64,000 nucleotides of DNA, from the NCBI RefSeq assembly GCF_014695585.1, contig NZ_JACJON010000067.1:248001-312000 (forward strand). Reading direction: 5' to 3'. This DNA is from Microcoleus sp. FACHB-831 (GTDB lineage: Bacteria; Cyanobacteriota; Cyanobacteriia; Cyanobacteriales; FACHB-T130). Positions 1 through 64,000 of the stretch are shown one piece after another. Made by a program: the position numbers and the translations under genes. The notes under the pieces are model-generated. The model made no database searches. It was not told the DNA's origin and worked only from the letters and a program-made list of their open reading frames with translations. Numbering within the stretch: the first letter of the stretch is position 1; every line of letters starts with the position of its first letter.

Positions 1-441
1 ACTTGCACCAGTTAACAGAGATTTTGTGCCGCTAGGTTGAACTGTAGTGCAACGATTTGGGCGTTTGATATTGTGGCGATCGCAGTAATTCCAAACCACG
101 CGATTCACAATATCTTTCCAGCGAGTTAGATATTCTTCTTCTTGCCGCTTAAACTCTAATCCCTGTGCAGTTTCAGGGCGTCCTTCTGTCCACCAGCGCA
201 ACCAATCTACCCCAAAGGCATTTACAAAAAAGTCAAATAAGCCTGTGAAGGATACTCCTACTATTGGATCTAGTTCGCGTGATTTACGGTATCGCTCTTC
301 AACAAATTTGTGGTTAAGAAGTGCGGCAACAGATAATGCTCCCGCCGTAAAAGCTTCCTCCTGTTCTTTGTAGTTAAGCGGATCGATTTGATTGAGGTGT
401 ACCTCTGACAAATTACAGTGGAAGTTAGAGCCTATAATTTC
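1..441 (-). CDS. nrdJ: Adenosylcobalamin-dependent ribonucleotide reductase, exon 2 (partial, continues off left edge)
   Basis: This is the downstream exon of the class II ribonucleotide reductase gene whose first exon lies at 694-1917. Read on the minus strand from 441 it gives EIIGSNFHCNLSEVHLN and stays open for 147 codons to the window edge, ending in QPSGTKSLLTGAS. Joined to exon 1 it restores the NPCG|EIIG motif and the second conserved Cys (FHC). In the family, one of these cysteines carries the thiyl radical and the other is in the redox pair. The C-terminal part, including the end of the protein, is outside the window. Confidence 0.9.
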
Positions 442-693
442 CAAATTTGTTACCCTAAAGGCTTTTTATCCTTTAGTTCTACAGGTTTTATTTTCCCTGT
501 AGTTCGGCGTACATTTTCACTTACTTTTGTTGTAAATGCCCCGCACTCTTGCCAGGATTATATTCTTCCTTTAGAAGGTTCACCTGGTACGCTCTACGGT
601 GTTAAAGGCTTTTTATTTCCTTTAGTTACCTCGGAGTTAACATCTCAGTTTTCTCCGAATTTGCGGGGTTTTTAACGTGAGGCAAAATTACTT
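442..693 (-). ncRNA. Group I intron interrupting nrdJ
   Basis: A 252-nt insertion separates codons NPCG and EIIG, and its frame meets a stop after one codon, so it must be removed at RNA level. The 5' exon end GTGTGGT (700-694) pairs with GCCTCAC (683-677), placing a U.G wobble at the splice site: a classic P1. AATTTT (689-684), next to the guide, pairs with the first exon-2 bases GAAATT (441-436): P10. The intron ends in G. Other stems: P2-like 658-653/636-631, P3-like 592-588/511-507, P4-like CCAGG 587-583/CCTGG 556-552, P8-like 502-496/485-479 and P9-like 476-470/461-455. I could not assign P7 by eye. No homing endonuclease is encoded. Group II ends (GUGYG...AY) are absent. Confidence 0.82.
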
Positions 694-1917
694 ACCACAC
701 GGATTTAAACCAACACGTTGCAGCCGATGCTCTATCTCATCAGCAGGCAAGTTTGGATAGTTTTTATGGAACCAATCTGTGGCATTACCTTGTTCGTAAG
801 CTTTGATAAAGTCAGTCTTTACTTCAAGTGTTGTTAGCAGGTCAGAGTTAGCTCTGGCTAATGCTTCTCCAGCCCATTGAATCGCACCTTCGCCCGAATA
901 GTACTGTTTTTTTACAGCCTCAATACATTCTGACAATTCAGGCTTATGGTGAAAGACGCGGGTATGGTTTGCCATGCGAAGTGCATCTCGCTCTGGATCG
1001 ATACGCCAGTTCCCCTGAGCATCTTGTTCCCAGAGGTTGCCTTTAGCATTAGCAAATGGCTCATCGTTGCTGTCTCCCTGTCTCATGCCAGCTGACCGCC
1101 TCACGTTGCCAGCAACCACGACAACTGCTGCTTCATCAATTAATAGACAGCATTCTACTGAATTTAATTGCCGTCCTACAGCTTTATTTAGAATTGACGC
1201 GCAACGTTGATAAAGTTCGGGTAATTTAATAGGATTGGCAACCCCACCAAAGCCTTTTAGAGGTTCTCCAGCTGGACGGATATTCTTCAGATCGATGACA
1301 ACCTGAACTTCGCCTGCAAATTGCTCATCCGTAGATAATTCCAGCAAAGTTTGATAAGACTTTACCCAGCCTTGGCGGCTATCTCCCACATATATCGTGG
1401 CTTGATGGCTCTCGATTTTGACTTCTGTCAGTTCGCAGCGCAACTGAGCAGGGGTAGTGCCAATGTCCCCCTGCATTGTCACGACGAGACGATTACGAAT
1501 GGGCGGGAGCTGATTAATATATTTTGGTTCGAGAACCGCTCCCGTGCCACAGCCCATCATTGCCAAATCCATCATTAGGCCAAATGCACGCCAATCTAGT
1601 ACATTTGTACTTGTACAGTTGTACGCGCCTGAAAAGTTCTGTGGCTTCTCAATCCACTCGCTACCACCAACCCAAAGCCAGCGACCAGAGGGTAGGGCTT
1701 TTATCTGACGCTGCATACGGTCTATGATGGCTGCTTCTTGGGGGAGTAGCTCTCCGAGTTGGATTAAGCCTCGGAGCGTGCGATCGCACACTTCTCCCCA
1801 CGCCTCGCGTCCTTTTTCCCTGCGACGGCTGTAAGTTCTGAAAAATACGGGATTGGCAGCGGGTGCAGTTTGCGGAAACTCGCTACTCTGGCTTACGCGC
1901 TCAAGCTCTCGAACCAT
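694..1917 (-). CDS. nrdJ: Adenosylcobalamin-dependent ribonucleoside-triphosphate reductase, exon 1
   Basis: This exon encodes the first 408 residues of a monomeric class II ribonucleotide reductase, which makes deoxyribonucleotides with a cobalamin-generated thiyl radical and needs no oxygen. Seen: an N-terminal region with FFRTYSRR, the YNCTSTN motif (about residue 119) with the first redox Cys, GNVRRSAGMRQGD, and the NPCG motif at the exon end. The family normally continues NPCGE, which is found at 441. Read without splicing the ORF stops two codons after NPCG at 690-688, as NPCGK. The ATG at 1917 is the only good start. Confidence 0.93.
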
Positions 1918-2342
1918 AGGTCAAGTCTTTTTTATCTAGGAACCGATCGTCAGACTCAATACTATAAGCGATCGCAGATATAGGGTCAAAGCTTGCAAAA
2001 ATACCCCTTTTGCCCTATATGTAGTTGACGGGTAAGCTGAGTGTGTGCGATCGCGTGTGTAAGAATTTGAACCGCCAAGACGCCCCAGCGAAGCGAAGGC
2101 GCTAGCCGTTAGAACGCCAAGGAAGAGAGGAAAAGAGCGATCGCGCGAAGGCTGTTGAGGGGAGGAGGCGCTCGGGTATTAAAGAATCAAACCGCCCCGC
2201 GCCCCGAAGCAGAGGAAGAGCTGAGCAATGGTGTATTAGATTATCCGTAGCCCGTAGCTGGGTGCAAGTCAGTTCGGCGCGTCCTGAGATATTTTAAAAG
2301 AACGGCCTAATGCTGACTTTAGGCTTCACAGGAGACAAGAGC
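1918..2342. other. Intergenic region with dispersed repeat
   Basis: No gene seen between the divergent nrdJ and ATPase genes. Around 2070-2170 lies a GC-rich mosaic (CGCCAAGACGCC, AGCGAAGCGAAGGCGC, AACGCCAAGGAAGAG) of the kind dispersed in large cyanobacterial genomes; related pieces occur at about 24556-24605 and 48905-48990. Several HIP1 sites are present. Confidence 0.6.
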
Positions 2343-3950
2343 GTGCTGCGCGAATACCAGCTTACTAATTTCAAAGCCTTTGCTGGGCCAGAAACAATTC
2401 CGATTCGTCCAATTACGCTCATCTATGGGCCAAACTCTTCTGGCAAGAGTTCCATTTTGCAATCGCTGTTGCTGCTTAAGCAAACTCTTCAAGAAGCCGA
2501 AAACCCAGAAACTCTTTTGCTACCTAAAGGCAATTTAGTTAACCTCGGTGGCTATCGTGAATTTATCCATCGCCACGATGTCAGCAAGCCATTCTCGTTC
2601 AAGGTACTTTTGGATGTAGACAAGCACGAAACACCAAATCCATTTGAAAACCTTGTCAGGGACAAGCTGATTCAGACTGCGCTTTTAGGTTTGCAAGTCA
2701 CTTTCACTTACGACCAAAATACATCAAATGTCGTTTTCTCCTCAGTAGATGTATTTATTGGGGACGATTCCTCCCCAGCGGTTATCTATAAACCTGAAAA
2801 ACAAGACAGTTTCGGAGTGGAACTAAGTAGTTATCAGGAGACTGTCCTCAAGCTAGACAACATAAACTATGCCTACAGCTTTTGGAAAGCTTGGTTTGAT
2901 ACTTACGGAGCAAAACTTGCCAAAAACGCACTTGCCGAGGTAAACAGTCATGTGCGTCAGAAAAATATTCGAGCTGCACAACTGCAACAACCTCAACACA
3001 AACAACGGTTGGAGAAACTTCAGAAGGAGATTGAGCAATTAATTCGGTTGCAGAAGCGCTTCGATAACTACACATTCGATGCCGCTATAGAAGACTTTTC
3101 AAAAGCGAATCTACATTCATTGATGCTGTGTCGGAACTTCCTGCCCGTCACGTCAAATGGTCTGCCTGGAGAGGAGTTTTCTAACCCAGAAATTCGCTAT
3201 TTATTTCAGGAAAACAGACGCCATTGGCTACCAGACATTTTGGGTGTCACGCTTCAGGCTTGCTCTACGTTTAGACGTTTCCTAGAGAATACAATTTATA
3301 TTGGCCCTTTGCGAGACTACCCTGAACGACTTTACATCTTGAGCGGTAACTCAAGCCAACAGGTAGGAAAATCTGGAAAGATGCTATCAGATATCCTGTT
3401 TAGAAATTCTGAACTTCTGAAACAGGTGAACGACCAACTAGAAGGCTTCGGTTTGGGATATGAACTCAAAGTTGCCGCCTACACTAACTACGAAACATCG
3501 GAACTGAGTGACGTTTTTGCCTTGCGCTTAGTTGATAAATACACTGGGGTGAATGTTAGCCTTCTGGATGTTGGATTTGGTATTAGCCAAGTGCTGCCAA
3601 TCGTTGTTCAGAGTATGCTTTCACGCAACCAAACTCTGCTGATTGAACAGCCAGAAATTCATATTCACCCACGCCTGCAAGCTGAACTCGGTTCGCTACT
3701 GGCAGAGTGCATCAAACCTCCTTTCGAGAATCAGTTTATTATCGAAACTCACAGCGAACATTTGATGTTGCGCCTTCAGAAGTTAATTCGTAAGGGAGAG
3801 TTAAAGCCAGAAGATGTGTCGGTTATTTATGTAGCTCGTGACAATGACGGATCGAAGTGCTTACACTTAAGGTTAGATGAAGAAGGCGACTTTATTGATG
3901 AGTGGCCAGACGGGTTCTTTGAAGAAGACTTTAACGAGATTTTCCACTAA
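2343..3950 (+). CDS. AAA family ATPase, DUF3696-type (OLD/SMC-like)
   Basis: ABC-fold AAA ATPase of about 535 residues. Seen: LREYQLTNFKAF opening, Walker A GPNSSGKSS (about residue 29), a coiled segment in the middle (QQPQHKQRLEKLQKEIEQL), LLDVGFGISQVLP as signature-like stretch, Walker B LLIEQPEIHIHP (about 432), and the H-switch THSEH (about 469). The tail LDEEGDFIDEWPDGFFEEDF matches the DUF3696 end. I chose GTG 2343, preceded by GGAG at an 8-nt spacing; ATG 2310 adds 11 residues. The next gene begins 1 nt after the stop, indicating one transcript. ATPases of this type partner with nucleases in several anti-phage systems; that role here is inference. Confidence 0.82.
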   Translation: MLREYQLTNFKAFAGPETIPIRPITLIYGPNSSGKSSILQSLLLLKQTLQEAENPETLLLPKGNLVNLGGYREFIHRHDVSKPFSFKVLLDVDKHETPNPFENLVRDKLIQTALLGLQVTFTYDQNTSNVVFSSVDVFIGDDSSPAVIYKPEKQDSFGVELSSYQETVLKLDNINYAYSFWKAWFDTYGAKLAKNALAEVNSHVRQKNIRAAQLQQPQHKQRLEKLQKEIEQLIRLQKRFDNYTFDAAIEDFSKANLHSLMLCRNFLPVTSNGLPGEEFSNPEIRYLFQENRRHWLPDILGVTLQACSTFRRFLENTIYIGPLRDYPERLYILSGNSSQQVGKSGKMLSDILFRNSELLKQVNDQLEGFGLGYELKVAAYTNYETSELSDVFALRLVDKYTGVNVSLLDVGFGISQVLPIVVQSMLSRNQTLLIEQPEIHIHPRLQAELGSLLAECIKPPFENQFIIETHSEHLMLRLQKLIRKGELKPEDVSVIYVARDNDGSKCLHLRLDEEGDFIDEWPDGFFEEDFNEIFH

Positions 3951-3951
3951 T

Positions 3952-4980
3952 ATGCTGGTGCGAACTATCCTGCTGCCTTCTGTATTTACTTCCATTCCTG
4001 AAGACCAAGCTAGTCTTTATAATAGCGTCATCTCACTACTGCAAAACTTAGAAAAAAATGGTGTAATTCTGATTGATGATAATAACTTTATCAAGACTGC
4101 TATGTCTGAAGGCGTTGACAAGTGGCCGTTGAAGTTCAGAAAGCCCGCATTGGTACTTCTTGAACAACTAAAGAAGAAAAATCGTTTAGTTGAATTGTCG
4201 CTAAATAGTAAAATCGAGGCAAATTGTATAGCCGCACCATGCCATAACTGTATTAGGATGGCGAAAGTCTACTTACCCCCTGCTATTATTGCTAGTGATA
4301 AGTGTAACCAATGTGCTAATAAACAGCTAACATCAGTTTCAACGGTTGATGTTGTTGATGTTGCTGAATATTCTATATCTAAATTCTTTAATGTACACCT
4401 CAATCAGCGCGATCGCCTTATTCTTAACAGTGAATGGAAACAGGACAAATTCGAGCAAGAAATTCTGATTCCTCTGTTTAGAGATGCGAAACATATAAAA
4501 ATATACGACAGATGGATCGGGCGGTCGTTTTCAAACCCTCCTCATATAGGACAGATTGGAGATAACTACAAACTTACCTTAGAATGGATTCTTGATGTCT
4601 TTATCCGCAAGTCACGCTTGGGAATAAAAGGCATCTTTGAGGTATGCAGTGGCTTGGACACTCTTAGTATATCCAAAGCTAAAATACCAATACCAATTTT
4701 TGTGGCATCAATCCGTCAGTTTGAGTCTGATATAAGAACAGCATATAGTTTTCCTAACTTTAAAGTAACTATTAAGAAAGAAACCCAAAGAGATCAAATG
4801 CTTCACCAGCGGTATTTGATTACGAATCAGGTAGCGGTATCTATAGATCGCGGCTTTGACTTGCTTTTGGACAAAAGAACGAGTCCGTATCCACGCCGCG
4901 TGCGGGACGTAACGATCGCTTATTGTTCAGAACCGGGTAAAATCGAAAAAGCTGTGCGATCGCTCCCCGATTTACCCTAA
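3952..4980 (+). CDS. PLD-like (MIT_C-like) putative nuclease, partner of the upstream ATPase
   Basis: A 342-residue protein starting at ATG 3952, one base after the ATPase stop. An in-frame extension back to 3877 overlaps the ATPase and is unlikely. Seen: an N-terminal helical part, two CxxC pairs (CHNC, CNQC; about residues 93-125) that look like a zinc ribbon, then a C-terminal region with IYDRWIG, GIFEVCSGL and HQRYLITNQVAVSIDRGFD. The last resembles phospholipase-D-like domains of the MIT C-terminal type, with H-x-R in place of HxK. Base composition is more AT-rich than the flanking genes. The enzymatic role is inferred from motif pattern only. It could instead be an uncharacterised effector without nuclease activity. 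Confidence 0.6.
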   Translation: MLVRTILLPSVFTSIPEDQASLYNSVISLLQNLEKNGVILIDDNNFIKTAMSEGVDKWPLKFRKPALVLLEQLKKKNRLVELSLNSKIEANCIAAPCHNCIRMAKVYLPPAIIASDKCNQCANKQLTSVSTVDVVDVAEYSISKFFNVHLNQRDRLILNSEWKQDKFEQEILIPLFRDAKHIKIYDRWIGRSFSNPPHIGQIGDNYKLTLEWILDVFIRKSRLGIKGIFEVCSGLDTLSISKAKIPIPIFVASIRQFESDIRTAYSFPNFKVTIKKETQRDQMLHQRYLITNQVAVSIDRGFDLLLDKRTSPYPRRVRDVTIAYCSEPGKIEKAVRSLPDLP

Positions 4981-4995
4981 CTTATAATTTTATTG

Positions 4996-5577
4996 ATGAC
5001 TCTTGCTCCCTGGCGATCGCCCCTTGCTCGTGCCCTTCATCGTAACCGCAGCCAGCCAGAATCGCGCTACCTGCAACTGGCAACACTCCAAGCAGATGGA
5101 CGACCTGCTAACCGTACAATAGTATTTCGCGGCTTTCTAGACGATACCAATCAACTCAAATTCGTCACAGACTCCCGCAGCCAAAAAGCAGAACAAATTG
5201 ACCGTCAGCCTTGGGGGGAAGCTTGCTGGTATTTCACCAAAACCCGCGAACAATTCCGCATTGCTGGTAAATTAACTCTAGTAAGAGAAAATTATAACGA
5301 CGCAGTGCTGCAACAAGCGCGTCATACTAGCTGGCAAGAACTCTCAGACGCGGCTAGGGTGCAATTTGCATGGCCTAATCCAGCAGAACCTAGAGCCAAT
5401 ACAGATGCTTTTGCGCCACCACCCCCAGCAGCGGACAAGCCACTAGAGAATTTTTGCCTACTGTTGCTAGAAGCCGTGCAGGTAGATCATCTGGAGTTGC
5501 GAGGCGAACCCCAAAATCGCTGGCTGTACAACTTCGACAGCGAGCAAGTATGGTCTGTTCAAGCCGTAAATCCCTGA
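4996..5577 (+). CDS. Npun_F5749-type FMN-dependent PPOX flavoprotein
   Basis: About 193 residues with the split-barrel pattern of pyridoxamine-phosphate-oxidase-like flavoproteins: SRYLQLATLQADGRPANRTIVFRG near the N-terminus, FVTDSRSQKAEQI, and a C-terminal HLELRG...RWLYNF. This cyanobacterial and plant subfamily is thought to bind FMN; the substrate is unknown. The start is ATG 4996, directly after an in-frame TTG at 4993. It begins 15 nt after the putative nuclease gene, so it may be co-transcribed, but its wide cyanobacterial occurrence suggests it is not part of that module. Confidence 0.85.
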   Translation: MTLAPWRSPLARALHRNRSQPESRYLQLATLQADGRPANRTIVFRGFLDDTNQLKFVTDSRSQKAEQIDRQPWGEACWYFTKTREQFRIAGKLTLVRENYNDAVLQQARHTSWQELSDAARVQFAWPNPAEPRANTDAFAPPPPAADKPLENFCLLLLEAVQVDHLELRGEPQNRWLYNFDSEQVWSVQAVNP

Positions 5578-5583
5578 CATATT

Positions 5584-5612
5584 AAAAAGGGTGGGCATTG
5601 CCCACCCTTCTT
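5584..5612. terminator. Bidirectional rho-independent terminator with GTGGGC palindrome
   Basis: AAGGGTGGGCA (5587-5597) and TGCCCACCCTT (5599-5609) form an 11-bp stem with an A-run on the left and a T-rich stretch on the right. It sits between two convergent genes and can terminate both. The core palindrome recurs at 14912-14936 and 44102-44123. Confidence 0.8.
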
Positions 5613-5613
5613 A

Positions 5614-6396
5614 TTAAATACCAGCACCATCTAAAAATTGCTGAATAGTTTTATCCCTAAGACGACAACTTTGAGCTGTTGCTGCGGAGTTATCATTGCT
5701 TGGTGGAAGTTCAGCTTTGAGTTGCGATTCCAGGCTGGCGATGACTGAAGTAGGAGTTTTTTGAGCGTTTTGCAGCTCTTGCAACTGCGTCTCTAGGGAC
5801 TCCAAGCGGTCTACCAAGGCGCGAATCGCTGCGGCTTCGGAATCTGGGAGGCTTGCGTGTTCGAGGGGATTAACTTTCACGCCAGAGCGATAGACAATTC
5901 GACCCGGTATGCCCACAACGGTACAATCCGAAGGAACATCGCGCAATACAACCGACCCCGCGCCGATGCGGACGCTGTTGCCAATTTGAATATTCCCAAG
6001 AACCTTAGCACCAGCGCCGACTACTACATTTTCCCCTAAAGTGGGGTGACGCTTGCCGCATTCCTTGCCCGTCCCGCCGAGGGTAGCACCTTGGTAGATA
6101 AGAGCATAATCTCCCACAATGGCGGTTTCACCGATAACCACGCCCATGCCGTGATCGATAAAAACAGCCTTTCCAATGGTGGCACCAGGGTGAATTTCAA
6201 TGCCAGTCAAGAAGCGAGCAAATTGGGAAATCAACCGGGGGATGAAGGGCATTCCCAGTATGTGTAGCCAGTGGGCAAGGCGATGAAACATAAGCGCCTG
6301 CAAACCGGGATAGCAGAACAAAACTTCCAGCCAGTTGCGGGCGGCTGGGTCGCGCTCAAAGATGATACGGAAGTCAGCTAGCAGCGTAGACAGCAC
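5614..6396 (-). CDS. cysE: Serine O-acetyltransferase
   Basis: Transfers acetyl from acetyl-CoA to serine, giving O-acetylserine for cysteine synthesis. The 260-residue protein has the N-terminal helical region ([20 protein letters not shown]), then left-handed beta-helix hexapeptide repeats with [13 protein letters not shown] and [14 protein letters not shown], the serine and acetyl-CoA binding region. A roughly 70-residue C-terminal tail has a short coiled coil ([13 protein letters not shown]). The start is a GTG at 6396; the next upstream ATG is out of frame. It is convergent with the PPOX gene. Confidence 0.93.
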
Positions 6397-6584
6397 AAGT
6401 GGTTCGCCATTTGGGTAAAACAGGTTATTTCGATCTTAGCTTTTCTGGTGGTGTTATACAGATCTCAAAGACCTAAATGCGAGATTTTGCAATTTAAATT
6501 TTTGATTTTGCATTGTAAACAAGGTTTTGTCATTAATTTATGTGCAAAAAATTTATGACAAACGACTAAGGACAATTTAAAATT

Positions 6585-7085
6585 CTAAGGCTGCTCGACA
6601 GAAACTTGGTAATTCCACTTTTGCCCAGTTTCAATAGAACCCACCCAGACCAGATATTTACCAGATTTCCAGTTTGTGTCTTCAACGCTGGCATCTTTTC
6701 TGGAACCAGTGTCATCGCCACAGCGAATAACGTCTTCTGGCCCTTTGATTATCAAGGTTGTGTCTTTACCGCCGCTATTTACTCTTACTCTGAGTTTGGG
6801 GAAGTCTTGTTGTAAGTGAATGATGTGATCGGGCTTTTGAGAACCGAACCCGATACACTGGTTTTTATTGCGATCGCTGCTCTCTTTCTTAAGTGCAAGC
6901 ACAATAGAAGGCAGGGAGAATGAACCACCTGTATTGCCTGATACGACTGCTTGCGACGACTTAAAGCCAGGTGCTAGAGTTAGTGAATCAAAATTCGCAG
7001 TCTGCGCTAAAACGGGCAGTGCGATTACCGCTGGCATCAACGCCAGAAAACCACGAGCTGTAAAGCGCAGCATTGTCAAAACCAT
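6585..7085 (-). CDS. Conserved cyanobacterial secreted protein
   Basis: About 166 residues. A signal peptide is visible (MVLTMLRFTARGFLALMPAVIALPVLAQT). The mature part has LTLAPGF, GGSFSLPSI, a Cys pair (QCIGFG...IRCGDD), VNSGGKDTTLIIKGP and an aspartate/tryptophan-rich end (EDTNWKSGKYLVWVGS). This is a recurrent cyanobacterial exported family of unknown function with a predicted small beta-sandwich, resembling pre-peptidase-type domains. An in-frame start at 7124 would add 13 charged residues before the signal peptide, so ATG 7085 is preferred. Confidence 0.75.
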   Translation of the reverse strand: MVLTMLRFTARGFLALMPAVIALPVLAQTANFDSLTLAPGFKSSQAVVSGNTGGSFSLPSIVLALKKESSDRNKNQCIGFGSQKPDHIIHLQQDFPKLRVRVNSGGKDTTLIIKGPEDVIRCGDDTGSRKDASVEDTNWKSGKYLVWVGSIETGQKWNYQVSVEQP

Positions 7086-7223
7086 CCTAATGTTGCTGGG
7101 AGTTGATATCTCATCCCAGAGCAAACAGAATACTACTTAACTACTTAAAGTTGTAGTCAAGTTTGAATCATTTTATTAAAACAATGGTGCCACTAGCCTT
7201 TCTGCCACAGTGCGAAAGCAATG

Positions 7224-7262
7224 AAACCCGGTTTCGCCAAAACTGACTGCGTAACCGGGTTT
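7224..7262. repeat. Dispersed inverted repeat AAACCCGGTT...AACCGGGTTT
   Basis: Ten-base arms at 7224-7233 and 7253-7262, with a 19-nt loop, just downstream of the alternative oxidase gene. Elements with this sequence are common between cyanobacterial genes. It could act as a weak transcript end; there is no strong T-run. Confidence 0.55.
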
Positions 7263-7285
7263 ACGATCCAAGGCTGGCTGAGAAT

Positions 7286-8008
7286 TTAACGCGGCGCCGA
7301 GACTAATTCAACCTCAAGTTCTTTATCGGTTACAGGTGGCAGGACTGCATTCTGTTCTAGTAATGCTTGTGTGTGGGGACTCTTGAAGTTTTTTTGAGCA
7401 TCCGGCTTTTGGCAAGCCAACATTGTCTTGACGTGTTCGCTTTCGTCATCGCGGATGTTGACAAATACATCATACAAGCTGTCAACCATAGGGCGACGAG
7501 TTTCAGGCGTGCCGCAGGATTGAAACTCGTCGAACATATAAAGATCGCCGTCGCGGTAGTATTTGATAGCTACTAAGGGTGCGGGTTGTGCTTTTAGTTC
7601 TGCTTCATGTTCGCGCACAAATGTATCGTAGGTGTGATGGGCGTGTTCTTCCACCAGTTGCATGAAGTAGTAGGCGGTGCGGGGCGAAACCATATAGAGT
7701 GCCACAACTACCCAGTAATAGAATAGAGCTGTAGTTTGGGCAAGGAAGCGATCGCTCCAGTGTTTGTTGCCACCCAACGATTCCATAATCAGTAGGTGGT
7801 GCAGCTCGTTCCAAGATTCGGCAAAGTGTACTTTTAGCCAGTCGGCTTTGCGCCAAAGTCCCAGGGTTTCGTAGAGGTGCAGAACCGAGAGGAAAGAAAA
7901 GTAGGGGACGCGAGCAACTGTCTCTAGGACGTAGAAGCGCTGATAGGGGCGATCGCGGTAAAGTTTGTCAATTACGAACACGAGTACGCCCACAAGAAAT
8001 CTAATCAT
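7286..8008 (-). CDS. aox: Alternative oxidase / plastid terminal oxidase type (di-iron quinol oxidase)
   Basis: A 240-residue membrane-bound di-iron quinol oxidase that would pass electrons from plastoquinol to oxygen. All expected metal-ligand motifs are present in order: LET (about 28-30), NELHHLLIMESLGG (about 68-81), LVEEHAHHTYD (about 117) and RDDESEH (about 188), giving four Glu and the His ligands. A hydrophobic stretch (FYYWVVVALYMV) lies between the second and third. The sequence is closer to chloroplast PTOX than to mitochondrial AOX in having no long N-terminal extension. It stands alone between secreted and DUF3352 proteins, so it is probably its own transcript. It would be an electron valve under excess light. 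Confidence 0.93.
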   Translation of the reverse strand: MIRFLVGVLVFVIDKLYRDRPYQRFYVLETVARVPYFSFLSVLHLYETLGLWRKADWLKVHFAESWNELHHLLIMESLGGNKHWSDRFLAQTTALFYYWVVVALYMVSPRTAYYFMQLVEEHAHHTYDTFVREHEAELKAQPAPLVAIKYYRDGDLYMFDEFQSCGTPETRRPMVDSLYDVFVNIRDDESEHVKTMLACQKPDAQKNFKSPHTQALLEQNAVLPPVTDKELEVELVSAPR

Positions 8009-8475
8009 CTAAGCCTACCGCAGGAGTAATAAGAGTGGCTGAAAATTAGCCGGGAGAACGGTGCCACTGGCTTTGTTCTCCTATTTTCGATCGTAGCGAT
8101 CCCCGTAGAGTTGGGCATCACCCAGTCAGGTTATCTGTGGTGAGAATTCCGATCCAGCAGGTGTTCGGTAGTCGAAACCGAATTTTTATCTAGAAAAACC
8201 CAGAATTGGGGGGAGACCCCCAAACCCCCCGTTGGGGGACGGGGTGCGTCCCCCAAACCCCCTCCACATGAAAGGTGTGTTTTTGCTGGTGCAGAATTTG
8301 GCGCTGGGGAGATTGTCAAAAATTTGGTCGAGATGAAAGTTGTATGTGTCGCTGAGGGAATGATTCCCTAGCGACACTTTGAAAAGTTTGAGGGATATTA
8401 AGGGGCGGGGGCAGCCCGAGAAAGGGAGCTTATTGTATTTTGAGATGAGTATACTGTCCGTCTGGCTACAAGAAC
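8009..8475. other. Intergenic region with G/C-run repeats
   Basis: No supported gene. Two copies of CCCCCAAACCCCC (about 8218-8230 and 8251-8263) sit between runs of G that can pair with them, a type of dispersed element often seen in cyanobacteria. Two short ORFs here (8131-8319, 8186-8377) only read through this repeat. Confidence 0.5.
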
Positions 8476-10170
8476 TTAGTCTTTATTTTTACCCAGACGG
8501 AAGAATATCTGGCTGCGTTGGACGCCATCGGACGCACCTTGGGAAGTGAGACTTAGCGATCGCAGGTTGTCGAATAAGGGTTTACCGACAAGTTCGACAA
8601 AGGGCAATATTGGTACTTGGCGCTCTAAAAGCGACTGACTTGCAGCCCAGTCTACATAAAGATAGCCATTATTGGGAGTCGTGAAAGGCGCGATCGCATC
8701 TTTGAAATTACCACTAACTACAAGGGGATCGGAGCTTGCTTTAAGCGCTCGATCCATTGCTTCAATTGATGTTGTGAAAATTTCATATTTACCCGCTGTT
8801 GCGTGGACTCCCTGCACCTGAGCGTTTAGTACAACTGGGCCGTTTTGTTTACCTTCTTTGGTAGCAGTAGCAGTTGTCAGCTTTGTCCACGCAGAAATGT
8901 CTCTATCTTCGAGTGGTAGGGAACCAATGCTGAATCCCCGCTGTTTGGCAACAGCGTCCAAATGTTCAATTCCTGATTCTGCTTTATCAGATTTTTCTGC
9001 AACAAAAATCCAATCGGGATAGTTTCTATCTGGACGAGGTAATAAGGCTAAGGCGTACTCTCCTTCCACCCAGCTAAAAATATCAGCAGGTAGTTGAATT
9101 CCCCAACGATCCTGGAGGCTTGCTATTGATTGATTGAGGAATTGCGAGAGGGTATTGTCACCTGATAATGCAGGCTGCAACCGATCCCAAAGTTGATTGA
9201 GGTTGGTGCTGGCGGCGACAAACCCGCTTGTTTGCGGTATGTATTGTAAGGCGGCTACTGGTTGAGAAAGGGTTGGGGTAGTAGCGGTTATTTTTTCATT
9301 ACTTCCCCCCAGCAGTGCTGTTTCTGCGAGAATTCCTTGGTTGTTGAGCGAAAGGGCGATCGCCAGACTTTCATAGCCTTTTGGTGCTAGAGAGGCTGAG
9401 TTATTTCCTATGCGTTCAGTCAGTGCGGGTAGATTCACAAAACTGAGGGCAATTCGAGGCTGGGTAATGCTCTGCAATGCCAGTTGGTAGGAACTAGAAT
9501 TACTCAGGCTGAGAGTAGGAGCTTGGACGTTATTAATGGCATCTCGCAGCACTTTGGGATCGTTGGCAAATAAGACAAAGCGATCGCCGACAACTGCGCT
9601 AGCTACAGACTTTTTCTTTTCTGACGTTTGATTTTTGTAAATCAGCTTAACGCCTTGGTATTGTTCAAAGACTAAATCTGTTTCTAATTCAGATTGTTTT
9701 TGCCAGAAGAGTTGTACAAACTCTTTACTCTTTTCGGGATCTTTAGTTGTGGCTGCAAGCAGATACCCTGGCTGCTTGCCATTCTGCGCTTCCCGGTCAA
9801 AATCTAAGGTGGTAACGGCTAGAGTTATTTCGTCACCCAGCCAGGGTTGGATATCGCGCTGGTAGTCTACGCCAGTGTTAGCGAGTAAGTTTTGTTTGAG
9901 TTCGTCTAGGTCCAAACGCGATCGCTTGCCTTCTCCAAGACTGGCTACAATCTTCTCAAACCCATCTAAGCGGTCTGGATTGACCAACAAAGATACCATA
10001 GCGGGAGCTTGTGAAGGCACAAACATGGCAGCCTCCGGGGTCGCCGTCTCTCCCCCCCCCAGTAGATTGAGCGGACTTCGGTTCGTCAGCCAGTAAAATC
10101 CACCAGCACTAATTAAGAGCAGCACTACGACGCCAGCTGCTAGGGCATAGAAAAACGAGCTACGCTTCAT
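8476..10170 (-). CDS. DUF3352 domain-containing protein
   Basis: A 564-residue protein of a family widespread in cyanobacteria, function unknown. One N-terminal membrane anchor (FFYALAAGVVVLLLISAGGFYWL, about residues 6-28) follows a short basic start, and the rest is predicted to lie outside the cytoplasm. It has family hallmarks such as AAMFVPSQAPAMVSLLVNP, LLAATTKDPEKSKEF, GDRFVLFANDPKVL and the late repeat-like GKYEIFTTSIEAMDRAL. It is monocistronic by spacing. Confidence 0.85.
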   Translation of the reverse strand: MKRSSFFYALAAGVVVLLLISAGGFYWLTNRSPLNLLGGGETATPEAAMFVPSQAPAMVSLLVNPDRLDGFEKIVASLGEGKRSRLDLDELKQNLLANTGVDYQRDIQPWLGDEITLAVTTLDFDREAQNGKQPGYLLAATTKDPEKSKEFVQLFWQKQSELETDLVFEQYQGVKLIYKNQTSEKKKSVASAVVGDRFVLFANDPKVLRDAINNVQAPTLSLSNSSSYQLALQSITQPRIALSFVNLPALTERIGNNSASLAPKGYESLAIALSLNNQGILAETALLGGSNEKITATTPTLSQPVAALQYIPQTSGFVAASTNLNQLWDRLQPALSGDNTLSQFLNQSIASLQDRWGIQLPADIFSWVEGEYALALLPRPDRNYPDWIFVAEKSDKAESGIEHLDAVAKQRGFSIGSLPLEDRDISAWTKLTTATATKEGKQNGPVVLNAQVQGVHATAGKYEIFTTSIEAMDRALKASSDPLVVSGNFKDAIAPFTTPNNGYLYVDWAASQSLLERQVPILPFVELVGKPLFDNLRSLSLTSQGASDGVQRSQIFFRLGKNKD

Positions 10171-10321
10171 GTTGCAAATCCAGACTCCGCGATCGCAATC
10201 AGCTAGAGATAATCCATAGGCCAGAACCTATTATTTCAGTTCAGTGGCCTTCCCACATATTAAGATGTCCTTATTGATTGTTATTGGCAACGCTGTCTAG
10301 TTAACCTCTCCCCACAGCCTG

Positions 10322-10681
10322 ATGTCAGCCCAATTTTTCACTAATTCCATTCCCCAGATTAGCGTAGATGAGCTAGCAGCTCGCATGGCTTCTTCCCCCG
10401 ATGGGCTGCAACTGCTGGATGTGCGAGAGCCTCAAGAACTAGAGCTAGCTCATCTCGACGGCTTCGCCAACTTACCTTTAAGCGAATTTGCCGAATGGTC
10501 TGGCCAAATCCAGCATCGCTTCGACCCCCACGCGGAGACGCTTGTACTCTGCCATCACGGTATCCGCTCTGCCCAAATGTGTCAGTGGCTAACCGCTCAG
10601 GGCTTCACCAATGTCAAAAATATCGCTGGTGGAATCGATGCTTACTCGCTGATGGTCGATCGTAATATTCCTCGCTACTAA
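10322..10681 (+). CDS. Rhodanese-domain sulfurtransferase
   Basis: A 119-residue single-domain rhodanese. It has LLDVREPQELELAHLDG (about 36-52) and the active-site loop CHHGIRSAQM with the catalytic Cys near residue 80, ending in the typical GGIDAYSLMVDRNIPRY. It would carry persulfide sulfur between donors and thiol acceptors; the physiological acceptor cannot be told from sequence. The ATG at 10322 is directly upstream of a short N-terminal strand. It is 150 nt from the divergent DUF3352 gene. Confidence 0.92.
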   Translation: MSAQFFTNSIPQISVDELAARMASSPDGLQLLDVREPQELELAHLDGFANLPLSEFAEWSGQIQHRFDPHAETLVLCHHGIRSAQMCQWLTAQGFTNVKNIAGGIDAYSLMVDRNIPRY

Positions 10682-11036
10682 GCATCTGTTGAGTGTAAAT
10701 CCCTGCTAAGCATTCGTACACCCCGTCGGAGGGGAGGATGCTAACGCATTACCCACGCTCTGCGGCTATATAGAGCCGTTAGGGAAACTGCTGTAGCTCT
10801 TGCTGGGGAAAAGACAGCAGCCATTATTTTGATTTAACCTGAATATATAAGCCTTACTGAAAGCCGCGCTTTTGGCTCTTGTTAATTTAGTCATGCTCTT
10901 AGGTATACATTGGCTAGCTGTCACTGCTGGACTGGTTTAGCAGGAATGCTGGCTTATAATCTTTTCTTAATAAGGATTTCGCAGAATCGTTAATTTTTTT
11001 AAAACCTGATTAAATTGAGCTGACGCTCCAAAAGTT
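10682..11036. other. Intergenic region upstream of hrcA
   Basis: No gene seen. I looked for a CIRCE operator (TTAGCACTC-N9-GAGTGCTAA) and did not find one, so hrcA does not appear to be autoregulated through a full CIRCE here. Confidence 0.5.
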
Positions 11037-12152
11037 ATGCAAGTGAGTCTGACCGATCGGCAACAACGCATTCTGTGGGCTACTGTCCGTCACTATATTG
11101 CGACGGCGGAGCCTGTTGGCTCGAAAGCTTTGGTGGACGAATACAATCTGCGTGTTAGCCCAGCAACGATTCGCACTGCTATGGGCGTTTTAGAAAAAGC
11201 TGGTTTGCTATATCAACCCCACACTTCGGCTGGACGAATTCCTTCTGATTCGGGCTATCGCATTTATGTTGACAACCTAATAATGCCTTCGGATGACTTA
11301 GGGCTGAAGGTAGAGCAGTTGTTCGCAAAGCGGCTAAATTGGGAAAATTCAAGTTTTGAAGCATTGCTACACGGCGCGGCGCAAATCTTGGCGACGCTGA
11401 GTGGGTATATTACTTTGATTACGATGCCTCAGCCTCGTACTGCACGGTTGCGGCATTTGCAGTTGGTGCAGATAGATCCGGGCCGGGTGATGCTGATTGT
11501 GGTTACAGATGCTTATGAAACGCAGTCTGTGTTGATGGAGTTGCCCAAGCCGGAGTCAGATGCAACGCCACGCGATGCGGAGATTGTGGAGAGGGAGTTG
11601 CAAATTTTGTCGAACTTTTTGAACACTCAGTTGAGGGAGCGATCGCTCTCGGAATTGGCGACGCTAGATTGGAGCGAGTTAGATCGACAATTTGAATGCT
11701 ATGGCGATTTCCTGAAAACTTTGCTCGCAGAATTAACTCGTCGCAGTCAGCCGCCAACTTCGACGCCGATTATGATTCGTGGCGTGTCGGAGGTGTTGCG
11801 TCAGCCAGAATTTTCCGAGTTGCAGCAAGTCCAGATGCTTTTGCACCTATTGGAAGAGGAACAAGACCAGCTTTGGCCTTTAATCTTTGAATTGCCTACA
11901 CCATATGTTTCAGGTGGGGCTGGTATGCCACAACAGTCTCAACAAAAGCGGGTTAAGGTGCGTATTGGCACGGAAAATCCTTTGGAACCAATGCGTACTT
12001 GTACGCTAATTTCTGCAACTTACAGGCAAGGGTCGGTTCCGGTGGGGAGTGTGGGTGTGTTGGGGCCAACGCGGATGGTATACGAAAATGCGATCGCCCT
12101 TGTTGAAGCCGCAGCAGATTTTCTTTCTGATGCCCTCTCTCAAACCGCTTAA
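11037..12152 (+). CDS. hrcA: Heat-inducible transcriptional repressor HrcA
   Basis: A 371-residue repressor that binds CIRCE operators upstream of groE-type chaperonin genes and needs GroEL to stay active. The N-terminal winged helix is clear: [28 protein letters not shown], then [39 protein letters not shown]. The C-terminal part has [15 protein letters not shown] and [21 protein letters not shown], typical of the HrcA effector domain. It is full length. No groESL or dnaK genes are nearby, unlike the Gram-positive arrangement, but this is usual in cyanobacteria. Confidence 0.95.
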
Positions 12153-12196
12153 TTAAGCTATGAGCTACTACTCTTTTCTCCTCATTCCTCAGTTTT

Positions 12197-12877
12197 ATGG
12201 CTAGAAAAATTGCATTTTGGTTGCTGTGGGTCGGGTTTGTCAGTTATGCCTTTTTTTTAGCCCCTCCCAATCAACCAGATACGTTTGAACTAATTAAGGA
12301 TCTTTCAACTGGCAAGTGGGAAGGTATCAACACCCTGATTGTGTCGCTATTTAATATCATGGGTGTCTGGCCGATAATCTACAGTTGCTTGCTATTTATT
12401 GATGGCAAAGGACAAAAAATACCAGCGTGGCCTTTTGCTTTGCTCTCTTTTGGGGTGGGGGCATTTGCTATCTTGCCTTATCTGGCGCTACGGGAACGGA
12501 AACGAGAATTTATTGGGCAAAAGAATCTGTTTTTGAAACTGTTAGATTCTCGCTGGACTGGTGTTGCTTTAACTATAGGCGCGATCGCTTTGGTTGCTTA
12601 TGGTTTGCAGGGAGCAAATTGGGCAGATTATGTTCAACAGTTCCAAACCAGCCGTTTCATCCATGTAATGAGTCTGGATTTCTGCCTGCTGTGTTTGTTA
12701 TTTCCAGCACTTTTGGGCGATGACATGGCGCGGCGGGGCATAAACAATTCCGCACTTTTTTGGGCAGTTTCTCTCTTGCCTCTTTTTGGCCCTTTGGCGT
12801 ATTTGTGCTTGCGCCCTCCTACGCCAGAAAGCAGTGCCGATGTAGTCAGCCCTAAGCAGCAAGCAGCTTCAACTTAA
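12197..12877 (+). CDS. DUF2834-like membrane protein, paralogue 1 of 3
   Basis: A 226-residue multi-spanning membrane protein of unknown function, first of three tandem paralogues. Shared landmarks: MARKIAFWLLWVGFVSYAFFLAPP at the start, WPIIYSCLLFIDG, ILPYLALRE, LLDSRWTGVAL, MSLDFCLLCLLFPALLGDDMARRG and a final LFGPLAYLCLRPP. About six hydrophobic segments are visible. Homologues occur in cyanobacteria and plastids; the DUF2834 assignment is from memory of these motifs. It starts 44 nt after hrcA, so read-through from hrcA is possible. Confidence 0.75.
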   Translation: MARKIAFWLLWVGFVSYAFFLAPPNQPDTFELIKDLSTGKWEGINTLIVSLFNIMGVWPIIYSCLLFIDGKGQKIPAWPFALLSFGVGAFAILPYLALRERKREFIGQKNLFLKLLDSRWTGVALTIGAIALVAYGLQGANWADYVQQFQTSRFIHVMSLDFCLLCLLFPALLGDDMARRGINNSALFWAVSLLPLFGPLAYLCLRPPTPESSADVVSPKQQAAST

Positions 12878-12968
12878 CTACTTATACTTGACCAGAGACA
12901 GACGCCAACTCTTTTGGTTCTACTTTAAATTTAGTTGAGCCAGAAGTGTGAAATCATCGGTCAAGTTT

Positions 12969-13652
12969 ATGGGTAGAAAAATTGCTTTGTGGTTGGTATG
13001 GGTTGGATTTATAGCCTATGTTTTGCTGCTGGCTCCTCCATTTCACTTGGAAGAAACACTGACGCTGATTAAAAATTTATTAACCCTTCAGTGGGCAGAT
13101 ATCAACGCAATTATCCTGACAATATTCTCCCTAGTAGGCATCTGGCTGCAAATTTACTGCTGTCTGATGTTCATTGATGGCAGAATGCAAAATATACGTG
13201 CATGGCCTTTTCTTTTAGCAGCAGTGGGAACGGGAGTTATTGGGCTGTTACCTTATTTAGCATTGCGCGAACCCAATCAAGAGTTTTCTGGACGAAAAGA
13301 TGGTTTGCTGAAGCTTGTTGACTCGCGCTCGACAGGAGTGGTTTTATTATTAAGTACGGTGGTATTGCTTGCCTACGGCTTGTTTGTTGGAGATTGGGAA
13401 GATTTTATTGCTCAATTTCAAAGCGATCGCTTTATTAATGGCATGAGTTTGGCGGTTTGTCTGTTCGCCGTTGTATTCCCGACGCTTTTGGGCGATGATA
13501 TGGCTCGTCGCGGTTTAAATAATTCTGGACTGTTTTGGACAGTAGCTTTAGTTCCGTTACTTGGCCCGCTTGCCTATCTTTGTCTGCGTCCGCCTTTGCC
13601 CGAAAGTAGCGATCGCTCCGTACAGCAGACTGTTACCAGCACTATGCGATAG
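12969..13652 (+). CDS. DUF2834-like membrane protein, paralogue 2 of 3
   Basis: A 227-residue paralogue of the preceding gene with MGRKIALWLVWVGFIAYVLLLAPP, LQIYCCLMFIDG, LLPYLALRE, LVDSRSTGVVL, FPTLLGDDMARRG and LLGPLAYLCLRPP. An in-frame GTG at 12948 would add seven residues (MKSSVKF), but alignment with the other two copies puts the start at ATG 12969. It is 91 nt downstream of paralogue 1. Differences cluster in the loops, while the LLGDDMARRG segment is nearly invariant and is probably functional. Confidence 0.75.
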   Translation: MGRKIALWLVWVGFIAYVLLLAPPFHLEETLTLIKNLLTLQWADINAIILTIFSLVGIWLQIYCCLMFIDGRMQNIRAWPFLLAAVGTGVIGLLPYLALREPNQEFSGRKDGLLKLVDSRSTGVVLLLSTVVLLAYGLFVGDWEDFIAQFQSDRFINGMSLAVCLFAVVFPTLLGDDMARRGLNNSGLFWTVALVPLLGPLAYLCLRPPLPESSDRSVQQTVTSTMR

Positions 13653-13708
13653 TGCAAGGTAGCGCATGGGTTGGTTTTAATATCTAACACTGTATCTAGC
13701 TTCAAGAT

Positions 13709-13746
13709 AGGCTGGCAAACTCAGCAATTTATATAATTGCCAGCCT
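13709..13746 (+). terminator. Stem-loop after paralogue 2
   Basis: AGGCTGGCAA (13709-13718) and TTGCCAGCCT (13737-13746) form a 10-bp stem with an 18-nt loop about 55 nt after the stop. No T-run follows, so it may be an end-protecting hairpin rather than an efficient terminator. Confidence 0.45.
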
Positions 13747-13802
13747 GACTAAGAAGCGTGGGGAATAAGCTTGAGTATGGTCGTGAAGTAGAATCTCGCT
13801 AT

Positions 13803-13949
13803 TCAAATCCAATTTAGGTAAGCGACAAAACCGAGCATAGCCAAGCGCTCGTTCCAAACTTCTGACTGGGGAGCAAATTCAAACTCAAAGCCCTTGCGCT
13901 CTTTTTTCTTCACTGAGGTTTCAGTTGCATTGCTGGTAGAAGTTTCCAT
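13803..13949 (-). CDS. Short HLIP-like (chlorophyll a/b-binding) peptide, apparently truncated
   Basis: A 48-residue ORF. It starts at ATG 13949, preceded by GAGGG at about 10 nt. The N-terminus is Thr/Lys-rich, followed by FEFEFAPQSEVWNERLAMLGF. The E-x-x-N-x-R pattern with RLAMLGF is the chlorophyll-binding signature of high-light-inducible proteins, in which the hydrophobic helix then runs on for about 15 more residues (ELITG type). Here it stops after VAYLNWI. It is therefore either a remnant or a shortened form. It lies opposite to, and between, membrane paralogues 2 and 3. Confidence 0.65.
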   Translation of the reverse strand: METSTSNATETSVKKKERKGFEFEFAPQSEVWNERLAMLGFVAYLNWI

Positions 13950-14256
13950 TGTGGATTTCCCTCAATAAGCTTGTTATGCATTTCATGCTATTGAACCATC
14001 ACTATATATTTATCTGCCTATAGTCCTAAACTTCACACAATCCTAAAGGACGATATTGAATTTTTATGGTATAAGGTGCGTAGCGCGTGCAGTATTGTCG
14101 CCTGTCTAGGCGGGCTATGCTCATACCCCTTACCAGAAGCTTGTGAAATGTATCAGCCTTTACTAGAGCCAGATTTGACTTAAGAGAGACGTGGGGCTAG
14201 ATACCTCTTATTTAGAATTTGTTGACTGAGAAGAGTTAAATCATCAATTCAAGGCT

Positions 14257-14970
14257 ATGGGCAGAAAATTGCTCTTGTGGTTGATATGGGTGGTATTTAC
14301 GGGCTATACAGTGTGGCTGGCTCCCCTCGATCGACCAGATACATGGCCCTTAGTGCAAAGGTTGTTAACGTTTAAGTTCGCAGAAGTTAATGCGATTTTA
14401 ATGGCAATATTCTGGCTAATGGGCGTGTGGCCGATGATTTATGCGTGCTTGATGTTTGCCGACGGCAAAATTCAAGATTTCCGTATTTGGCCTTATTTCA
14501 TAGGGTCAAATGGAATAGGAGTAATTTGCCTCATTCCCTATTTGATACTTCGTAAATCTAATCCAAAATTCACCGCTTATAAGGATACTTTACTAAAAAT
14601 ATTAGATTCACGATTGACAGGGTTGGCTCTGCTTTTAATTACGATTGTGTTAGTTGGTTACGCCATAAATGCTGGAAACTGGGGAGATTATGTTGAACAA
14701 TTCCAAAGCACGGAATTTGTTCACTTGATAAGTATAGATTTTTGTTTAATGTGCTTAATATTTCCGCTCACATCATTATTTGATGACGATATGGCTCGCC
14801 GGGGTATTAAGGATGGGCGAATTTTTTGGGCAGTGGCGATAGTTCCTTTATTTGGCCCTTTGGCTTATCTATGTTTGCGCCCTAATTTGCCAGAATTTAG
14901 TACAAAAACAAGTAAGGTGGGCAGTGCCCACCCTACAAGTAGCTCGTTATGGTTGGATACGCAAGGTTAA
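14257..14970 (+). CDS. DUF2834-like membrane protein, paralogue 3 of 3
   Basis: A 237-residue paralogue: MGRKLLLWLIWVVFTGYTVWLAP, WPMIYACLMFADG, LIPYLILRK, LLDSRLTGLAL, LFDDDMARRG and LFGPLAYLCLRP. It is separated from copy 2 by about 600 nt containing the HLIP-like ORF. Its C-terminus differs from the others. After LPEFSTKTS the frame reads through a GTGGGC palindrome, giving KVGSAHPT and then an unrelated SSSLWLDTQG that overlaps, tail to tail, the last 24 nt of the minus-strand VIT/vWA gene. The original stop was probably lost when the palindrome inserted. Confidence 0.75.
   Translation: MGRKLLLWLIWVVFTGYTVWLAPLDRPDTWPLVQRLLTFKFAEVNAILMAIFWLMGVWPMIYACLMFADGKIQDFRIWPYFIGSNGIGVICLIPYLILRKSNPKFTAYKDTLLKILDSRLTGLALLLITIVLVGYAINAGNWGDYVEQFQSTEFVHLISIDFCLMCLIFPLTSLFDDDMARRGIKDGRIFWAVAIVPLFGPLAYLCLRPNLPEFSTKTSKVGSAHPTSSSLWLDTQG
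14912..14936. repeat. GTGGGC palindrome inside the paralogue-3 coding end
   Basis: GTAAGGTGGGCA (14912-14923) and TGCCCACCCTAC (14925-14936) form a 12-bp imperfect stem. The same core occurs at 5587-5609 and 44102-44123, so this is a dispersed palindromic element. Here it is translated. Confidence 0.7.
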
Positions 14971-17388
14971 GCGGACTGTACTATTAGCAGATGGAGGAAC
15001 GCGCCAGGTTGTGAGCGATCGCTTAATTAATTTCACAACCGTCGGTTCTTTCAATGTTGAAGCTTCCTCATCCAACATAATTCGACTTACACGACCTTTG
15101 CGGACTGCGAATTCAAAGACAATTTCCCCACTAAAACCTGTGGGAATATTTAGTTGTTGCAGGTGGTGAGTCACAGCATCAATCGCCGCTTTATCCAATC
15201 CCGTTACGCTGACAACTTGCAATCTGAGATTGTTAGTTGTTGGTGTTGCGATCGCTTCCTCCTCTGAACCGTCAATCATCCCAGGCGATATTAAAGTGAT
15301 ATCAAATTCATCCGCTAAGCCTTGCGCTGGTTTAATTGATCTCCTTACCACATCTTGCCTTAGCAGCCCGCGCACAGCCTCTTTAGCTTTGCCGATCCCC
15401 CCTGAAGCCTTGGGTGCTGGTGCGGCTGGGCGTCGTAGCTCCAGCTCCAGGTATTGGGGGTCACTACCAGTGAGTTCAGTTCGGTCATATTTGGGCGCTG
15501 GCTGGCCTGAGTAGAGATTTTTGCTCGCAATACCAAGACTAGCAGCAGGGGGAACAGGAATCCCTTGGTAGCTGACGCCTTCGGGCATTTCTACTGGCAC
15601 GTTCATCGATAGGGATTCGCTTTCTGGATTGACGCGCACGTCATCACTCACAGCAACAAAAGCGGTGTATTGTGACAACAGTTGATAAGTCAAAGCTGTA
15701 TCTGTAACAGCATCTACTCCAGCTTTGGTTTCAACGCCGAACATTTGTTTCATCAAGTCTTTAATTCGGGCACGTCCCCAAAGTTGAGCGATCGCAGTAT
15801 TGCCAGCTTCCGCAAAACTGAGATTAAAAGTCTTTTTATACTGACTTCCACCTGCTGCAATACCGTTGATGTGTAGGGTTCCAGCAGTGCGATCGCTCTT
15901 TCTACCAAACAAAACTAACGGTTGTTCTGCAAACAAATCTGGCAATATTGTAGGGTAAATTGTCGGATCTTCCCCACCACCTTCCCAGCTAACTTGAATA
16001 TTAGTCAGCACTGGGTTATTAATTTGCCGGAAGAACTTTTCTGCTACTTCCTGGGTTGGTTCATCCTGACGAACAATTTGACAAGTTCCCCGCCCAATTT
16101 CTGCAATGCGATTCAATAAGAAGCGGTTAGGAGAACTACCAACGCCGAAACTATAAAGGCGATTTCCCTGTTTCAGTTCCCGCTGAACTTCTGCTAAAAT
16201 TTCGTTATCGTTGCCAATGTAGCCATCAGTTAACAGCACGATACTCCGCAAACGTCCCGCTGGTTCTGCTGGGAAGTTCATAACTGCGCGAATGCCATTT
16301 AGCAAGTAAGTACCGCCATTAGCTTGCAGTTGATTAACATATTTAATTGCCTTTGCGCGATTTTCTGGAGTATTCGGCAAGGGGGCTGGAGATAGCTGAG
16401 TTGTAATATCGCAAAAATCGATAATTGTGAAAGTGTCGTTGGGATTTAATCCATTAATAAAGCGGCGCATTAATTCCTGACATTTTATCAGCGGATCGCC
16501 CATTTGCGAACCGGATGTATCCATCAGGAATACGACATCTTTGGGTACAATTTCATCGGTACGATATTCTAAGGCGGGAATTAGATAAATTGCGAAATGT
16601 CCGCCGCGTTCGTCTGATTGTTTTAGTACTGTTGCTTGAGTGTTATCGCCAGCAACTTGATAGCGCAGAATTAAATCTTTGTTGGGGATTGTATCTTCTC
16701 CGCCCAACTTTACGCGCACAATTTGTCCTTCGTATTCTATGCGTAATTGGTGGGAAGGCGATCGCACATCTCTAATCGTTACCCCTGCATCAATTTCTAC
16801 CGTGACGCCGATATCCCCGCGCGATCGCGTTCCTTCTGGCATTATAGGTGGAGTGATGCGCGAAGCGTCTGGAACTTGGTCTGTATCGCCACTTCTATCA
16901 ATAGGCGTACCGGGGATAAACCTTGGCCCCACTACCATTGGGAATACAAATTCATAGTCGCCGCCTTCAAATTTTAGGCTGTCGGTGTAGCGAATGGTGA
17001 CATCAATTTGTTCCCCAGGTTTGATATTAGCAAGCGATTGGGTAAAGATGTTATCTCGTTCTTGTTCTAATAGTCCAGCGGTGCGTCCTTGTTGTTTGGC
17101 TTGTTCGTAAATTTGTTGGGCTTCTTCGCGTTTTTTGATGTTACCTGTGATGATGCGATCGCCTAATATAATTTCCATGTCATCCACCGCCGCTTCATCT
17201 GGCAAGGGAAACACATAGACTGCTTCTAAAGGCTTAGTGAAGGGATTTTCAAAACTCTGCGTCACCTCAACTCGCGAGATATTTCCAGCGATTTTGGCGC
17301 TAACTTCTGTATGTTTTAGCGGAAAGACTAGCTGCTGTCCTTCACGATCTTTGACATACAAACCCGGTGTGGTAGTAGGCATGGGCAT
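14947..17388 (-). CDS. VIT domain plus von Willebrand factor A domain protein
   Basis: An 813-residue protein. The VIT domain covers about residues 10-140 (FPLKHTEVSAKIAGNISRVEV, YVFPLPDEAAVDDMEI, IFTQSLANIKPGEQIDV). The vWA domain follows from about 283, with the metal-site motif DTSGSQ near 289 and LLTDGYIGND later. A Pro/Ala-rich linker (RRPAAPAPKASGG) leads to a C-terminal domain (GFSGEIVFEFAVRKGRVSRI...LTLRIQP) like TonB/AgmX-type ends. There is no clear signal peptide. Such proteins resemble inter-alpha-trypsin inhibitor heavy chains and bind protein partners; the role in cyanobacteria is unknown. Confidence 0.88.
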   Translation of the reverse strand: MPMPTTTPGLYVKDREGQQLVFPLKHTEVSAKIAGNISRVEVTQSFENPFTKPLEAVYVFPLPDEAAVDDMEIILGDRIITGNIKKREEAQQIYEQAKQQGRTAGLLEQERDNIFTQSLANIKPGEQIDVTIRYTDSLKFEGGDYEFVFPMVVGPRFIPGTPIDRSGDTDQVPDASRITPPIMPEGTRSRGDIGVTVEIDAGVTIRDVRSPSHQLRIEYEGQIVRVKLGGEDTIPNKDLILRYQVAGDNTQATVLKQSDERGGHFAIYLIPALEYRTDEIVPKDVVFLMDTSGSQMGDPLIKCQELMRRFINGLNPNDTFTIIDFCDITTQLSPAPLPNTPENRAKAIKYVNQLQANGGTYLLNGIRAVMNFPAEPAGRLRSIVLLTDGYIGNDNEILAEVQRELKQGNRLYSFGVGSSPNRFLLNRIAEIGRGTCQIVRQDEPTQEVAEKFFRQINNPVLTNIQVSWEGGGEDPTIYPTILPDLFAEQPLVLFGRKSDRTAGTLHINGIAAGGSQYKKTFNLSFAEAGNTAIAQLWGRARIKDLMKQMFGVETKAGVDAVTDTALTYQLLSQYTAFVAVSDDVRVNPESESLSMNVPVEMPEGVSYQGIPVPPAASLGIASKNLYSGQPAPKYDRTELTGSDPQYLELELRRPAAPAPKASGGIGKAKEAVRGLLRQDVVRRSIKPAQGLADEFDITLISPGMIDGSEEEAIATPTTNNLRLQVVSVTGLDKAAIDAVTHHLQQLNIPTGFSGEIVFEFAVRKGRVSRIMLDEEASTLKEPTVVKLIKRSLTTWRVPPSANSTVRLTLRIQP

Positions 17389-17706
17389 TTCCCTCCTAGT
17401 CTTGGGCAGTTCGCTCCATGCTAGCCTCGAAGCAATTGCAACTACGAGTAAAATTTAAAAAATATTAACAATTTGGCGGATTTATTCCCGTTATCTGGTA
17501 GCGCTTGGGTTCATATATGCGATTTTTAAGCAAAGCGATCGCGCTAGAGTCTCCCTTAGCCAAGATGCTACTCTGGGGAAGGCTTCGGCTATAGCACGAC
17601 ATTTGAACGCCAATTGGTATAAGTAAAAAAAACCAGCTGATGGCGACAGCTGGCTACGAGAGGAGAGTCATAAATTAAAAATTAAAATTTAGATCGGCGG
17701 CATTTA
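17389..17706. other. Intergenic region
   Basis: Contains the terminator at 17625-17653 and AT-rich heptamer-like sequence (AAATTAAAAATTAAAATTT, about 17672-17690). No gene seen. Confidence 0.5.
17625..17653 (-). terminator. Rho-independent terminator of the secreted-protein gene
   Basis: Read on the minus strand, CCAGCTG and CAGCTGG (17653-17647 and 17639-17633) form a 7-bp stem followed by eight T (17632-17625). It lies about 55 nt after the stop at 17707. Confidence 0.75.
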
Positions 17707-18162
17707 TCAGTCATGTGCTATGACTTTTTCTCTAGCAATTACTTTCTTACCCCGACTAATTGTTAGCTGTTTCTCAGTCAGAGTGTACGTGGTATCGCCA
17801 TTGACAGCAACATAGCGAAATCCCTGCTCGTCGTAATTTTTAAGAGGTAGAGTTATGCCACCTTGTCTTTTATTTTTAGCAACAGCAGCGTAATGGCTAG
17901 GAATTCCTTCAAAGCCGCAAATATTCAATTTATAGTTAATTGTTTCAATTGCTAAGATACGTTCCTTACCCTGCGGACAAAGAAAAAATTTTGTGTTTTG
18001 GGCAAGTTGAATAGAATGAGAAAGCGCTAAATTTTCTTTGGGGGCGCGATTCGTTAATTCTACAGCTTTTACTGAAGGAACCAAAAACAAAAATGCTCCT
18101 GCACCAAGCATTGCCAGCTTTAATACATGGGTACTATTAATTTCGGATTTAACCAGTCTCAT
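17707..18162 (-). CDS. Small secreted protein, paralogue A of 3
   Basis: A 151-residue protein with an N-terminal signal peptide (KLAMLGAGAFLFLVPSVKA). The mature part has a conserved Cys pair (CPQGKERIL...NICGFEG), a YxAxAKN-type stretch (YAAVAKNKRQG), LPLKNYDEQGFRYVAVNG and a C-terminal YTLTEKQLTISRGKKVIAREKV. The same layout is found at 18270-18785 and 19619-20065, so this is a local three-member family. The role is unknown. The two cysteines probably form a disulfide outside the cytoplasm. Confidence 0.7.
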   Translation of the reverse strand: MRLVKSEINSTHVLKLAMLGAGAFLFLVPSVKAVELTNRAPKENLALSHSIQLAQNTKFFLCPQGKERILAIETINYKLNICGFEGIPSHYAAVAKNKRQGGITLPLKNYDEQGFRYVAVNGDTTYTLTEKQLTISRGKKVIAREKVIAHD

Positions 18163-18269
18163 GTATTAAGCTTGATTTAAAACAAAGTGGAAATATGCTC
18201 TCAGTTGTGTTGATAAACCTTCATACTTGAGGGGAAGATGGTGAAACTCAACCAAGAGCATGTTCGGGC

Positions 18270-18785
18270 TTACTCCCAGCGCGTGACTTTTTGGTTTACA
18301 AGAGTTTTACGCCCTTGAATAGCTGTTAGTTTGTTGCGGGTTAGGGTGTAACGCACGCCGCCATTAACAGCAACATAACGCTTAGCTTTAGAATCGTAAC
18401 TTTGGAGAACTAGATTGATGCTATTTTTGCCATTCTTGGCTTTAGCAACATAATTTGTTGGAGTACCGCCCGAACCGCAAATACTCACAACAAAACCACT
18501 CGTTTCCGCCGTGATGTAAGGTTCCAGATTTTGTTCTGGAATAAGGGGGCAAAGATTATCTACAAGGGCGATTTGCATGGGTCTATCGCCTTGGATAGTC
18601 TCTGATGCAAGTTTTTGGTGATTGACAGTTTCACCACGTTTTTCCACTAGAATATCAACGCGATCGCTGCCTCTCATTACTTCTTTTGCATCTACCGATG
18701 AGTGCAACAACAAAAACGCACCAACACCAAGCATTGCCAGCTTCAATGCGTGTTTGCCAATAAATTCGGGTTTCATCAACGGCAT
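18270..18785 (-). CDS. Small secreted protein, paralogue B of 3
   Basis: A 171-residue paralogue of 17707-18162 with a nearly identical signal peptide (ALKLAMLGVGAFLLLHSSVDA). It has the Cys pair (CPLIPEQN...SICGSGG), YVAKAKNGKN, LQSYDSKAKRYVAVNG and YTLTRNKLTAIQGRKTLVNQKV. It is 107 nt upstream of paralogue A on the same strand and may be co-transcribed. A longer spacer follows the signal peptide than in A. Function unknown. Confidence 0.7.
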   Translation of the reverse strand: MPLMKPEFIGKHALKLAMLGVGAFLLLHSSVDAKEVMRGSDRVDILVEKRGETVNHQKLASETIQGDRPMQIALVDNLCPLIPEQNLEPYITAETSGFVVSICGSGGTPTNYVAKAKNGKNSINLVLQSYDSKAKRYVAVNGGVRYTLTRNKLTAIQGRKTLVNQKVTRWE

Positions 18786-18945
18786 AAGCTCTCTTTACCT
18801 TACAGATGATACTGAGATCAGCCTACCCGTTGTCTTGGTAAATAGCCTCGGTAATATTACGGTTTCAGTTAAAGTTGCTAGACAGATAAATACCGTGCGA
18901 TCGCGGTATCTTTTTTCGTTATCTTAAGGAGCAAAATGCTGTATA

Positions 18946-19134
18946 TTAACCTTCGTATTCGCTATCAATCTCAATATCCAGCGTTTCTTCATCAATCCGC
19001 ACATACAGTATATTTGGACGGCAGCAAACTTGACAATCTTCTACATAAGATTGCTGTCCGCCAGCACTTATGTCAACAAAAGTCGAATTGGGTTCGCCGC
19101 AGTAGGCACAGTAATATTCACCTGTCGTTTGCAT
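18946..19134 (-). CDS. CPXCG motif-containing cysteine-rich protein
   Basis: A 62-residue protein with YYCAYCGEPN near the start and EDCQVCCRPN in the middle: two Cys pairs that probably bind one zinc. VDISAGGQQSYVEDC is typical of this small family, and the end is acidic (EETLDIEIDSEYEG). No partner is known. It sits among the three secreted paralogues on the same strand but has no signal peptide, so it is probably a cytoplasmic bystander. Confidence 0.85.
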   Translation of the reverse strand: MQTTGEYYCAYCGEPNSTFVDISAGGQQSYVEDCQVCCRPNILYVRIDEETLDIEIDSEYEG

Positions 19135-19618
19135 TAATTAAGCCTCGCCACAATATTTTCACATTCTCGTTTCGTTACTTCATAGCGATCGCCATGACTA
19201 ATTCTGGCCTATTGTTGGCTGGTAAACAAGTACCTGCTTACGTTTAGTAACCTGCAAGTGGATAGGCTACATACTCGTTACCATTGCGCTGGCTAAAGAG
19301 ATCATTAATCGCATTGCTGTCGCATTTGCAACATCCCAAATAGAGATTTGCAGCTTTTTTGTCGTGAATTTATCTTAATTGATAGCAATAGTTTTCCTAG
19401 TGCGATCGCTTGTTTATATCAACCCTCTTTCAGTTTGATTTCAATTAATATACAAACCTACATACTTACACACTTAAGATTACCATTATAGCCCTCAAAA
19501 TCATTACTACCAAACCAGAATATTATGTGCAGGTGGCGCAGGGGGGAGAACCCTAATTGCGTATTTATTCTATAAATTTGCAAAAATTAGAGCCTCCCGT
19601 CGCTTGTGGTATGCTATT
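19135..19618. other. Intergenic region, possible coding relic
   Basis: No confident gene. On the minus strand, about 40 codons open to a stop at 19244-19246 read NLYLGCCKCDSNAI...YVAYPLAGY. The stretch has no ATG start and is not recognised. One HIP1 site occurs near 19404. Confidence 0.4.
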
Positions 19619-20065
19619 TTATCTTGAACTAATTACTTCTTCTTCTTGCAAGAGTTTCCTGCCTTTAAAAACGCTCAAACTTGCACCATTGACAATGTAT
19701 GTGATGTCGCCCGTCTTAACAACATATCCAGTTCCTTCTTCTGTTCTAGCCTTCAGAGGACGAGTACCTGTACCATTGCTCTTGCTAATACCCGTATAAA
19801 AAAGTCCTTTACTTGTCCGGCAAATATATACGTGAAAGCTTGCAGTCTCAAAATAATTAACAAGCCGCCCTCCTCCCGCATTAGGAGGGCAAGTATTTTG
19901 AGCAAGTAGCAAAGGGATATTTCTGGTATTAGTTACCGATGTTTCTATCCTTCCCCTATCACTGATTAATTCTGTAGCCCCTACCGATGGAGTTACGAAT
20001 AAAAAAGCACTAGCAGCTAGCAAGGCTAACTTCCTGGCCTGTTTAAAATTTAATTCAGTTTTCAT
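19619..20065 (-). CDS. Small secreted protein, paralogue C of 3
   Basis: A 148-residue, more diverged member of the family at 17707-18785. It has a signal peptide (ARKLALLAASAFLFVTPSVGA), a Cys pair (CPPNAGG...YICRTSKG), RPLKARTEEGTGYVVKTGD and YIVNGASLSVFKGRKLLQEEEV. It is separated from the others by the CPXCG gene and a gap of about 480 nt. Function unknown. The shared C-terminal GRK motif (RGKK, GRKT, GRKL) may be part of a conserved strand. Confidence 0.68.
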   Translation of the reverse strand: MKTELNFKQARKLALLAASAFLFVTPSVGATELISDRGRIETSVTNTRNIPLLLAQNTCPPNAGGGRLVNYFETASFHVYICRTSKGLFYTGISKSNGTGTRPLKARTEEGTGYVVKTGDITYIVNGASLSVFKGRKLLQEEEVISSR

Positions 20066-20209
20066 TTTTATCAGGACTTAAGTTCAATGTTGCTTACATT
20101 CGCTAACGTAAACAATAAAAATCTAATCGTCCATAGTTTCACTACTTTTTTTAAGATAAATTTGGTTATTGTGAAGTTTTTGAAATGTTTGTGTTTGAGG
20201 ATAATGCTA

Positions 20210-21829
20210 CTAACTAAAATTAGATGTAGCGGCGGCTAGATGCTTCTGTAACGTCGCAACTGGTAGCGGCCCTTGCAAGTGATTCCAGGGTAAAACTTGC
20301 TCTAATTCCCAGTTAGTATGGACGTAGTAATCTAGTTCTGGTAACTGTCCCCGCAGTTCTTTAAAAGCGCGTCGGTAGCTACCGAGGGAGTCGCCATAAT
20401 GGCGAGTTAATTCTAAAAGATGAGATAGGCGTCTGTCTCCTCTAGATATTAAAGCCTGCATTACTGACCAGTTATAACTTTCTGGTCTAAAATCAATGCC
20501 ATTGCGTCGCAATTCCTTCTCTAAAAACTTCAACCTCTTTTCAGCTTGGCGATTAACGCCAAACCACTGAAAGGGGGTGTGAGCTTTAGGGACAAAGGTG
20601 CTGCATCCCAGAGTTAAGCGCAAACCAGGGGCAGATTTTTTGAGCGATCGCATCATCGCCACAGTTTGATCTAAATCCTCTGCTTCTTCACCGGGAATAC
20701 CTACCATCCCGTAGAGTTTGAGTGCGCTTAATCCTCCGGCTTTGGCATTAATTGCAGCTTGAACAATTTCATCGTTGTTGAGTTTTTTGTTAATAATTTG
20801 CCGCACTCTCTCGCTTCCGCTTTCTACAGCAATAGTGAGCGATCGCGTATCTCGTTTAGCCAAAATTTCTGCTAATTTTACCGTTACCGTATTAGTTCGC
20901 ACCGAAGCGATACTCAGCCGCACATCATCATACTGTGGCTTACTCAAATAATCTAACAACGCTTCAAATTCTGGATGCTGAGTAACAGACGCACCTAATA
21001 AACCTAGCCGATTAGTTACAGCCAAACCGCGATCGATTGCAGGAATTAAAGAAGTTTCAAGGCTAGCCGTGCGAAAAGGCAAAGTTAGATAACTTGCCAG
21101 ACAGAAGCGGCACATTTCTGGGCAACTGCGAACCACTTCTACCATGTAAATATTTTCCCATGCTGCCTTTTCAGTAACGACAGATGAAGCAGATAAAGTA
21201 TTGCCCCGATAAGTCTGCTTTTCTACCTGGCTGGGAATTTCTGCGTCTACAGATTCAATTGATTTAATAAAGCCAGTAGAGTCATCATATTCTACATGAT
21301 AAAGACTGGGAACATAAATTCCTGGTACTTGCGCCAGATGCCTTAATTTAACTTGCCGATTAGCGCTTCTAACTTCTTTATAAGCATCAATAAAATTTCC
21401 CAGTAAATTTTCGCCATCACCCAACAGTATGACATCAAAAAAATCAGCGAAAGGTTCTGGATTAGCAGTTAATACTGGCCCACCACCAAATACTAACGGA
21501 TGCTCATCAGAACGAGCAGCAGCGCGAGTAGGAATTTCTAGGGATTCTAATAAATTGAGGATATTTACATAGTCCAATTCCCAAGATACGGAAAAACCAA
21601 GTAATTCTGGATTTCTAGGCAGTTGTTCGCGAGTATCGGTGAACAGGCGGCTTACCTCAACATCGCGCCGCATTGCTAAAGTTGCCCATACCACTTGAAA
21701 GCCAAGGCTGGTGATGCCAACAGTGTACTCGTTGGGGAAAGCAAAGATAGCGGGTATGGCGTCGTTGTCCGGCGTCGCAGGTGTAAATAAAAGGCGTTCG
21801 GCAGCGAAGGCAGAGGCAGTAACAGGCAT
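20210..21829 (-). CDS. B12-binding-type radical SAM protein
   Basis: About 539 residues. The N-terminal part resembles a cobalamin-binding-like domain (FPNEYTVGITSLGFQVVWATL, VFGGGPVLTANPEPFADFFDVILLGDGE). The radical SAM core has CPEMCRFC (C-x3-C-x2-C) near residue 233, followed by TIAVESGSERVRQIINKKL and a C-terminal helical region. The family is conserved in cyanobacteria; the substrate is unknown. ATG 21829 is preferred; an in-frame TTG at 21841 would add four residues. It begins 18 nt after the SemiSWEET gene, so the two are probably one transcript. Confidence 0.88.
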   Translation of the reverse strand: MPVTASAFAAERLLFTPATPDNDAIPAIFAFPNEYTVGITSLGFQVVWATLAMRRDVEVSRLFTDTREQLPRNPELLGFSVSWELDYVNILNLLESLEIPTRAAARSDEHPLVFGGGPVLTANPEPFADFFDVILLGDGENLLGNFIDAYKEVRSANRQVKLRHLAQVPGIYVPSLYHVEYDDSTGFIKSIESVDAEIPSQVEKQTYRGNTLSASSVVTEKAAWENIYMVEVVRSCPEMCRFCLASYLTLPFRTASLETSLIPAIDRGLAVTNRLGLLGASVTQHPEFEALLDYLSKPQYDDVRLSIASVRTNTVTVKLAEILAKRDTRSLTIAVESGSERVRQIINKKLNNDEIVQAAINAKAGGLSALKLYGMVGIPGEEAEDLDQTVAMMRSLKKSAPGLRLTLGCSTFVPKAHTPFQWFGVNRQAEKRLKFLEKELRRNGIDFRPESYNWSVMQALISRGDRRLSHLLELTRHYGDSLGSYRRAFKELRGQLPELDYYVHTNWELEQVLPWNHLQGPLPVATLQKHLAAATSNFS

Positions 21830-21847
21830 TTTAAGCTTCAAAATAGA

Positions 21848-22102
21848 TCATTTATATTTAATTTTAAGCCATACAATTATAAGGTTTAAAATTAACGTCA
21901 CCAGATTTGCCGCAATTACCGCCACATCTTGGCGCAGAATTCCGTATACTAACCACAGAAAGACACCTATACAGAAAGTAATCAGCATAACGAAAGAGAC
22001 ATCTTTAGCTGATTTTGTTTTCCAAACTTTAATGACTTGAGGCAAAAAAGCGATAGTCGTTATTGTACCTGCGGATAATCCCAAAATAGTGACAAAATTC
22101 AT
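21848..22102 (-). CDS. SemiSWEET family sugar transporter
   Basis: An 84-residue protein with three transmembrane helices and the PQ-loop motif (TIAFLPQVIKVWKTKSAKDVS). This is the size of a bacterial SemiSWEET, which dimerises to move sugars by facilitated diffusion. The WLVYGILRQD segment with the pocket Trp and the late Asn (AANLVTLILN) are seen. It lies 18 nt upstream of the radical SAM gene on the same strand. The sugar specificity cannot be read. Confidence 0.92.
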   Translation of the reverse strand: MNFVTILGLSAGTITTIAFLPQVIKVWKTKSAKDVSFVMLITFCIGVFLWLVYGILRQDVAVIAANLVTLILNLIIVWLKIKYK

Positions 22103-22564
22103 GGTGATCTTGAGCTAGTGTCCAGTTAGTAGGTTTGGTAATCTCCCCCTACTACTATCTCAAATATTGCAACATTAAAACGTTAATTTAGAGACGATTA
22201 ATATTATTACCTTACAAGTAGCTAATTTAACGAATTTCGTAATTAGTCGTTCAGCGAGCGCTAATTAGCCTAGCGTATCCCTGGGTGTATTTACATTTTA
22301 TAGTCAGAAGGCGATAATATTGCCCCAATTAGATAAGGATGTATTTTGGGGAAGTGGATATCGATATTAATGGCGATCGCCGTCTTCTCTACCTTAAAAA
22401 ATAGTGGCGATCGCGCCTACAGCTATCTGTCTAACTGTAGGTTAAAATTTTGGCAAATTTACTCACCTCACTTGATAGCTAGATTAGAACAAACTAGAGC
22501 CTCGGTATACAGCATTCACCCATTCCAACCATCTTTTCAGGTAACTTGAACATTAAATTATTTC
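22103..22564. other. Intergenic region
   Basis: Contains TAATTAG/CTAATTA inverted repeat arms near 22240-22267 and HIP1 sites. An open frame at 22346-22549 begins with TTG and is largely HIP1 and repeat-like sequence; I do not call it a gene. Confidence 0.45.
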
Positions 22565-24439
22565 TCAGCTTTTGTTTTTCAGCTTCTTCTGATAAGACTT
22601 AGCCCAAGCATATCGCACTGGATCTTCTTTCAAAAGATACTTTACTACTTCCCAACGTTTATTCTCATCCTTGGCATTTCTCACGACTCGCTTGATTTCA
22701 GCATCCGTATCTCTAGGGTTAGCACCGCGTTTGATTGCCTCGTCAAACCAATACGCACCATCTGCACATTGACCCCGTTCAAAACAAATTGCACCCATGA
22801 GGGTGTAGGGGTGATGACTATTAGGCTGGTATTTAATAGCCTGTCGAGCGCAATATTCTGCGTCATCTAATTTATAGATATCGCGGAATGCCCCGCCCCT
22901 AGTTGTTAGTAATGCTGATTTGAGCTTATTTTCTTTAATTTTATCTAAGTCCAGATTTTCCGTTAACTTCAATGCTTTTTGTGGTTCATCTGCTTTGCGC
23001 CAATGGCTGCTAGCATTGGGCAAGTTCCATTTATTTCCCGTCCGGTTGTACTCCTGTTCGTAGAAAGTTGCTTCTATTTCGTGGTGGGTAATTAAAATTT
23101 TTCCTGAGAGCAGTTCATGCTTTTCATAAACATGATCTTCTGGCCATCGATAAAACCTATAATTAGGCTGAGGCGCTTCAATTTTATTCGCCTGTAGCCA
23201 ACCTACATCCGTAGGTTCGAGCCGCTCTTTTTTCTCCAATTTTTGCATAATTGCGTACAAAGGGCTGGCGGGTGATTTATCTTTATAGGCAGAGACATCA
23301 TATTTCGCTTTGAGAGTAGCAAAGTCCTTTTCTTGGGCAAAAACAATTATCTCTTCACGTCCATTCTGTTTCAGCCATTCAGTCTCAGGTTCACTTAGCT
23401 GCTCTCCTGATTCAATCTTGTACTTCAGAGTAGCAACGTATTTGCATTGGGCAATGACTATCGTATCAGTAAGTTTACGCTTTTTCAGAAAGTTAGTATC
23501 TGTCTCACTCAGGGCAATTCCTGATTCAACTCTTTTCAGAAGTCTGTACAAATGATTATAGGGAGATGAATCCTCATATTGAGTTGCTTTGTACTTAGCC
23601 TTGAGTGCAGCAAAGTTCCGCTTCTCCTGTAGCTCTCGATCGAAGGAAATTATCTCGGTAAGTCCCTGCTGTTGCAGCCAATTTATCTCTGACTCATTCA
23701 ATAGTTCTTCTGAGTCAACTTGTTGCAGTATGAGATACAGAGGACTAGATGCAGATGTATCCAGGTATCTAGTTACTTGGTATTTATCCTTCAGTTGTGA
23801 AAAGCTGGCTTCCCTTAATGATTCTTGGTGCTGAAAAAATGCCAGCGTTTCAAAGAGTTGCTGTTCGTTTAACCAGTTAACATCTGAATCACTTAGGCGT
23901 TCTTCTGCTTCCAATCGCTTGAGGATTTGATACAGTGGGCTATCTGGCGATAACTCTTGGTATTGAGTGGCTTTGTACTTAGCCTTTAAATTTATAAATC
24001 GCTCTATTTCCTGTTCCCTTAACTCAGCGCTCGCCATTGTCGCAGAAAGCCCGTGCGCTTTCAGCCATTCAAAATCTGAATCAGTTAGTTTATTTCCTGA
24101 ATCCAGCTTTTTAAGTATAAAGTAAAGGGGGCTAGACTTTGATGAAATAGAACAGTTTGTTGCTTTGTATTTAGACTTTAACTGAGTAAATTCACTTCCT
24201 AACTTTATGAACTCGGATTCTCTATGTTGCTGTTCGTGCTGGATAGCTTCAATGGTTTTAAAAAGCTCACGCTCTCTCAACCAATTAAGCTCTAATTCAT
24301 TTATTTCGATACAACAGTCAACTTTACGGAGGATGAAATACAGCAAACTAGAAGGTGATGAATCTTCATAGCTTGTTGCTTGATACTTGGATCTTAGTGC
24401 AGTTAAATGTTTTAACCGTGCTTGAGATTCGTTGTACAT
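22565..24439 (-). CDS. Modular repeat protein with C-terminal TPR-like domain
   Basis: A 624-residue cytoplasmic protein not recognised as a named family. About seven copies (one shortened) of a 60-70-residue module fill residues 8-430. Each has LKxKYKATQY, then SSPSSPLYxILKRLE, then a polar turn and LSDSDxxWLxxxxL, and ends in a charged helix. A unique segment (YRWPEDHVYEKHELLSGKIL) leads to about 170 residues with TPR-like helices (GGAFRDIYKLDDAEYCARQAIKYQPNSHHPYTLMGAICFERGQCADGAYWFDEAIKRG). There is no signal peptide or membrane segment. The architecture suggests a scaffold. It stands alone, divergent from the penicillin-binding protein. Confidence 0.75.
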   Translation of the reverse strand: MYNESQARLKHLTALRSKYQATSYEDSSPSSLLYFILRKVDCCIEINELELNWLRERELFKTIEAIQHEQQHRESEFIKLGSEFTQLKSKYKATNCSISSKSSPLYFILKKLDSGNKLTDSDFEWLKAHGLSATMASAELREQEIERFINLKAKYKATQYQELSPDSPLYQILKRLEAEERLSDSDVNWLNEQQLFETLAFFQHQESLREASFSQLKDKYQVTRYLDTSASSPLYLILQQVDSEELLNESEINWLQQQGLTEIISFDRELQEKRNFAALKAKYKATQYEDSSPYNHLYRLLKRVESGIALSETDTNFLKKRKLTDTIVIAQCKYVATLKYKIESGEQLSEPETEWLKQNGREEIIVFAQEKDFATLKAKYDVSAYKDKSPASPLYAIMQKLEKKERLEPTDVGWLQANKIEAPQPNYRFYRWPEDHVYEKHELLSGKILITHHEIEATFYEQEYNRTGNKWNLPNASSHWRKADEPQKALKLTENLDLDKIKENKLKSALLTTRGGAFRDIYKLDDAEYCARQAIKYQPNSHHPYTLMGAICFERGQCADGAYWFDEAIKRGANPRDTDAEIKRVVRNAKDENKRWEVVKYLLKEDPVRYAWAKSYQKKLKNKS

Positions 24440-24750
24440 ATTGATTGAAGAGGCGGGGCTTAATCTGGCTGTAAGCGAGACTATAACAACAAGATCGCCA
24501 AAAACGGCTCCGGAAAATTACCTATCGCCCAAGAAAATCGCGGTACTCTTTACACAGCCGCTAACGCGCTAACGCGCTTCGCTTCGCTGACGCTAAAGCG
24601 CCTGACAATCGCTGTAGCTATCAACGCGAATATACGCCCAACCAAAAAAGGAAGTGTCCAAGTGCCTAGCGCAAATTGCGATCGCGGGCATTAAAATAAG
24701 CAACAATAAAGGCGAGTACTAGCTTGGCTCGTGGGAATGGAGGAGTTGAC
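24440..24750. other. Divergent intergenic region with dispersed repeat
   Basis: Around 24556-24605 is a GCTAACGCGCTAACGCGC / GCTTCGCTTCGCTGACGC mosaic, a form of the dispersed GC-rich repeat also seen near 2080 and 48910. The GGAGGAG ribosome binding site of the next gene is at 24739-24745. Confidence 0.55.
24739..24745 (+). promoter_or_regulatory. Ribosome binding site deciding the GTG start
   Basis: GGAGGAG lies five bases before GTG 24751 and inside any frame starting at TTG 24724, which favours the GTG. Confidence 0.75.
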
Positions 24751-27700
24751 GTGGCAAAGTTTATCTCAAAGCTCAAAGAGATATCGCATAAACTCAATAC
24801 GGGATCGTCAACGGAACCCGATCAGCCGCCTCTGAGCGACAGCCAACCAGGAAATCCTTCTCAGGTGTCAACCGAACCGGAAAATCATTTGCACGACAGT
24901 AAACCAGAAGCCGGTTCTAGCGTCTCAACAGAACCTGGAACTCTTGTAGTGAGCGATCGCAAACCAGAGCAGACAATCACCCCAGCATCAGGAAGCGAGA
25001 AATTAACACGTTCCCTAGCAAGGGTGAAAGAGATATCCACCAAGCTATCGAACTATATGAGGGTGGGGGTGTCACCGGAAACTGGAAAGTTTCTGTTGCT
25101 TGAGGGGGAGACAGACGTAGACACCCCAGCATTAGAGCGTCAGAAATTGATTCGTAGTCTTAACCACCTCAAACATCAATCAACGCAGGCGGTAATTCAG
25201 GCGTTCTCTGGTCCTAAGCCGCTGCATCGTAACTACAAGTTTTGGCTAGGCGTGGGGGTAGGAGGAGGAGCGATCGCCCTCGGTGGAGTTTGGATATCAG
25301 TAGAACGTGGCTTACCTGATGTTAACGACGTTGTAACTTATGTTCGCGATGGCACGATCACTATCAAAGCCGCAGACGGAACAATTCTTCAACAACAGGG
25401 TGAAGCAACCCACGAAAAACTCAAAATAGAGCAAATTCCCAAACCGCTGATTCAAGCTTTCATTGCCGCAGAAGACAGGCGCTTTTACCAACATCACGGC
25501 GTCGATTACCAAGGTATTGGCAGAGCCTTTGTTTCTAACCTTATGGCTAGAAATGTTGTAGAAGGCGGTAGCACCCTCACTCAACAGCTAGCAAGAATTG
25601 TCTTCCTCGACCAACAACGCAGCTTTTGGCGCAAGCTTAGGGAATTTCGTCTGGCTCAAAAAATCGAGGATAAGCTCACAAAAGAGCAAATTTTAGAGCG
25701 TTATCTTAATTTAGTTTATCTTGGTTCGGGAGCCTACGGCATCGCCGATGCATCGTGGGTATACTACAGCAAACCCCTCGACCAACTGACATTACCAGAA
25801 ATGGCCATGTTAGCAAGCATGGCACCTGCTCCCAGTGTCTATTCGCCTTTTGTAAACGAAAAAGTCGCCAAAGATCACCGCAATTTAGTGTTGCAAAGGA
25901 TGCGGGACTCTGGGTTTATTACGCCGCAACAAGCGCAAGAAGCGATCGCCACGCCGCTAACCACAAAACGCAGCGCTCCCAAGCGACTAACCCGCGAAGC
26001 CCCATATTTTACTGATTACATCCAGCAGCAAATTCCCAAGTACGTCTCGCCCGATTTGATAGATAGAGGTGGATTGACAATAGAAACTACCTTGAATCCA
26101 AACTGGCAGCAAATAGCAGAAGAGGCAATCAAAAAGACGATTGAAGAAAATAGTAAAGGACAGAACTTCGATCAAGCTGCAATGGTAGCTGTAGATCCGA
26201 GAAATGGCCAAATTAAAGCAATGGTTGGGGGGAAAGATTTTTACCAAAACCAATTTAACCGCGTCACTCAAGCGCAGCGCCAGCCCGGTTCAACCTTCAA
26301 AATGTTCGTATACAGTACGGCGATCGCTGCTGGATTTACCCCATTTCGCGGTTACGAAGACGCCCCTTACACCGTAGACGGCTATACTCCTAAAAACTTC
26401 AGCGAAAGCTATCAAGGCTGGCTGAACATGAGGGATGCCCTTACCAACTCCATCAATGTCATCGCCGTCAAAATAATGATGGACGTAGGATATCAGCCAG
26501 TTATCGACACTGCTAGAAAAATGGGCATAGAATCTCCACTCAAGCCCACCCCTTCTCTAGCATTGGGCAATTCCGAAGTCAACTTGCTAGAGCTAACCAG
26601 TGCTTACGGCACCCTCGCAAACAAAGGTATGCACGTCAAAGCTCACGGCATTACCCGCATTCTCGGCAGAGACGGCAACATTATCTACGAGGGGAAATTT
26701 AAGCCAGAGCGTGCCCTACAGGAAGACACAACTGCCATTACAACCTGGATGCTGCGAAACGTCGTCAACAATGGCACGGGTGGCGCAGCTCAACTTAACG
26801 ATCGCCCCGTAGCTGGTAAGACTGGTACTTCTGACGAAGCCCGCGACCTCTGGTTTATTGGCTACATTCCCCAATTGGTAACTGGCGTTTGGTTGGGTAA
26901 CGACAACGACGATCCAACTTGGGGTTCTAGCAGCACCGCCGCCGAAACCTGGAATAAATTCATGGCCAAAGCTGTCGAGGGAATGCCTAAAGAGGAGTTC
27001 CCCAAGCGTCCCGATGAGTTAGAAGGTCGAAAACCTCAGATCAAAGTACAGCCCATCAAGGCTAAAAATGTCCTTTATGGAAGGGTAAACTCAGACGACA
27101 GCGACGACTCGCCACGCCCTCGTCGGAGGAGATACCAAGAGGAAACCTCCAGCAACAATAACTCTACTAATTACAGGCCGCGCCGTTCCAGATATCGCAA
27201 TAACAGCGATGACAACTCCAACGAGTATCGCCCCAGAAGACGGCGCGTAATTACCAGCCAGCAATCTGATAGCAGCGAAAACACTTATCGCCCCAGAAGA
27301 CGGCGCGTAATTACCAGCCAGCAATCTGATAGCAGCGAAAACACTTATCGCCCCAGAAGACGGCGTGTAATTACCAGCCAGCAATCTGATAGCAGCGAAA
27401 ACACTTATCGCCCCAGAAGGCGGCGTGTAATTACCAGCCAGCAATCTGATAGCAGCGAAAACACTTATCGCCCCAGAAGGCGGCGCGTAAGTACCAGCCA
27501 ACTGTCTGAGAACCAATCCACACCCCGCTACCGCCGCAGGTATCCTAGTGCAGATAATAACTCTGGGTACTCAACACCAGTTCGGCGCCGTTACCGGCAG
27601 TCATCAGCCTCCAATTATTCTCCCTCGCGGCGTTACCGCACCCAAAACACAGAAGTAACGCGCACATATACACCGCCCGCTCCACGCGCTGAGAGGAGAG

Positions 27701-27765
27701 CGCAGCAATACTCAGAGATGCCACCCGCTCCACGCGCTGAGCGGCGGGAATCTTCTGGTGAGTAA
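24751..27765 (+). CDS. Class A penicillin-binding protein (transglycosylase/transpeptidase), PBP1A type
   Basis: A 1004-residue bifunctional peptidoglycan synthase. Order: a Ser/Glu/Pro-rich cytoplasmic N-terminus, one membrane helix (about 163-185), the GT51 domain with AAEDRRFYQHHG (catalytic Glu about 240), GGSTLTQQLAR and RKLREFRLAQKIE, then the transpeptidase domain with SxxK (GSTFK, about 513), SIN and KTGT (about 690). The start is GTG 24751, 5 nt after GGAGGAG; the in-frame TTG at 24724 lies upstream of this site. The C-terminal 240 residues are unusual: Arg-rich (YRPRRRR) and built partly from exact 20-residue repeats. Confidence 0.93.
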   Translation: MAKFISKLKEISHKLNTGSSTEPDQPPLSDSQPGNPSQVSTEPENHLHDSKPEAGSSVSTEPGTLVVSDRKPEQTITPASGSEKLTRSLARVKEISTKLSNYMRVGVSPETGKFLLLEGETDVDTPALERQKLIRSLNHLKHQSTQAVIQAFSGPKPLHRNYKFWLGVGVGGGAIALGGVWISVERGLPDVNDVVTYVRDGTITIKAADGTILQQQGEATHEKLKIEQIPKPLIQAFIAAEDRRFYQHHGVDYQGIGRAFVSNLMARNVVEGGSTLTQQLARIVFLDQQRSFWRKLREFRLAQKIEDKLTKEQILERYLNLVYLGSGAYGIADASWVYYSKPLDQLTLPEMAMLASMAPAPSVYSPFVNEKVAKDHRNLVLQRMRDSGFITPQQAQEAIATPLTTKRSAPKRLTREAPYFTDYIQQQIPKYVSPDLIDRGGLTIETTLNPNWQQIAEEAIKKTIEENSKGQNFDQAAMVAVDPRNGQIKAMVGGKDFYQNQFNRVTQAQRQPGSTFKMFVYSTAIAAGFTPFRGYEDAPYTVDGYTPKNFSESYQGWLNMRDALTNSINVIAVKIMMDVGYQPVIDTARKMGIESPLKPTPSLALGNSEVNLLELTSAYGTLANKGMHVKAHGITRILGRDGNIIYEGKFKPERALQEDTTAITTWMLRNVVNNGTGGAAQLNDRPVAGKTGTSDEARDLWFIGYIPQLVTGVWLGNDNDDPTWGSSSTAAETWNKFMAKAVEGMPKEEFPKRPDELEGRKPQIKVQPIKAKNVLYGRVNSDDSDDSPRPRRRRYQEETSSNNNSTNYRPRRSRYRNNSDDNSNEYRPRRRRVITSQQSDSSENTYRPRRRRVITSQQSDSSENTYRPRRRRVITSQQSDSSENTYRPRRRRVITSQQSDSSENTYRPRRRRVSTSQLSENQSTPRYRRRYPSADNNSGYSTPVRRRYRQSSASNYSPSRRYRTQNTEVTRTYTPPAPRAERRAQQYSEMPPAPRAERRESSGE
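27229..27490 (+). repeat. 60-bp tandem repeats in the penicillin-binding protein tail
   Basis: Slightly more than four head-to-tail copies of a 60-bp unit encode YRPRRRRVITSQQSDSSENT. The copies differ only at a few third positions (GGCGCG/GGCGTG, AGA/AGG), so the array is recent. The unit length keeps the frame, so copy number can change without disrupting the protein. Confidence 0.9.
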
Positions 27766-27920
27766 GTTGCCAGTTGGCGACTGGGAAGTTGAAGCCAAAA
27801 GTATTTTACTTTTTACTTACCCATATCTACCACTAGCGCCGGGGATCAAACTTAGGAGTGATAAATGATACTCTCAAGTTTGATAGCATGACTTAAATAC
27901 GAATAAGGAGTTGACAAGTA

Positions 27921-28145
27921 ATGCATTTACTGATGGAAGCTGTTGCTGCCAATCCTAATGCGCCTCATTTTCCAGTTACTTTTACCGCTGTGTATGCAGT
28001 TGGGTTTATAGCTGCTGTGACTCTTGGCTCGGTTGCCTGGTACAACTCAAAACGCCCTGTGGGTTGGGAAGATAAGGATCGTCCTGATATTGTGCCTGAA
28101 GTTAAGAAAGAAGCAAATCCAGGATTGGGTAAGCCGATCAAGTAA
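27921..28145 (+). CDS. psb35: Photosystem II assembly protein Psb35
   Basis: A 74-residue protein with one transmembrane helix (FTAVYAVGFIAAVTLGSVAWY) followed by NSKRPVGWEDKDRPDIVPEV, which I recognise as the Psb35 pattern. Known of the family: Psb35 stabilises the CP47 assembly module and its associated high-light-inducible proteins in Synechocystis. AAGGAG lies about 10 nt before ATG 27921. It is monocistronic and faces the convergent gene at 28232. The name rests on motif memory. Confidence 0.8.
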   Translation: MHLLMEAVAANPNAPHFPVTFTAVYAVGFIAAVTLGSVAWYNSKRPVGWEDKDRPDIVPEVKKEANPGLGKPIK

Positions 28146-28162
28146 GAAAGGCTACATAAACA

Positions 28163-28219
28163 AAGTCGTGGCTAGCTGTGAGCGGAGCCTTGACAATTAG
28201 GTTGGCACGGCCACGACTT
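28163..28219. terminator. Stem-loop between convergent genes
   Basis: AAGTCGTGGC (28163-28172) and GCCACGACTT (28210-28219) are perfect 10-base arms with a loop of 37 nt, lying between the stops of psb35 and the glycine-zipper gene. They could serve as a shared transcript end; no T-run is present. Confidence 0.5.
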
Positions 28220-28231
28220 AACATCAATCAT

Positions 28232-28876
28232 CTAACGGAGAGCCAAATCAGAGCGAAGTTTTAAGGCCAAATCGGTGTTGGGGTTAATGACAACAACATC
28301 AACTTTTTTGCGACCCAATACTAGGCCGCCTGCTGCACCCGCTCCAGCGCCACCTAGAACTTCTAATATAGAGATCTTTTTATCTCCTGTAAGACCTGAG
28401 AGGGCAGCCGCCGCAGCTCCACCAATTGCAGCACCTTTCAAGATCGAACTGGTGTTAGCTCCTCGGCGCACTTCTTGGCTTCTGGTAATTACGCTAGAAG
28501 TGGCATTGATATACTGCCTTCTACCTTGCGATCGCACCAATTCTTCAGCAATAAACTGCGATCCTCCCTCTGCTGGTTGCAGTTTACCCACTATTCTACT
28601 GCCAGCAGGAATTAATATCGTCCCTGTACGGCTTTTGACGTTTGCTGCCACTATTAAGGTTAAGGGCACGCTCTCTTTGGGACTGACAACAATTTTTTCT
28701 GCTTTGTCATACAGAACGGGTATTGAAGTCCCGTTGGGGATTACAATCGTCTGGTTCTGATATGCAGTTTGAGCAACAGCAGGCGCGGTTGCCACGATGG
28801 GTGCAGCTACACCACCCATCATTGAGAGGGCAATTAGTACAGATGCTCCAGATTGCCAGCGCTCGATCTTAGGCAT
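28232..28876 (-). CDS. Secreted glycine-zipper protein with TrbI/VirB10-like strand motifs
   Basis: About 214 residues. The signal peptide is KIERWQSGASVLIALSMMGGVAAP...AVAQT. The middle part has IPNGTSIPVLYD and ILIPAGSRIVGKLQPAEGGSQFIAEELV, like the beta-strand motifs of VirB10/TrbI-type proteins. Near the C-terminus are two Gly/Ala-rich stretches (GAAIGGAAAAALSG, GGAGAGAAGGLVLG) that look like a glycine zipper or a membrane hairpin. ATG 28876 has GAAGAG upstream; the frame extends to 28912 without a better site. It is an exported cyanobacterial protein of unknown role. Confidence 0.72.
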   Translation of the reverse strand: MPKIERWQSGASVLIALSMMGGVAAPIVATAPAVAQTAYQNQTIVIPNGTSIPVLYDKAEKIVVSPKESVPLTLIVAANVKSRTGTILIPAGSRIVGKLQPAEGGSQFIAEELVRSQGRRQYINATSSVITRSQEVRRGANTSSILKGAAIGGAAAAALSGLTGDKKISILEVLGGAGAGAAGGLVLGRKKVDVVVINPNTDLALKLRSDLALR

Positions 28877-29235
28877 AATAGAAAACTCTTCATAATACAT
28901 CGGTACTATCACCAGACGGCAATGCAGTGACTTTGTTTCTGATTGCTGTTTTTGACATCGGCTGCGGTTTGGTCGTTGTTGCTCGTTTCACCCAGCCAAG
29001 TGCGATGCTTTATTTCAATCCGCGATCGCGATTTTTACATAGCTAAGTGCGCCGTAATACTTCAAATCTGGGGAAGGAACAGCAGTACAAGGGCTAGTGT
29101 TTATTGGCGCACAAAGCTAGGCACTGCAACATTGCCTTTTACATTAAAAGTTCCTTCCCATCTTCTGCCTTCAGCGTAGTTGCTATGCAAAAACGTCATT
29201 ACATAATGCATCGCCTTAATTATTCGACATCTTTT
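28877..29235. other. Intergenic region upstream of the nitrate operon promoter
   Basis: No supported gene. A 78-codon frame at 28943-29179 has no ribosome binding site, is rich in repeats of Ser/Leu/Arg and is not convincing. Confidence 0.45.
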
Positions 29236-29277
29236 GTAACAGAAGATACGAAACAATACAAACCAGGCCCGTAAAGT
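29236..29277 (+). promoter_or_regulatory. NtcA-activated promoter of the nirA-nrtABCD operon
   Basis: GTA-N8-TAC at 29236-29249 is a perfect NtcA box. Exactly 22 nt later comes TAAAGT (29272-29277), matching the TAN3T -10 element. This is the textbook spacing of class II NtcA promoters, in which the NtcA site replaces the -35 box and 2-oxoglutarate favours binding under nitrogen limitation. Transcription would start near 29284, leaving a leader of about 284 nt before nirA. Confidence 0.88.
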
Positions 29278-29391
29278 ATTGTGTAGAAAGTAATTAACAC
29301 AAAACTGCCGCCGTCAAAGCGATCGCCGAACCGTAGATTTAAACATCATCGTCCGCCTTACCTGAAGCGGCAAAAATGGCAAAACAATTAA

Positions 29392-29416
29392 CCAAAGCCT
29401 AGAAAGTAGGCTTTGG
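29392..29416 (+). promoter_or_regulatory. Stem-loop in the nirA leader
   Basis: CCAAAGCCTA (29392-29401) and TAGGCTTTGG (29407-29416) form a perfect 10-bp stem with loop GAAAG, in the middle of the predicted leader. No T-run follows, so it is not a simple terminator. It may affect mRNA stability or translation. Confidence 0.6.
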
Positions 29417-29567
29417 CTAGCTATAGCTATGCATTAAATAGTTAAGTCGCACGGTCACAAGATATACGGATCTAATTCAATAGTCCGCATAACTTAAAGA
29501 ACACAGCAGTTTCATTTCAGGTGTAGATGACTAACTCGAATAGGCAGTAAGCAAAAAGGTTAAAGAT

Positions 29568-31100
29568 ATGACAAGCACAGCCACTCCGACAGCAAGCCTC
29601 AATAAATTTGAAAAATTAAAAGCCGAAAAAGACGGTCTAGCGGTGAAAGCCCAGCTGGAGGAATTTGCCCGGATTGGCTGGGAGGCAATGGATGAAACAG
29701 ACCGCGAACATAGACTAAAGTGGCTGGGAGTGTTTTTCCGACCAGTAACTCCCGGCAAATTCATGATGCGGTTGCGGCTACCTAACGGAATTATAACCAG
29801 CAATCAAATGCGGGCGCTAGGGGAAGTATTGCAACGTTACGGCTCAGATGGATATGGCGACATTACTACAAGGCAAAACATCCAGTTGCGGGGAATAAGG
29901 ATAGAGGATTTACCAGAAATTTTCCAAAAATTTAGGCAAGTTGGGTTAACCAGCGTCCAGTCTGGGATGGACAACGTGCGGAACATTACAGGTTCGCCAG
30001 TAGCCGGACTGGAAGCAGGGGAATTGTTTGATACGCGGGAACTGTGCAACCAATTGCAGGATACGATCACCAACAATGGAGAAGGCAACAAAGCTTTCAG
30101 CAACCTGCCGAGGAAATTTAACATAGCGATCGCAGGTTGCCGCGACAACTCAGTACACGCTGAAATCAACGACCTCGCCTTCATACCCGCCTATAAAAAC
30201 GACCAGTTCGGTTTTAACATCATAGTCGGCGGCTTCTTCTCAGCAAAACGTTGCGATGCCGCCATTCCCCTAGATGCCTGGGTTGTGCCCGAAGACGTTA
30301 TTGATGTCAGCAGAGCAATTTTAGAAGTTTATCGCGACCAAGGACTGCGAGCCAATCGCCAAAAAGCCCGTCTCATGTGGCTTATCGACGAAATGGGTAT
30401 TGAAAATTTCCGCGCCGAAGTGGAAAAATACCTGGGACGCCCAATGTCACCAGCCGCACCCAAAGACGAAATCGACTGGGACAAGCGTGACCACATCGGT
30501 ATTTATCAGCAAAAACAACCAGGCTTGAAGTACGTCGGCTTGCACGTACCTGTAGGGCGCCTGTTGGCCGGGGATATGTTTGACCTAGCTCGACTAGCGG
30601 AAGTCTATGGGGGGAGCGAAATTAGGCTTACAGTAGAGCAAAACGTCATCATCCCGAATATTCCTGACTCTCGCTTAACTCAATTTTTAGCGGAACCGCT
30701 ACTCGAAAAATTCTCTACAAACCCCGAACCCTTAACACGGACAGTAGTTTCATGCACTGGCGCTCAATTTTGCAACTTTGCCTTAATTGAAACCAAAAAC
30801 CGCGCGATCGCTCTGATTAAAGAACTAGAAGCAGAGTTAACAATGCCTAAACCAGTGAGGATTCACTGGACTGGTTGCCCCAACTCTTGCGGACAACCCC
30901 AAGTCGCAGATATCGGTTTGATGGGAACAAAAGTTCGCAAAAACGGCAAAACCGTAGAAGGCGCAGACATATATATGGGCGGCACGGTGGGCAAAGAAGC
31001 TCACCTGGGAAATTGCGTGCAAAAAAGCGTTCCCTGCGAAGATTTAAAGCCCGTCTTGATGAATTTGTTAATCGAGAATTTTGGAGCCGAGAAAAAGTAA
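29568..31100 (+). CDS. nirA: Ferredoxin-nitrite reductase
   Basis: A 510-residue siroheme and [4Fe-4S] enzyme that reduces nitrite to ammonium with six electrons from ferredoxin. Both half-domains are seen: GDITTRQNIQLRGI (siroheme pocket) and a second TVEQNVIIPNI. The cluster ligands are SCTGAQFC (about 396 and 402) and CPNSC (about 437 and 441). The length is normal and there is no C-terminal ferredoxin extension. It is the first gene after the NtcA promoter, and nrtA follows after 71 nt, as in classic cyanobacterial nir operons. Confidence 0.97.
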   Translation: MTSTATPTASLNKFEKLKAEKDGLAVKAQLEEFARIGWEAMDETDREHRLKWLGVFFRPVTPGKFMMRLRLPNGIITSNQMRALGEVLQRYGSDGYGDITTRQNIQLRGIRIEDLPEIFQKFRQVGLTSVQSGMDNVRNITGSPVAGLEAGELFDTRELCNQLQDTITNNGEGNKAFSNLPRKFNIAIAGCRDNSVHAEINDLAFIPAYKNDQFGFNIIVGGFFSAKRCDAAIPLDAWVVPEDVIDVSRAILEVYRDQGLRANRQKARLMWLIDEMGIENFRAEVEKYLGRPMSPAAPKDEIDWDKRDHIGIYQQKQPGLKYVGLHVPVGRLLAGDMFDLARLAEVYGGSEIRLTVEQNVIIPNIPDSRLTQFLAEPLLEKFSTNPEPLTRTVVSCTGAQFCNFALIETKNRAIALIKELEAELTMPKPVRIHWTGCPNSCGQPQVADIGLMGTKVRKNGKTVEGADIYMGGTVGKEAHLGNCVQKSVPCEDLKPVLMNLLIENFGAEKK

Positions 31101-31118
31101 AAAGTTTTTACTTTTTTC
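31091..31118 (+). promoter_or_regulatory. AT-rich stem-loop at the nirA stop
   Basis: AAAAAGTAAAAA and TTTTTACTTTTTT are complementary arms overlapping the nirA stop and followed by T. They could form a weak terminator or attenuator that lets part of the transcripts end after nirA. Confidence 0.45.
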
Positions 31119-31171
31119 ATTAAAGTTTTGACTTTTCCAAAGTATCTGCTAGTGAGGAGAACACACAGAAA

Positions 31172-32539
31172 ATGAGCAATCTTTCCCGACGTAAATTCAT
31201 CATCACAGCAGGAGCAGCCGCAGCAGGCAGCATAGTAGTTCATGGCTGTACTAGCAGCAGCAACTCTACCCAAACACCAGCGGCAAACACTACCCCCACA
31301 GCCGCAGCAAGCGGCAGTCCTGTACCAACCGCCAGCGTCGCAGGCACGGCTGACAGCCCAGAAGTCACAACCGCCAAGCTAGGATTCATTGCCCTAACAG
31401 ATTCTGCACCTTTAATTATTGCCCAAGAAAAAGGCTTATTTGCCAAGTACGGCATGACAGATGTCAAGGTCGAGAAGCAAGCTTCCTGGCCTGTAACTCG
31501 CGACAACTTGGAGCTAGGTTCAGCAGGGAATGGCATTGATGGGGCACATATTTTGAGTCCCATGCCTTACTTCATGTCCTTGGGTCAGACCAAAAACAAG
31601 CAGCCAGTGCCGATGTACCTCTTGGCGCGGTTGAATACCAACGGACAGGCAATTTCTATTGCTAATAGTTACAAAGAATTTAAGGTCGGTCTAGACAGCA
31701 AAGGGCTGAAAGATGCCTTTGCAAAACTCAAAGCAAGCGGCAAAAACGACATCAAGGCAGCGATTACGTTTCCTGGTGGAACCCACGACCTATGGATGCG
31801 TTACTGGTTAGCATCTGGTGGTATAGATCCCACAAATCAACAGGTTATTTCTGTCGTACCCATCCCCCCTCCCCAGATGGTAGCGAATATGAAAACAGGC
31901 GGTATGGAAGCTTTTTGCGTGGGAGAACCTTGGAACGCGCAGCTAGTTAACCAAGGCGCAGGTTACACCGCCTTGCTAACAGGAGAACTGTGGAGAGACC
32001 ATCCAGAAAAAGCGTTTGCAATGCGGAAAGATTGGGTGGATAAAAATCCCAAGGCTACAAAAGCAATTTTGATGGCAATACAAGAAGCCCAGCAGTGGTG
32101 CGACAAACCAGAAAACAAAGAGGAGATGTGCAAACTTGTCTCCGATGAGAAGTGGTTTAAGGTGCCAGCTAAAGATATTATCGAGCGAGCCAAAGGCAAC
32201 ATTGATTACGGTGATGGTCGCCCGCCTGTAACTAATAGTCCGCTACTGATGAAGTTCTGGGCAGATAACGCTTCTTATCCTTACAAGAGCCACGATATGT
32301 GGTTTTTAACTGAGAACATTCGTTGGGGCAATATTCCGGCTGATACGAAGGTTAAGGAACTTGTTGACCAAGTGAACCGCGAAGATATTTGGAAAGAAGC
32401 AGCTAAAACTCTTGGAGTTCCGGCGGCTCAAATTCCTACTAGCAGTTCGAGGGGCGTTGAGACGTTTTTTGATGGTGTCAAGTTTGACCCAGATAAGCCA
32501 GAAGACTACTTGAAGAGTCTCGCAATCAAGAAAGTTTAG
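31172..32539 (+). CDS. nrtA: Nitrate/nitrite ABC transporter substrate-binding lipoprotein
   Basis: A 455-residue periplasmic nitrate-binding protein anchored to the membrane. The N-terminus carries a twin-arginine-like SRRKF, a hydrophobic segment and a lipobox ending in VHGC (Cys about 26), followed by a Ser/Thr/Pro/Ala linker (to about 65). The binding domain begins TTAKLGFIALTDSAPLIIAQEKGLF and contains IPPPQMVANMKTGGMEAFCVGEPWN. GAGGAG precedes ATG 31172. It is homologous to the C-terminal half of nrtC two genes downstream. Confidence 0.96.
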   Translation: MSNLSRRKFIITAGAAAAGSIVVHGCTSSSNSTQTPAANTTPTAAASGSPVPTASVAGTADSPEVTTAKLGFIALTDSAPLIIAQEKGLFAKYGMTDVKVEKQASWPVTRDNLELGSAGNGIDGAHILSPMPYFMSLGQTKNKQPVPMYLLARLNTNGQAISIANSYKEFKVGLDSKGLKDAFAKLKASGKNDIKAAITFPGGTHDLWMRYWLASGGIDPTNQQVISVVPIPPPQMVANMKTGGMEAFCVGEPWNAQLVNQGAGYTALLTGELWRDHPEKAFAMRKDWVDKNPKATKAILMAIQEAQQWCDKPENKEEMCKLVSDEKWFKVPAKDIIERAKGNIDYGDGRPPVTNSPLLMKFWADNASYPYKSHDMWFLTENIRWGNIPADTKVKELVDQVNREDIWKEAAKTLGVPAAQIPTSSSRGVETFFDGVKFDPDKPEDYLKSLAIKKV

Positions 32540-32546
32540 TAGTTTA

Positions 32547-32582
32547 GGGTTCATGGTAGTGGATTGGCAAGACCATGAACCC
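32547..32582 (+). promoter_or_regulatory. Stem-loop between nrtA and nrtB
   Basis: GGGTTCATGGT (32547-32557) and ACCATGAACCC (32572-32582) give a perfect 11-bp stem just after the nrtA stop. A hairpin here can protect the upstream nrtA message and reduce downstream levels, fitting the excess of binding protein over permease usual in ABC importers (inference). Confidence 0.65.
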
Positions 32583-32629
32583 AAAAATATTTTTCGTAAG
32601 TAGGGCAGACGAGCAGAGAGAGGGAAAAA

Positions 32630-33472
32630 ATGACAGCAAAAATTGACAGCTTTCCTAGAGCCAGCGAACAGCCAAATAAGGTTGTTGACTTTATTAAGAA
32701 ACAGGTTCCAAATATTGTGCCGCCAGCGATCGCGATCGCAATATTTATGATCGTATGGCAAATCCTCTGCCCCCCCGGTTCAAAAGGATTGCCAGGCCCA
32801 ATCCAAGTGCTTATAGATACTTGGGACCCTCTGATTATTAACCCTTTTTATGATAAAGGCGGTACAGCTAAAGGTTTGGGCTTGCAAATCATTGCCAGCT
32901 TAGGAAGAGTTGGTATTGGCTTTTCATTATCAGCGATTGTTGGCATAAGTTTGGGTATCTTGATTGGCGCTAATAAATTTATGTATCGCGCTGTAGACCC
33001 GATCTTCCAAGTGCTGCGTACCATTCCGCCCCTAGCCTGGTTGCCAATTTCTCTAGCTGCCTTCAAAGATAGCCAACCATCGGCAATTTTCGTGATTTTT
33101 ATCACCTCAATTTGGCCGATTATTATCAACACAACGGTAGGCGTACAACAGATACCCCAAGACTACAGAAACGTTGCTCGCGTGTTGCGTCTGTCTAACC
33201 ATAAATATTTCTTTAAAATTCTCTTACCAGCAGCAGTACCCTATATCTTTACTGGGCTGAGGATTGGTATTGGCTTGTCTTGGCTGGCGATTATAGCTGC
33301 CGAAATGCTAGTAGGTGGCGTGGGCATCGGTTTCTACATCTGGGATGCTTACAACAATTCCTTAATGAGCCAAATTATCCTAGCGCTGATTTATGTGGGC
33401 ATTGTTGGGTTTTTTCTAGATAGGTTAGTAGGATTCATTGCCTCAAAAGTTGTCCCAGAAGAACAAAAATAG
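32630..33472 (+). CDS. nrtB: Nitrate ABC transporter permease
   Basis: A 280-residue inner-membrane permease of the binding-protein-dependent type, with about six helices. The EAA-type loop that contacts the ATPases is visible (QQIPQDYRNVARVLRLSNHKYFFKILLPAAVPYIFTG, about 178-214). The sequence fits the NrtB/SsuC/TauC subfamily. It pairs with NrtC and NrtD. The start is ATG 32630 after GAGAGGG. Confidence 0.96.
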   Translation: MTAKIDSFPRASEQPNKVVDFIKKQVPNIVPPAIAIAIFMIVWQILCPPGSKGLPGPIQVLIDTWDPLIINPFYDKGGTAKGLGLQIIASLGRVGIGFSLSAIVGISLGILIGANKFMYRAVDPIFQVLRTIPPLAWLPISLAAFKDSQPSAIFVIFITSIWPIIINTTVGVQQIPQDYRNVARVLRLSNHKYFFKILLPAAVPYIFTGLRIGIGLSWLAIIAAEMLVGGVGIGFYIWDAYNNSLMSQIILALIYVGIVGFFLDRLVGFIASKVVPEEQK

Positions 33473-33479
33473 CTTTCAG

Positions 33480-33523
33480 TAATGGGTAATCGGAAATAGA
33501 AGAAAAGTACCAGTTACCCATTA
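33480..33523 (+). promoter_or_regulatory. Stem-loop between nrtB and nrtC
   Basis: TAATGGGTAA (33480-33489) and TTACCCATTA (33514-33523) are 10-base inverted arms around a 24-nt A/G-rich loop. The sequence resembles the TTACCCATTACC elements dispersed between cyanobacterial genes. Confidence 0.5.
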
Positions 33524-33578
33524 CCAATTAACAGCTACAAGCTGAACAAGAATTAGCAATAAGTAATTACCAAATCTT

Positions 33579-35597
33579 ATGTCTGTATTTGTAGAAGTCG
33601 ATCATGTTGACAAGATATTCTCGCTAGCCAATGGTGGCAGCTATATTGCGCTCAAGAACATCGAACTGAAGATAAAACAGGGAGAGTTTGTCTCTTTAAT
33701 TGGACACTCTGGCTGTGGCAAATCCACCTTGCTGAATATGATTGCAGGTCTGGATAAACCAACTCACGGGGGCGTGATTTTAGAAGGGCGGTTGGTGACT
33801 TCTCCTGGCCCAGATAAAATGGTGGTTTTCCAAAACTATTCGCTTCTGCCTTGGTTATCTGTGCGCGATAACATCGCCTTGGCAGTGGATGAAGTTTATA
33901 AGGACAAACCTAAAGGCGAGCGCAAGGGTATTGTAGAACATCACATAGATTTGGTGGGATTGCGGCACGCTGCACACAAGCCACCCGGACAACTATCGGG
34001 GGGGATGAAACAACGGGTAGCGATCGCCCGCGCCCTAGCTATTCGCCCTAAGTTACTGCTACTTGACGAACCCTTTGGCGCGTTGGATGCCCTAACGCGG
34101 GGTGGCTTGCAAGAGCAACTGATGACAATCTGCGAAGAAAGCAAAGTCACCGCCGTCATGGTGACTCACGATGTAGACGAAGCCTTGCTGCTGTCTGACA
34201 GAATCGTGATGCTTACCAATGGCCCAGAATCTCACATTGGTCAGATTCTAGATGTTAATATTCCGCGCCCCCGCAAGCGTTTGGAAGTAGTAAACCATCC
34301 AGACTACTACGCTATGCGGAATGAAATTATCTACTTCCTTAACCAACAGAAGCGAGATAAGAAACGCAAGGCAAAAGGTGCGGCTAAACAAGTAGGCGCG
34401 ATCGCGCGTCACGGGCTGGAAAAAGTCAATCTAGAAATAGGCTTCATCCCCCTCACCGACTGTGCGCCCTTAGTAGTTGCCAAAGAAAAAGGCTTTTTCA
34501 AAAAGCACGGCTTAGAAGAAGTCACCTTAAGCCGCGAACCAAGCTGGAAAGAGATATCCAAGGGTGTCGCCACAGGTCGCTTGGATGCCGCCCAGATGGT
34601 TTCCGGTATGCCTCTTGCCATGACTCTGGGCATGCGCGGCAATACACCTATCCCTACTGTCGCCGCCTTGGTACTCGACCGCAACGGCAATTCGATTACC
34701 TTAAGCAAAAAGTTTTACCAGCAAGGCGTCCGCACCCTAGCTGACTTGAGATCCGCGATCGCTTCTGAGCCTGACAAGGTACATACCCTGGGGATGGTAC
34801 ACCCCTCCTCAATGCACAACCTGATGCTGCGCTACTGGCTAGCCGCAGGCGGTATAGATCCAGATCAAGATGTCAATCTGACCGTCATTCCGCCGCCGCA
34901 AATGATAGCCAACCTCAAAGCTGGAAGTATCGATGGCTACTGCGTTGGCGAACCCTGGAACTCGCGGGCAGTTCAGGAAGGTTTGGGCTTTGTCATTGCC
35001 ACTGACTTAGATATATGGCCCGGACATCCTGAAAAAGTGCTGGGCGTGCGCGAAGACTGGGCGAATAAACACCCTCAAACTTATATTGCCCTGGTTAAAG
35101 CTCTACTAGAAGCTTGCGAGTATTGTGAGGATCGCCGCTATCGAGAAGAAGTCGTGCAATTGCTGTGTCAGCCCCAATATGTGGGCGTCGCGCCAACCTA
35201 TATCCGCCCCGGCTTCATCGACCCCTACAACCGGGGAACCGAGGAAAAGCCTCAGCAGCTCATGCGATACAACCAATTCCATGTAGAGAATACCAACTGC
35301 CCGGGACGAGTTGAGGGTTTATGGATTTTGACTCAACTGGCTCGCTGGGGGATTACTCCTTTCCCGAAAAACTGGATTGAAATATTAGAGCGGGTACGGC
35401 GAGTAGATTTATACGGTGAGGCGGCTCGGCAGCTTGGTTGGCCTGATGTTGAGCCGGATCGCGAGCCGTTCCAACTATTTGATGGTGTGAGCTTTAATCC
35501 TGACGATCCGATTGGCTATCTCAAGCGCTTAGACATCAGACGCGAGATTCGCATCGAAGAAATCATCATTGATGCGGCGAACACAGAAGCAGCCTGA
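33579..35597 (+). CDS. nrtC: Nitrate ABC transporter ATPase with C-terminal substrate-binding-like domain
   Basis: A 672-residue fusion. Residues 1-260 are an ABC ATPase: Walker A GHSGCGKST (about 43), Q-loop VFQNYSLLPW, signature LSGGMKQR, Walker B LLLLDEPFGALDA and H-loop VTHD. From about 285 the protein is NrtA-like (NLEIGFIPLTDCAPLVVAKEKGFF, IPPPQMIANLKAGSIDGYCVGEPWN) but lacks a signal peptide, so it is cytoplasmic. Known: this domain mediates ammonium-triggered inhibition of nitrate uptake. It is full length. Confidence 0.97.
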   Translation: MSVFVEVDHVDKIFSLANGGSYIALKNIELKIKQGEFVSLIGHSGCGKSTLLNMIAGLDKPTHGGVILEGRLVTSPGPDKMVVFQNYSLLPWLSVRDNIALAVDEVYKDKPKGERKGIVEHHIDLVGLRHAAHKPPGQLSGGMKQRVAIARALAIRPKLLLLDEPFGALDALTRGGLQEQLMTICEESKVTAVMVTHDVDEALLLSDRIVMLTNGPESHIGQILDVNIPRPRKRLEVVNHPDYYAMRNEIIYFLNQQKRDKKRKAKGAAKQVGAIARHGLEKVNLEIGFIPLTDCAPLVVAKEKGFFKKHGLEEVTLSREPSWKEISKGVATGRLDAAQMVSGMPLAMTLGMRGNTPIPTVAALVLDRNGNSITLSKKFYQQGVRTLADLRSAIASEPDKVHTLGMVHPSSMHNLMLRYWLAAGGIDPDQDVNLTVIPPPQMIANLKAGSIDGYCVGEPWNSRAVQEGLGFVIATDLDIWPGHPEKVLGVREDWANKHPQTYIALVKALLEACEYCEDRRYREEVVQLLCQPQYVGVAPTYIRPGFIDPYNRGTEEKPQQLMRYNQFHVENTNCPGRVEGLWILTQLARWGITPFPKNWIEILERVRRVDLYGEAARQLGWPDVEPDREPFQLFDGVSFNPDDPIGYLKRLDIRREIRIEEIIIDAANTEAA

Positions 35598-35616
35598 TGG
35601 AAGTTTTGAGTTGTAG

Positions 35617-35664
35617 AGACGCGATACATCGCGTCTGAGTATTGAGTTAACAAACTCAATACTC
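35617..35664 (+). repeat. Two stem-loops between nrtC and nrtD
   Basis: AGACGCGA (35617-35624) pairs with TCGCGTCT (35629-35636); this is the core of the GTAGAGACGCGAT...ATCGCGTCT element common between cyanobacterial genes. Directly after it, GAGTATTGAGTT (35637-35648) pairs with AACTCAATACTC (35653-35664), a perfect 12-bp stem. Confidence 0.7.
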
Positions 35665-35716
35665 ACAAGTCAAAACTAATCAAAATTAACTAAAAACTCA
35701 CCACTCAAAACTATTC

Positions 35717-36568
35717 ATGCAAAGCCTAAGTAGCTCCTCCTTAAATCAAAACTCCACAATCAAAACTCAAGATTATCAGCGCGATCCTTTCCTGGTAATT
35801 GAAGGTGTTTCTAAGGTTTATCCAACTACTACTGGCCCATATACTGTACTCGACAACGTAAATCTAACGGTCTATGAAGGGGAATTTATCTGTCTGATCG
35901 GTCACTCCGGTTGCGGTAAATCGACGCTGCTAAATATGGTGGCTGGGTTCGGAACGCCTACCAGTGGAGAGGTGCGACTGCAAACTAAGCGCATCAGCAA
36001 ACCAGGGCCAGATCGGATGATGGTGTTCCAAAATTATGCCCTGCTGCCTTGGATGACGGCTTTTGATAATGTCTACTTGGGCGTGGATGAGGTTTTTCCC
36101 CAAAAATCACGGTCGGAGAAGGTGGCGATCGTGCGGGAACATTTAGCTATGGTGGGTTTGGAGGAAGCTGCTAATAAAAAGCCAGGACAGTTGTCTGGGG
36201 GGATGAAGCAGCGGGTAGCGATCGCGAGGGCTTTAGCAATTCGTCCCCAAGTTTTGATTCTAGATGAACCGTTTGGCGCGTTGGATGCCATCACTAAAGA
36301 AGAGTTACAAGAAGAACTGCTGCAAATTTGGCGCGAACATCGGGTAACGGTGCTGATGATTACCCACGATATTGATGAAGCGCTGTTTCTGTCAGACCGC
36401 TTAGTGATGATGACCAACGGCCCATCTGCAAAAATTGGTGAGGTATTGAATATTCCTTTCCCTCGTCCCCGCGAGAGGGCACGCATTATGGAAGACCCGG
36501 AATACTACAACCTCCGCAACTACGCCTTAGACTTCCTCTACAACCGCTTTGCTCATGACGATACGTGA
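35717..36568 (+). CDS. nrtD: Nitrate ABC transporter ATPase
   Basis: A 283-residue ABC ATPase, second nucleotide-binding subunit of the nitrate importer. It has Walker A GHSGCGKST (about 61), Q-loop VFQNYALLPW, signature LSGGMKQR, Walker B VLILDEPFGALDA and H-loop ITHD. It matches the first 260 residues of NrtC closely and lacks its C-terminal domain. It is the last gene of the nirA-nrtABCD run; a new promoter follows before nrtP. Confidence 0.96.
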   Translation: MQSLSSSSLNQNSTIKTQDYQRDPFLVIEGVSKVYPTTTGPYTVLDNVNLTVYEGEFICLIGHSGCGKSTLLNMVAGFGTPTSGEVRLQTKRISKPGPDRMMVFQNYALLPWMTAFDNVYLGVDEVFPQKSRSEKVAIVREHLAMVGLEEAANKKPGQLSGGMKQRVAIARALAIRPQVLILDEPFGALDAITKEELQEELLQIWREHRVTVLMITHDIDEALFLSDRLVMMTNGPSAKIGEVLNIPFPRPRERARIMEDPEYYNLRNYALDFLYNRFAHDDT

Positions 36569-36803
36569 TGCAAATGGGGAATTGAGAATTGGCGATTAAA
36601 GATTGGCAAACTTTTCTTGGGGGTTGGGGATTGGTGAGAGTCCCCAGCCTATTTTCCTTTTTTTGACCCCACTCAAGGCTTTATCGCCCCTTATTATCAC
36701 CGCGACAGCAAGTTACCCACGAACACTCAGCCGTTGGAAATCAGCCGCATTTATGTAAAAAGCGCATACTAAAATGCATAAACTTCATAAAAACAAACAT
36801 TTT
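36569..36803. other. Spacer between nrtD and the nrtP promoter
   Basis: AT-rich, with short repeats GGGGAATTGAGAATTGG and GATTAAAGATTGG near 36577-36610. No gene is seen in the 425-nt interval to nrtP. Confidence 0.45.
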
Positions 36804-36845
36804 GTTACAAAGTATACTAAAACCCCAGGTTAACCAGAATAGTTT
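36804..36845 (+). promoter_or_regulatory. Probable NtcA-dependent promoter of nrtP
   Basis: GTT-N8-TAC at 36804-36817 differs from the NtcA consensus by one base. A TAN3T element, TAGTTT, begins exactly 22 nt later (36840-36845), the same geometry as the nirA promoter. Transcription would start near 36852, giving a leader of about 140 nt. Confidence 0.68.
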
Positions 36846-36993
36846 AAAGGAACAGAAAACCTAATGCCTCAGAAGACATATTTGAACTTTTAAAGGCAAT
36901 GACTGTTTAACCAAATTGAAGAAATACTCAAGTCTTAGCTAACAGTCAAACAGGGAAAAAATTTTAGAGGCAGCTAGCAGAGGCAGCATTTTC

Positions 36994-38538
36994 ATGCTTA
37001 AAGGATTAATTTCATTCACTGGTCGCTATCGCATATTACACCTGAGTTGGTTTGCCTTTTTCCTCACATTTGTGTGTTGGTTTAACTTTGCTCCCTTTGC
37101 TACGACGATTGGGAAAGAGCTACATCTAACACCTGAGCAAATCAAAACTTTGGGCATATGTAACCTTGCCCTAACGATACCAGCGCGGATCATCATTGGT
37201 ATGCTGCTGGATCGTTTTGGGCCGAGAATCACATACACAAGCCTGCTAGTATTTGCTGCTGTCCCCTGTTTGGCTACGGCCCTGTCGCAAGACTTTAACC
37301 AATTAGTCTTGAGCCGTCTGCTAATGGGAGTTGTGGGGTCTGGGTTTGTTGTGGGTATCCGGATGGTGTCGGAATGGTTCCCACCAAAAGATATCGGAAT
37401 TGCTCAAGGTATTTATGGCGGCTGGGGAAATTTTGGTGCCTTTGGAGCAGAGTTCGCGCTACCTACACTTGCAGTTGCGGGAGCATTTTTGAGCGGTGGA
37501 GCTACTAACTGGCGCTTGGCGATCGCTCTAACTGGCATTATTACAGCCCTCTATGGCGCGATCTACTACAACAACGTCCAAGATACGCCAACGGGTAAAG
37601 TTTACAAGAAACCCAAGAAAAGCGGGGGCATGGAAGTAACAAGCGTTAAAAGCTTTTACGCCATGATTGCCACGAACTTTGGATTGATTTTTGCATTAGG
37701 CTTATTAGCTTGGCGTTTGACGAAAGTTAAGTTCTTCGACGAGTCAGGAATGTATGTGGCTTGGGCGCTGTTAGCAGCACTGTATGCATACCAAACCTAC
37801 CAAGCTTGGCAGGTGAATCGCGAACTTTTGAGCGGACAAAAAACTTACGCTCCTTCCGAACGCTATCAATTCCGCCAAGTGGCGCTGCTGGAGTTAACTT
37901 ATATCACCAACTTTGGCTCTGAACTGGCTGCGGTTTCGATGTTACCGATGTTTTTTGAGAAGACATTTCAACTCGATCCAGATCCGGCAAAAGCCCACAT
38001 TATGGCGGGGATGATTGCAGCTACCTATCCCTTCTTGAATTTGATTTCTCGTCCCAGCGGTGGATTGATTTCTGACAAGTTTGGTAGCCGCAAGTGGACG
38101 ATGACAATTGTTAGCGTCGGTATTGGGATCGGCTATCTGCTAGCTCACAATATCAACTCCAATTGGCCTATCCCCTTGGCGATCGCTGTCACAATGTTTT
38201 CCGCCTACTTTGCCCAAGCTGGCTGCGGTGCAACTTACAGTATCGTGCCGCTAATTAAAAAGGACATCACCGGGCAAATTGCTGGAAATGTGGGTGCTTA
38301 CGGCAACTTCGGCGGTGTAGTTTATCTAACGATATTCAGCTTAACCGATGCACCGACTTTGTTTACCACGATGGGCGTGTCGGCTTTGATATGCGCTTTC
38401 TTGTGTGCATTCTTCCTCAAAGAACCAAAAGGTTCCTTTGCCTCAGAGTATGAAGGCGAAAAAACCGCAAGCGAATCGCTGGGAGATGATATTTTGCTAG
38501 ACGGGAAAAAAAGAGCCGAAGGCTACTTTAAAAATTAG
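36994..38538 (+). CDS. nrtP: MFS nitrate/nitrite permease (NrtP/NapA type)
   Basis: A 514-residue major facilitator with about 12 membrane helices. Both nitrate signature regions of the nitrate/nitrite porter family are present: GIYGGWGNFGAFG (about 139-151) and GNVGAYGNFGG (about 431-441). MFS motif A (GMLLDRFGPR, RPSGGLISDKFGSRK) appears in both halves. The long loop after the sixth helix is typical of cyanobacterial NrtP. It has its own NtcA-type promoter and lies between nrtD and narB. It duplicates the task of the upstream ABC importer. Confidence 0.93.
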   Translation: MLKGLISFTGRYRILHLSWFAFFLTFVCWFNFAPFATTIGKELHLTPEQIKTLGICNLALTIPARIIIGMLLDRFGPRITYTSLLVFAAVPCLATALSQDFNQLVLSRLLMGVVGSGFVVGIRMVSEWFPPKDIGIAQGIYGGWGNFGAFGAEFALPTLAVAGAFLSGGATNWRLAIALTGIITALYGAIYYNNVQDTPTGKVYKKPKKSGGMEVTSVKSFYAMIATNFGLIFALGLLAWRLTKVKFFDESGMYVAWALLAALYAYQTYQAWQVNRELLSGQKTYAPSERYQFRQVALLELTYITNFGSELAAVSMLPMFFEKTFQLDPDPAKAHIMAGMIAATYPFLNLISRPSGGLISDKFGSRKWTMTIVSVGIGIGYLLAHNINSNWPIPLAIAVTMFSAYFAQAGCGATYSIVPLIKKDITGQIAGNVGAYGNFGGVVYLTIFSLTDAPTLFTTMGVSALICAFLCAFFLKEPKGSFASEYEGEKTASESLGDDILLDGKKRAEGYFKN

Positions 38539-38679
38539 GTCTTGCATTAAGGGGCAAACTTGCGATTGAGCAATAGTGACTACGAATACAGAATGCGGAA
38601 CATCAATAAGTAAAAAGTAACTAAGAGTTGATTGTTTCGCATTCACTCCTCTGTATAGAGCGATTAGGGTTAAACTGCT

Positions 38680-40911
38680 ATGACTGACACAACCAAAACA
38701 CTATGCCCCTACTGCGGCGTTGGCTGTGGACTAGAGGTTTCACCACCAGCAAGACCAGGTAAGCCTATAAATAGGGATAGTCAAGGAAATCCCATCTGGA
38801 AAGTGCAGGGCGATCGCGCTCATCCCTCCAGTCAGGGAATGGTTTGTGTCAAAGGTGCTACTATCGCCGAGTCAATCTCCAAAGATCGGTTGCTTTACCC
38901 AATGGTGCGCGACTCCCTCGACCAACCCCTGCGCCGCGCTAGTTGGGAAGAAGCTTTAACTCGCGTAGTAGATGCAATAAAAAAAACGCTTGCAACTCAA
39001 GGGCCAGAAGCAGTTTGCATGTATGGCTCCGGTCAGTTGCAAACTGAAGATTACTATGTCGCCCAAAAACTGCTCAAAGGATGTCTAAGCACTAATAACT
39101 TTGATTCCAACTCGCGCTTGTGCATGTCTAGCGCAGTTGCGGGCTATACGCAGAGCTTCGGCTCAGATGGTCCTCCCTGCTGTTACGAAGACCTAGACCT
39201 CACAGACTGTGCCTTTCTTATTGGCACTAATACAGCCGAGTGTCACCCAATTATCTTCAACCGACTGCGGAAACACCACAAGAAAAATAGCAATGTCAAA
39301 ATGATTGTGGTCGATCCGCGCTGCACTACTACGGCTGAAGCGGCAGATTTACATCTGGCAATTAAACCAGGGACTGATATAGATTTACTCAATGGTATCG
39401 CTCACCTGCTTCATCGGTGGGGCAAAATTGATACCATGTTCCTTGATGAATGCACGCAGAACTTTCCGGCTTTTGCCAGCGCGATCGCTCATTACCCACC
39501 AGAAGTAGTCGCTCAACGCTGTGGCATTTCGCAAAAAGATCTCGAAACAGCGGCGCGTTACTGGGGTGATTCCCAGCGCGTTCTTTCTATGTGGTCGATG
39601 GGCGTCAACCAATCGAGCGAAGGAACGGCTAAAGTTCGCACTATTATAAATTTGCACCTGATGACTGGTCAGATTGGCAAGCCAGGAGCAGGCCCATTTT
39701 CCCTTACTGGTCAGCCCAACGCTATGGGGGGAAGGGAAACGGGCGGACTCAGCCACATTCTGCCCGGATATCGGTTGGTGAAAAATCCTCAACATCGAGC
39801 CGAATTAGAGGAGTTATGGGGGCTGAATCCCGGACAAATTTCTCCCCTTCCTGGAAAAGCAGCGTGGGACATCGTTACAGGTCTTGAGACAGGTGATGTG
39901 GGGGTGCTGTGGATTGCTTCGACCAACCCAGCAGTCAGTTTGCCGGATTTGGAGCGTTCAAAAGCAGCAATGCGGCGATCGCCTTTTACTGTTTACCAAG
40001 ACGCCTACTACCCCACAGAAACAACAGCTTTTGCTCACGTACTGCTACCTGCTTCACAGTGGGGCGAAAAAACGGGCACGATGACCAACTCCGAGAGGAT
40101 GGTAACGCTCTGCGAGGCGTTCAAAAATCCCCCCGGCGAAGCTAAAGCAGATTGGGAAATTTTTGCAGAAATAGCTCGTAGATTGGGATTTGCCGACAAG
40201 TTTGCCTTCAATACATCAGCTGAAATCTATGACGAATGGGTGCAGGTGACGAAAGGGCGTCTTTGCGATATGAGCGGCCTAAGTCACGAGCTGCTACGCA
40301 AAAATGGCCCAACTCAATGGCCCTGTCCCGCCGAAAATGGAACAGAGGGAGATGATTCCCCAATCCAAAATCCAAAATCCAAAATCCAAAATCCGAAGCG
40401 GCTTTACACAGACCTTCGCTTTGCGACACCGGACGGACGCGCCCGGTTTGGTGCGTACCACTCGCGGGGTTTAGCAGAACCGCCAGATCCAAATTATCCA
40501 TTTGTGCTTACTACTGGTCGTCTATACGGCCACTGGCACACCCAAACTCGCACTGGTCGGATTGAAAAGATTCGCCAGATGCATCCTAACCCGTTTATTG
40601 AGATTCATCCCCGCGATGCGATCGCGCTGGGAGTTCAGGAGAACGATTTGATAGAAGTGCGATCGCGTCGCGGAATGGCTCGCTTCCCTGCTCAAATAAC
40701 AAAGGCAATTCCCCCCGGTACTGTTTTTGTGCCCATGCACTGGGGCAGTCTCTGGGCAGACCAAGCCGAAGCCAACGCCCTCACTCACGCAATATCTTGC
40801 CCGGAGTCAAAACAACCTGAATTAAAAGCCTGTGCGGTGCAGCTATTGCCTGTCGCAGCTATCTCCTTAAGAGTTGAGGAGCAACCCAAGTCTACTCCTG
40901 TTTCTGTTTAA
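38680..40911 (+). CDS. narB: Ferredoxin-dependent nitrate reductase
   Basis: A 743-residue molybdopterin enzyme reducing nitrate to nitrite with electrons from ferredoxin. The [4Fe-4S] ligands are CPYCGVGC at the N-terminus and GMVCVKGA (about 57). The molybdopterin domains carry [13 protein letters not shown] with the Mo-ligand Cys (about 148) and [13 protein letters not shown], and the C-terminal binding domain has [18 protein letters not shown] linker near residues 561-572 has [12 protein letters not shown], encoded by a heptamer repeat. Without that insert the length is normal. A terminator follows at 40918. Confidence 0.96.
40362..40394 (+). repeat. Heptanucleotide short tandem repeat inside narB
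   Basis: About four and a half copies of CCAAAAT. Such short tandemly repeated repetitive (STRR) sequences are normally intergenic in cyanobacteria. Here the array is translated as [12 protein letters not shown] and keeps the frame. Confidence 0.85.
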
Positions 40912-40917
40912 ATTGAG

Positions 40918-40943
40918 CTGCCAGATAGAATTCTGGCAGTTTT
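40918..40943 (+). terminator. Rho-independent terminator of narB
   Basis: CTGCCAGA (40918-40925) and TCTGGCAG (40932-40939) form an 8-bp stem with a 6-nt loop followed by TTTT, starting 7 nt after the narB stop. Confidence 0.8.
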
Positions 40944-41174
40944 CGTTACTTCAGAAAAAAATAAATTTATATAGAAAGCAGATAAGGCGATATGAAGCAT
41001 AGAGCGTCGGTAATCTGCGATCGCGGCCATTCCTATACCTAAGAGCGGATTTAGACCTTGGGAATTAGTTATTTAAGCTAAAAAAGTTGTTTTAAATACA
41101 TCAATATTGTTGATTTAAGCTTAACTTAACGATGCTCTCTAGCTCGACAATGTATGTTTTGTCGAGGAGAATTT

Positions 41175-42557
41175 ATGTCATCAAATGTTCCAGATCGAAC
41201 AACAGCGATCGCTGCTAACAATCCCGCTATATCTCCAAATGCCTCAGATATAACTCGCGACCTTACCTATCAGCAAACCCTCCTCGCCAGCGCCATTATC
41301 GGAATTGCTGGGGGATTAGTCGCAACTGCTTATTACTACGTTCTAGAAGCAAGCCTGCACTTTGTCTGGCATTACCTGCCGCACGCCCTCGAACCTTATT
41401 TCCCTTCTGCAATTCAATCCTGGAACTATATCTTGATCGCTACTACTATTGGTGGCTTTCTAGTTGGCCTAACGCTACACTTTATGGGTCTGCCAGGGGA
41501 AGTTTCCTTTGTAGTGGATCAAGTACACGATCCAGGCAAAATTTCTGTGCGCCAAACCCCGGCAATGATTGTCGCCTCTCTGTTTTCAATTACCGCTGGT
41601 GGTAGCGCTGGGCCAGAAGCCCCACTCGTGCAAATCAATGGCAGCTTTGGAGGTTGGTTGGGTTCGCGCCTCAAACTACCAATCGCTACAACCCGCGTGC
41701 TGACTTTCTGCGGTATGAGTGCTGCACTGGGCGCATTTTTTGGTGCGCCTCTGGGTGGGGCACTGTTTGCCCTAGAACTCCCCCATCGCCGAGGGCTGGA
41801 ATATTACGAAGCTCTAATTCCTGCGGTTGTTTCAGCTATTCTGAGCTTTTTTGTGTTTCGGTTTAACACGGGGCTGACGATTGGTGGTATGTACCATTTT
41901 GCTGCTGTTCCCAAGTTGTCCCTCATGAATTTAGTTGAAGGCGCAGTACTGGGGGCGCTAGGGGCGTTGGTTGCTGTTATTTTTATTTTTGTCTTTCGCA
42001 GCATCGGGCATCTAGCTGAAACTATTTCCAAACGGCCCATTGTGCTGGCTACTATAGGAGGTTTATCGATTGGGCTAATTGCTTTAGCATTCCCTCAAAC
42101 GCTGTTTTTTGGCGAAAGAGAGATTGCAACTATTATCGAAACAGGGCCGAGTCTGGGAGTTAAATTGCTATTGTTAATTGCCTTAGCAAAAATGCTGGCT
42201 GTCAGCTGTACTCTGCACTCTGGTTTTCGGGGAGGATTTATCTTTCCGCTGTTTTATATTGGTGGGACAGTAGGCTTGGCTCTAGCTCTATCTTTTCCCC
42301 AAATTCACCCGACAATCGGCACGCTCTGCATGATGGGAGCGGTGAATGTGGCGATAACAAAAACGCCGATCAGTACTACTATAATTCTCAGCGTACTTTC
42401 TGACACGGCAATGGTTCCCGTCTTGGCGATCGCTTGTTTGGTTAGTTTCTTGTTGACTACTCAAGTATCTTTAATCAAGACGCAGCGATCGCGATCGCAA
42501 ATAGTTGCCGAACCAACTCAAACCTCGCCTGCCGAAGCCTGCTCGGTCGCTACATAA
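41175..42557 (+). CDS. ClC-family anion channel/transporter
   Basis: A 460-residue ClC protein with about ten to twelve hydrophobic segments. ATG 41175 is chosen because GAGGAG (41164-41169) stands 5 nt before it; ATG 41154 would place this site inside the gene. Family motifs: GGSAGPEAPLVQINGSFG, where the Glu aligns with the gating glutamate, GAFFGAPLGGALFALELPHR and a late HSGFRGGFIFPLFYIGG. The position of the internal proton glutamate reads Leu (FALEL), and the GSGIP selectivity motif is replaced by MGLPGEV. It lies between narB and the nitrate-reductase-associated gene, so nitrate or nitrite is a possible substrate. Confidence 0.88.
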   Translation: MSSNVPDRTTAIAANNPAISPNASDITRDLTYQQTLLASAIIGIAGGLVATAYYYVLEASLHFVWHYLPHALEPYFPSAIQSWNYILIATTIGGFLVGLTLHFMGLPGEVSFVVDQVHDPGKISVRQTPAMIVASLFSITAGGSAGPEAPLVQINGSFGGWLGSRLKLPIATTRVLTFCGMSAALGAFFGAPLGGALFALELPHRRGLEYYEALIPAVVSAILSFFVFRFNTGLTIGGMYHFAAVPKLSLMNLVEGAVLGALGALVAVIFIFVFRSIGHLAETISKRPIVLATIGGLSIGLIALAFPQTLFFGEREIATIIETGPSLGVKLLLLIALAKMLAVSCTLHSGFRGGFIFPLFYIGGTVGLALALSFPQIHPTIGTLCMMGAVNVAITKTPISTTIILSVLSDTAMVPVLAIACLVSFLLTTQVSLIKTQRSRSQIVAEPTQTSPAEACSVAT

Positions 42558-42581
42558 AACTATTGTTAATTATTAGTCGCC

Positions 42582-43052
42582 ATGAGTGATTTCTTTGAAT
42601 TTGAAGCGGACTTTGTAGATTCTCTCCGCTGCATTCCCATGCAAGTGCGTATGAAATTAGACACTTGCGGTGTCAAACTTAAATTGTCGCATTGGCACGA
42701 TCTCACAGATGACGAGCGTCAAGCCCTCGTAGACTTGTCCTGCACAACAGAAAAAGAAAGTCAAGCCTATCGGGAATTTTTGCACAAATTAATTCTAGAA
42801 CGCACGGGTACGCCAGCAAGCGATCTGCCAGTTGAAGACAGCCCCGCATGGATGGATGCAAAAACTGTGCCACCCAGTATTAACGAGAAGGCGCAAGAAT
42901 TGGGGCTGACGGTGACACCTTCGCAGTGGGCTTCTCTAACTCCATTGCAGCGGTTTGCCCTAATTAAACTCAGTCGCGCCAGTCACGAAAATAAGAACTT
43001 TTTACCAGCGCTTCAGGAATTTAAGCTTTTTCCTTCCTATCAAGAAATGTGA
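42582..43052 (+). CDS. Nitrate reductase-associated protein (TIGR02664-like)
   Basis: A 156-residue soluble protein. FEFEADFVDSLRCIPMQVRMKLDTCGVKLKL at the start and TPSQWASLTPLQRFALIKLSR near the end are the pattern of the family found next to nitrate reductase genes in cyanobacteria and other bacteria. The biochemical role is unknown; a part in NarB assembly or activity is inferred from location. It follows the ClC gene by 24 nt and is probably co-transcribed with it. Confidence 0.85.
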   Translation: MSDFFEFEADFVDSLRCIPMQVRMKLDTCGVKLKLSHWHDLTDDERQALVDLSCTTEKESQAYREFLHKLILERTGTPASDLPVEDSPAWMDAKTVPPSINEKAQELGLTVTPSQWASLTPLQRFALIKLSRASHENKNFLPALQEFKLFPSYQEM

Positions 43053-43151
43053 AAAAATTTGTCCCTAGCTTGCAGCGACCTGGGCATTAGGTTAAAAACA
43101 ACCGTAGCGATCGCGATCGCTCTGCTGCTCAAATCTACCCTAACTATCAAT

Positions 43152-44078
43152 ATGCCTTTCACTGCTCGCGTCATTTCATGCCAAGAGTGGGGTGCCAGAA
43201 GCCCAAAAGAATGGCCAGAGGAAACAACCCCCAAATATGTCATCATCCACCATACCGATACCCCCAATCCACCAAACGATATCTCCAAAAAAACTGAGGA
43301 CGGAGCCAAAAGATTTGCTCGTAGTGTCCAAAATACCCACATGGATATTTTTGGCTGGAATGATTCCGGCCACAATTTTTTGAATACCACTGGGGGCGTC
43401 CTCCTAGAAGGAAGACAGGGCAGTTTAGCAAAAATCAAGCAGGGTTTGTGCGTTCGCTCCGCCCATGCTGGAAACCCTCTGGGCAACGAGTCACCAGGAA
43501 TTGAAAATGAAGGTCGGTTTATGACCTACCAAATGGGGGAAAAACAATGGAATAGTTTAGTAGATTTATGTGTTTCGCTTTGCAGTACGTGCCGCATTCC
43601 TCCTGAAAATATAAAAGGCCATAGAGACTTTTCTCCCACTGACTGCCCTGGCGATTGGCTCTACAGCCAACTGCCGCGTTTGCGTCAAGCCGTAAAGCAA
43701 AAGTTAAATACTCTTACGAGTGGGACAGACGAGTCTTTAAGACTTGGCTCAGTGGGGGCAAAAGTCAAACAGTTGCAACAGCTATTGCGAGATAAAGGAT
43801 TTAATCCCGGCCCCATTGATGGCAGTTTTGGTTCTGGTACAGAGATTGGTGTGAAAGCTTTTCAAAAGTCGGTAGGACTGACGGCAGATGGAATTGTTGG
43901 TAATACCACTTGGACGGCGCTGACTAATCCATCAAAGCCAATTCCCATCAGCTTGATTAATATGTGCAAGTATTATAAAGGCTTGCCTAACCAAGATGAG
44001 GCATTGACTTGGCTTCAGAAGCAAATTCCTCAATCAGTTCTCGATGAGTTTGCCAAAAAATGGCGCGATCAAAGTTAA
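43152..44078 (+). CDS. N-acetylmuramoyl-L-alanine amidase with peptidoglycan-binding domain
   Basis: About 308 residues. The PGRP/Amidase_2 domain opens with ISCQEWGARSPKEW and has zinc ligands in VIIHHTDTP (His), and HRDFSPTDCPG (His and Cys). From about residue 190 a PG_binding_1 domain follows (LRLGSVGAKVKQLQQLLRDKGF, DGSFGSGTEIGVKAFQKSVGL). It cleaves the bond between MurNAc and L-Ala in peptidoglycan. The frame is open upstream to TTG 43059; that extension (LKTTVAIAIALLLKSTLTI) is partly HIP1-encoded but could be a signal peptide, so the start is uncertain. Confidence 0.88.
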   Translation: MPFTARVISCQEWGARSPKEWPEETTPKYVIIHHTDTPNPPNDISKKTEDGAKRFARSVQNTHMDIFGWNDSGHNFLNTTGGVLLEGRQGSLAKIKQGLCVRSAHAGNPLGNESPGIENEGRFMTYQMGEKQWNSLVDLCVSLCSTCRIPPENIKGHRDFSPTDCPGDWLYSQLPRLRQAVKQKLNTLTSGTDESLRLGSVGAKVKQLQQLLRDKGFNPGPIDGSFGSGTEIGVKAFQKSVGLTADGIVGNTTWTALTNPSKPIPISLINMCKYYKGLPNQDEALTWLQKQIPQSVLDEFAKKWRDQS

Positions 44079-44101
44079 TAGATCTGACATCAGTAGTAGT
44101 T

Positions 44102-44123
44102 GGGTGGGCCGTGCCCACCACCC
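44102..44123. repeat. GTGGGC palindrome, third copy
   Basis: GGTGGGC (44103-44109) and GCCCACC (44113-44119) between the convergent amidase and M48 genes. Same core as 5587-5609 and 14912-14936; it may help end both transcripts. Confidence 0.65.
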
Positions 44124-44285
44124 TTAAATTTTCAGGCGCGTGCGACAACGCATTTAAGGATGACTATTTAAGGTCTTCAAAAGATTGCTAATATGGCCGC
44201 TTATTAGTAAATTCTTTTTACCTAAAAACAAGATAGCGATCGCGATTAATCAGCGCGATCGCCCTCAACTCACCGCTACTAAATT

Positions 44286-45152
44286 CTATTTTGCGCTTGG
44301 CAAACGAGGAGCAATATATTTAGCAAATTCCTCGCGCCCTTTCTGCAAATTAGCTGGAACTCCCTGGGGATAATTTTTAGTAATTTCAGCTTGCAAGCGT
44401 TGAACTCGGTTTTCAGGGCTGGGGTGGCTGCTGAAGAACTCCGGGGACTTGCTGCCACTCCTTGCGGCTCCCAAAATTTTCATTACTTCTACCATAGCCC
44501 GAGGGTCGTAGCCAGCTTCACTCATAAAGCGCACGCCCAAGCGATCGCTTTCCAGTTCGTCTTCGCGTCCGTAACGCAGGCTAACTACTTGGTTAACCGC
44601 TTGGGCAAGAACGGCAGCCTTTCTTCCACCATCATTGCTATCACTTGCTGCAACCCCAACTGCGGTTACTACAGCTTGACCTAACTGCTGCTTGGCTAAA
44701 TGTTCGGCACCGTGTCGCGCAACAACGTGTCCAGCTTCGTGACCCAGCACGCCCGCCAGTTGCGCTGAGGATGAAAGACGCCGCAGCAGACCAACGGTAA
44801 TAAAAATCTGACCTCCTGGCAGGGCGAAGGCATTGACGGTTTGAGGATCGCGCAGCAGATGGAATTCAAAGGGATAACCTGAACTCTGGGCGACGGACTT
44901 CTGCACCACCTGCCCTCCTATCTTGTCAATATATTGCTGGAGCGCCTGGTCTTGGTCAAGACCGCCAAATTTATTGGCCATTTGCGATCGCGACTGCACT
45001 CCCAAAGCAATCTCTTGACGTGGTGTTAGCTGCACGCGCTGCTTTTCCCCTGTTATCGGGTTAGTCACCGTAGTAGTGCAGTATGCGATCAGCCCAAATA
45101 TCAGCGTTAATAACGCAATACCCAACCGCACCAGTGGTGGAGCATTTCTCAC
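44286..45152 (-). CDS. M48 family metalloprotease
   Basis: A 288-residue zinc protease. The zinc motif HEAGHVVARH (about 138) has both His and the catalytic Glu, and the third ligand Glu lies in RYGREDELESDRLG. The N-terminal hydrophobic stretch (LGIALLTLIFGLIAYC) is a signal or anchor; the Cys fits a poor lipobox. Related cyanobacterial proteins resemble BepA/Oma1-type quality control proteases. The C-terminus is short, without TPRs. It is convergent with the amidase. Confidence 0.9.
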   Translation of the reverse strand: MRNAPPLVRLGIALLTLIFGLIAYCTTTVTNPITGEKQRVQLTPRQEIALGVQSRSQMANKFGGLDQDQALQQYIDKIGGQVVQKSVAQSSGYPFEFHLLRDPQTVNAFALPGGQIFITVGLLRRLSSSAQLAGVLGHEAGHVVARHGAEHLAKQQLGQAVVTAVGVAASDSNDGGRKAAVLAQAVNQVVSLRYGREDELESDRLGVRFMSEAGYDPRAMVEVMKILGAARSGSKSPEFFSSHPSPENRVQRLQAEITKNYPQGVPANLQKGREEFAKYIAPRLPSAK

Positions 45153-45501
45153 CGCTTTTCTCCCAATTTTTGCTCAGAAGATTACCACATTTTTAGGCAA
45201 TAACGCATCAGCCCGGAGGATAATTATCCAGCTTTTGCTTAACTTGGGTGCGTTTTTATATGTAATCTCTAAAACATAGTATTTAGCTATAAAATTTAAA
45301 CATATTTAACAAATTTTAGTATGTTAAAAAAGATTAATTAATAAGATCTCTCTGCTAAAAAGGAAACAATTTTAATAAAATTAATTAAGCAGTATGCCAT
45401 TCGAGTAGTATTAAATTATTGCTAAGGTTTCAGGTATAAAATATAGCTTAATTTTAGGATAGAGTGTTATTAAAAACAGTAAGTGGGCAAAAAGAGGTTG
45501 A
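45153..45501. other. AT-rich divergent intergenic region
   Basis: No gene. Very AT-rich from about 45280 to 45460, likely holding the promoters of the two divergent genes. Confidence 0.5.
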
Positions 45502-46386
45502 ATGATAGTAAAAAGGACGGGGAAACGTCAAACCTTTAAGTTATGGAAAAATGAACTAGACGATGTTATTCGTGGCGCATCGGGAGGATTTTTGTTTGGC
45601 ATTCCTATGTTGTACACGATGGAAGTGTGGTGGATCGGTTCATTTAGTAAACAGCCACGAATGTTGTTAGCGATCGCAGTTACTTTTATTGTGGTATTCC
45701 TGCTGAATCGTACCGCCGGTTTCCGCAAAACTACAAATATTCGGGTTAGCGATGCGGTAATGGATAGCATCGAAGCGATCGCAATAGGTATAGTCTGCGC
45801 TAGCGGCATACTAATACTGTTGCGAGAAATCACTTTAGATACACCCCTGGGTGAGGCGCTGGGAAAAGCAATATTTGAAGGCGTGCCATTTTCGTTGGGA
45901 GTGGCGCTAGCGAGTTCATTTTTGAGTGGCGATCGCTATCAATCTCAAAATGACCAAAACAATTCGCAACCACAAGATCAAACAAGTATCAACGCCACCT
46001 TGGCGGATGTTGGTGCAACCTTAATCGGTGCAACTATCATCGCTTTTAATATTGCGCCAACCGACGAAATACCAATGCTAGCCGCAGCCTCTTCACCTGC
46101 GTCACGGCTGGCAATTATAGCTGTCTCTCTTGCAATTTCTTATGGTATTGTCTTCCAGGCTGGCTTTACTTATCAACAAAAACGTATCCAGCAACAAGGA
46201 ATATTTCAACGCCCGATAAGCGAAACTATTTTTTGTTATTTAGTATCGCTAGCAGCGGCAGCTTTTATGCTGTGGTTTTTCCAACAACTCAGCTTCGACG
46301 ATCCTTGGCAAGTGTGGTTGAGTTATACATTATTATTAGGACTACCCGCAACAGTTGGGGGCGCAGCAGGAAGGCTGTTAGCATGA
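45502..46386 (+). CDS. TIGR02587 family integral membrane protein
   Basis: A 294-residue membrane protein with about eight hydrophobic segments. RGASGGFLFGIPMLYTMEVWWIG near the start and VFEGVPFSLGVALA-like IFEGVPFSLGVALA are family hallmarks. The stop overlaps the start of the next gene (ATGA), so the pair is translationally coupled. The two families are known as neighbours in many bacteria but have no assigned function. Confidence 0.88.
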   Translation: MIVKRTGKRQTFKLWKNELDDVIRGASGGFLFGIPMLYTMEVWWIGSFSKQPRMLLAIAVTFIVVFLLNRTAGFRKTTNIRVSDAVMDSIEAIAIGIVCASGILILLREITLDTPLGEALGKAIFEGVPFSLGVALASSFLSGDRYQSQNDQNNSQPQDQTSINATLADVGATLIGATIIAFNIAPTDEIPMLAAASSPASRLAIIAVSLAISYGIVFQAGFTYQQKRIQQQGIFQRPISETIFCYLVSLAAAAFMLWFFQQLSFDDPWQVWLSYTLLLGLPATVGGAAGRLLA

Positions 46387-46811
46387 GTGAAGGTAATAGA
46401 GATAAAAATCCATCGGAAGAAGAAGAAAAGCGACCGCCGCGATCGCTGGCTGAATTGGTGTCATTGAGTATCGCGTCGTTCATCCTAGCCGCGGTTGTCG
46501 GATTGGTACTTTACGATTGGTTTTCTCAGAAAGATCAACCGCCGATTTTAGCAGTAACGCCGAACAGTGAAATTAGGCAAGCGCACGGACAATTTTATGT
46601 TCCATTTAAGATTAATAACACGGGCGGCGATACAGCGGAATCAGTACAAATTATTGCTGAATTACGCATAAATGGAAAAATTGAAGAAACTGGCGAACAA
46701 CAGATAGACTTCCTTTCAGGTGGAGAAACAGAAGAAGGCGCATTTGTATTTAGCCGCGATCCGCGTAAAGGTGAGTTATTAGTGCGAGTTGCCAGCTACA
46801 AACTACCATAA
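46383..46811 (+). CDS. TIGR02588 family membrane-anchored protein
   Basis: A 142-residue protein starting at ATG 46383, overlapping the previous stop by 4 nt. After an acidic/basic N-terminus comes one membrane helix (LVSLSIASFILAAVVGLVLYDWF, about 25-47) and a predicted beta-sandwich outside (FYVPFKINNTGGDTAESVQIIAEL, FLSGGETEEGAFVFSRDPRKGEL). The longer frame from 46233 is only overlap with the upstream gene. Function unknown; it probably works with the TIGR02587 protein. Confidence 0.88.
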   Translation: MSEGNRDKNPSEEEEKRPPRSLAELVSLSIASFILAAVVGLVLYDWFSQKDQPPILAVTPNSEIRQAHGQFYVPFKINNTGGDTAESVQIIAELRINGKIEETGEQQIDFLSGGETEEGAFVFSRDPRKGELLVRVASYKLP

Positions 46812-46870
46812 GTTATGTAGTAGTAAGCGATTAAACTCGATTGGCTGGAAAACTAATTGGGAGTGATAGT

Positions 46871-48001
46871 ATGGTCAAACCTACTTTTATCCGGGCTAAT
46901 ACTAGATTTGCATTCAAGCTGTTTAGGGAACTTAGAAAAGAAGAGACGAGCAAGAACGTTTTTATCTCTCCTGCAAGCGTAGCGATCGCTCTGGCAATGA
47001 CCTACAACGGTAGTGTAGGACAGACACAAGCAGAAATGGCGATCGCGTTGGAATTGCAAGAACTGAGCTTGGAACAAATCAACAACGGTAACGCCGAAGT
47101 GAGAAAGGCATTAGGAAATTTGGACGAGGGGATAGAGTTGGCGATCGCTAACTCGCTTTGGGCGGAGCAAGATGTCACCTTTAAGCCCGATTTCTTACAA
47201 CGAATCAATGATTTTTATAAAGCAAAAGTTGCTAATCTAAATTTTAGCGCTCCCACAAGTCTGGCAACCATCAACAACTGGGTAAGGGAAAACACAAAAG
47301 GCAAAATTAAGACAATTCTTAATCAACTCAGCCCCGATGTAGCTTTAATCCTCATCAACGCCATCTATTTTAAGGGTATTTGGGCAAACCCTTTCGATAA
47401 AAAAAATACTCGCGGTCGCGTTTTTACTCTGTTTGATGGCACGCAAAAACAGCATCCAATGATGTTTCAATCCAGTACATACTCCTACTACCAAAACGAG
47501 AGCTTTCAGGCTGTTAGTTTGCCATATGGTAAAAATCGAGTAAGTATGTATATCTTCCTCCCAAACCCAGAATCAAACATAGAAGAGTTCCACAAAAATC
47601 TCAACGCTGAAAACTGGTATGAATGGATGAGCCAGTTCCAAAATATGAAAGGAACAATCGTTCTACCACGCTTTCAGCTAGAGCATGAAGTGCAACTCAA
47701 GAATGCCCTCATCGCCTTGGGAATGGGAATGGCTTTTGAAGGAGGTTTCCCGCAGATGTGTAACGACGAAAATCTTGCCATTAGCAGAGTCATCCATAAA
47801 ACCTTCCTGGAAGTCAACGAAGAAGGAACCGAAGCCGCCGCCGCAACTGCTGTGATGATGGCAAGAAGCATGTCTCTCAAACCGACCTTTACAATGATGG
47901 TTGACCGCCCGTTTTTCTGCGCGATTCGGGATAATGAAACTGGAACATTGCTATTTATGGGTTCTATTATGGAGCCAAAGATTGCAACATCCAAGCAATA
48001 A
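46871..48001 (+). CDS. Serpin family protease inhibitor
   Basis: A 376-residue serpin, a suicide inhibitor of serine or cysteine proteases. Core motifs: [30 protein letters not shown], and the C-terminal [22 protein letters not shown]. The reactive-loop hinge is of the inhibitory kind ([13 protein letters not shown]). Counting from the hinge, P1 is Ser or the preceding Arg in [11 protein letters not shown] 46871 has GGGAG upstream. There is no signal peptide, so it acts in the cytoplasm or on proteases released there. The DJ-1 gene follows closely. Confidence 0.94.
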
Positions 48002-48017
48002 AACAGGAGTTAGGAAA

Positions 48018-48617
48018 ATGACTGGAAAGAAGATATTGATGCTTGTCGGCGACTTCGTTGAAGACTACGAAGTAATGGTTCCTTTTCAAGCATTGCAAAT
48101 GGTCGGTCACACCGTCCATGCTATCTGCCCAGACAAGAAAGCGGGACAAACCGTGCGAACAGCAATCCACGACTTTGAAGGCGACCAAACTTATACTGAA
48201 AAACCAGGCCACAACTTTACCTTAAACGCTACATTTGATGAAGTAAAAGCATCAGACTACGATGCCTTACTCATCCCCGGCGGACGTGCGCCTGAATACA
48301 TTCGCCTTAACGACAAAGTGTTAGAAATTACCCGCCACTTTGCCGAAGCAAATAAGCCCATCGCCGCCATCTGTCACGGCTTGCAAGTCCTAGCAGCAGC
48401 AGGAGTTCTTGAAGGCAAAAGTTGCACCGCCTACCCCGCCTGCGGGCCAGATGTAACCAAGGCTGGCGGACTGTATGCCCACATCCCAGCCGATGAAGCG
48501 ATGGTTGACGGTAACTTGGTGACAGCGCCCGCATGGCCCGCGCATCCCCGCTGGCTGGCAGAATTCCTCAAAGTGTTGGGAACTCGCATTGAACACAAGG
48601 AAATGGTAGCGGTTTGA
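48018..48617 (+). CDS. DJ-1/PfpI family protein
   Basis: A 199-residue class I glutamine-amidotransferase-like protein. It has [21 protein letters not shown] at the N-terminus with the conserved Glu, [13 protein letters not shown], and the nucleophile elbow [14 protein letters not shown] (Cys about 119). It is probably a protease-like or glyoxalase/deglycase-like stress protein; the activity cannot be told from sequence. AGGAG precedes ATG 48018, and it lies 17 nt after the serpin stop, so they form one operon. A terminator follows. Confidence 0.92.
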
Positions 48618-48642
48618 TCACCTGACTGAAGATTTATTTAAT

Positions 48643-48680
48643 ATGCCGCTGGCAGCGTTCCAGCGGCATTTCTATTTTTA
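48643..48680 (+). terminator. Rho-independent terminator after the DJ-1 gene
   Basis: ATGCCGCTGG (48643-48652) and CCAGCGGCAT (48660-48669) form a perfect 10-bp stem with a 7-nt loop, followed by a T-rich tail. Confidence 0.88.
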
Positions 48681-49674
48681 GGTTTTTGCTTATATTTACA
48701 GATACTTAATTGGATATTTTCGCAGCCAATACGGTTCTGTTTAGCCCAAAAATATATAAAGTTAATCTTGTACAAATAAGGTACAAATGCAGCAATGCAC
48801 TTTGAAAGACTTCTTCTGTCTTAAAATTAGGTTTGTGACTTTAAGCCTGAAAAACTGCAATTGCCAGTTTGACTGATATAGCAACCGTATGTATTTGTAA
48901 TGTAAAACGAGCCGCGTCAGCGTGTTAGGCGTTAGCGCAAAAGCGTTATAACTTTTTAGGGAAGCACGCGAAGACGCCAAGAAAGAGAAAGGAGAAGATT
49001 TTACCACTCATTTAGGCTTGCTATATATAGCAATCACCAGTCAGTTGTGAGAATATAGGAGAATGGAGATGCTTTGCAACGTAAATTCATATGCTAAAAG
49101 ACCATACCAAGATTATTTAATGTAACCCAGACCCAAGGGAGTTGAAAGCGATCGCGGGGAAGATGTTTCTGCAAGTTTACAAACACCGAAAAATTCAAGG
49201 GAGCGTGGAGGTGAGTTCTTTCTTTCATCAGCGAATGGACTCAACGCTATAAATTGCTGGGGCGTTTAGGTTAAAACTAGGATATTTTGGGTCATGCCGT
49301 TATCTTGAACCTGTTTGCTACACGCCAAAGGATAGTGAGATTTGGCATAACTGCAAGGGCACGTACACTTCCGAGTACGATGCGGTATTTTGCTCCAATC
49401 CAATATATTACAAATTGTTTGAGCAAGCAGGCATAACCGCAAAAAGCTCGCCTTCACACAAAAACAATAAAAATGCTATTTTTCACTGGATAAAGTTTAG
49501 AAAAAATGCTAGTTAATCGACAGCGCTACACCCTTGTAGCCAGCTAGGTAGGTTAATTGTTTATTTGTATGCAGCCCTTAAAGTCTGGCTTGGAAAATTT
49601 TTACTCTGGTCTTTCTGTAGCTCCTTAGTTTTAAAGTTGAATCCTTACCTTTATTTTCATAGATAAATTGCTAT
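48681..49674. other. Long intergenic region with dispersed repeat
   Basis: About 1 kb without a convincing gene. At 48905-48990 is a copy of the GC-rich dispersed repeat (GCGTCAGCGTGTTAGGCG, CACGCGAAGACGCCAAG). Short minus-strand frames at 48762-49007 and 49266-49457 lack ribosome sites and recognisable content. Confidence 0.55.
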
Positions 49675-51639
49675 ATGTTTAACAAGCAAGATATTACTAA
49701 ACAACCTCCACAGCCTAAAAACACAGGTTCTATTACTAAAAAAACCCTTTATCAGATAGCACTGAGCGTTGCTATTGTAGTTGCTGTTGCTGCTGCGATA
49801 AATTATTTCCAATTTCTTTCATTGTTAAAATTTAATGAGGTGGAGCAACTAAAAAACTATGTAGTTGAACGGGTTGAACGGGAAAAAATTATTTTCGCTC
49901 TCGCAGCAGACAATCAGGAAAGCCTTAAACAGGAAATCATCCGAAAATATCTACAAACTAACCAAGAAGACCCCCAAGTTCAATTCGACAATTTATTTGC
50001 TAGAGAAAAAGATGGAGTCATTCGCAATCGCCCCGAACTATTTGATGGGACGCGCCAAGCAGGTGTATATATTGACAAATCATTACCTATCAATGCTGAT
50101 ATTCGCCGCCATGTCATCGATTTCAAGGAGCTAGTAGAATCCTACGGTCCCGCATGGCATAACCGTTTTCAAAATATCTACATTATGACTCCTGAAAACA
50201 TCATGGTTGAGTATTGGCCTGAAATTCCTACCTGGGTTCAGGATGCTACAGCCAATCTTTATTTGCCTAAAGAAGAATATTACTTTGTTGCCGATGCCAA
50301 ACACAATCCAGCTAGAAAAACTGTTTGGACAGGTCTTATATATGACGAAATTAGCAAACTCTGGATGGTGTCGGCTGAAACCCCTGTAGATATCAACGGC
50401 AAACAGATTGCAACCGTTGGGCAAGATGTAATGCTCAATGAGTTGATGCAACGAACAATTACTGACCATATTGAGGGTGGGTATAACCTGATTTTTCGGG
50501 CGGATGGTCGATTGATAGCCCACCCAAACTTAATGGATAAAATTCAGGAAGAAAAGGGACTATTTAATATTCTTAATTCTGATGATGATCACCTGAAAAA
50601 TATTTTTCAATTAGCAAAGCATGCTGCATCCGGTGAAATTATTATTGATGACGTTAAGGATGGAGAGTACCTGGCTGTTACAAAGATTGAAGGGCCAGAT
50701 TGGTACTTTGTAACAGGTTTTCCAAAATCTATATTAACAAAGCAAGCTTTAAATGTAGCTGCATTCAACTTGATAATGGGCGTTGGCGTATTATTAATAT
50801 TAGTAATAGTAGTGTTTTTGGTTTTACAAAATCAAGTTGCTCAACCCTTAAAACAACTAATAAGTGCAACTAACCAAATTGCTGAAGGAGATTATAATAT
50901 TTCTCTTGAAGATAACAGACAAGACGAATTAGGCCGTCTTGCTCAATCATTTAACATCATGGCTGCTGAAATAGCATCCAGAAGCAGAGAATTGCAGAGC
51001 GCACTTGAACAGCAGGCGATTTCAGTTCAGGAAGCGACCACTACAATGGATGAGTTACTTGCCTCTTCTCGCATTTCAGCTGAGCAAGCTGAAGCTGCTG
51101 CTGCTGGAGCTAAACAGGTATTATTTTTAATAGAGGGCAATGAAGAGAATGCAGCTATAAACGGCAAGTCTAGCCTGAGAGAAAAGGTAGCGCAACTAGC
51201 TCAAGAAATATTGCGTTTAAGCGATCAAACCCGTCAAATTGGGACGATCTCAACATTAGTTAGTGATTTAGCTAATCAAACAAATATGCTAGCGCTTAAT
51301 GCTGCTGTTGAAGCAGCTAGAGCTGGGGAACATGGGAAAGGATTTAATGTTATAGCCACTGAAATCCGTAAAGTTGCCGATCAAAGTAAAGGGTCAGCAC
51401 AGAAGATTAATGCTTTGGTTCGGGATATTCAAACTGCTACTAATTCTACAGTAATGGTGACGGAAGAAGGCAAGAAAAATGTTGAAGGTGTTGTTGATGC
51501 TGTTCATAATATTACTCTAAATTCTCAACAAATTTCGCTTAATGCTAACCAACAAGCTATTGCTATTTCGCAGGTGGTGCAAGCAATGAATCACCTCAAC
51601 AAAGTGGCATCGCAATATCTAAAAAATAGCAGAAATTAA
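49675..51639 (+). CDS. Methyl-accepting chemotaxis protein
   Basis: A 654-residue chemoreceptor. TM1 is at about residues 24-50. A large periplasmic dCache-like sensor follows (IMVEYWPEIPTWVQDATANLYLP, WMVSAETPVDINGKQIATVGQDV, LIFRADGRLIAHP). TM2 is near 362-385, then HAMP (QVAQPLKQLISATNQIAEGDY) and the signalling domain with the hairpin tip DLANQTNMLALNAAVEAARAGEHGKGF. It relays a signal to CheA/CheW, in cyanobacteria often for phototaxis or pili. No che genes are nearby. The ligand is unknown. Confidence 0.93.
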   Translation: MFNKQDITKQPPQPKNTGSITKKTLYQIALSVAIVVAVAAAINYFQFLSLLKFNEVEQLKNYVVERVEREKIIFALAADNQESLKQEIIRKYLQTNQEDPQVQFDNLFAREKDGVIRNRPELFDGTRQAGVYIDKSLPINADIRRHVIDFKELVESYGPAWHNRFQNIYIMTPENIMVEYWPEIPTWVQDATANLYLPKEEYYFVADAKHNPARKTVWTGLIYDEISKLWMVSAETPVDINGKQIATVGQDVMLNELMQRTITDHIEGGYNLIFRADGRLIAHPNLMDKIQEEKGLFNILNSDDDHLKNIFQLAKHAASGEIIIDDVKDGEYLAVTKIEGPDWYFVTGFPKSILTKQALNVAAFNLIMGVGVLLILVIVVFLVLQNQVAQPLKQLISATNQIAEGDYNISLEDNRQDELGRLAQSFNIMAAEIASRSRELQSALEQQAISVQEATTTMDELLASSRISAEQAEAAAAGAKQVLFLIEGNEENAAINGKSSLREKVAQLAQEILRLSDQTRQIGTISTLVSDLANQTNMLALNAAVEAARAGEHGKGFNVIATEIRKVADQSKGSAQKINALVRDIQTATNSTVMVTEEGKKNVEGVVDAVHNITLNSQQISLNANQQAIAISQVVQAMNHLNKVASQYLKNSRN

Positions 51640-52376
51640 TTTTTTTTCGTTATTTTTGTTAGCAATACCGGAACTATTACAGATTTTGCCTGCGCGAAAG
51701 GCATGAGCGCAACTATAGATGCTGGACTGGCATTAAGGTTAGTATTTGCTTGCCTAATATAGCTCGTTTAAGCTCTAACGGTTATTGATTATAGAAAAGG
51801 CGATCGCTCCTAGTTTGACTCTAGCTTTGTTGTGTGTGTATCGGCTTCTTTGACAAAAACTTCACCATAGGGTCAGTCTAAGACAATGCCATGCACTGTG
51901 AGGCGAGCGTAATTTAGAACTATCGTTACAAGAAAACCTGCGGCTGGGCAACAACTTGATTAATACAGATCATCTGCTATGGGGAATAATCCCTAAGTAT
52001 TAAGTGACTAGATAAAGAGGAGAAAAATTATGTGTAGCAGCTATAATTTTGCAAAATTTGGGGTTAGATCCTCAAAATATGGAACTTCAGGTGCGGATGA
52101 GCATAAAACGCTGAATTAGAAACTCTTATTCGCGGGTGCGGGTTTATATTGGCAAATGTGAAATGCTCTCCTTGAAATTTATGCTCTAGAGTGTTTGTCG
52201 CTACGGTTAATTAATTACTACCAAGGGTGGATTAAACTCCCCGTCCTGAAGAGCCAACCTTATAAGCGTCTAGAGTCTTAGTTTTATCTAAATCGAGCCT
52301 AGCTGTTTCAAAGCTTAACCCTTGAGTTGACTTCAATCCAGGGGGATGATTTTCATGGACGCTAAAGGAGAATAAT
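51640..52376. other. Intergenic region with a possible coding relic
   Basis: No intact gene. On the minus strand about 51810-51930 reads NYARLTVHGIVLD, a stop, then PYGEVFVKEADTHT and a stop, which looks like the end of a protein broken by a nonsense codon. A weak candidate only. Confidence 0.35.
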
Positions 52377-53237
52377 ATGCCCTCAGAACAAACGCTACAG
52401 CCACCACAAAAACAAGATCATCAACCCGGTATTGAATCGGAGATGACGCCAGAACCCAAGTTTGACGATTCTAAATATAAGGGTAGTGGCAAGTTGCTGG
52501 ATAAGGTGGCGTTAATTACTGGCGGCGATAGTGGAATTGGTCGTGCAGTTGCTCTGTTTTATGCTAAAGAAGGGGCAGATGTTGCTATTGTTTATTTAAA
52601 CGAACATGATGATGCCCAAAAAACTAAAACGTTGGTTGAACAACAAGGGCGTAAGTGTATCACTATAGCTGGCGATATTGGGGACGAGAAGTTTTGCCAG
52701 CAGGTGGTGCAGCAGACAGTTGATGAGTTGGGTAAATTGGATATTCTCATCAATAATGCTGCCGAACAGCATCCTCAAGAAAGCCTCGAAGATATTACTG
52801 CCGAACAGCTAGAACGCACTTTCCGCACTAACATTTTTTCGATGTTTTATCTGACGAAGGCGGCGCTAAAGCATCTGAAAGAAGGCAGCGCGATTATTAA
52901 TACGACTTCGGTAACGGCTTACAAAGGCAATCAGCAGCTTATAGATTATTCATCTACTAAAGGTGCAATTGTGGCCTTTACGCGATCGCTCTCCCAATCT
53001 CTAGCTGAAAAGGGCATTCGTGTAAATGGCGTCGCACCAGGCCCAATTTGGACGCCGCTGATTCCGGCAACTTTTCCAGAGGATAAAGTAGCCAACTTCG
53101 GCCAACAAGTGCCGTTCAAGCGAGCTGGACAGCCGGAAGAAATTGCGCCTAGCTATGTGTTTTTAGGCTCAGATGACTCTTCTTATATGTCCGGTCAGAT
53201 TCTACATCCCAACGGCGGCGAAGTCGTCAATGCCTGA
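52377..53237 (+). CDS. SDR family oxidoreductase (YghA/YdaD type)
   Basis: A 286-residue short-chain dehydrogenase with a 40-residue N-terminal extension (PPQKQDHQPGIESEMTPEP) typical of the stress-related YghA/GS39 group. It has the NAD(P) motif TGGDSGIGRA (about 49), LINNAAEQHP, the catalytic YSSTK (about 192) and a late GPIWTPLIPAT. The substrate is probably an alcohol or aldehyde. AAAGGAG stands before ATG 52377. It is single, followed by inverted repeats. Confidence 0.93.
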   Translation: MPSEQTLQPPQKQDHQPGIESEMTPEPKFDDSKYKGSGKLLDKVALITGGDSGIGRAVALFYAKEGADVAIVYLNEHDDAQKTKTLVEQQGRKCITIAGDIGDEKFCQQVVQQTVDELGKLDILINNAAEQHPQESLEDITAEQLERTFRTNIFSMFYLTKAALKHLKEGSAIINTTSVTAYKGNQQLIDYSSTKGAIVAFTRSLSQSLAEKGIRVNGVAPGPIWTPLIPATFPEDKVANFGQQVPFKRAGQPEEIAPSYVFLGSDDSSYMSGQILHPNGGEVVNA

Positions 53238-53267
53238 TATAGGCTGAGTTGAAAACTCACGCCCAGC

Positions 53268-53345
53268 GCTCGTTTGCCGAAAATAAATTTTTGGGCAGAC
53301 GAGCCGCCAAAATAATAAAGTTGCCGTTTAAATTTAACTTGGCGG
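53268..53345. repeat. Two inverted repeats between the SDR and the glycine-rich gene
   Basis: GCTCGTTTGCC and GGCAGACGAGC (about 53269-53301) form an 11-bp stem with one wobble. GCCGCCAA (about 53301-53308) and TTGGCGGC (about 53338-53345) form a second. They may end the SDR transcript. Confidence 0.5.
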
Positions 53346-53416
53346 CAACATTTTTCCAAATTTAATAACATCGCCTAGAAACTAACAATTCTCTGTCTAA
53401 AACTAAGGACATAACA

Positions 53417-55021
53417 ATGAGTACAGCAAATAAAAAAAATCAAATCAAAAAGCTTGTTAGCATCGCCGGAGTTGCTAGCGCTAGTATTTTACTGAGTTTG
53501 CCCGCATTAGCGCTAATTAACCCTAGCGTATTCAATCAAAGCCCGAAGAACGGCGATCGCGCTAATGGCTCTGCTGGCAGACAAATATTAGCTCAGAGTA
53601 CTGGTGGCGCAGCAGGCGGCGGTACTGGAAGTGGAACTACTGGCGGTAGCACAGGCAGTGCTGGAAGTGGAACTACTGGCGGTAGCACAGGCAGTACTGG
53701 AAGTGGAACTACTGGCGGTAGCACAGGCAGTACTGGAAGTGGAACTACTGGCGGTAGCACAGGCGGTACTGGAAGTGGAATTACTGGCGGTAGCACAGGC
53801 GGTACCGGAACTGGAACTACTGGTGGTACAACAGGCGGTGCTGGTGGATTCAATAATGGCGGCGCCGGAACTGGAACGGCAATCCCATCAACTGGAACAA
53901 CTACGCCTGGAACTGGAACTACTGGTGGTACAACAGGCGGTGCTGGTGGATTCAATAATGGCGGCGCCGGAACTGGAACGGCAATTCCATCAACTGGAAC
54001 AACTACGCCTGGAACTGGAACTACTGGCGGAACAACAGGCGGTGCTGGTGGATTCAATAATGGCGGCGCCGGAACTGGAACTACTGGCGGAACAACAGGC
54101 GGCGCTGGTGGATTCAATAATGGCGGCGCGGGAACTGGTACGTTGAACCCTGGAGGAACTGGAACGGCAATTCCGTCAACTGGAACTACTGCTCCATCAA
54201 CTGGAACAACCACACCTGGAACTGGAACTACTGCTCCATCAACTGGAACAACCACACCTGGAACTGGAACTACTGGTGGCACCACAGGTGGCGGCGATGG
54301 GGGATTCAATAATCGTGGCGGGACAGGCGGCGGTCCTGCGGGATTGAATTATGGTGGAGCGACTAGAGGCGGCGCTCCGGGAACTGGGACGAATGGTGGC
54401 ACAACAGGCGGCGCTGCCGGAACTGGGACGAATGGTGGCACAACAGGCGGTGCTGCCGGAACTGGGACATTGAATAATGGTGCATTCACGCCTAGAGGCT
54501 CGACAACTGTAGATAATGGTAATGGTGGCGCAGCAGGCGGCGCGGGAACTGGAACTACTAATGGTGGCGATCGCACTCGAACCAATGGTGGTGCAGCAGG
54601 CGGCGCGGGAACTGGAACTATCAATGGTGGCGATCGCACTCGAACCAATGGTGGTGCAGCAGGCGGCGCGGGAACTGGAACTACCAATGGTGGCGATCGC
54701 ACTCGAACCAATGGTGGTGCAGCAGGTGGCGCGGGAACTGGAACTATCAATGGTGGCGATCGCACTCGAACCAATGGTGGTGCAGCAGGCGGCGCGGGAA
54801 CTGGGACTACCAATGGTGCAGCTACCCCAAGAACTAGCCAATCGAATGCTCAGCAGAACCCTTTTACTCGTTACATGACGCTTGGTTACGCTGCAACCCT
54901 GCAAAAAGACTACCAAACTGCTTTGATTAACTTTAGAAGAGCGCTCAGCGAACGTCCTAACAACGCTTATGCTGTAAAAGCAATTCGCAACGTACAAAAC
55001 TATCTTCAACGCCTTCGTTAG
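53417..55021 (+). CDS. Secreted glycine/threonine-rich repeat protein with TPR-like C-terminus
   Basis: A 534-residue protein. It has a signal peptide (KKLVSIAGVASASILLSLPALA) and then about 400 residues of low complexity in three repeat blocks: 12-residue units GSGTTGGSTGST, 34-residue units with GGAGGFNNGGAGTGTAIPSTG, and four 21-residue units GGDRTRTNGGAAGGAGTGT. The last 60 residues are different and look like one TPR (YMTLGYAATLQKDYQTALINFRRALSERPNNAYAVKAI). It is probably exported. The flexible spacer may hold the TPR at the cell surface or in the periplasm (inference). Confidence 0.8.
   Translation: MSTANKKNQIKKLVSIAGVASASILLSLPALALINPSVFNQSPKNGDRANGSAGRQILAQSTGGAAGGGTGSGTTGGSTGSAGSGTTGGSTGSTGSGTTGGSTGSTGSGTTGGSTGGTGSGITGGSTGGTGTGTTGGTTGGAGGFNNGGAGTGTAIPSTGTTTPGTGTTGGTTGGAGGFNNGGAGTGTAIPSTGTTTPGTGTTGGTTGGAGGFNNGGAGTGTTGGTTGGAGGFNNGGAGTGTLNPGGTGTAIPSTGTTAPSTGTTTPGTGTTAPSTGTTTPGTGTTGGTTGGGDGGFNNRGGTGGGPAGLNYGGATRGGAPGTGTNGGTTGGAAGTGTNGGTTGGAAGTGTLNNGAFTPRGSTTVDNGNGGAAGGAGTGTTNGGDRTRTNGGAAGGAGTGTINGGDRTRTNGGAAGGAGTGTTNGGDRTRTNGGAAGGAGTGTINGGDRTRTNGGAAGGAGTGTTNGAATPRTSQSNAQQNPFTRYMTLGYAATLQKDYQTALINFRRALSERPNNAYAVKAIRNVQNYLQRLR
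53616..54830 (+). repeat. Nested in-frame repeat arrays (36, 102 and 63 bp)
   Basis: The first block (about 53628-53815) repeats a 36-bp unit, the second (about 53815-54130) a 102-bp unit, and the third (about 54553-54815) a 63-bp unit containing the HIP1 site GGCGATCGC. All are multiples of three, so the coding frame survives unit gain or loss. Confidence 0.85.
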
Positions 55022-55061
55022 TAATAGCAAGTTGCACTCAAAGCGGCGATAGAATTTTGCA

Positions 55062-55095
55062 CCCCATTCAAGTTAGCTTGAATGGGGTTAATTTA
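55062..55095 (+). terminator. Terminator after the glycine-rich gene
   Basis: CCCCATTCAAG (55062-55072) and CTTGAATGGGG (55077-55087) form a perfect 11-bp stem with loop TTAG and a T/A-rich tail. Confidence 0.8.
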
Positions 55096-55138
55096 TAAAT
55101 ATTTTGTCTATTGCTGTTTTGCTAAAAGAAAGGTGCAA

Positions 55139-56029
55139 TTAGTTAAAAATTGCTCCATCTGGCATGATTGCTGCGCTCAGGTTTGCGCCTTTAAGGTTAG
55201 CCTGATAAAGGTTTTTGACTCCAGTTAGGTTAGCGCCGTTGAGGTTAACCCCACTCAGGTTAGTTCCAGCCATGTTGGCAAAACTTAGGTTAGCACCTCT
55301 CAAGTTAGCACCGCTCAGATTGACTTCGCTCAAGTCTGCCCAGCTTAAATCAGCTTTACTCAAATCTGCCCCACTTAAATTGGATTTGTGCAGATTTACC
55401 TTATGAAGGTAGGCTTGACTCAAGTCCATCCCTGCAAGTGAAGTATGAGGTGCTATCAAATAAGCACCAGCCTCGATGGGGTCAAAGTCTTCGGGAAACT
55501 TAGTGTATTCGTTATAAAGAACCCTTTGCAAGTTAGCATCGTGCAAGTTCGTCTCAGTCAGGTCTGCTTGATATAAGTGTGTGTGGTTCAGGTTGGCTAG
55601 ACTCAAGTTGGCTCCGCTCAAGTTGGCTCCACGCAGGTCGGCTAGACTCAAGTTAGCTCCGCTCAAGTCGGCTCCGATCAAGTCGGTGCCCATCAATTCG
55701 GCTAAGCTCAAGTTGGCGACTCTCAAATCAGCTCCAATCAGGTCGGCCAAACTTAGGTTGGCTACCCTCATGTCGGCGGCGATTAGGTCGGCTCCACTCA
55801 AGTCTGCTCTACGCAAGTCGGCTCTAACCAGCTCTGCACCTCGCAGGTTGGCTCCTCCCAAAGCAGCTCGGCTGAGAGTGGCACGGCTCAAAGTAGCGTT
55901 TTCGAGGTTGGCATGAGTTAGATCGGCAGCAGTTAGATTTGCTCCGCTCAGGTTGACGCCACTCAAGTCGGCTAGACAAAAATCTCTTTCTCCAGCTGCA
56001 TATTTTTGCAACAGTTCATCAGGGTTCAT
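55139..56029 (-). CDS. Pentapeptide repeat protein
   Basis: A 296-residue protein made almost entirely of A(D/N)LxX pentapeptides, which fold as a square right-handed beta-helix. The N-terminus MNPDELLQKYAAGERDFCLADLSGVNL is the usual cap. Near residues 165-200 the repeats are broken by a non-repeat segment (YNEYTKFPEDFDPIEAGAYL) and then resume for about 20 coils. There is no signal peptide. Function unknown; such proteins are very common in cyanobacteria. Confidence 0.93.
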   Translation of the reverse strand: MNPDELLQKYAAGERDFCLADLSGVNLSGANLTAADLTHANLENATLSRATLSRAALGGANLRGAELVRADLRRADLSGADLIAADMRVANLSLADLIGADLRVANLSLAELMGTDLIGADLSGANLSLADLRGANLSGANLSLANLNHTHLYQADLTETNLHDANLQRVLYNEYTKFPEDFDPIEAGAYLIAPHTSLAGMDLSQAYLHKVNLHKSNLSGADLSKADLSWADLSEVNLSGANLRGANLSFANMAGTNLSGVNLNGANLTGVKNLYQANLKGANLSAAIMPDGAIFN

Positions 56030-56044
56030 ATTAGAGATTTTATA

Positions 56045-56181
56045 GGGTGCATCCCATGAGGCGATCGCGCTACAAAAACGTTAGCGTTGATAGCCTGGAA
56101 AATAGCCCGCTCTATGGCAGGCTAACTGATGTGACGATAGCCCCAAATATTAGCTTTGGGGTAGAAATGGGAGATGCACCC
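56045..56181. mobile_element. Candidate MITE-like element with inverted ends
   Basis: GGGTGCATCCCAT (56045-56057) and ATGGGAGATGCACCC (56167-56181) are inverted ends differing by a 2-nt indel, enclosing 109 nt with no coding capacity. Inside is a CCCCAAA...TTTGGGG stem (about 56142-56162). This looks like a small non-autonomous element. No target duplication was confirmed. Confidence 0.45.
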
Positions 56182-56441
56182 GATTTCACTTACCTGAATG
56201 GCCGTAGTTCTTTAACAAGAGATTAAATAATTTGGCTTTTTTTGTCAATAGACAATTTGCCACTAGCTATTTAGTTAGGACGCGGTATAAATCCCTATTA
56301 GGGATAGAAATAGTTAAGAAAACAGAACTGCGATACATACCGAGATGGTATTTTCGCGCCAGCGTGCAATAGTTGGAGCTGTATTTACACAACCGTATGG
56401 GTGGCGCGATCGCATCCATTAAGAGCTGGCAACTCGCTAAT
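56182..56441. other. Intergenic sequence before the hemerythrin terminator
   Basis: No gene seen in the remainder of the roughly 500-nt interval; AT-rich with one HIP1-like site near 56406. Confidence 0.45.
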
Positions 56442-56476
56442 AAAAAGACACGCACCACTTAAAGTGGTGCGTGTCT
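56442..56476 (-). terminator. Strong rho-independent terminator of the hemerythrin gene
   Basis: On the minus strand, AGACACGCACCACTT and AAGTGGTGCGTGTCT (56476-56446) form a long, perfect hairpin followed by five T (56446-56442). Confidence 0.92.
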
Positions 56477-56528
56477 AATTCAAGCTACTTTCAAAAATCC
56501 ACAGGCTACAGCTTAAACCTACTTGCTG

Positions 56529-57575
56529 TTACTTGGTAGAAGCTGCCATTTCTTCCTGAACTTTGCTCTTAGCTGCTTTAAACTCGGTAGCCATTTGCTC
56601 TTTTTGCTCGTCGGTGCAATTCTTGTCGATTGCGGCGAACATAGTGCTTTCTTCTTGACGGATGTGATCGCCAACGGCTTCCATCAGTTGCTTAACTTTG
56701 TGTCGGAACTCATCGGCTGATTCGGGGTTGATAGCCTTGATTTCATCCAACATCCGCTTCATTTCGCTTTGCTCGTCGTAAAGCTCTTGAGTATTGTCAT
56801 CACCGTAGAAAGAACGGACGCGGGGATAGACAATTTGCTCTTCAGCTATAGCATGAGCAGTTAAATCTTTGTAAAGCTGACCGAAATACTCTTGGAGCTT
56901 CTGAGGATCTTTAGTAGCGCCAATTTCGGTGAATATTGTATTGGTCTTATTGTGGTCTAGTCTGATAAGGGTTTGGATGTTCATATCATCCTTATCAGTG
57001 TTTTGGGTAACAACGCTACCCATCACGCCTGAGAAGGCAGCGATCGCATCTTGAACCCGTCCCCACAGTCCTTGATCCGGTTCTTTTCCAGTCAGTTCGG
57101 TGACGCCCAAAACCTCAATAATGCCTTTCAATTGCTCTTGATGAGCGCGGTTTTCAAAGTTTATTGTGTTTAAAGGCCCAATCGCGACTTCAATATCAGC
57201 ACCGACTTTCTGAGCGCACTTGTGAACTAAAAGCCCCGCCATTACTTGCTTGTGCTTCAGTAGTTCGTGTTGAGATACTTTTTGATACAGAGAAAGCTCA
57301 TGTCCTTGCATCAATTGTTGAGCTTGCTCGATCATCTTCTTACTGGTTTCGCGGGGTTCTCCCTTGACACCATACTGAACAATTACAGTCTCTAGAATGC
57401 CCAGATTTTTCCGGTCGTCTTCGAGCATATCGTGTATGCGCTTGCGAATAGCTTCATCTGAAATTGCAGAAACAAATTGTTCTTCATTAGAAATTAGCAG
57501 TTGTTGAAGTTCTTTCATGTCTGCCAATTCCATTGCGATCGCAATGCGCTTTGTATCGTCCAGTGTTGCTACCAT
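56529..57575 (-). CDS. Hemerythrin (HHE) domain protein, paralogue 1
   Basis: A 348-residue protein in two parts. The N-terminal half (about 1-165) is a helical, ferritin-like bundle (KELQQLLISNEEQFVSAISDE, HELLKHKQVMAGLLVHKCAQ). The C-terminal half is an HHE hemerythrin domain with RLDHNKTNTIF, YKDLTAHAIAEEQIVYPRV, YDEQSEMKRML and AVGDHIRQEESTMF, containing the His and Glu ligands for a di-iron site. It could bind oxygen, NO or iron, or protect against peroxide; sequence does not say which. The paralogue at 57978 is upstream on the same strand, about 400 nt away. Confidence 0.88.
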   Translation of the reverse strand: MVATLDDTKRIAIAMELADMKELQQLLISNEEQFVSAISDEAIRKRIHDMLEDDRKNLGILETVIVQYGVKGEPRETSKKMIEQAQQLMQGHELSLYQKVSQHELLKHKQVMAGLLVHKCAQKVGADIEVAIGPLNTINFENRAHQEQLKGIIEVLGVTELTGKEPDQGLWGRVQDAIAAFSGVMGSVVTQNTDKDDMNIQTLIRLDHNKTNTIFTEIGATKDPQKLQEYFGQLYKDLTAHAIAEEQIVYPRVRSFYGDDNTQELYDEQSEMKRMLDEIKAINPESADEFRHKVKQLMEAVGDHIRQEESTMFAAIDKNCTDEQKEQMATEFKAAKSKVQEEMAASTK

Positions 57576-57977
57576 TCGTTTTTTCCTTTTAAATTATTAT
57601 TAAGTGAAATCTTTCCTAATCATGGCGCAGACCCTTGAGCAATTCATCTTTCTTCCGAATGAGCAAAAAAAATATTTCTTATAACTTATAAGGTGTAAAA
57701 ATTTTTAACTCCTAGTTACTCAGCTCTATATATAGGGCAAATTGTGATATTTCAGAGGTTCAGATACCCGACTTTTCTAAGATGCGGAGTATCTCGCCTT
57801 CAAAACCTCACTCTATTCCTTCTTATTAATACCCTTTAATAAAAAGACACTAGGCAATTTTATAAATATTGCCTAGCGCTAAATCACCTAATCGGGATTA
57901 CTAATTGAGTTGTTTATATCTAGGAGTTACTTTTTTAAGTACTCCTAGATTTTATTAAGACCGAGCAGGCTAATTAA
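57576..57977. other. Spacer between hemerythrin paralogues
   Basis: No gene. CTAGGAGTTACTT and AAGTACTCCTAG (about 57920-57948) form an imperfect stem-loop just after the upstream paralogue (minus strand), possibly its terminator. Confidence 0.5.
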
Positions 57978-59009
57978 TTACTTGCTAGCAGCTGCAAACT
58001 TGTCTTGTACTTGGCTCTTAGCTGATTTGAACTGGGTAGCCAGTTGCTTTTGTTGTTCGTGGCTGAAGTTGTCGCGGATTTTGGGGAACATCTCGTTTTC
58101 TTCTTGACCAACGTGATGCCGAACTGCCGCCATCAACTTCTCAACTTGTCCTTTGAAATCCTCTGAAGCGGGGTTGAGAGACTTAATTGTCTCCAGCATC
58201 TGCTTCATTTCAGCTTGCTCTTGATACAAGTCTTGGGTTTCGTCGTAGTAAGGACGTACTGCGGGGTAAACTACTTGCTCTTCAGCTTCGGAGTGGGCGG
58301 TCAGATCTTTATATAGTTGACCGTAAAACTCTTGGATCTTATGAGCATCATTGCTGCCTAAAATTTGCACAAACAGCGTGTCAGTCTTGGTGTGATCCAT
58401 GCGGATGATTTGCTCGATGGTCATCTCGTCATCTGTACGAGTAACCACGCTACCTGCGACGCCTGTCACTGCTGCAACAGCATCTTGAACTCGTGCCCAC
58501 AGACCTTGATCGGGATCTTTTCCAGTTAGTTCGCGAACGCCTAGAATTTCTAGAATTCCTTTTAGTTGCTCTTGGTGGGCGCGGTTCTCGAAGTTAACCG
58601 TATTTAGTGGAGTGATGGCAGCTTCAATGTCAGCGCCGACAACTTGGGCAGCTTTGTGGATTAAGATACCGCCCATCGCTGCTTTATGCTTTAGCAACTC
58701 ATGCTGAGATACTTTTTCAAAAATTGTCAGTTCAGAACCTTTCATTAGTTTCTGAACTTCTTCAATCATTTTTACAGTTGTTTCCTTCGGCTCGCCTTTA
58801 ACACCGTATTGGACAATTACGGTATCGAGAACGCCGAGGTTTTTCCGGTCGTCATCGAGCATATCTTGTATGCGCTTGCGAATATCTTCATCCGCAATTG
58901 CAGATACAAATTGCTCTTCGTTGGCAATCAATAGATTTTGCAGCGCTTTGATATCTGCCAATTTAGTGGCGATCGCAATACGCTTTGTATCATCAATTGT
59001 CGTAACCAT
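57978..59009 (-). CDS. Hemerythrin (HHE) domain protein, paralogue 2
   Basis: A 343-residue paralogue of 56529-57575, alike along its whole length. It has KALQNLLIANEEQFVSAIADE, HELLKHKAAMGGILIHKAAQ, RMDHTKTDTLF, YKDLTAHSEAEEQVVYPAV, YQEQAEMKQML and VRHHVGQEENEMF. The iron ligands are conserved in both copies. The Cys of copy 1 (VHKCAQ) is Ala here. Both copies have their own transcript ends, so they may be expressed separately. Confidence 0.88.
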   Translation of the reverse strand: MVTTIDDTKRIAIATKLADIKALQNLLIANEEQFVSAIADEDIRKRIQDMLDDDRKNLGVLDTVIVQYGVKGEPKETTVKMIEEVQKLMKGSELTIFEKVSQHELLKHKAAMGGILIHKAAQVVGADIEAAITPLNTVNFENRAHQEQLKGILEILGVRELTGKDPDQGLWARVQDAVAAVTGVAGSVVTRTDDEMTIEQIIRMDHTKTDTLFVQILGSNDAHKIQEFYGQLYKDLTAHSEAEEQVVYPAVRPYYDETQDLYQEQAEMKQMLETIKSLNPASEDFKGQVEKLMAAVRHHVGQEENEMFPKIRDNFSHEQQKQLATQFKSAKSQVQDKFAAASK

Positions 59010-59439
59010 TCTGTGATCTCCTCTGTGTGTTCTCGAACTCTCAATATATTTTGAGAATCACATACAAATTAGCTAGAGCCATCCGTCTTTTGACTGATCC
59101 ACATCATTTATAACCTGTGGCTTGCTTTGACACTAATTCAATCTGTGCAACGCACAAAATTTTGTTTGCCTTTAGTTTTTTTTGTGAGAAAGTTAATGGT
59201 AAATATATATTTTGTCATCTATCAAAAATTTGATTCTAAAAAAAATATGCCCTATCCTAAGTCATATTCCTTTGGAAATAGACAGCTAAAAAAATAAATG
59301 AGCGAACCGTGAAAGCATCCAATTATCTGCTTGAAGATAGATAAGCTTACATGATTTTTTCCACCGTCAGACAGATAAATTTATTAAATTCGATCGCATA
59401 AAGTAACACTTTACAAGCACACACTCGGAGATTGCCTTA
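59010..59439. other. Divergent AT-rich intergenic region
   Basis: No gene seen. Probably contains the promoters of the hemerythrin gene (minus) and the DUF2993 gene (plus). Confidence 0.5.
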
Positions 59440-60183
59440 GTGACTCAAGAACAGGCAGGGCTGGCGCAACAAGCGCTGAACAAAGTAGCAGAGATGGGAC
59501 TAGCCAGCCAAGTAGATGCTGTCGATAAAGTAGATATAGATGTCCGCACAGATCCGCTCAAGCTGGCGCAGGGAGAAGTAGACTCAGTGGCGATCGCTGG
59601 CGACGGTCTGACTATCCTCCAAGACTTGCGATTAGAGCAATTAGATCTGGAAACGGGTAACGTTAGCATCGACCTATTGAGCGCTGTTTTTGGAAAAGTT
59701 GAACTAACCCAACCCACAGATGCAAAGGTGCGCGTGGTGTTAATTCAAGCAGATCTGAACCACGCTCTTAACTCTAAGCTTGCCCGCAATTGGGTGCGAA
59801 ACCAAAACTTTCAAGTGTTGGGTAAAACTTATAGTATTGAGCTAAAGCAGGTAGAATGCGACTTACCCGGTGACGGCGAAATATTGTTTACCGCTGGGTT
59901 GCTGTTACGCGCGGAGGATAAGAGTTATCCAATTGTTGCCTCAGTTGTACTGTGGATGGGCGACAACGGAGATACTGTGTGCCTGCGACAGAGTAAGTTT
60001 GCTGAAGGCGAAGACTTGCCCATAGAAATTACAGCGGCTTTGTTGATGAGGGTCAGCACGCTGCTGAAACAGCGCTACATTAAACAGAAAGATTTCTCCC
60101 TGAATATTGAGCAAATAGCTGTGGAAGCAGGAAGAATTGTCGTGCAAGTTAAAGCCCGCGTGGAGCGCGTTCCTGTAGAATAA
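59440..60183 (+). CDS. DUF2993 family protein, paralogue 1
   Basis: A 247-residue protein. QVDAVDKVDIDVRTDPLKLAQGEVDSVAIAGDGL is the DUF2993 pattern, a lipid-binding tubular fold related to LmeA/BPI-like proteins. No signal peptide is seen. It starts with GTG 59440; no better start is in frame. The next gene is a paralogue 146 nt downstream. A role in membrane lipid handling is inferred from the family. Confidence 0.82.
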   Translation: MTQEQAGLAQQALNKVAEMGLASQVDAVDKVDIDVRTDPLKLAQGEVDSVAIAGDGLTILQDLRLEQLDLETGNVSIDLLSAVFGKVELTQPTDAKVRVVLIQADLNHALNSKLARNWVRNQNFQVLGKTYSIELKQVECDLPGDGEILFTAGLLLRAEDKSYPIVASVVLWMGDNGDTVCLRQSKFAEGEDLPIEITAALLMRVSTLLKQRYIKQKDFSLNIEQIAVEAGRIVVQVKARVERVPVE

Positions 60184-60329
60184 CGATTGAAATAGTTGGG
60201 ATTATCTCGTTAAGAATATGTGCGCTGTGCCTTTAGATACAATTGCCTTCCTTCCACCATCAGGCAGATACAATTTTTAATACAGATGGCCTAGATTGAC
60301 TCAATAAGAGAACCGTAGGAGATGACAGA

Positions 60330-61067
60330 GTGACGACCGATAATCTAGGGCAGCAGGCACTGAACAAAGCGGCAGAAATAGGGCTATCTAGCCAACTCGA
60401 TGAAGTAGATAAATTAGAGGTAGATGTCCAAACCGATCCGTTTAAGTTGGTTCAGGGACAGGTAGATAAAGTAACAGTTGAAGGCGAAGGTCTGGTGATG
60501 CAAAAAGACCTCCGCATGGATGAACTGGAGATGCAAATGAATAACATCGCCATCAATCCACTCAGCGCCGCTTTTGGAAAAATTGAACTTACTAAACCAA
60601 CAGATGCCAGCGTTCGTGCTGTTTTAATTCAAGAAGATATTAACCGCGCTTTTAATTCTGAATTTGTTGGCACGATGCTAAAAGATCAGAAACTTCACGT
60701 TAACGGTCAACTCATGACCGTTGATACGCAGCAAGTGGATTTTAAACTGCCGGGTGATGGCAAGGTAGCTTTAAGCGCTAATGTGCTTTTGCGCGAAACT
60801 GGCGAAACAAAGTTGGTGTCTTTTACTGCTATGCCTAGCGCTAGCGCGGATGGGCAGAGCATTTCTCTCAAGCAAGTCCAGTACGCAGAGGGCGAGGAGA
60901 TATCGCCCGAACTTACGGAAGCGCTGCTAAATAAAGCTAGCGAAATTTTAAACCTTCGTAACTTTGATTTGGAGGGAATGACGCTGCGAATACAGAAGCT
61001 AGATGTTGAGGCAGGCAAAATTACGCTTTTTGCTGATGCCTATGTTGAGAAAATCCCCGCAGCTTAA
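60330..61067 (+). CDS. DUF2993 family protein, paralogue 2
   Basis: A 245-residue paralogue of the preceding gene: NKAAEIGLSSQLDEVDKLEVDVQTDPFKLVQGQVD, NPLSAAFGKIELTKPTDASVRAVLIQEDINRAFNSEF, and a closing ITLFADAYVEKIP. It uses GTG 60330, preceded by AGGAG at 11 nt. The two copies share the whole length, pointing to a tandem duplication. Confidence 0.82.
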   Translation: MTTDNLGQQALNKAAEIGLSSQLDEVDKLEVDVQTDPFKLVQGQVDKVTVEGEGLVMQKDLRMDELEMQMNNIAINPLSAAFGKIELTKPTDASVRAVLIQEDINRAFNSEFVGTMLKDQKLHVNGQLMTVDTQQVDFKLPGDGKVALSANVLLRETGETKLVSFTAMPSASADGQSISLKQVQYAEGEEISPELTEALLNKASEILNLRNFDLEGMTLRIQKLDVEAGKITLFADAYVEKIPAA

Positions 61068-61175
61068 CATCTTAGTTTTGCGAACAGGGAGCGATCGCCT
61101 CCTGTTTGCAAGGTGTTAAAACCACTGCGAGAAGGTGCTTTTAGTACTAAAAATCATAGAAACAACAAGAGTAAT

Positions 61176-61706
61176 ATGACACAGACACCAACTCCGAGTA
61201 TCCCGCCGCTTATTGAGAGTGATGAGAGAGAGTTTCTCGACAGCGGCGTACCCAGTACAGTCGCGATCGCCAAGCATCCCTTACATCCCCTCATTGTTAC
61301 TTTCCCCATTGCTTTTCTGACGGGGGCACCAGCAGCCGATATAGCCTACTGGTTTACAAAAGATCCCTTCTGGGGACGCGCTGCTTTCTGGCTATTACTC
61401 GCTGGGTTGATAAGCGGTGTCGTAGCAGCCCTCACAGGTATGGCAGACTTCCTAAAAATTGAACGTGTCAGAAAGCGCACTGCTGGTTGGGCGCACATGG
61501 TACTCAACGTTGCATCTCTGGGGCTAACAATTGTCAACGTGTTTCTGCGATGGGGTAACACCGAGGGGGCAATATTACCCACAGGGTTGACTATTTCAGT
61601 TATTGTGGCGGCGCTTCTCGGTCTTTCTGGTTGGTACGGAGCGGAACTGGTCTACAGGCATAAAGTTGCTGTGATTGGCAACGGCAACCCGAATGAACCA
61701 TCCTAA
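61176..61706 (+). CDS. DUF2231 membrane protein
   Basis: A 176-residue protein with four hydrophobic helices. The family motif HPLHPLIVTFPIAFLTGAPAADI lies at about 34-56, followed by LLLAGLISGVVAALTGMADFLKI, a basic loop and MVLNVASLGLTIVNVFLR. The paired His may bind heme or metal; function unknown. ATG 61176 is preferred to the in-frame TTG 61113, which would add 21 basic residues. A terminator follows. Confidence 0.85.
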   Translation: MTQTPTPSIPPLIESDEREFLDSGVPSTVAIAKHPLHPLIVTFPIAFLTGAPAADIAYWFTKDPFWGRAAFWLLLAGLISGVVAALTGMADFLKIERVRKRTAGWAHMVLNVASLGLTIVNVFLRWGNTEGAILPTGLTISVIVAALLGLSGWYGAELVYRHKVAVIGNGNPNEPS

Positions 61707-61796
61707 CTGAAGCCCGTAGAAGGTGGGGTTGAGGAATCGCGATTATCGGGTAAGTCGTCGGTCAGCAAAAACTACTTTGTTCTTTGCCTTTTTAGT

Positions 61797-61850
61797 GCCT
61801 GTTTGGGGGATAATCTCTCTCAGACAGGCTTTGCTGTTTTTGCTGTTTTA
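61797..61850 (+). terminator. Terminator after the DUF2231 gene
   Basis: GCCTGTTTG (61797-61805) and CAGACAGGC (61821-61829) form a 9-bp stem with one wobble, followed by T-rich TTTGCTGTTTTTGC. Confidence 0.6.
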
Positions 61851-61921
61851 AGATACGTGCGGGGTGCATAAAAACGCTGGTCTACCAACAAAACCCAGCG
61901 GCGATCGCAGGTAAAAAGTTG

Positions 61922-62341
61922 ATGCTTACAAATGTAACCCTTCGCAGACATACAATCCTCTCGCTTCTGATCGTTGTCCCGGTTGGCTTGCTATCAAAAA
62001 AATATATCGGCCCTGCTCACGAATGGGTCAATGATTATCTCGGGGATGTTTTATACGAAATTTTTTGGTGTTTGTTCATATTTTTATTAATTCCTACTCG
62101 CAAATCACTACGTCAAATTCCTGTGTGGGTATTTGGCGTCACCTGTGCAATTGAATTCCTACAACTTTGGAATCAACCAGCTTTAAATTCATTTCGCTCC
62201 ACTCTGCTTGGCAAATTACTGCTGGGAAGTTCTTTCGACTGGCTGGATTTCCCTCATTATGTATTGGGCAGTATTTTAGGTTGGTTGTGGTTGCGACAAA
62301 TTGCTAGGTTTCATGAATCTCATCCCAAACCTCGACAATAG
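61922..62341 (+). CDS. DUF2809 membrane protein
   Basis: A 139-residue protein with four predicted helices (ILSLLIVVPVGLLS, VLYEIFWCLFIFLLI, VWVFGVTCAIEFLQLW, YVLGSILGWLWLRQ). The conserved DYLGDVLYEIFW and STLLGKLLLGSSFDWLDFPHYVLG are DUF2809 landmarks. The first codon pair is TTG ATG; ATG 61922 is used. Function unknown. It is convergent with and immediately adjacent to the heptad-repeat gene. Confidence 0.85.
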   Translation: MLTNVTLRRHTILSLLIVVPVGLLSKKYIGPAHEWVNDYLGDVLYEIFWCLFIFLLIPTRKSLRQIPVWVFGVTCAIEFLQLWNQPALNSFRSTLLGKLLLGSSFDWLDFPHYVLGSILGWLWLRQIARFHESHPKPRQ

Positions 62342-62764
62342 CTAGGGACGAGGCAGAGAAATTACTCTTTGAGACTTATAGTAGTTTTGCCGCCAATAAC
62401 GCTTGCGGCCTAAGTGCAGTCCCTGTGAATTATTTAGTTTGGGTCGCCAGCTTTTCAGCTTTCTTTTTTCCTCTTTTATATACAGGCTGATAGTTATTAG
62501 CTGCTCGGCTATTATTATGAGTTTCTCGCTTGCAGCTATTAGCTTATCGCTTATTGTTATCAGCTTATCTACTTTGGTAACTATTTTATTGTTGGTAACA
62601 AATAGCTGCTCGCTTGAGGCTATAAGAGCGTGGCTTCTGACTATCACCTCATCTGACTTTGCCGCTAATTCTTTATTCTTCGCACATAGCGCCTTGCTTG
62701 CAACTATTAATTCTTGGCTTCTAGCTATCAGCTCAGCTGATTTTTCTGCTATTTGTTCGTTCAT
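62342..62764 (-). CDS. Heptad-repeat coiled-coil protein
   Basis: About 140 residues, not recognised. Residues 3-95 are built from seven-residue units of the type xxxSxEL / IxASxxL (AEKSAELIARSQELIVASKAL...ITISDKLIAASEKLIIIAEQL), predicting one long helix or coiled coil. A basic C-terminus follows (KEEKRKLKSWRPKL). The start is placed at ATG 62764. The in-frame extension to 62815 reads through a 20-bp inverted repeat and is unlikely. The stop at 62342 directly abuts the DUF2809 stop. Confidence 0.6.
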   Translation of the reverse strand: MNEQIAEKSAELIARSQELIVASKALCAKNKELAAKSDEVIVRSHALIASSEQLFVTNNKIVTKVDKLITISDKLIAASEKLIIIAEQLITISLYIKEEKRKLKSWRPKLNNSQGLHLGRKRYWRQNYYKSQRVISLPRP

Positions 62765-62775
62765 ATTATAATTTT

Positions 62776-62824
62776 GCTTAGCGAATGACGCCAAACGCTT
62801 TGGGTTTGGCGTCATTCGCTAAGC
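62776..62824. repeat. Perfect 20-bp inverted repeat
   Basis: Arms at 62776-62795 and 62805-62824 (GCTTAGCGAATGACG...) are fully complementary around a 9-nt loop, just upstream of the heptad-repeat gene. It could be an operator, a terminator relic or a palindromic element. Confidence 0.85.
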
Positions 62825-63223
62825 AGAGCAAGATTTGCTGCTTTCTGTCGCCGCCCTTCGTTTTTAGCCAGGTTTGCAGTTCAGCTTTGGGGAGTTGATA
62901 CCTATGGTTTGGGTTGGTTTGAGCCTAAACAAGAGCTTACATTTGCCCTTATAAGGACGAACGATCGCCGTAGAATCTTAGCCTATTTATTCACTCAAGC
63001 CAGTAACAGCCTTTTAGTCGGCTAACTGGATTTTTTGTTTAAAGGCTCACACCTTACTTTAGTTACAATCTAATCGCTATTATTTGACGCAACTTCTATC
63101 CTAAGAGCGAGGTTGAAATTAAGGTTGTCTGTCACTTTATATACCAAATCGCCTAATCATAGCAGAGGTTGGAGGAGGCATCAAATCTGGCGATCGCTCT
63201 TTAGGGCTAATAGCCCAAGTCGT
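62825..63223. other. Intergenic region
   Basis: No gene seen. The DUF167 frame is open back to 63113, but the added residues are repeat-like (with a HIP1 site) and not family-like. Confidence 0.5.
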
Positions 63224-63457
63224 ATGAAAAAACAAGTAAAAGTAAAACCAAATTCCAGACAACAAAAAATAGAAGAAGAAACCGATGGTAGCCTGACAGT
63301 ACATCTAAAATCGCCGCCAGTCGATGGCAAGGCAAATGACGAGTTAATTCAAATATTAGCCAAAAAATTTGACGTGCCAAAATCAAGCATCAGAATTAAA
63401 TCTGGTTTATCATCAAAAAATAAGTTAATTGAAATAGATACAGATTCAGAGGATTAG
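63224..63457 (+). CDS. DUF167 (YggU-type) protein
   Basis: A 77-residue protein with the family pattern [45 protein letters not shown] and [17 protein letters not shown]. The small alpha/beta fold is widespread and of unknown role. The start at ATG 63224 fits the usual family length. Confidence 0.9.
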
Positions 63458-63544
63458 TAAGATAGTTAAATTACCCAGCCAGTCTTCGTTATAAAATAGA
63501 AAAGTTACGAAATTTTCCCACTTAGCTTATAAAGTAAAACTAAC

Positions 63545-63931
63545 ATGACACAACACGTTTTATTAGTCGATGATGAAGAAGCCTTGCGTACCAGCCTGAG
63601 CTACGCTTTAGTGAAAGAAGGCTATGAAGTCACCACTGCTGCTGATGGGCTGACAGCACTAAAATTGTTTCACAAACAAGTCCCGGACGTTGTTATTTTA
63701 GACTTAATGCTACCTGTAATAGATGGCATGGAGTTTTGTTGGCGCATCCGAGCATTTTCTGACATACCTATCTTGATGCTGACAGCCAAAGACCAAGACA
63801 TTGATAAAGTATGGGGGCTAGAAGCGGGTGCAGATGATTATGTCACTAAACCATTTAATACGAGAGAACTTCTAGCGCGGCTCAAGGCATTGCTGCGCCG
63901 TCGCGGTGCGAGTAAAACAATCGACAAATAG
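63545..63931 (+). CDS. Response regulator, receiver domain only
   Basis: A 128-residue CheY-like protein. It has the acidic pair (LLVDDEEAL), the phospho-acceptor Asp in DVVILDLMLP (about 54), Thr in MLTAKD and Lys in TKPF (about 105). The sequence resembles the receivers of OmpR-type regulators, including the ARLKALLRRRG linker, but stops at SKTIDK with no DNA-binding domain. It could be a true single-domain regulator or a truncated OmpR-type protein. Only 69 nt remain to the window edge. Confidence 0.88.
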   Translation: MTQHVLLVDDEEALRTSLSYALVKEGYEVTTAADGLTALKLFHKQVPDVVILDLMLPVIDGMEFCWRIRAFSDIPILMLTAKDQDIDKVWGLEAGADDYVTKPFNTRELLARLKALLRRRGASKTIDK

Positions 63932-64000
63932 ATTAAAGATTGATGGCGGCATCTAATTGTGCTGTCATCATGCACTTTAGCTGGCAGCTTTACAAGCAAG

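Follow-up and report, generated by a model that had tools for sequence, protein, structure and literature searches.

A short group I intron, predicted to self-splice, in the nrdJ gene of Microcoleus sp. FACHB-831, and its family in cyanobacteria

The window analysed here is a stretch of 64,000 nt that forms part of one contig (C67) of the Microcoleus sp. FACHB-831 genome (G000; 6.4 Mb, 99.4% complete). At its beginning lies nrdJ, of which codons 408 and 409 are separated by an insert on the minus strand (Table 1). Exon 1 closes with the codons AAT CCG TGT GGT (to 694) and exon 2 opens with GAA ATT ATA GGC (from 441), extending past the window edge to L002:1872. The two exons match directly consecutive parts of TIGR02505 (adenosylcobalamin-dependent ribonucleotide reductase), and both these profile matches and the coordinates agree with the sequence-only reading made earlier of this DNA, in which a 252-nt insertion was placed at 442-693, splitting NPCG|EIIG. 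In insert-free relatives the protein runs uninterrupted over the junction, with 65-77% identity among the matches listed that cover the full query. The Cys of NPCG and the Cys of the downstream FHC were aligned to C408 and C419 of 1L1L, at a place where the alignment is weak (17.6 bits), as expected from the earlier claim that the site lies between two active-site cysteines. We take 1L1L to be the Lactobacillus enzyme, and these residues are presumably its thiyl cysteine and a redox cysteine.

One copy of nrdJ was detected in the genome and neither PF02867 nor PF13597 gave a match there, so NrdJ appears to be the sole ribonucleotide reductase of the cell. Unspliced translation reads NPCG-K-stop, an early end that the sequence-only reading had rightly pointed out. 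The full protein would depend on splicing, and the earlier reading had claimed as much for dNTP synthesis.

Adjoining nrdJ, and divergent from it, is an ATPase-like ORF (2310..3950, plus strand) in which a Walker A-like GPNSSGKSS was recognised by eye. It is overlapped by an ORF at 3877..4980; to call the two a defence pair is a guess.

Table 1. Features of the interrupted nrdJ gene, listed in the order of transcription (pairing and both-side changes refer to alignment A1, see text)
Feature	Position in window	Strand	Observation
nrdJ exon 1	694..1917	-	408 codons, NPCG at end; TIGR02505 positions 17-378
P1 exon strand CGUGUGGU	694..701	-	last base is the splice-site U; 7 pairs, 100% paired, plus one U.U mismatch
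Group I intron, 252 nt	442..693	-	covariation, P7, P1, P10, fold; R1 253.5 bits (window intron itself among the R1 training sequences)
In-frame UAA, intron codon 2	688..690	-	stop at codon 2 or 3 in 106/106 introns
P10 intron strand UAAUUUU	684..690	-	pairs with exon 2 at 441..435; 7 pairs in the window copy
P1 internal guide GCCUCACG	676..683	-	first G in U.G wobble; U.G in 21/21
P3 5' strand	662..668	-	99.3% of cells paired; both-side changes in 5/7 pairs
P4 5' strand	653..658	-	alignment A1 and fold
P5 hairpin (650..648 with 641..639)	639..650	-	relatives show A-U, G-U, G-C and C-G versions
P4 3' strand	631..636	-	alignment A1 and fold
P6 (630..628 with 600..598) and P6a (624..619 with 608..603)	598..630	-	98.1% paired; both-side changes 6/10
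P7 5' strand GAGCGUA	588..594	-	guanosine-site G is G592; 100% paired; both-side changes 3/6
P7.1 (587..583 with 556..552), between P7 and P3	552..587	-	92.4% paired; both-side changes 5/5
P3 3' strand	539..545	-	alignment A1
P8 hairpin (538..532 with 524..518)	518..538	-	97.9% paired; both-side changes 7/7
P7 3' strand UACGCC	506..511	-	C507 is the partner of G592; G-C in 21/21
P9 hairpin	479..502	-	100% paired; both-side changes 5/7
P9.1 hairpin	455..476	-	100% paired; both-side changes 3/7
Terminal (omega) G	442..442	-	invariant in A1, 21/21
nrdJ exon 2, portion within window	1..441	-	begins EIIG; TIGR02505 positions 379-526

The anatomy of the insert was worked out on an alignment of 21 family introns (A1, the window intron included), for which the structure was written by hand; one further locus (L056) was left out, its trimmed core being identical to that of L057. 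The intron RNA begins with AAGUAA and ends with UUUG. A P1 with a U.G wobble, a P10 and a terminal G had all been proposed, and all are present. P1 is nearly invariant across A1 because guide and exon are both nearly constant. P10 fails to pair in some rows; across the 21 rows its two parts are 88.1% and 95.2% paired, and two of its pairs are changed on both sides. Among the other stems proposed, P3, P4, P8 and P9 are confirmed by covariation and fold, but P2 has to be abandoned, since no such stem was found and the gap between P1 and P3 measures 7 nt. The inner hairpin of P7.1 is seen in the minimum-energy fold only. P7.1 with this hairpin, P9 and P9.1 are seen, and no separate P7.2, P9.0 or P9.2 was identified in A1 or the fold. 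The term 'ORF-less', likewise used earlier, holds for the sense strand, where the intron contains no ORF of at least 60 codons; on the other strand the intron is overlapped by an antisense frame of 85 codons (418..675, plus). The window intron has no endonuclease ORF and, at 252 nt with no sense ORF of at least 60 codons, no IS component.

The pairing scheme is carried by covariation. In A1, 98.0% of the 1507 paired cells pair (83.4% in shuffles) and 40 of 72 pairs are changed on both sides. The covariation score is 0.434 against 0.151 in shuffles, a comparison in which the kinship of the aligned introns favours the score, and none of 500 shuffles equals A1 on any measure. When the pairing partners are slid out of register, pairing drops to 35-44%. 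The pseudoknotted P3/P7 core (P3, P4-P5, P6 and P7) is 98-100% paired, with both-side changes. The sequence-only reading had let its case stand or fall with a P7 and its guanosine-binding site; this helix, for which it had given no position, was found (594..588 with 511..506), it pairs in 21/21 rows, and its guanosine-site G-C (592-507) is invariant. The P7 strand before P7.1 was chosen for its full pairing and covariation; a second candidate, the CAAGAGU that adjoins the P3 3' strand on its 5' side, was rejected by eye since it would put an A.G mismatch into the window copy. Three P7 pairs vary, namely 262-312 (C-G or G-C), 265-310 (C-G or A-U) and 266-309 (G-C or C-G), in what we take to be Tetrahymena numbering. 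Beyond A1, the P7 and length counts cover the 87 family introns of which both ends could be mapped; in 19 others, which make up the total of 106, the 3' end was not located. The P7 motif could be read in 85 of the 87. All three variable positions are paired in 84 of the 85 and one is not paired at every variable position; the motif was not found in the remaining two, L098 and L103. The minimum-energy fold of the window intron (-77.6 kcal/mol, z -5.39; 0/200 shuffles as low) yields P3, P4, P5, P6, P6a, P7.1, P8, P9 and P9.1 unaided. P7, the guanosine-site G-C, the U.G pair, the terminal G and the covariation together uphold the reading as a group I intron.

The Rfam group I model, which the sequence-only reading had named as a check, did not return the intron at its threshold. 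No match was obtained when the whole window was scanned at Rfam's own cut-offs. On a short stretch RF00028 gave 18.9 bits (E 0.015; the cut-off of 50 serves curation and does not define group I introns), and in seven family loci tried it gave no match at E<=1. Controls of known type fared similarly: the Pf-WMP3 intron scored 31.9 bits and T4 nrdB 35.7 bits, both below 50, and T4 td (control stretch 136-146 kb) was not matched at E<=0.1. A score below 50 therefore does not exclude a group IA intron, the window copy scoring lower still, and Rfam was set aside as arbiter.

In IA introns, P7.1 sits between P7 and P3. The window intron has its P7.1 in this place and lacks P2, and by this predicted layout it is of subgroup IA. 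Passages of PMC3428280 and PMC4227781 give P7.1/P7.2 as a mark of IA2 introns. The closest likeness in layout is to the IA2 intron in the DNA polymerase gene of cyanophage Pf-WMP3, for which the part of PMC3428280 consulted reports splicing in vivo and in vitro: both lack P2, and both have P7.1, an exon U paired with G, a terminal G and P10. Unlike in Pf-WMP3, a separate P7.2 was not identified in the window intron. The T4 td and nrdB introns are annotated as 1A in their record. The Pf-WMP3 and T4 td/nrdB stretches gave no significant match to the family model R1 (best 9.1 bits, E 0.1), and the tie to characterised IA introns is therefore one of layout only.

The distribution of the family was followed from the host gene. 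With a protein spanning the junction as query, 325 of 388 genomes of the class, themselves a selection from a larger group, gave a match; 117 of these, G000 among them, were re-searched with split matches listed, and 30 loci were then fetched. Many of the 30 are interrupted at residue 408/409, where the tblastn alignment breaks off in most of the relatives fetched, and their inserts are mutually alignable except that of L047. R1 matched 36 of the 388 genomes under strict filters, by which weak matches are lost. In 25 genomes the match lies at nrdJ, in six others it lies elsewhere (E <1e-8), G217 having both kinds, and five matches are weak (E 2e-4 to 7e-4). In the named genome collection a core DNA pattern had 82 matches, all cyanobacterial by title and all with the NPCG codons followed by the family guide; nrdJ was confirmed by tblastn in 80/80 tested, the pattern having been built from nrdJ family introns and hence being biased towards nrdJ. 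Hosts include Nostoc, Dolichospermum, Anabaena, Microcoleus, Kamptonema, Tychonema, Laspinema and Pseudanabaena. The rarity claimed for group I introns in bacterial protein genes thus does not extend to the NPCG site of cyanobacterial nrdJ, where they recur (82 pattern matches; 25/388 genomes). The 87 mapped introns comprise 64 of up to 400 nt, 8 of 401-900 nt and 15 longer ones; in three the length is below 252 nt.

Group I introns in cyanobacterial reductase genes are already published (Meng 2007 and Fujisawa 2010, as cited in passages of PMC3984707, PMC1995217 and PMC12702839), and the window intron adds a copy to that kind. According to the part of PMC2795772 consulted, more than 100 group I introns had been curated in the reductase entries of RNRdb by 2009. 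The Nostoc punctiforme RIR intron (Meng et al. 2007), reported in passages of PMC1995217 and PMC12702839 as likewise a group I intron in a cyanobacterial reductase gene, holds an IS element according to the title of the 2007 paper, whereas the window intron is minimal; the two are likened here by description. N. punctiforme NIES-2108 (L122) carries the family of the window intron at the same nrdJ site. Among the papers listed, no title concerned this intron family across cyanobacterial nrdJ.

A further family trait is the in-frame stop at intron codon 2 or 3, found in all 106 introns and all 26 distinct leaders; the 106 are not independent, several loci being probably the same record twice (79 of the 87 mapped introns are distinct sequences). 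L047, a different intron, and L058, in which exon 1 is cut off, were left out of this count. The leaders before the guide measure 7 to 13 nt and use UAA, UGA or UAG, and in the other two frames a stop falls within four codons in 1/26 and 0/26 leaders. Shared ancestry and P10 pairing account for part of this conservation, but the leaders vary in length and stop codon. A passage of PMC3073962 describes such a stop in most group I introns as keeping ribosomes out of the intron, and PMC4227781 takes, in the part consulted, much the same view. The stop is therefore a known group I trait, and its strict conservation here fits the idea of ribosome exclusion. Divided by reading frame, the lengths of the 87 mapped introns fall into near-equal classes (30/28/29), which is what removal of the RNA before translation would give.

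Two of the long introns (L049 and L056) were examined for their coding content. In both, an endonuclease-like ORF extends as far as the end of P9.1; its ATG lies inside P8 in L049, and the frame listed for L056 opens further upstream. NUMOD3 was matched with E 0.0003 and 0.0056, respectively, above its cut-off in L049 only, Phage_endo_I was matched below cut-off, and a PD...EIK motif was recognised by eye. The idea that the long inserts are IS transposases was unsupported in these two ORFs. When one long-insert ORF was compared with phages by tblastn, the sole match was Idiomarinaceae phage 1N2-2 (E 1e-4, in two records). Given the endonuclease-like ORFs that extend from P8 in these long relatives, the window element probably belongs to a mobile lineage.

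Relatives were also found outside cyanobacterial nrdJ. By blastn the intron matched 53 of 50,697 phage records at E<=1 (best E 2e-20), six of them over at least 80% of its length and the Bacillus phage locus described below among them. Of 72,556 plasmid records, 6 were matched at E<=0.01; these are from Clostridioides, Bacillus and Paenibacillus. R1 matched four viral contigs (107.6-133.4 bits), a tape-measure locus of Staphylococcus phage 6ec (80 bits) and the RecD-like helicase locus of Bacillus phage vB_BsuS_PJN02 (169.9 bits, the top non-nrdJ score among the loci tested). In the Bacillus phage the helicase is annotated in two pieces with a 'mobile intron protein' and an 'endonuclease' between them. 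These two phage introns are homologous to the window intron by R1, but they differ in host gene, in guide and in their adjoining annotated endonuclease ORFs. Nodularia phage matches were not used (26-28 nt, E 0.8; no R1 match in L193). IStrons (a group IA2 intron plus an IS) likewise bear P7.1, and many begin with a stop codon; they differ in their IS component and, according to passages of PMC4227781, are found in Firmicutes and Fusobacteria. In L095 (G092:C49:80729-80943) a weaker R1 match (61.6 bits) overlaps an RtcB-like frame at its end and is followed by a LAGLIDADG-like ORF, both frames judged by eye; the family may have relatives in this other bacterial gene.

Intron identity between the window copy and nine Microcoleus/Kamptonema/Tychonema-type copies (L107, L113, L164, L117, L121, L125, L177, L162, L139) is 88-90%, at 66-75% identity of the 400-nt exon flanks. 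This high intron identity relative to the flanks suggests lateral movement between the window lineage and its Microcoleus/Kamptonema relatives. Alternatively, the intron could have been inherited with nrdJ, its high identity reflecting constraint on the ribozyme; this is possible but the less probable account. Over 44 named loci (946 non-independent pairs; introns >320 nt and short flanks left out) intron and exon identity are indeed correlated (r 0.62), and some other pairs at comparable exon identity reach 93 and 95% intron identity, the maxima of the 70-74% and 74-78% exon bands. However, the 388 other pairs in these bands average 80%, with 95th percentiles near 85%, and the window intron shares 89-90% with five copies. 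Four of the nine close copies fall below 70% exon identity, some through other inserts in their flanks (as in L107, where this lowers the value), and lie outside the band comparison.

Taken together, the insert is with high confidence an IA-type group I intron, predicted to self-splice and devoid of an endonuclease gene, which resides in the only reductase gene detected and would be spliced as follows. Ribosomes would translate exon 1 and halt at the UAA just within the intron, leaving the ribozyme core free to fold. A guanosine bound at G592-C507 in P7 would attack the bond that follows the U.G-paired U of exon 1. P10 would then bring exon 2 into line, and the 3' OH of exon 1 would attack after the terminal G, joining NPCG to EIIG. 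By this scheme the RNA should be catalytic in vitro as well as in vivo.

Splicing of the window copy is a prediction from sequence, and immediately ahead of exon 2 there is a readable TTG start. The ribozyme might accordingly have decayed, leaving nrdJ as a pseudogene or as two separate polypeptides. This is very improbable: every core helix, including P7 and P1, is intact in the window copy, the two exons have open frames with TIGR02505 matches, and the genome holds no other ribonucleotide reductase that could be found. An in-frame insertion handled at the protein level, as intein or extra peptide, is favoured by the divisibility of 252 by three and by the inteins that other cyanobacteria have ahead of the catalytic Cys (L183, L184, L186), but it is refuted, barring readthrough, by the in-frame UAA at intron codon 2, and both the lengths of the relatives in all three frames and the RNA covariation leave it a negligible probability.

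The intron family shares its surroundings with other elements. L047 (G163:C1, 796..563 minus) carries a 234-nt group I intron at the identical nrdJ bond, which RF00028 matches with 90.5 bits; its R1 score (38.8 bits, E 2.6e-11) is far below that of family members, and it is therefore a distant relative and not a copy. The intein-like inserts of L183, L184 and L186, recognised by eye, start at the catalytic Cys (NP|CGE), 6 nt upstream of the intron site, and that of L185 (also by eye) lies at the next Cys (FH|C), eight codons downstream. In L044 and L045 an intein-like insert comes after the intron. In G068 (L194, L195) nrdJ is apparently split into an N-terminal part of 400 codons and an intein-plus-C-terminal part, and a similar pattern is seen in G040, G054, G090 and G101; in G068 and G040 the pieces share a contig but are widely separated, and in G054, G090 and G101 they are on different contigs. 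L061 (G155) and L062 (G012) show a frame change of nrdJ near residues 370-382, with no large insert; a frameshift, a sequencing error and recoding are candidate causes. The Microcoleus genome itself contains three more group I introns (C75:18812-19090, C54:77015-77218 and C18:87041-87344; L004-L006), which ARAGORN, with long introns allowed, places in tRNA-Asn(gtt), tRNA-Leu(taa) and tRNA-Arg(cct).

The active-site motif of NrdJ is thus a landing site for unrelated self-removing elements: inteins, a different group I intron and the family intron. The family offers a testable system, a strongly covarying group I intron at one codon boundary of cyanobacterial nrdJ, which lies under the Rfam cut-off in the copies tried and is related to phage introns. 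Its short and ORF-bearing forms allow the study of endonuclease gain and loss and of lateral transfer, and the count of stops provides a clean natural test of the known in-frame stop trait. A bolder idea, to which we give little credence, is that splicing is a control point of dNTP supply, NrdJ being made only if the ribosome halts at the stop and guanosine/GTP is sufficient. If true, an essential nucleotide-making enzyme would be gated by an RNA whose cofactor is a purine nucleotide, and the stop, kept in every intron counted although the leaders vary and each of the three stop codons occurs, would belong to the gate.
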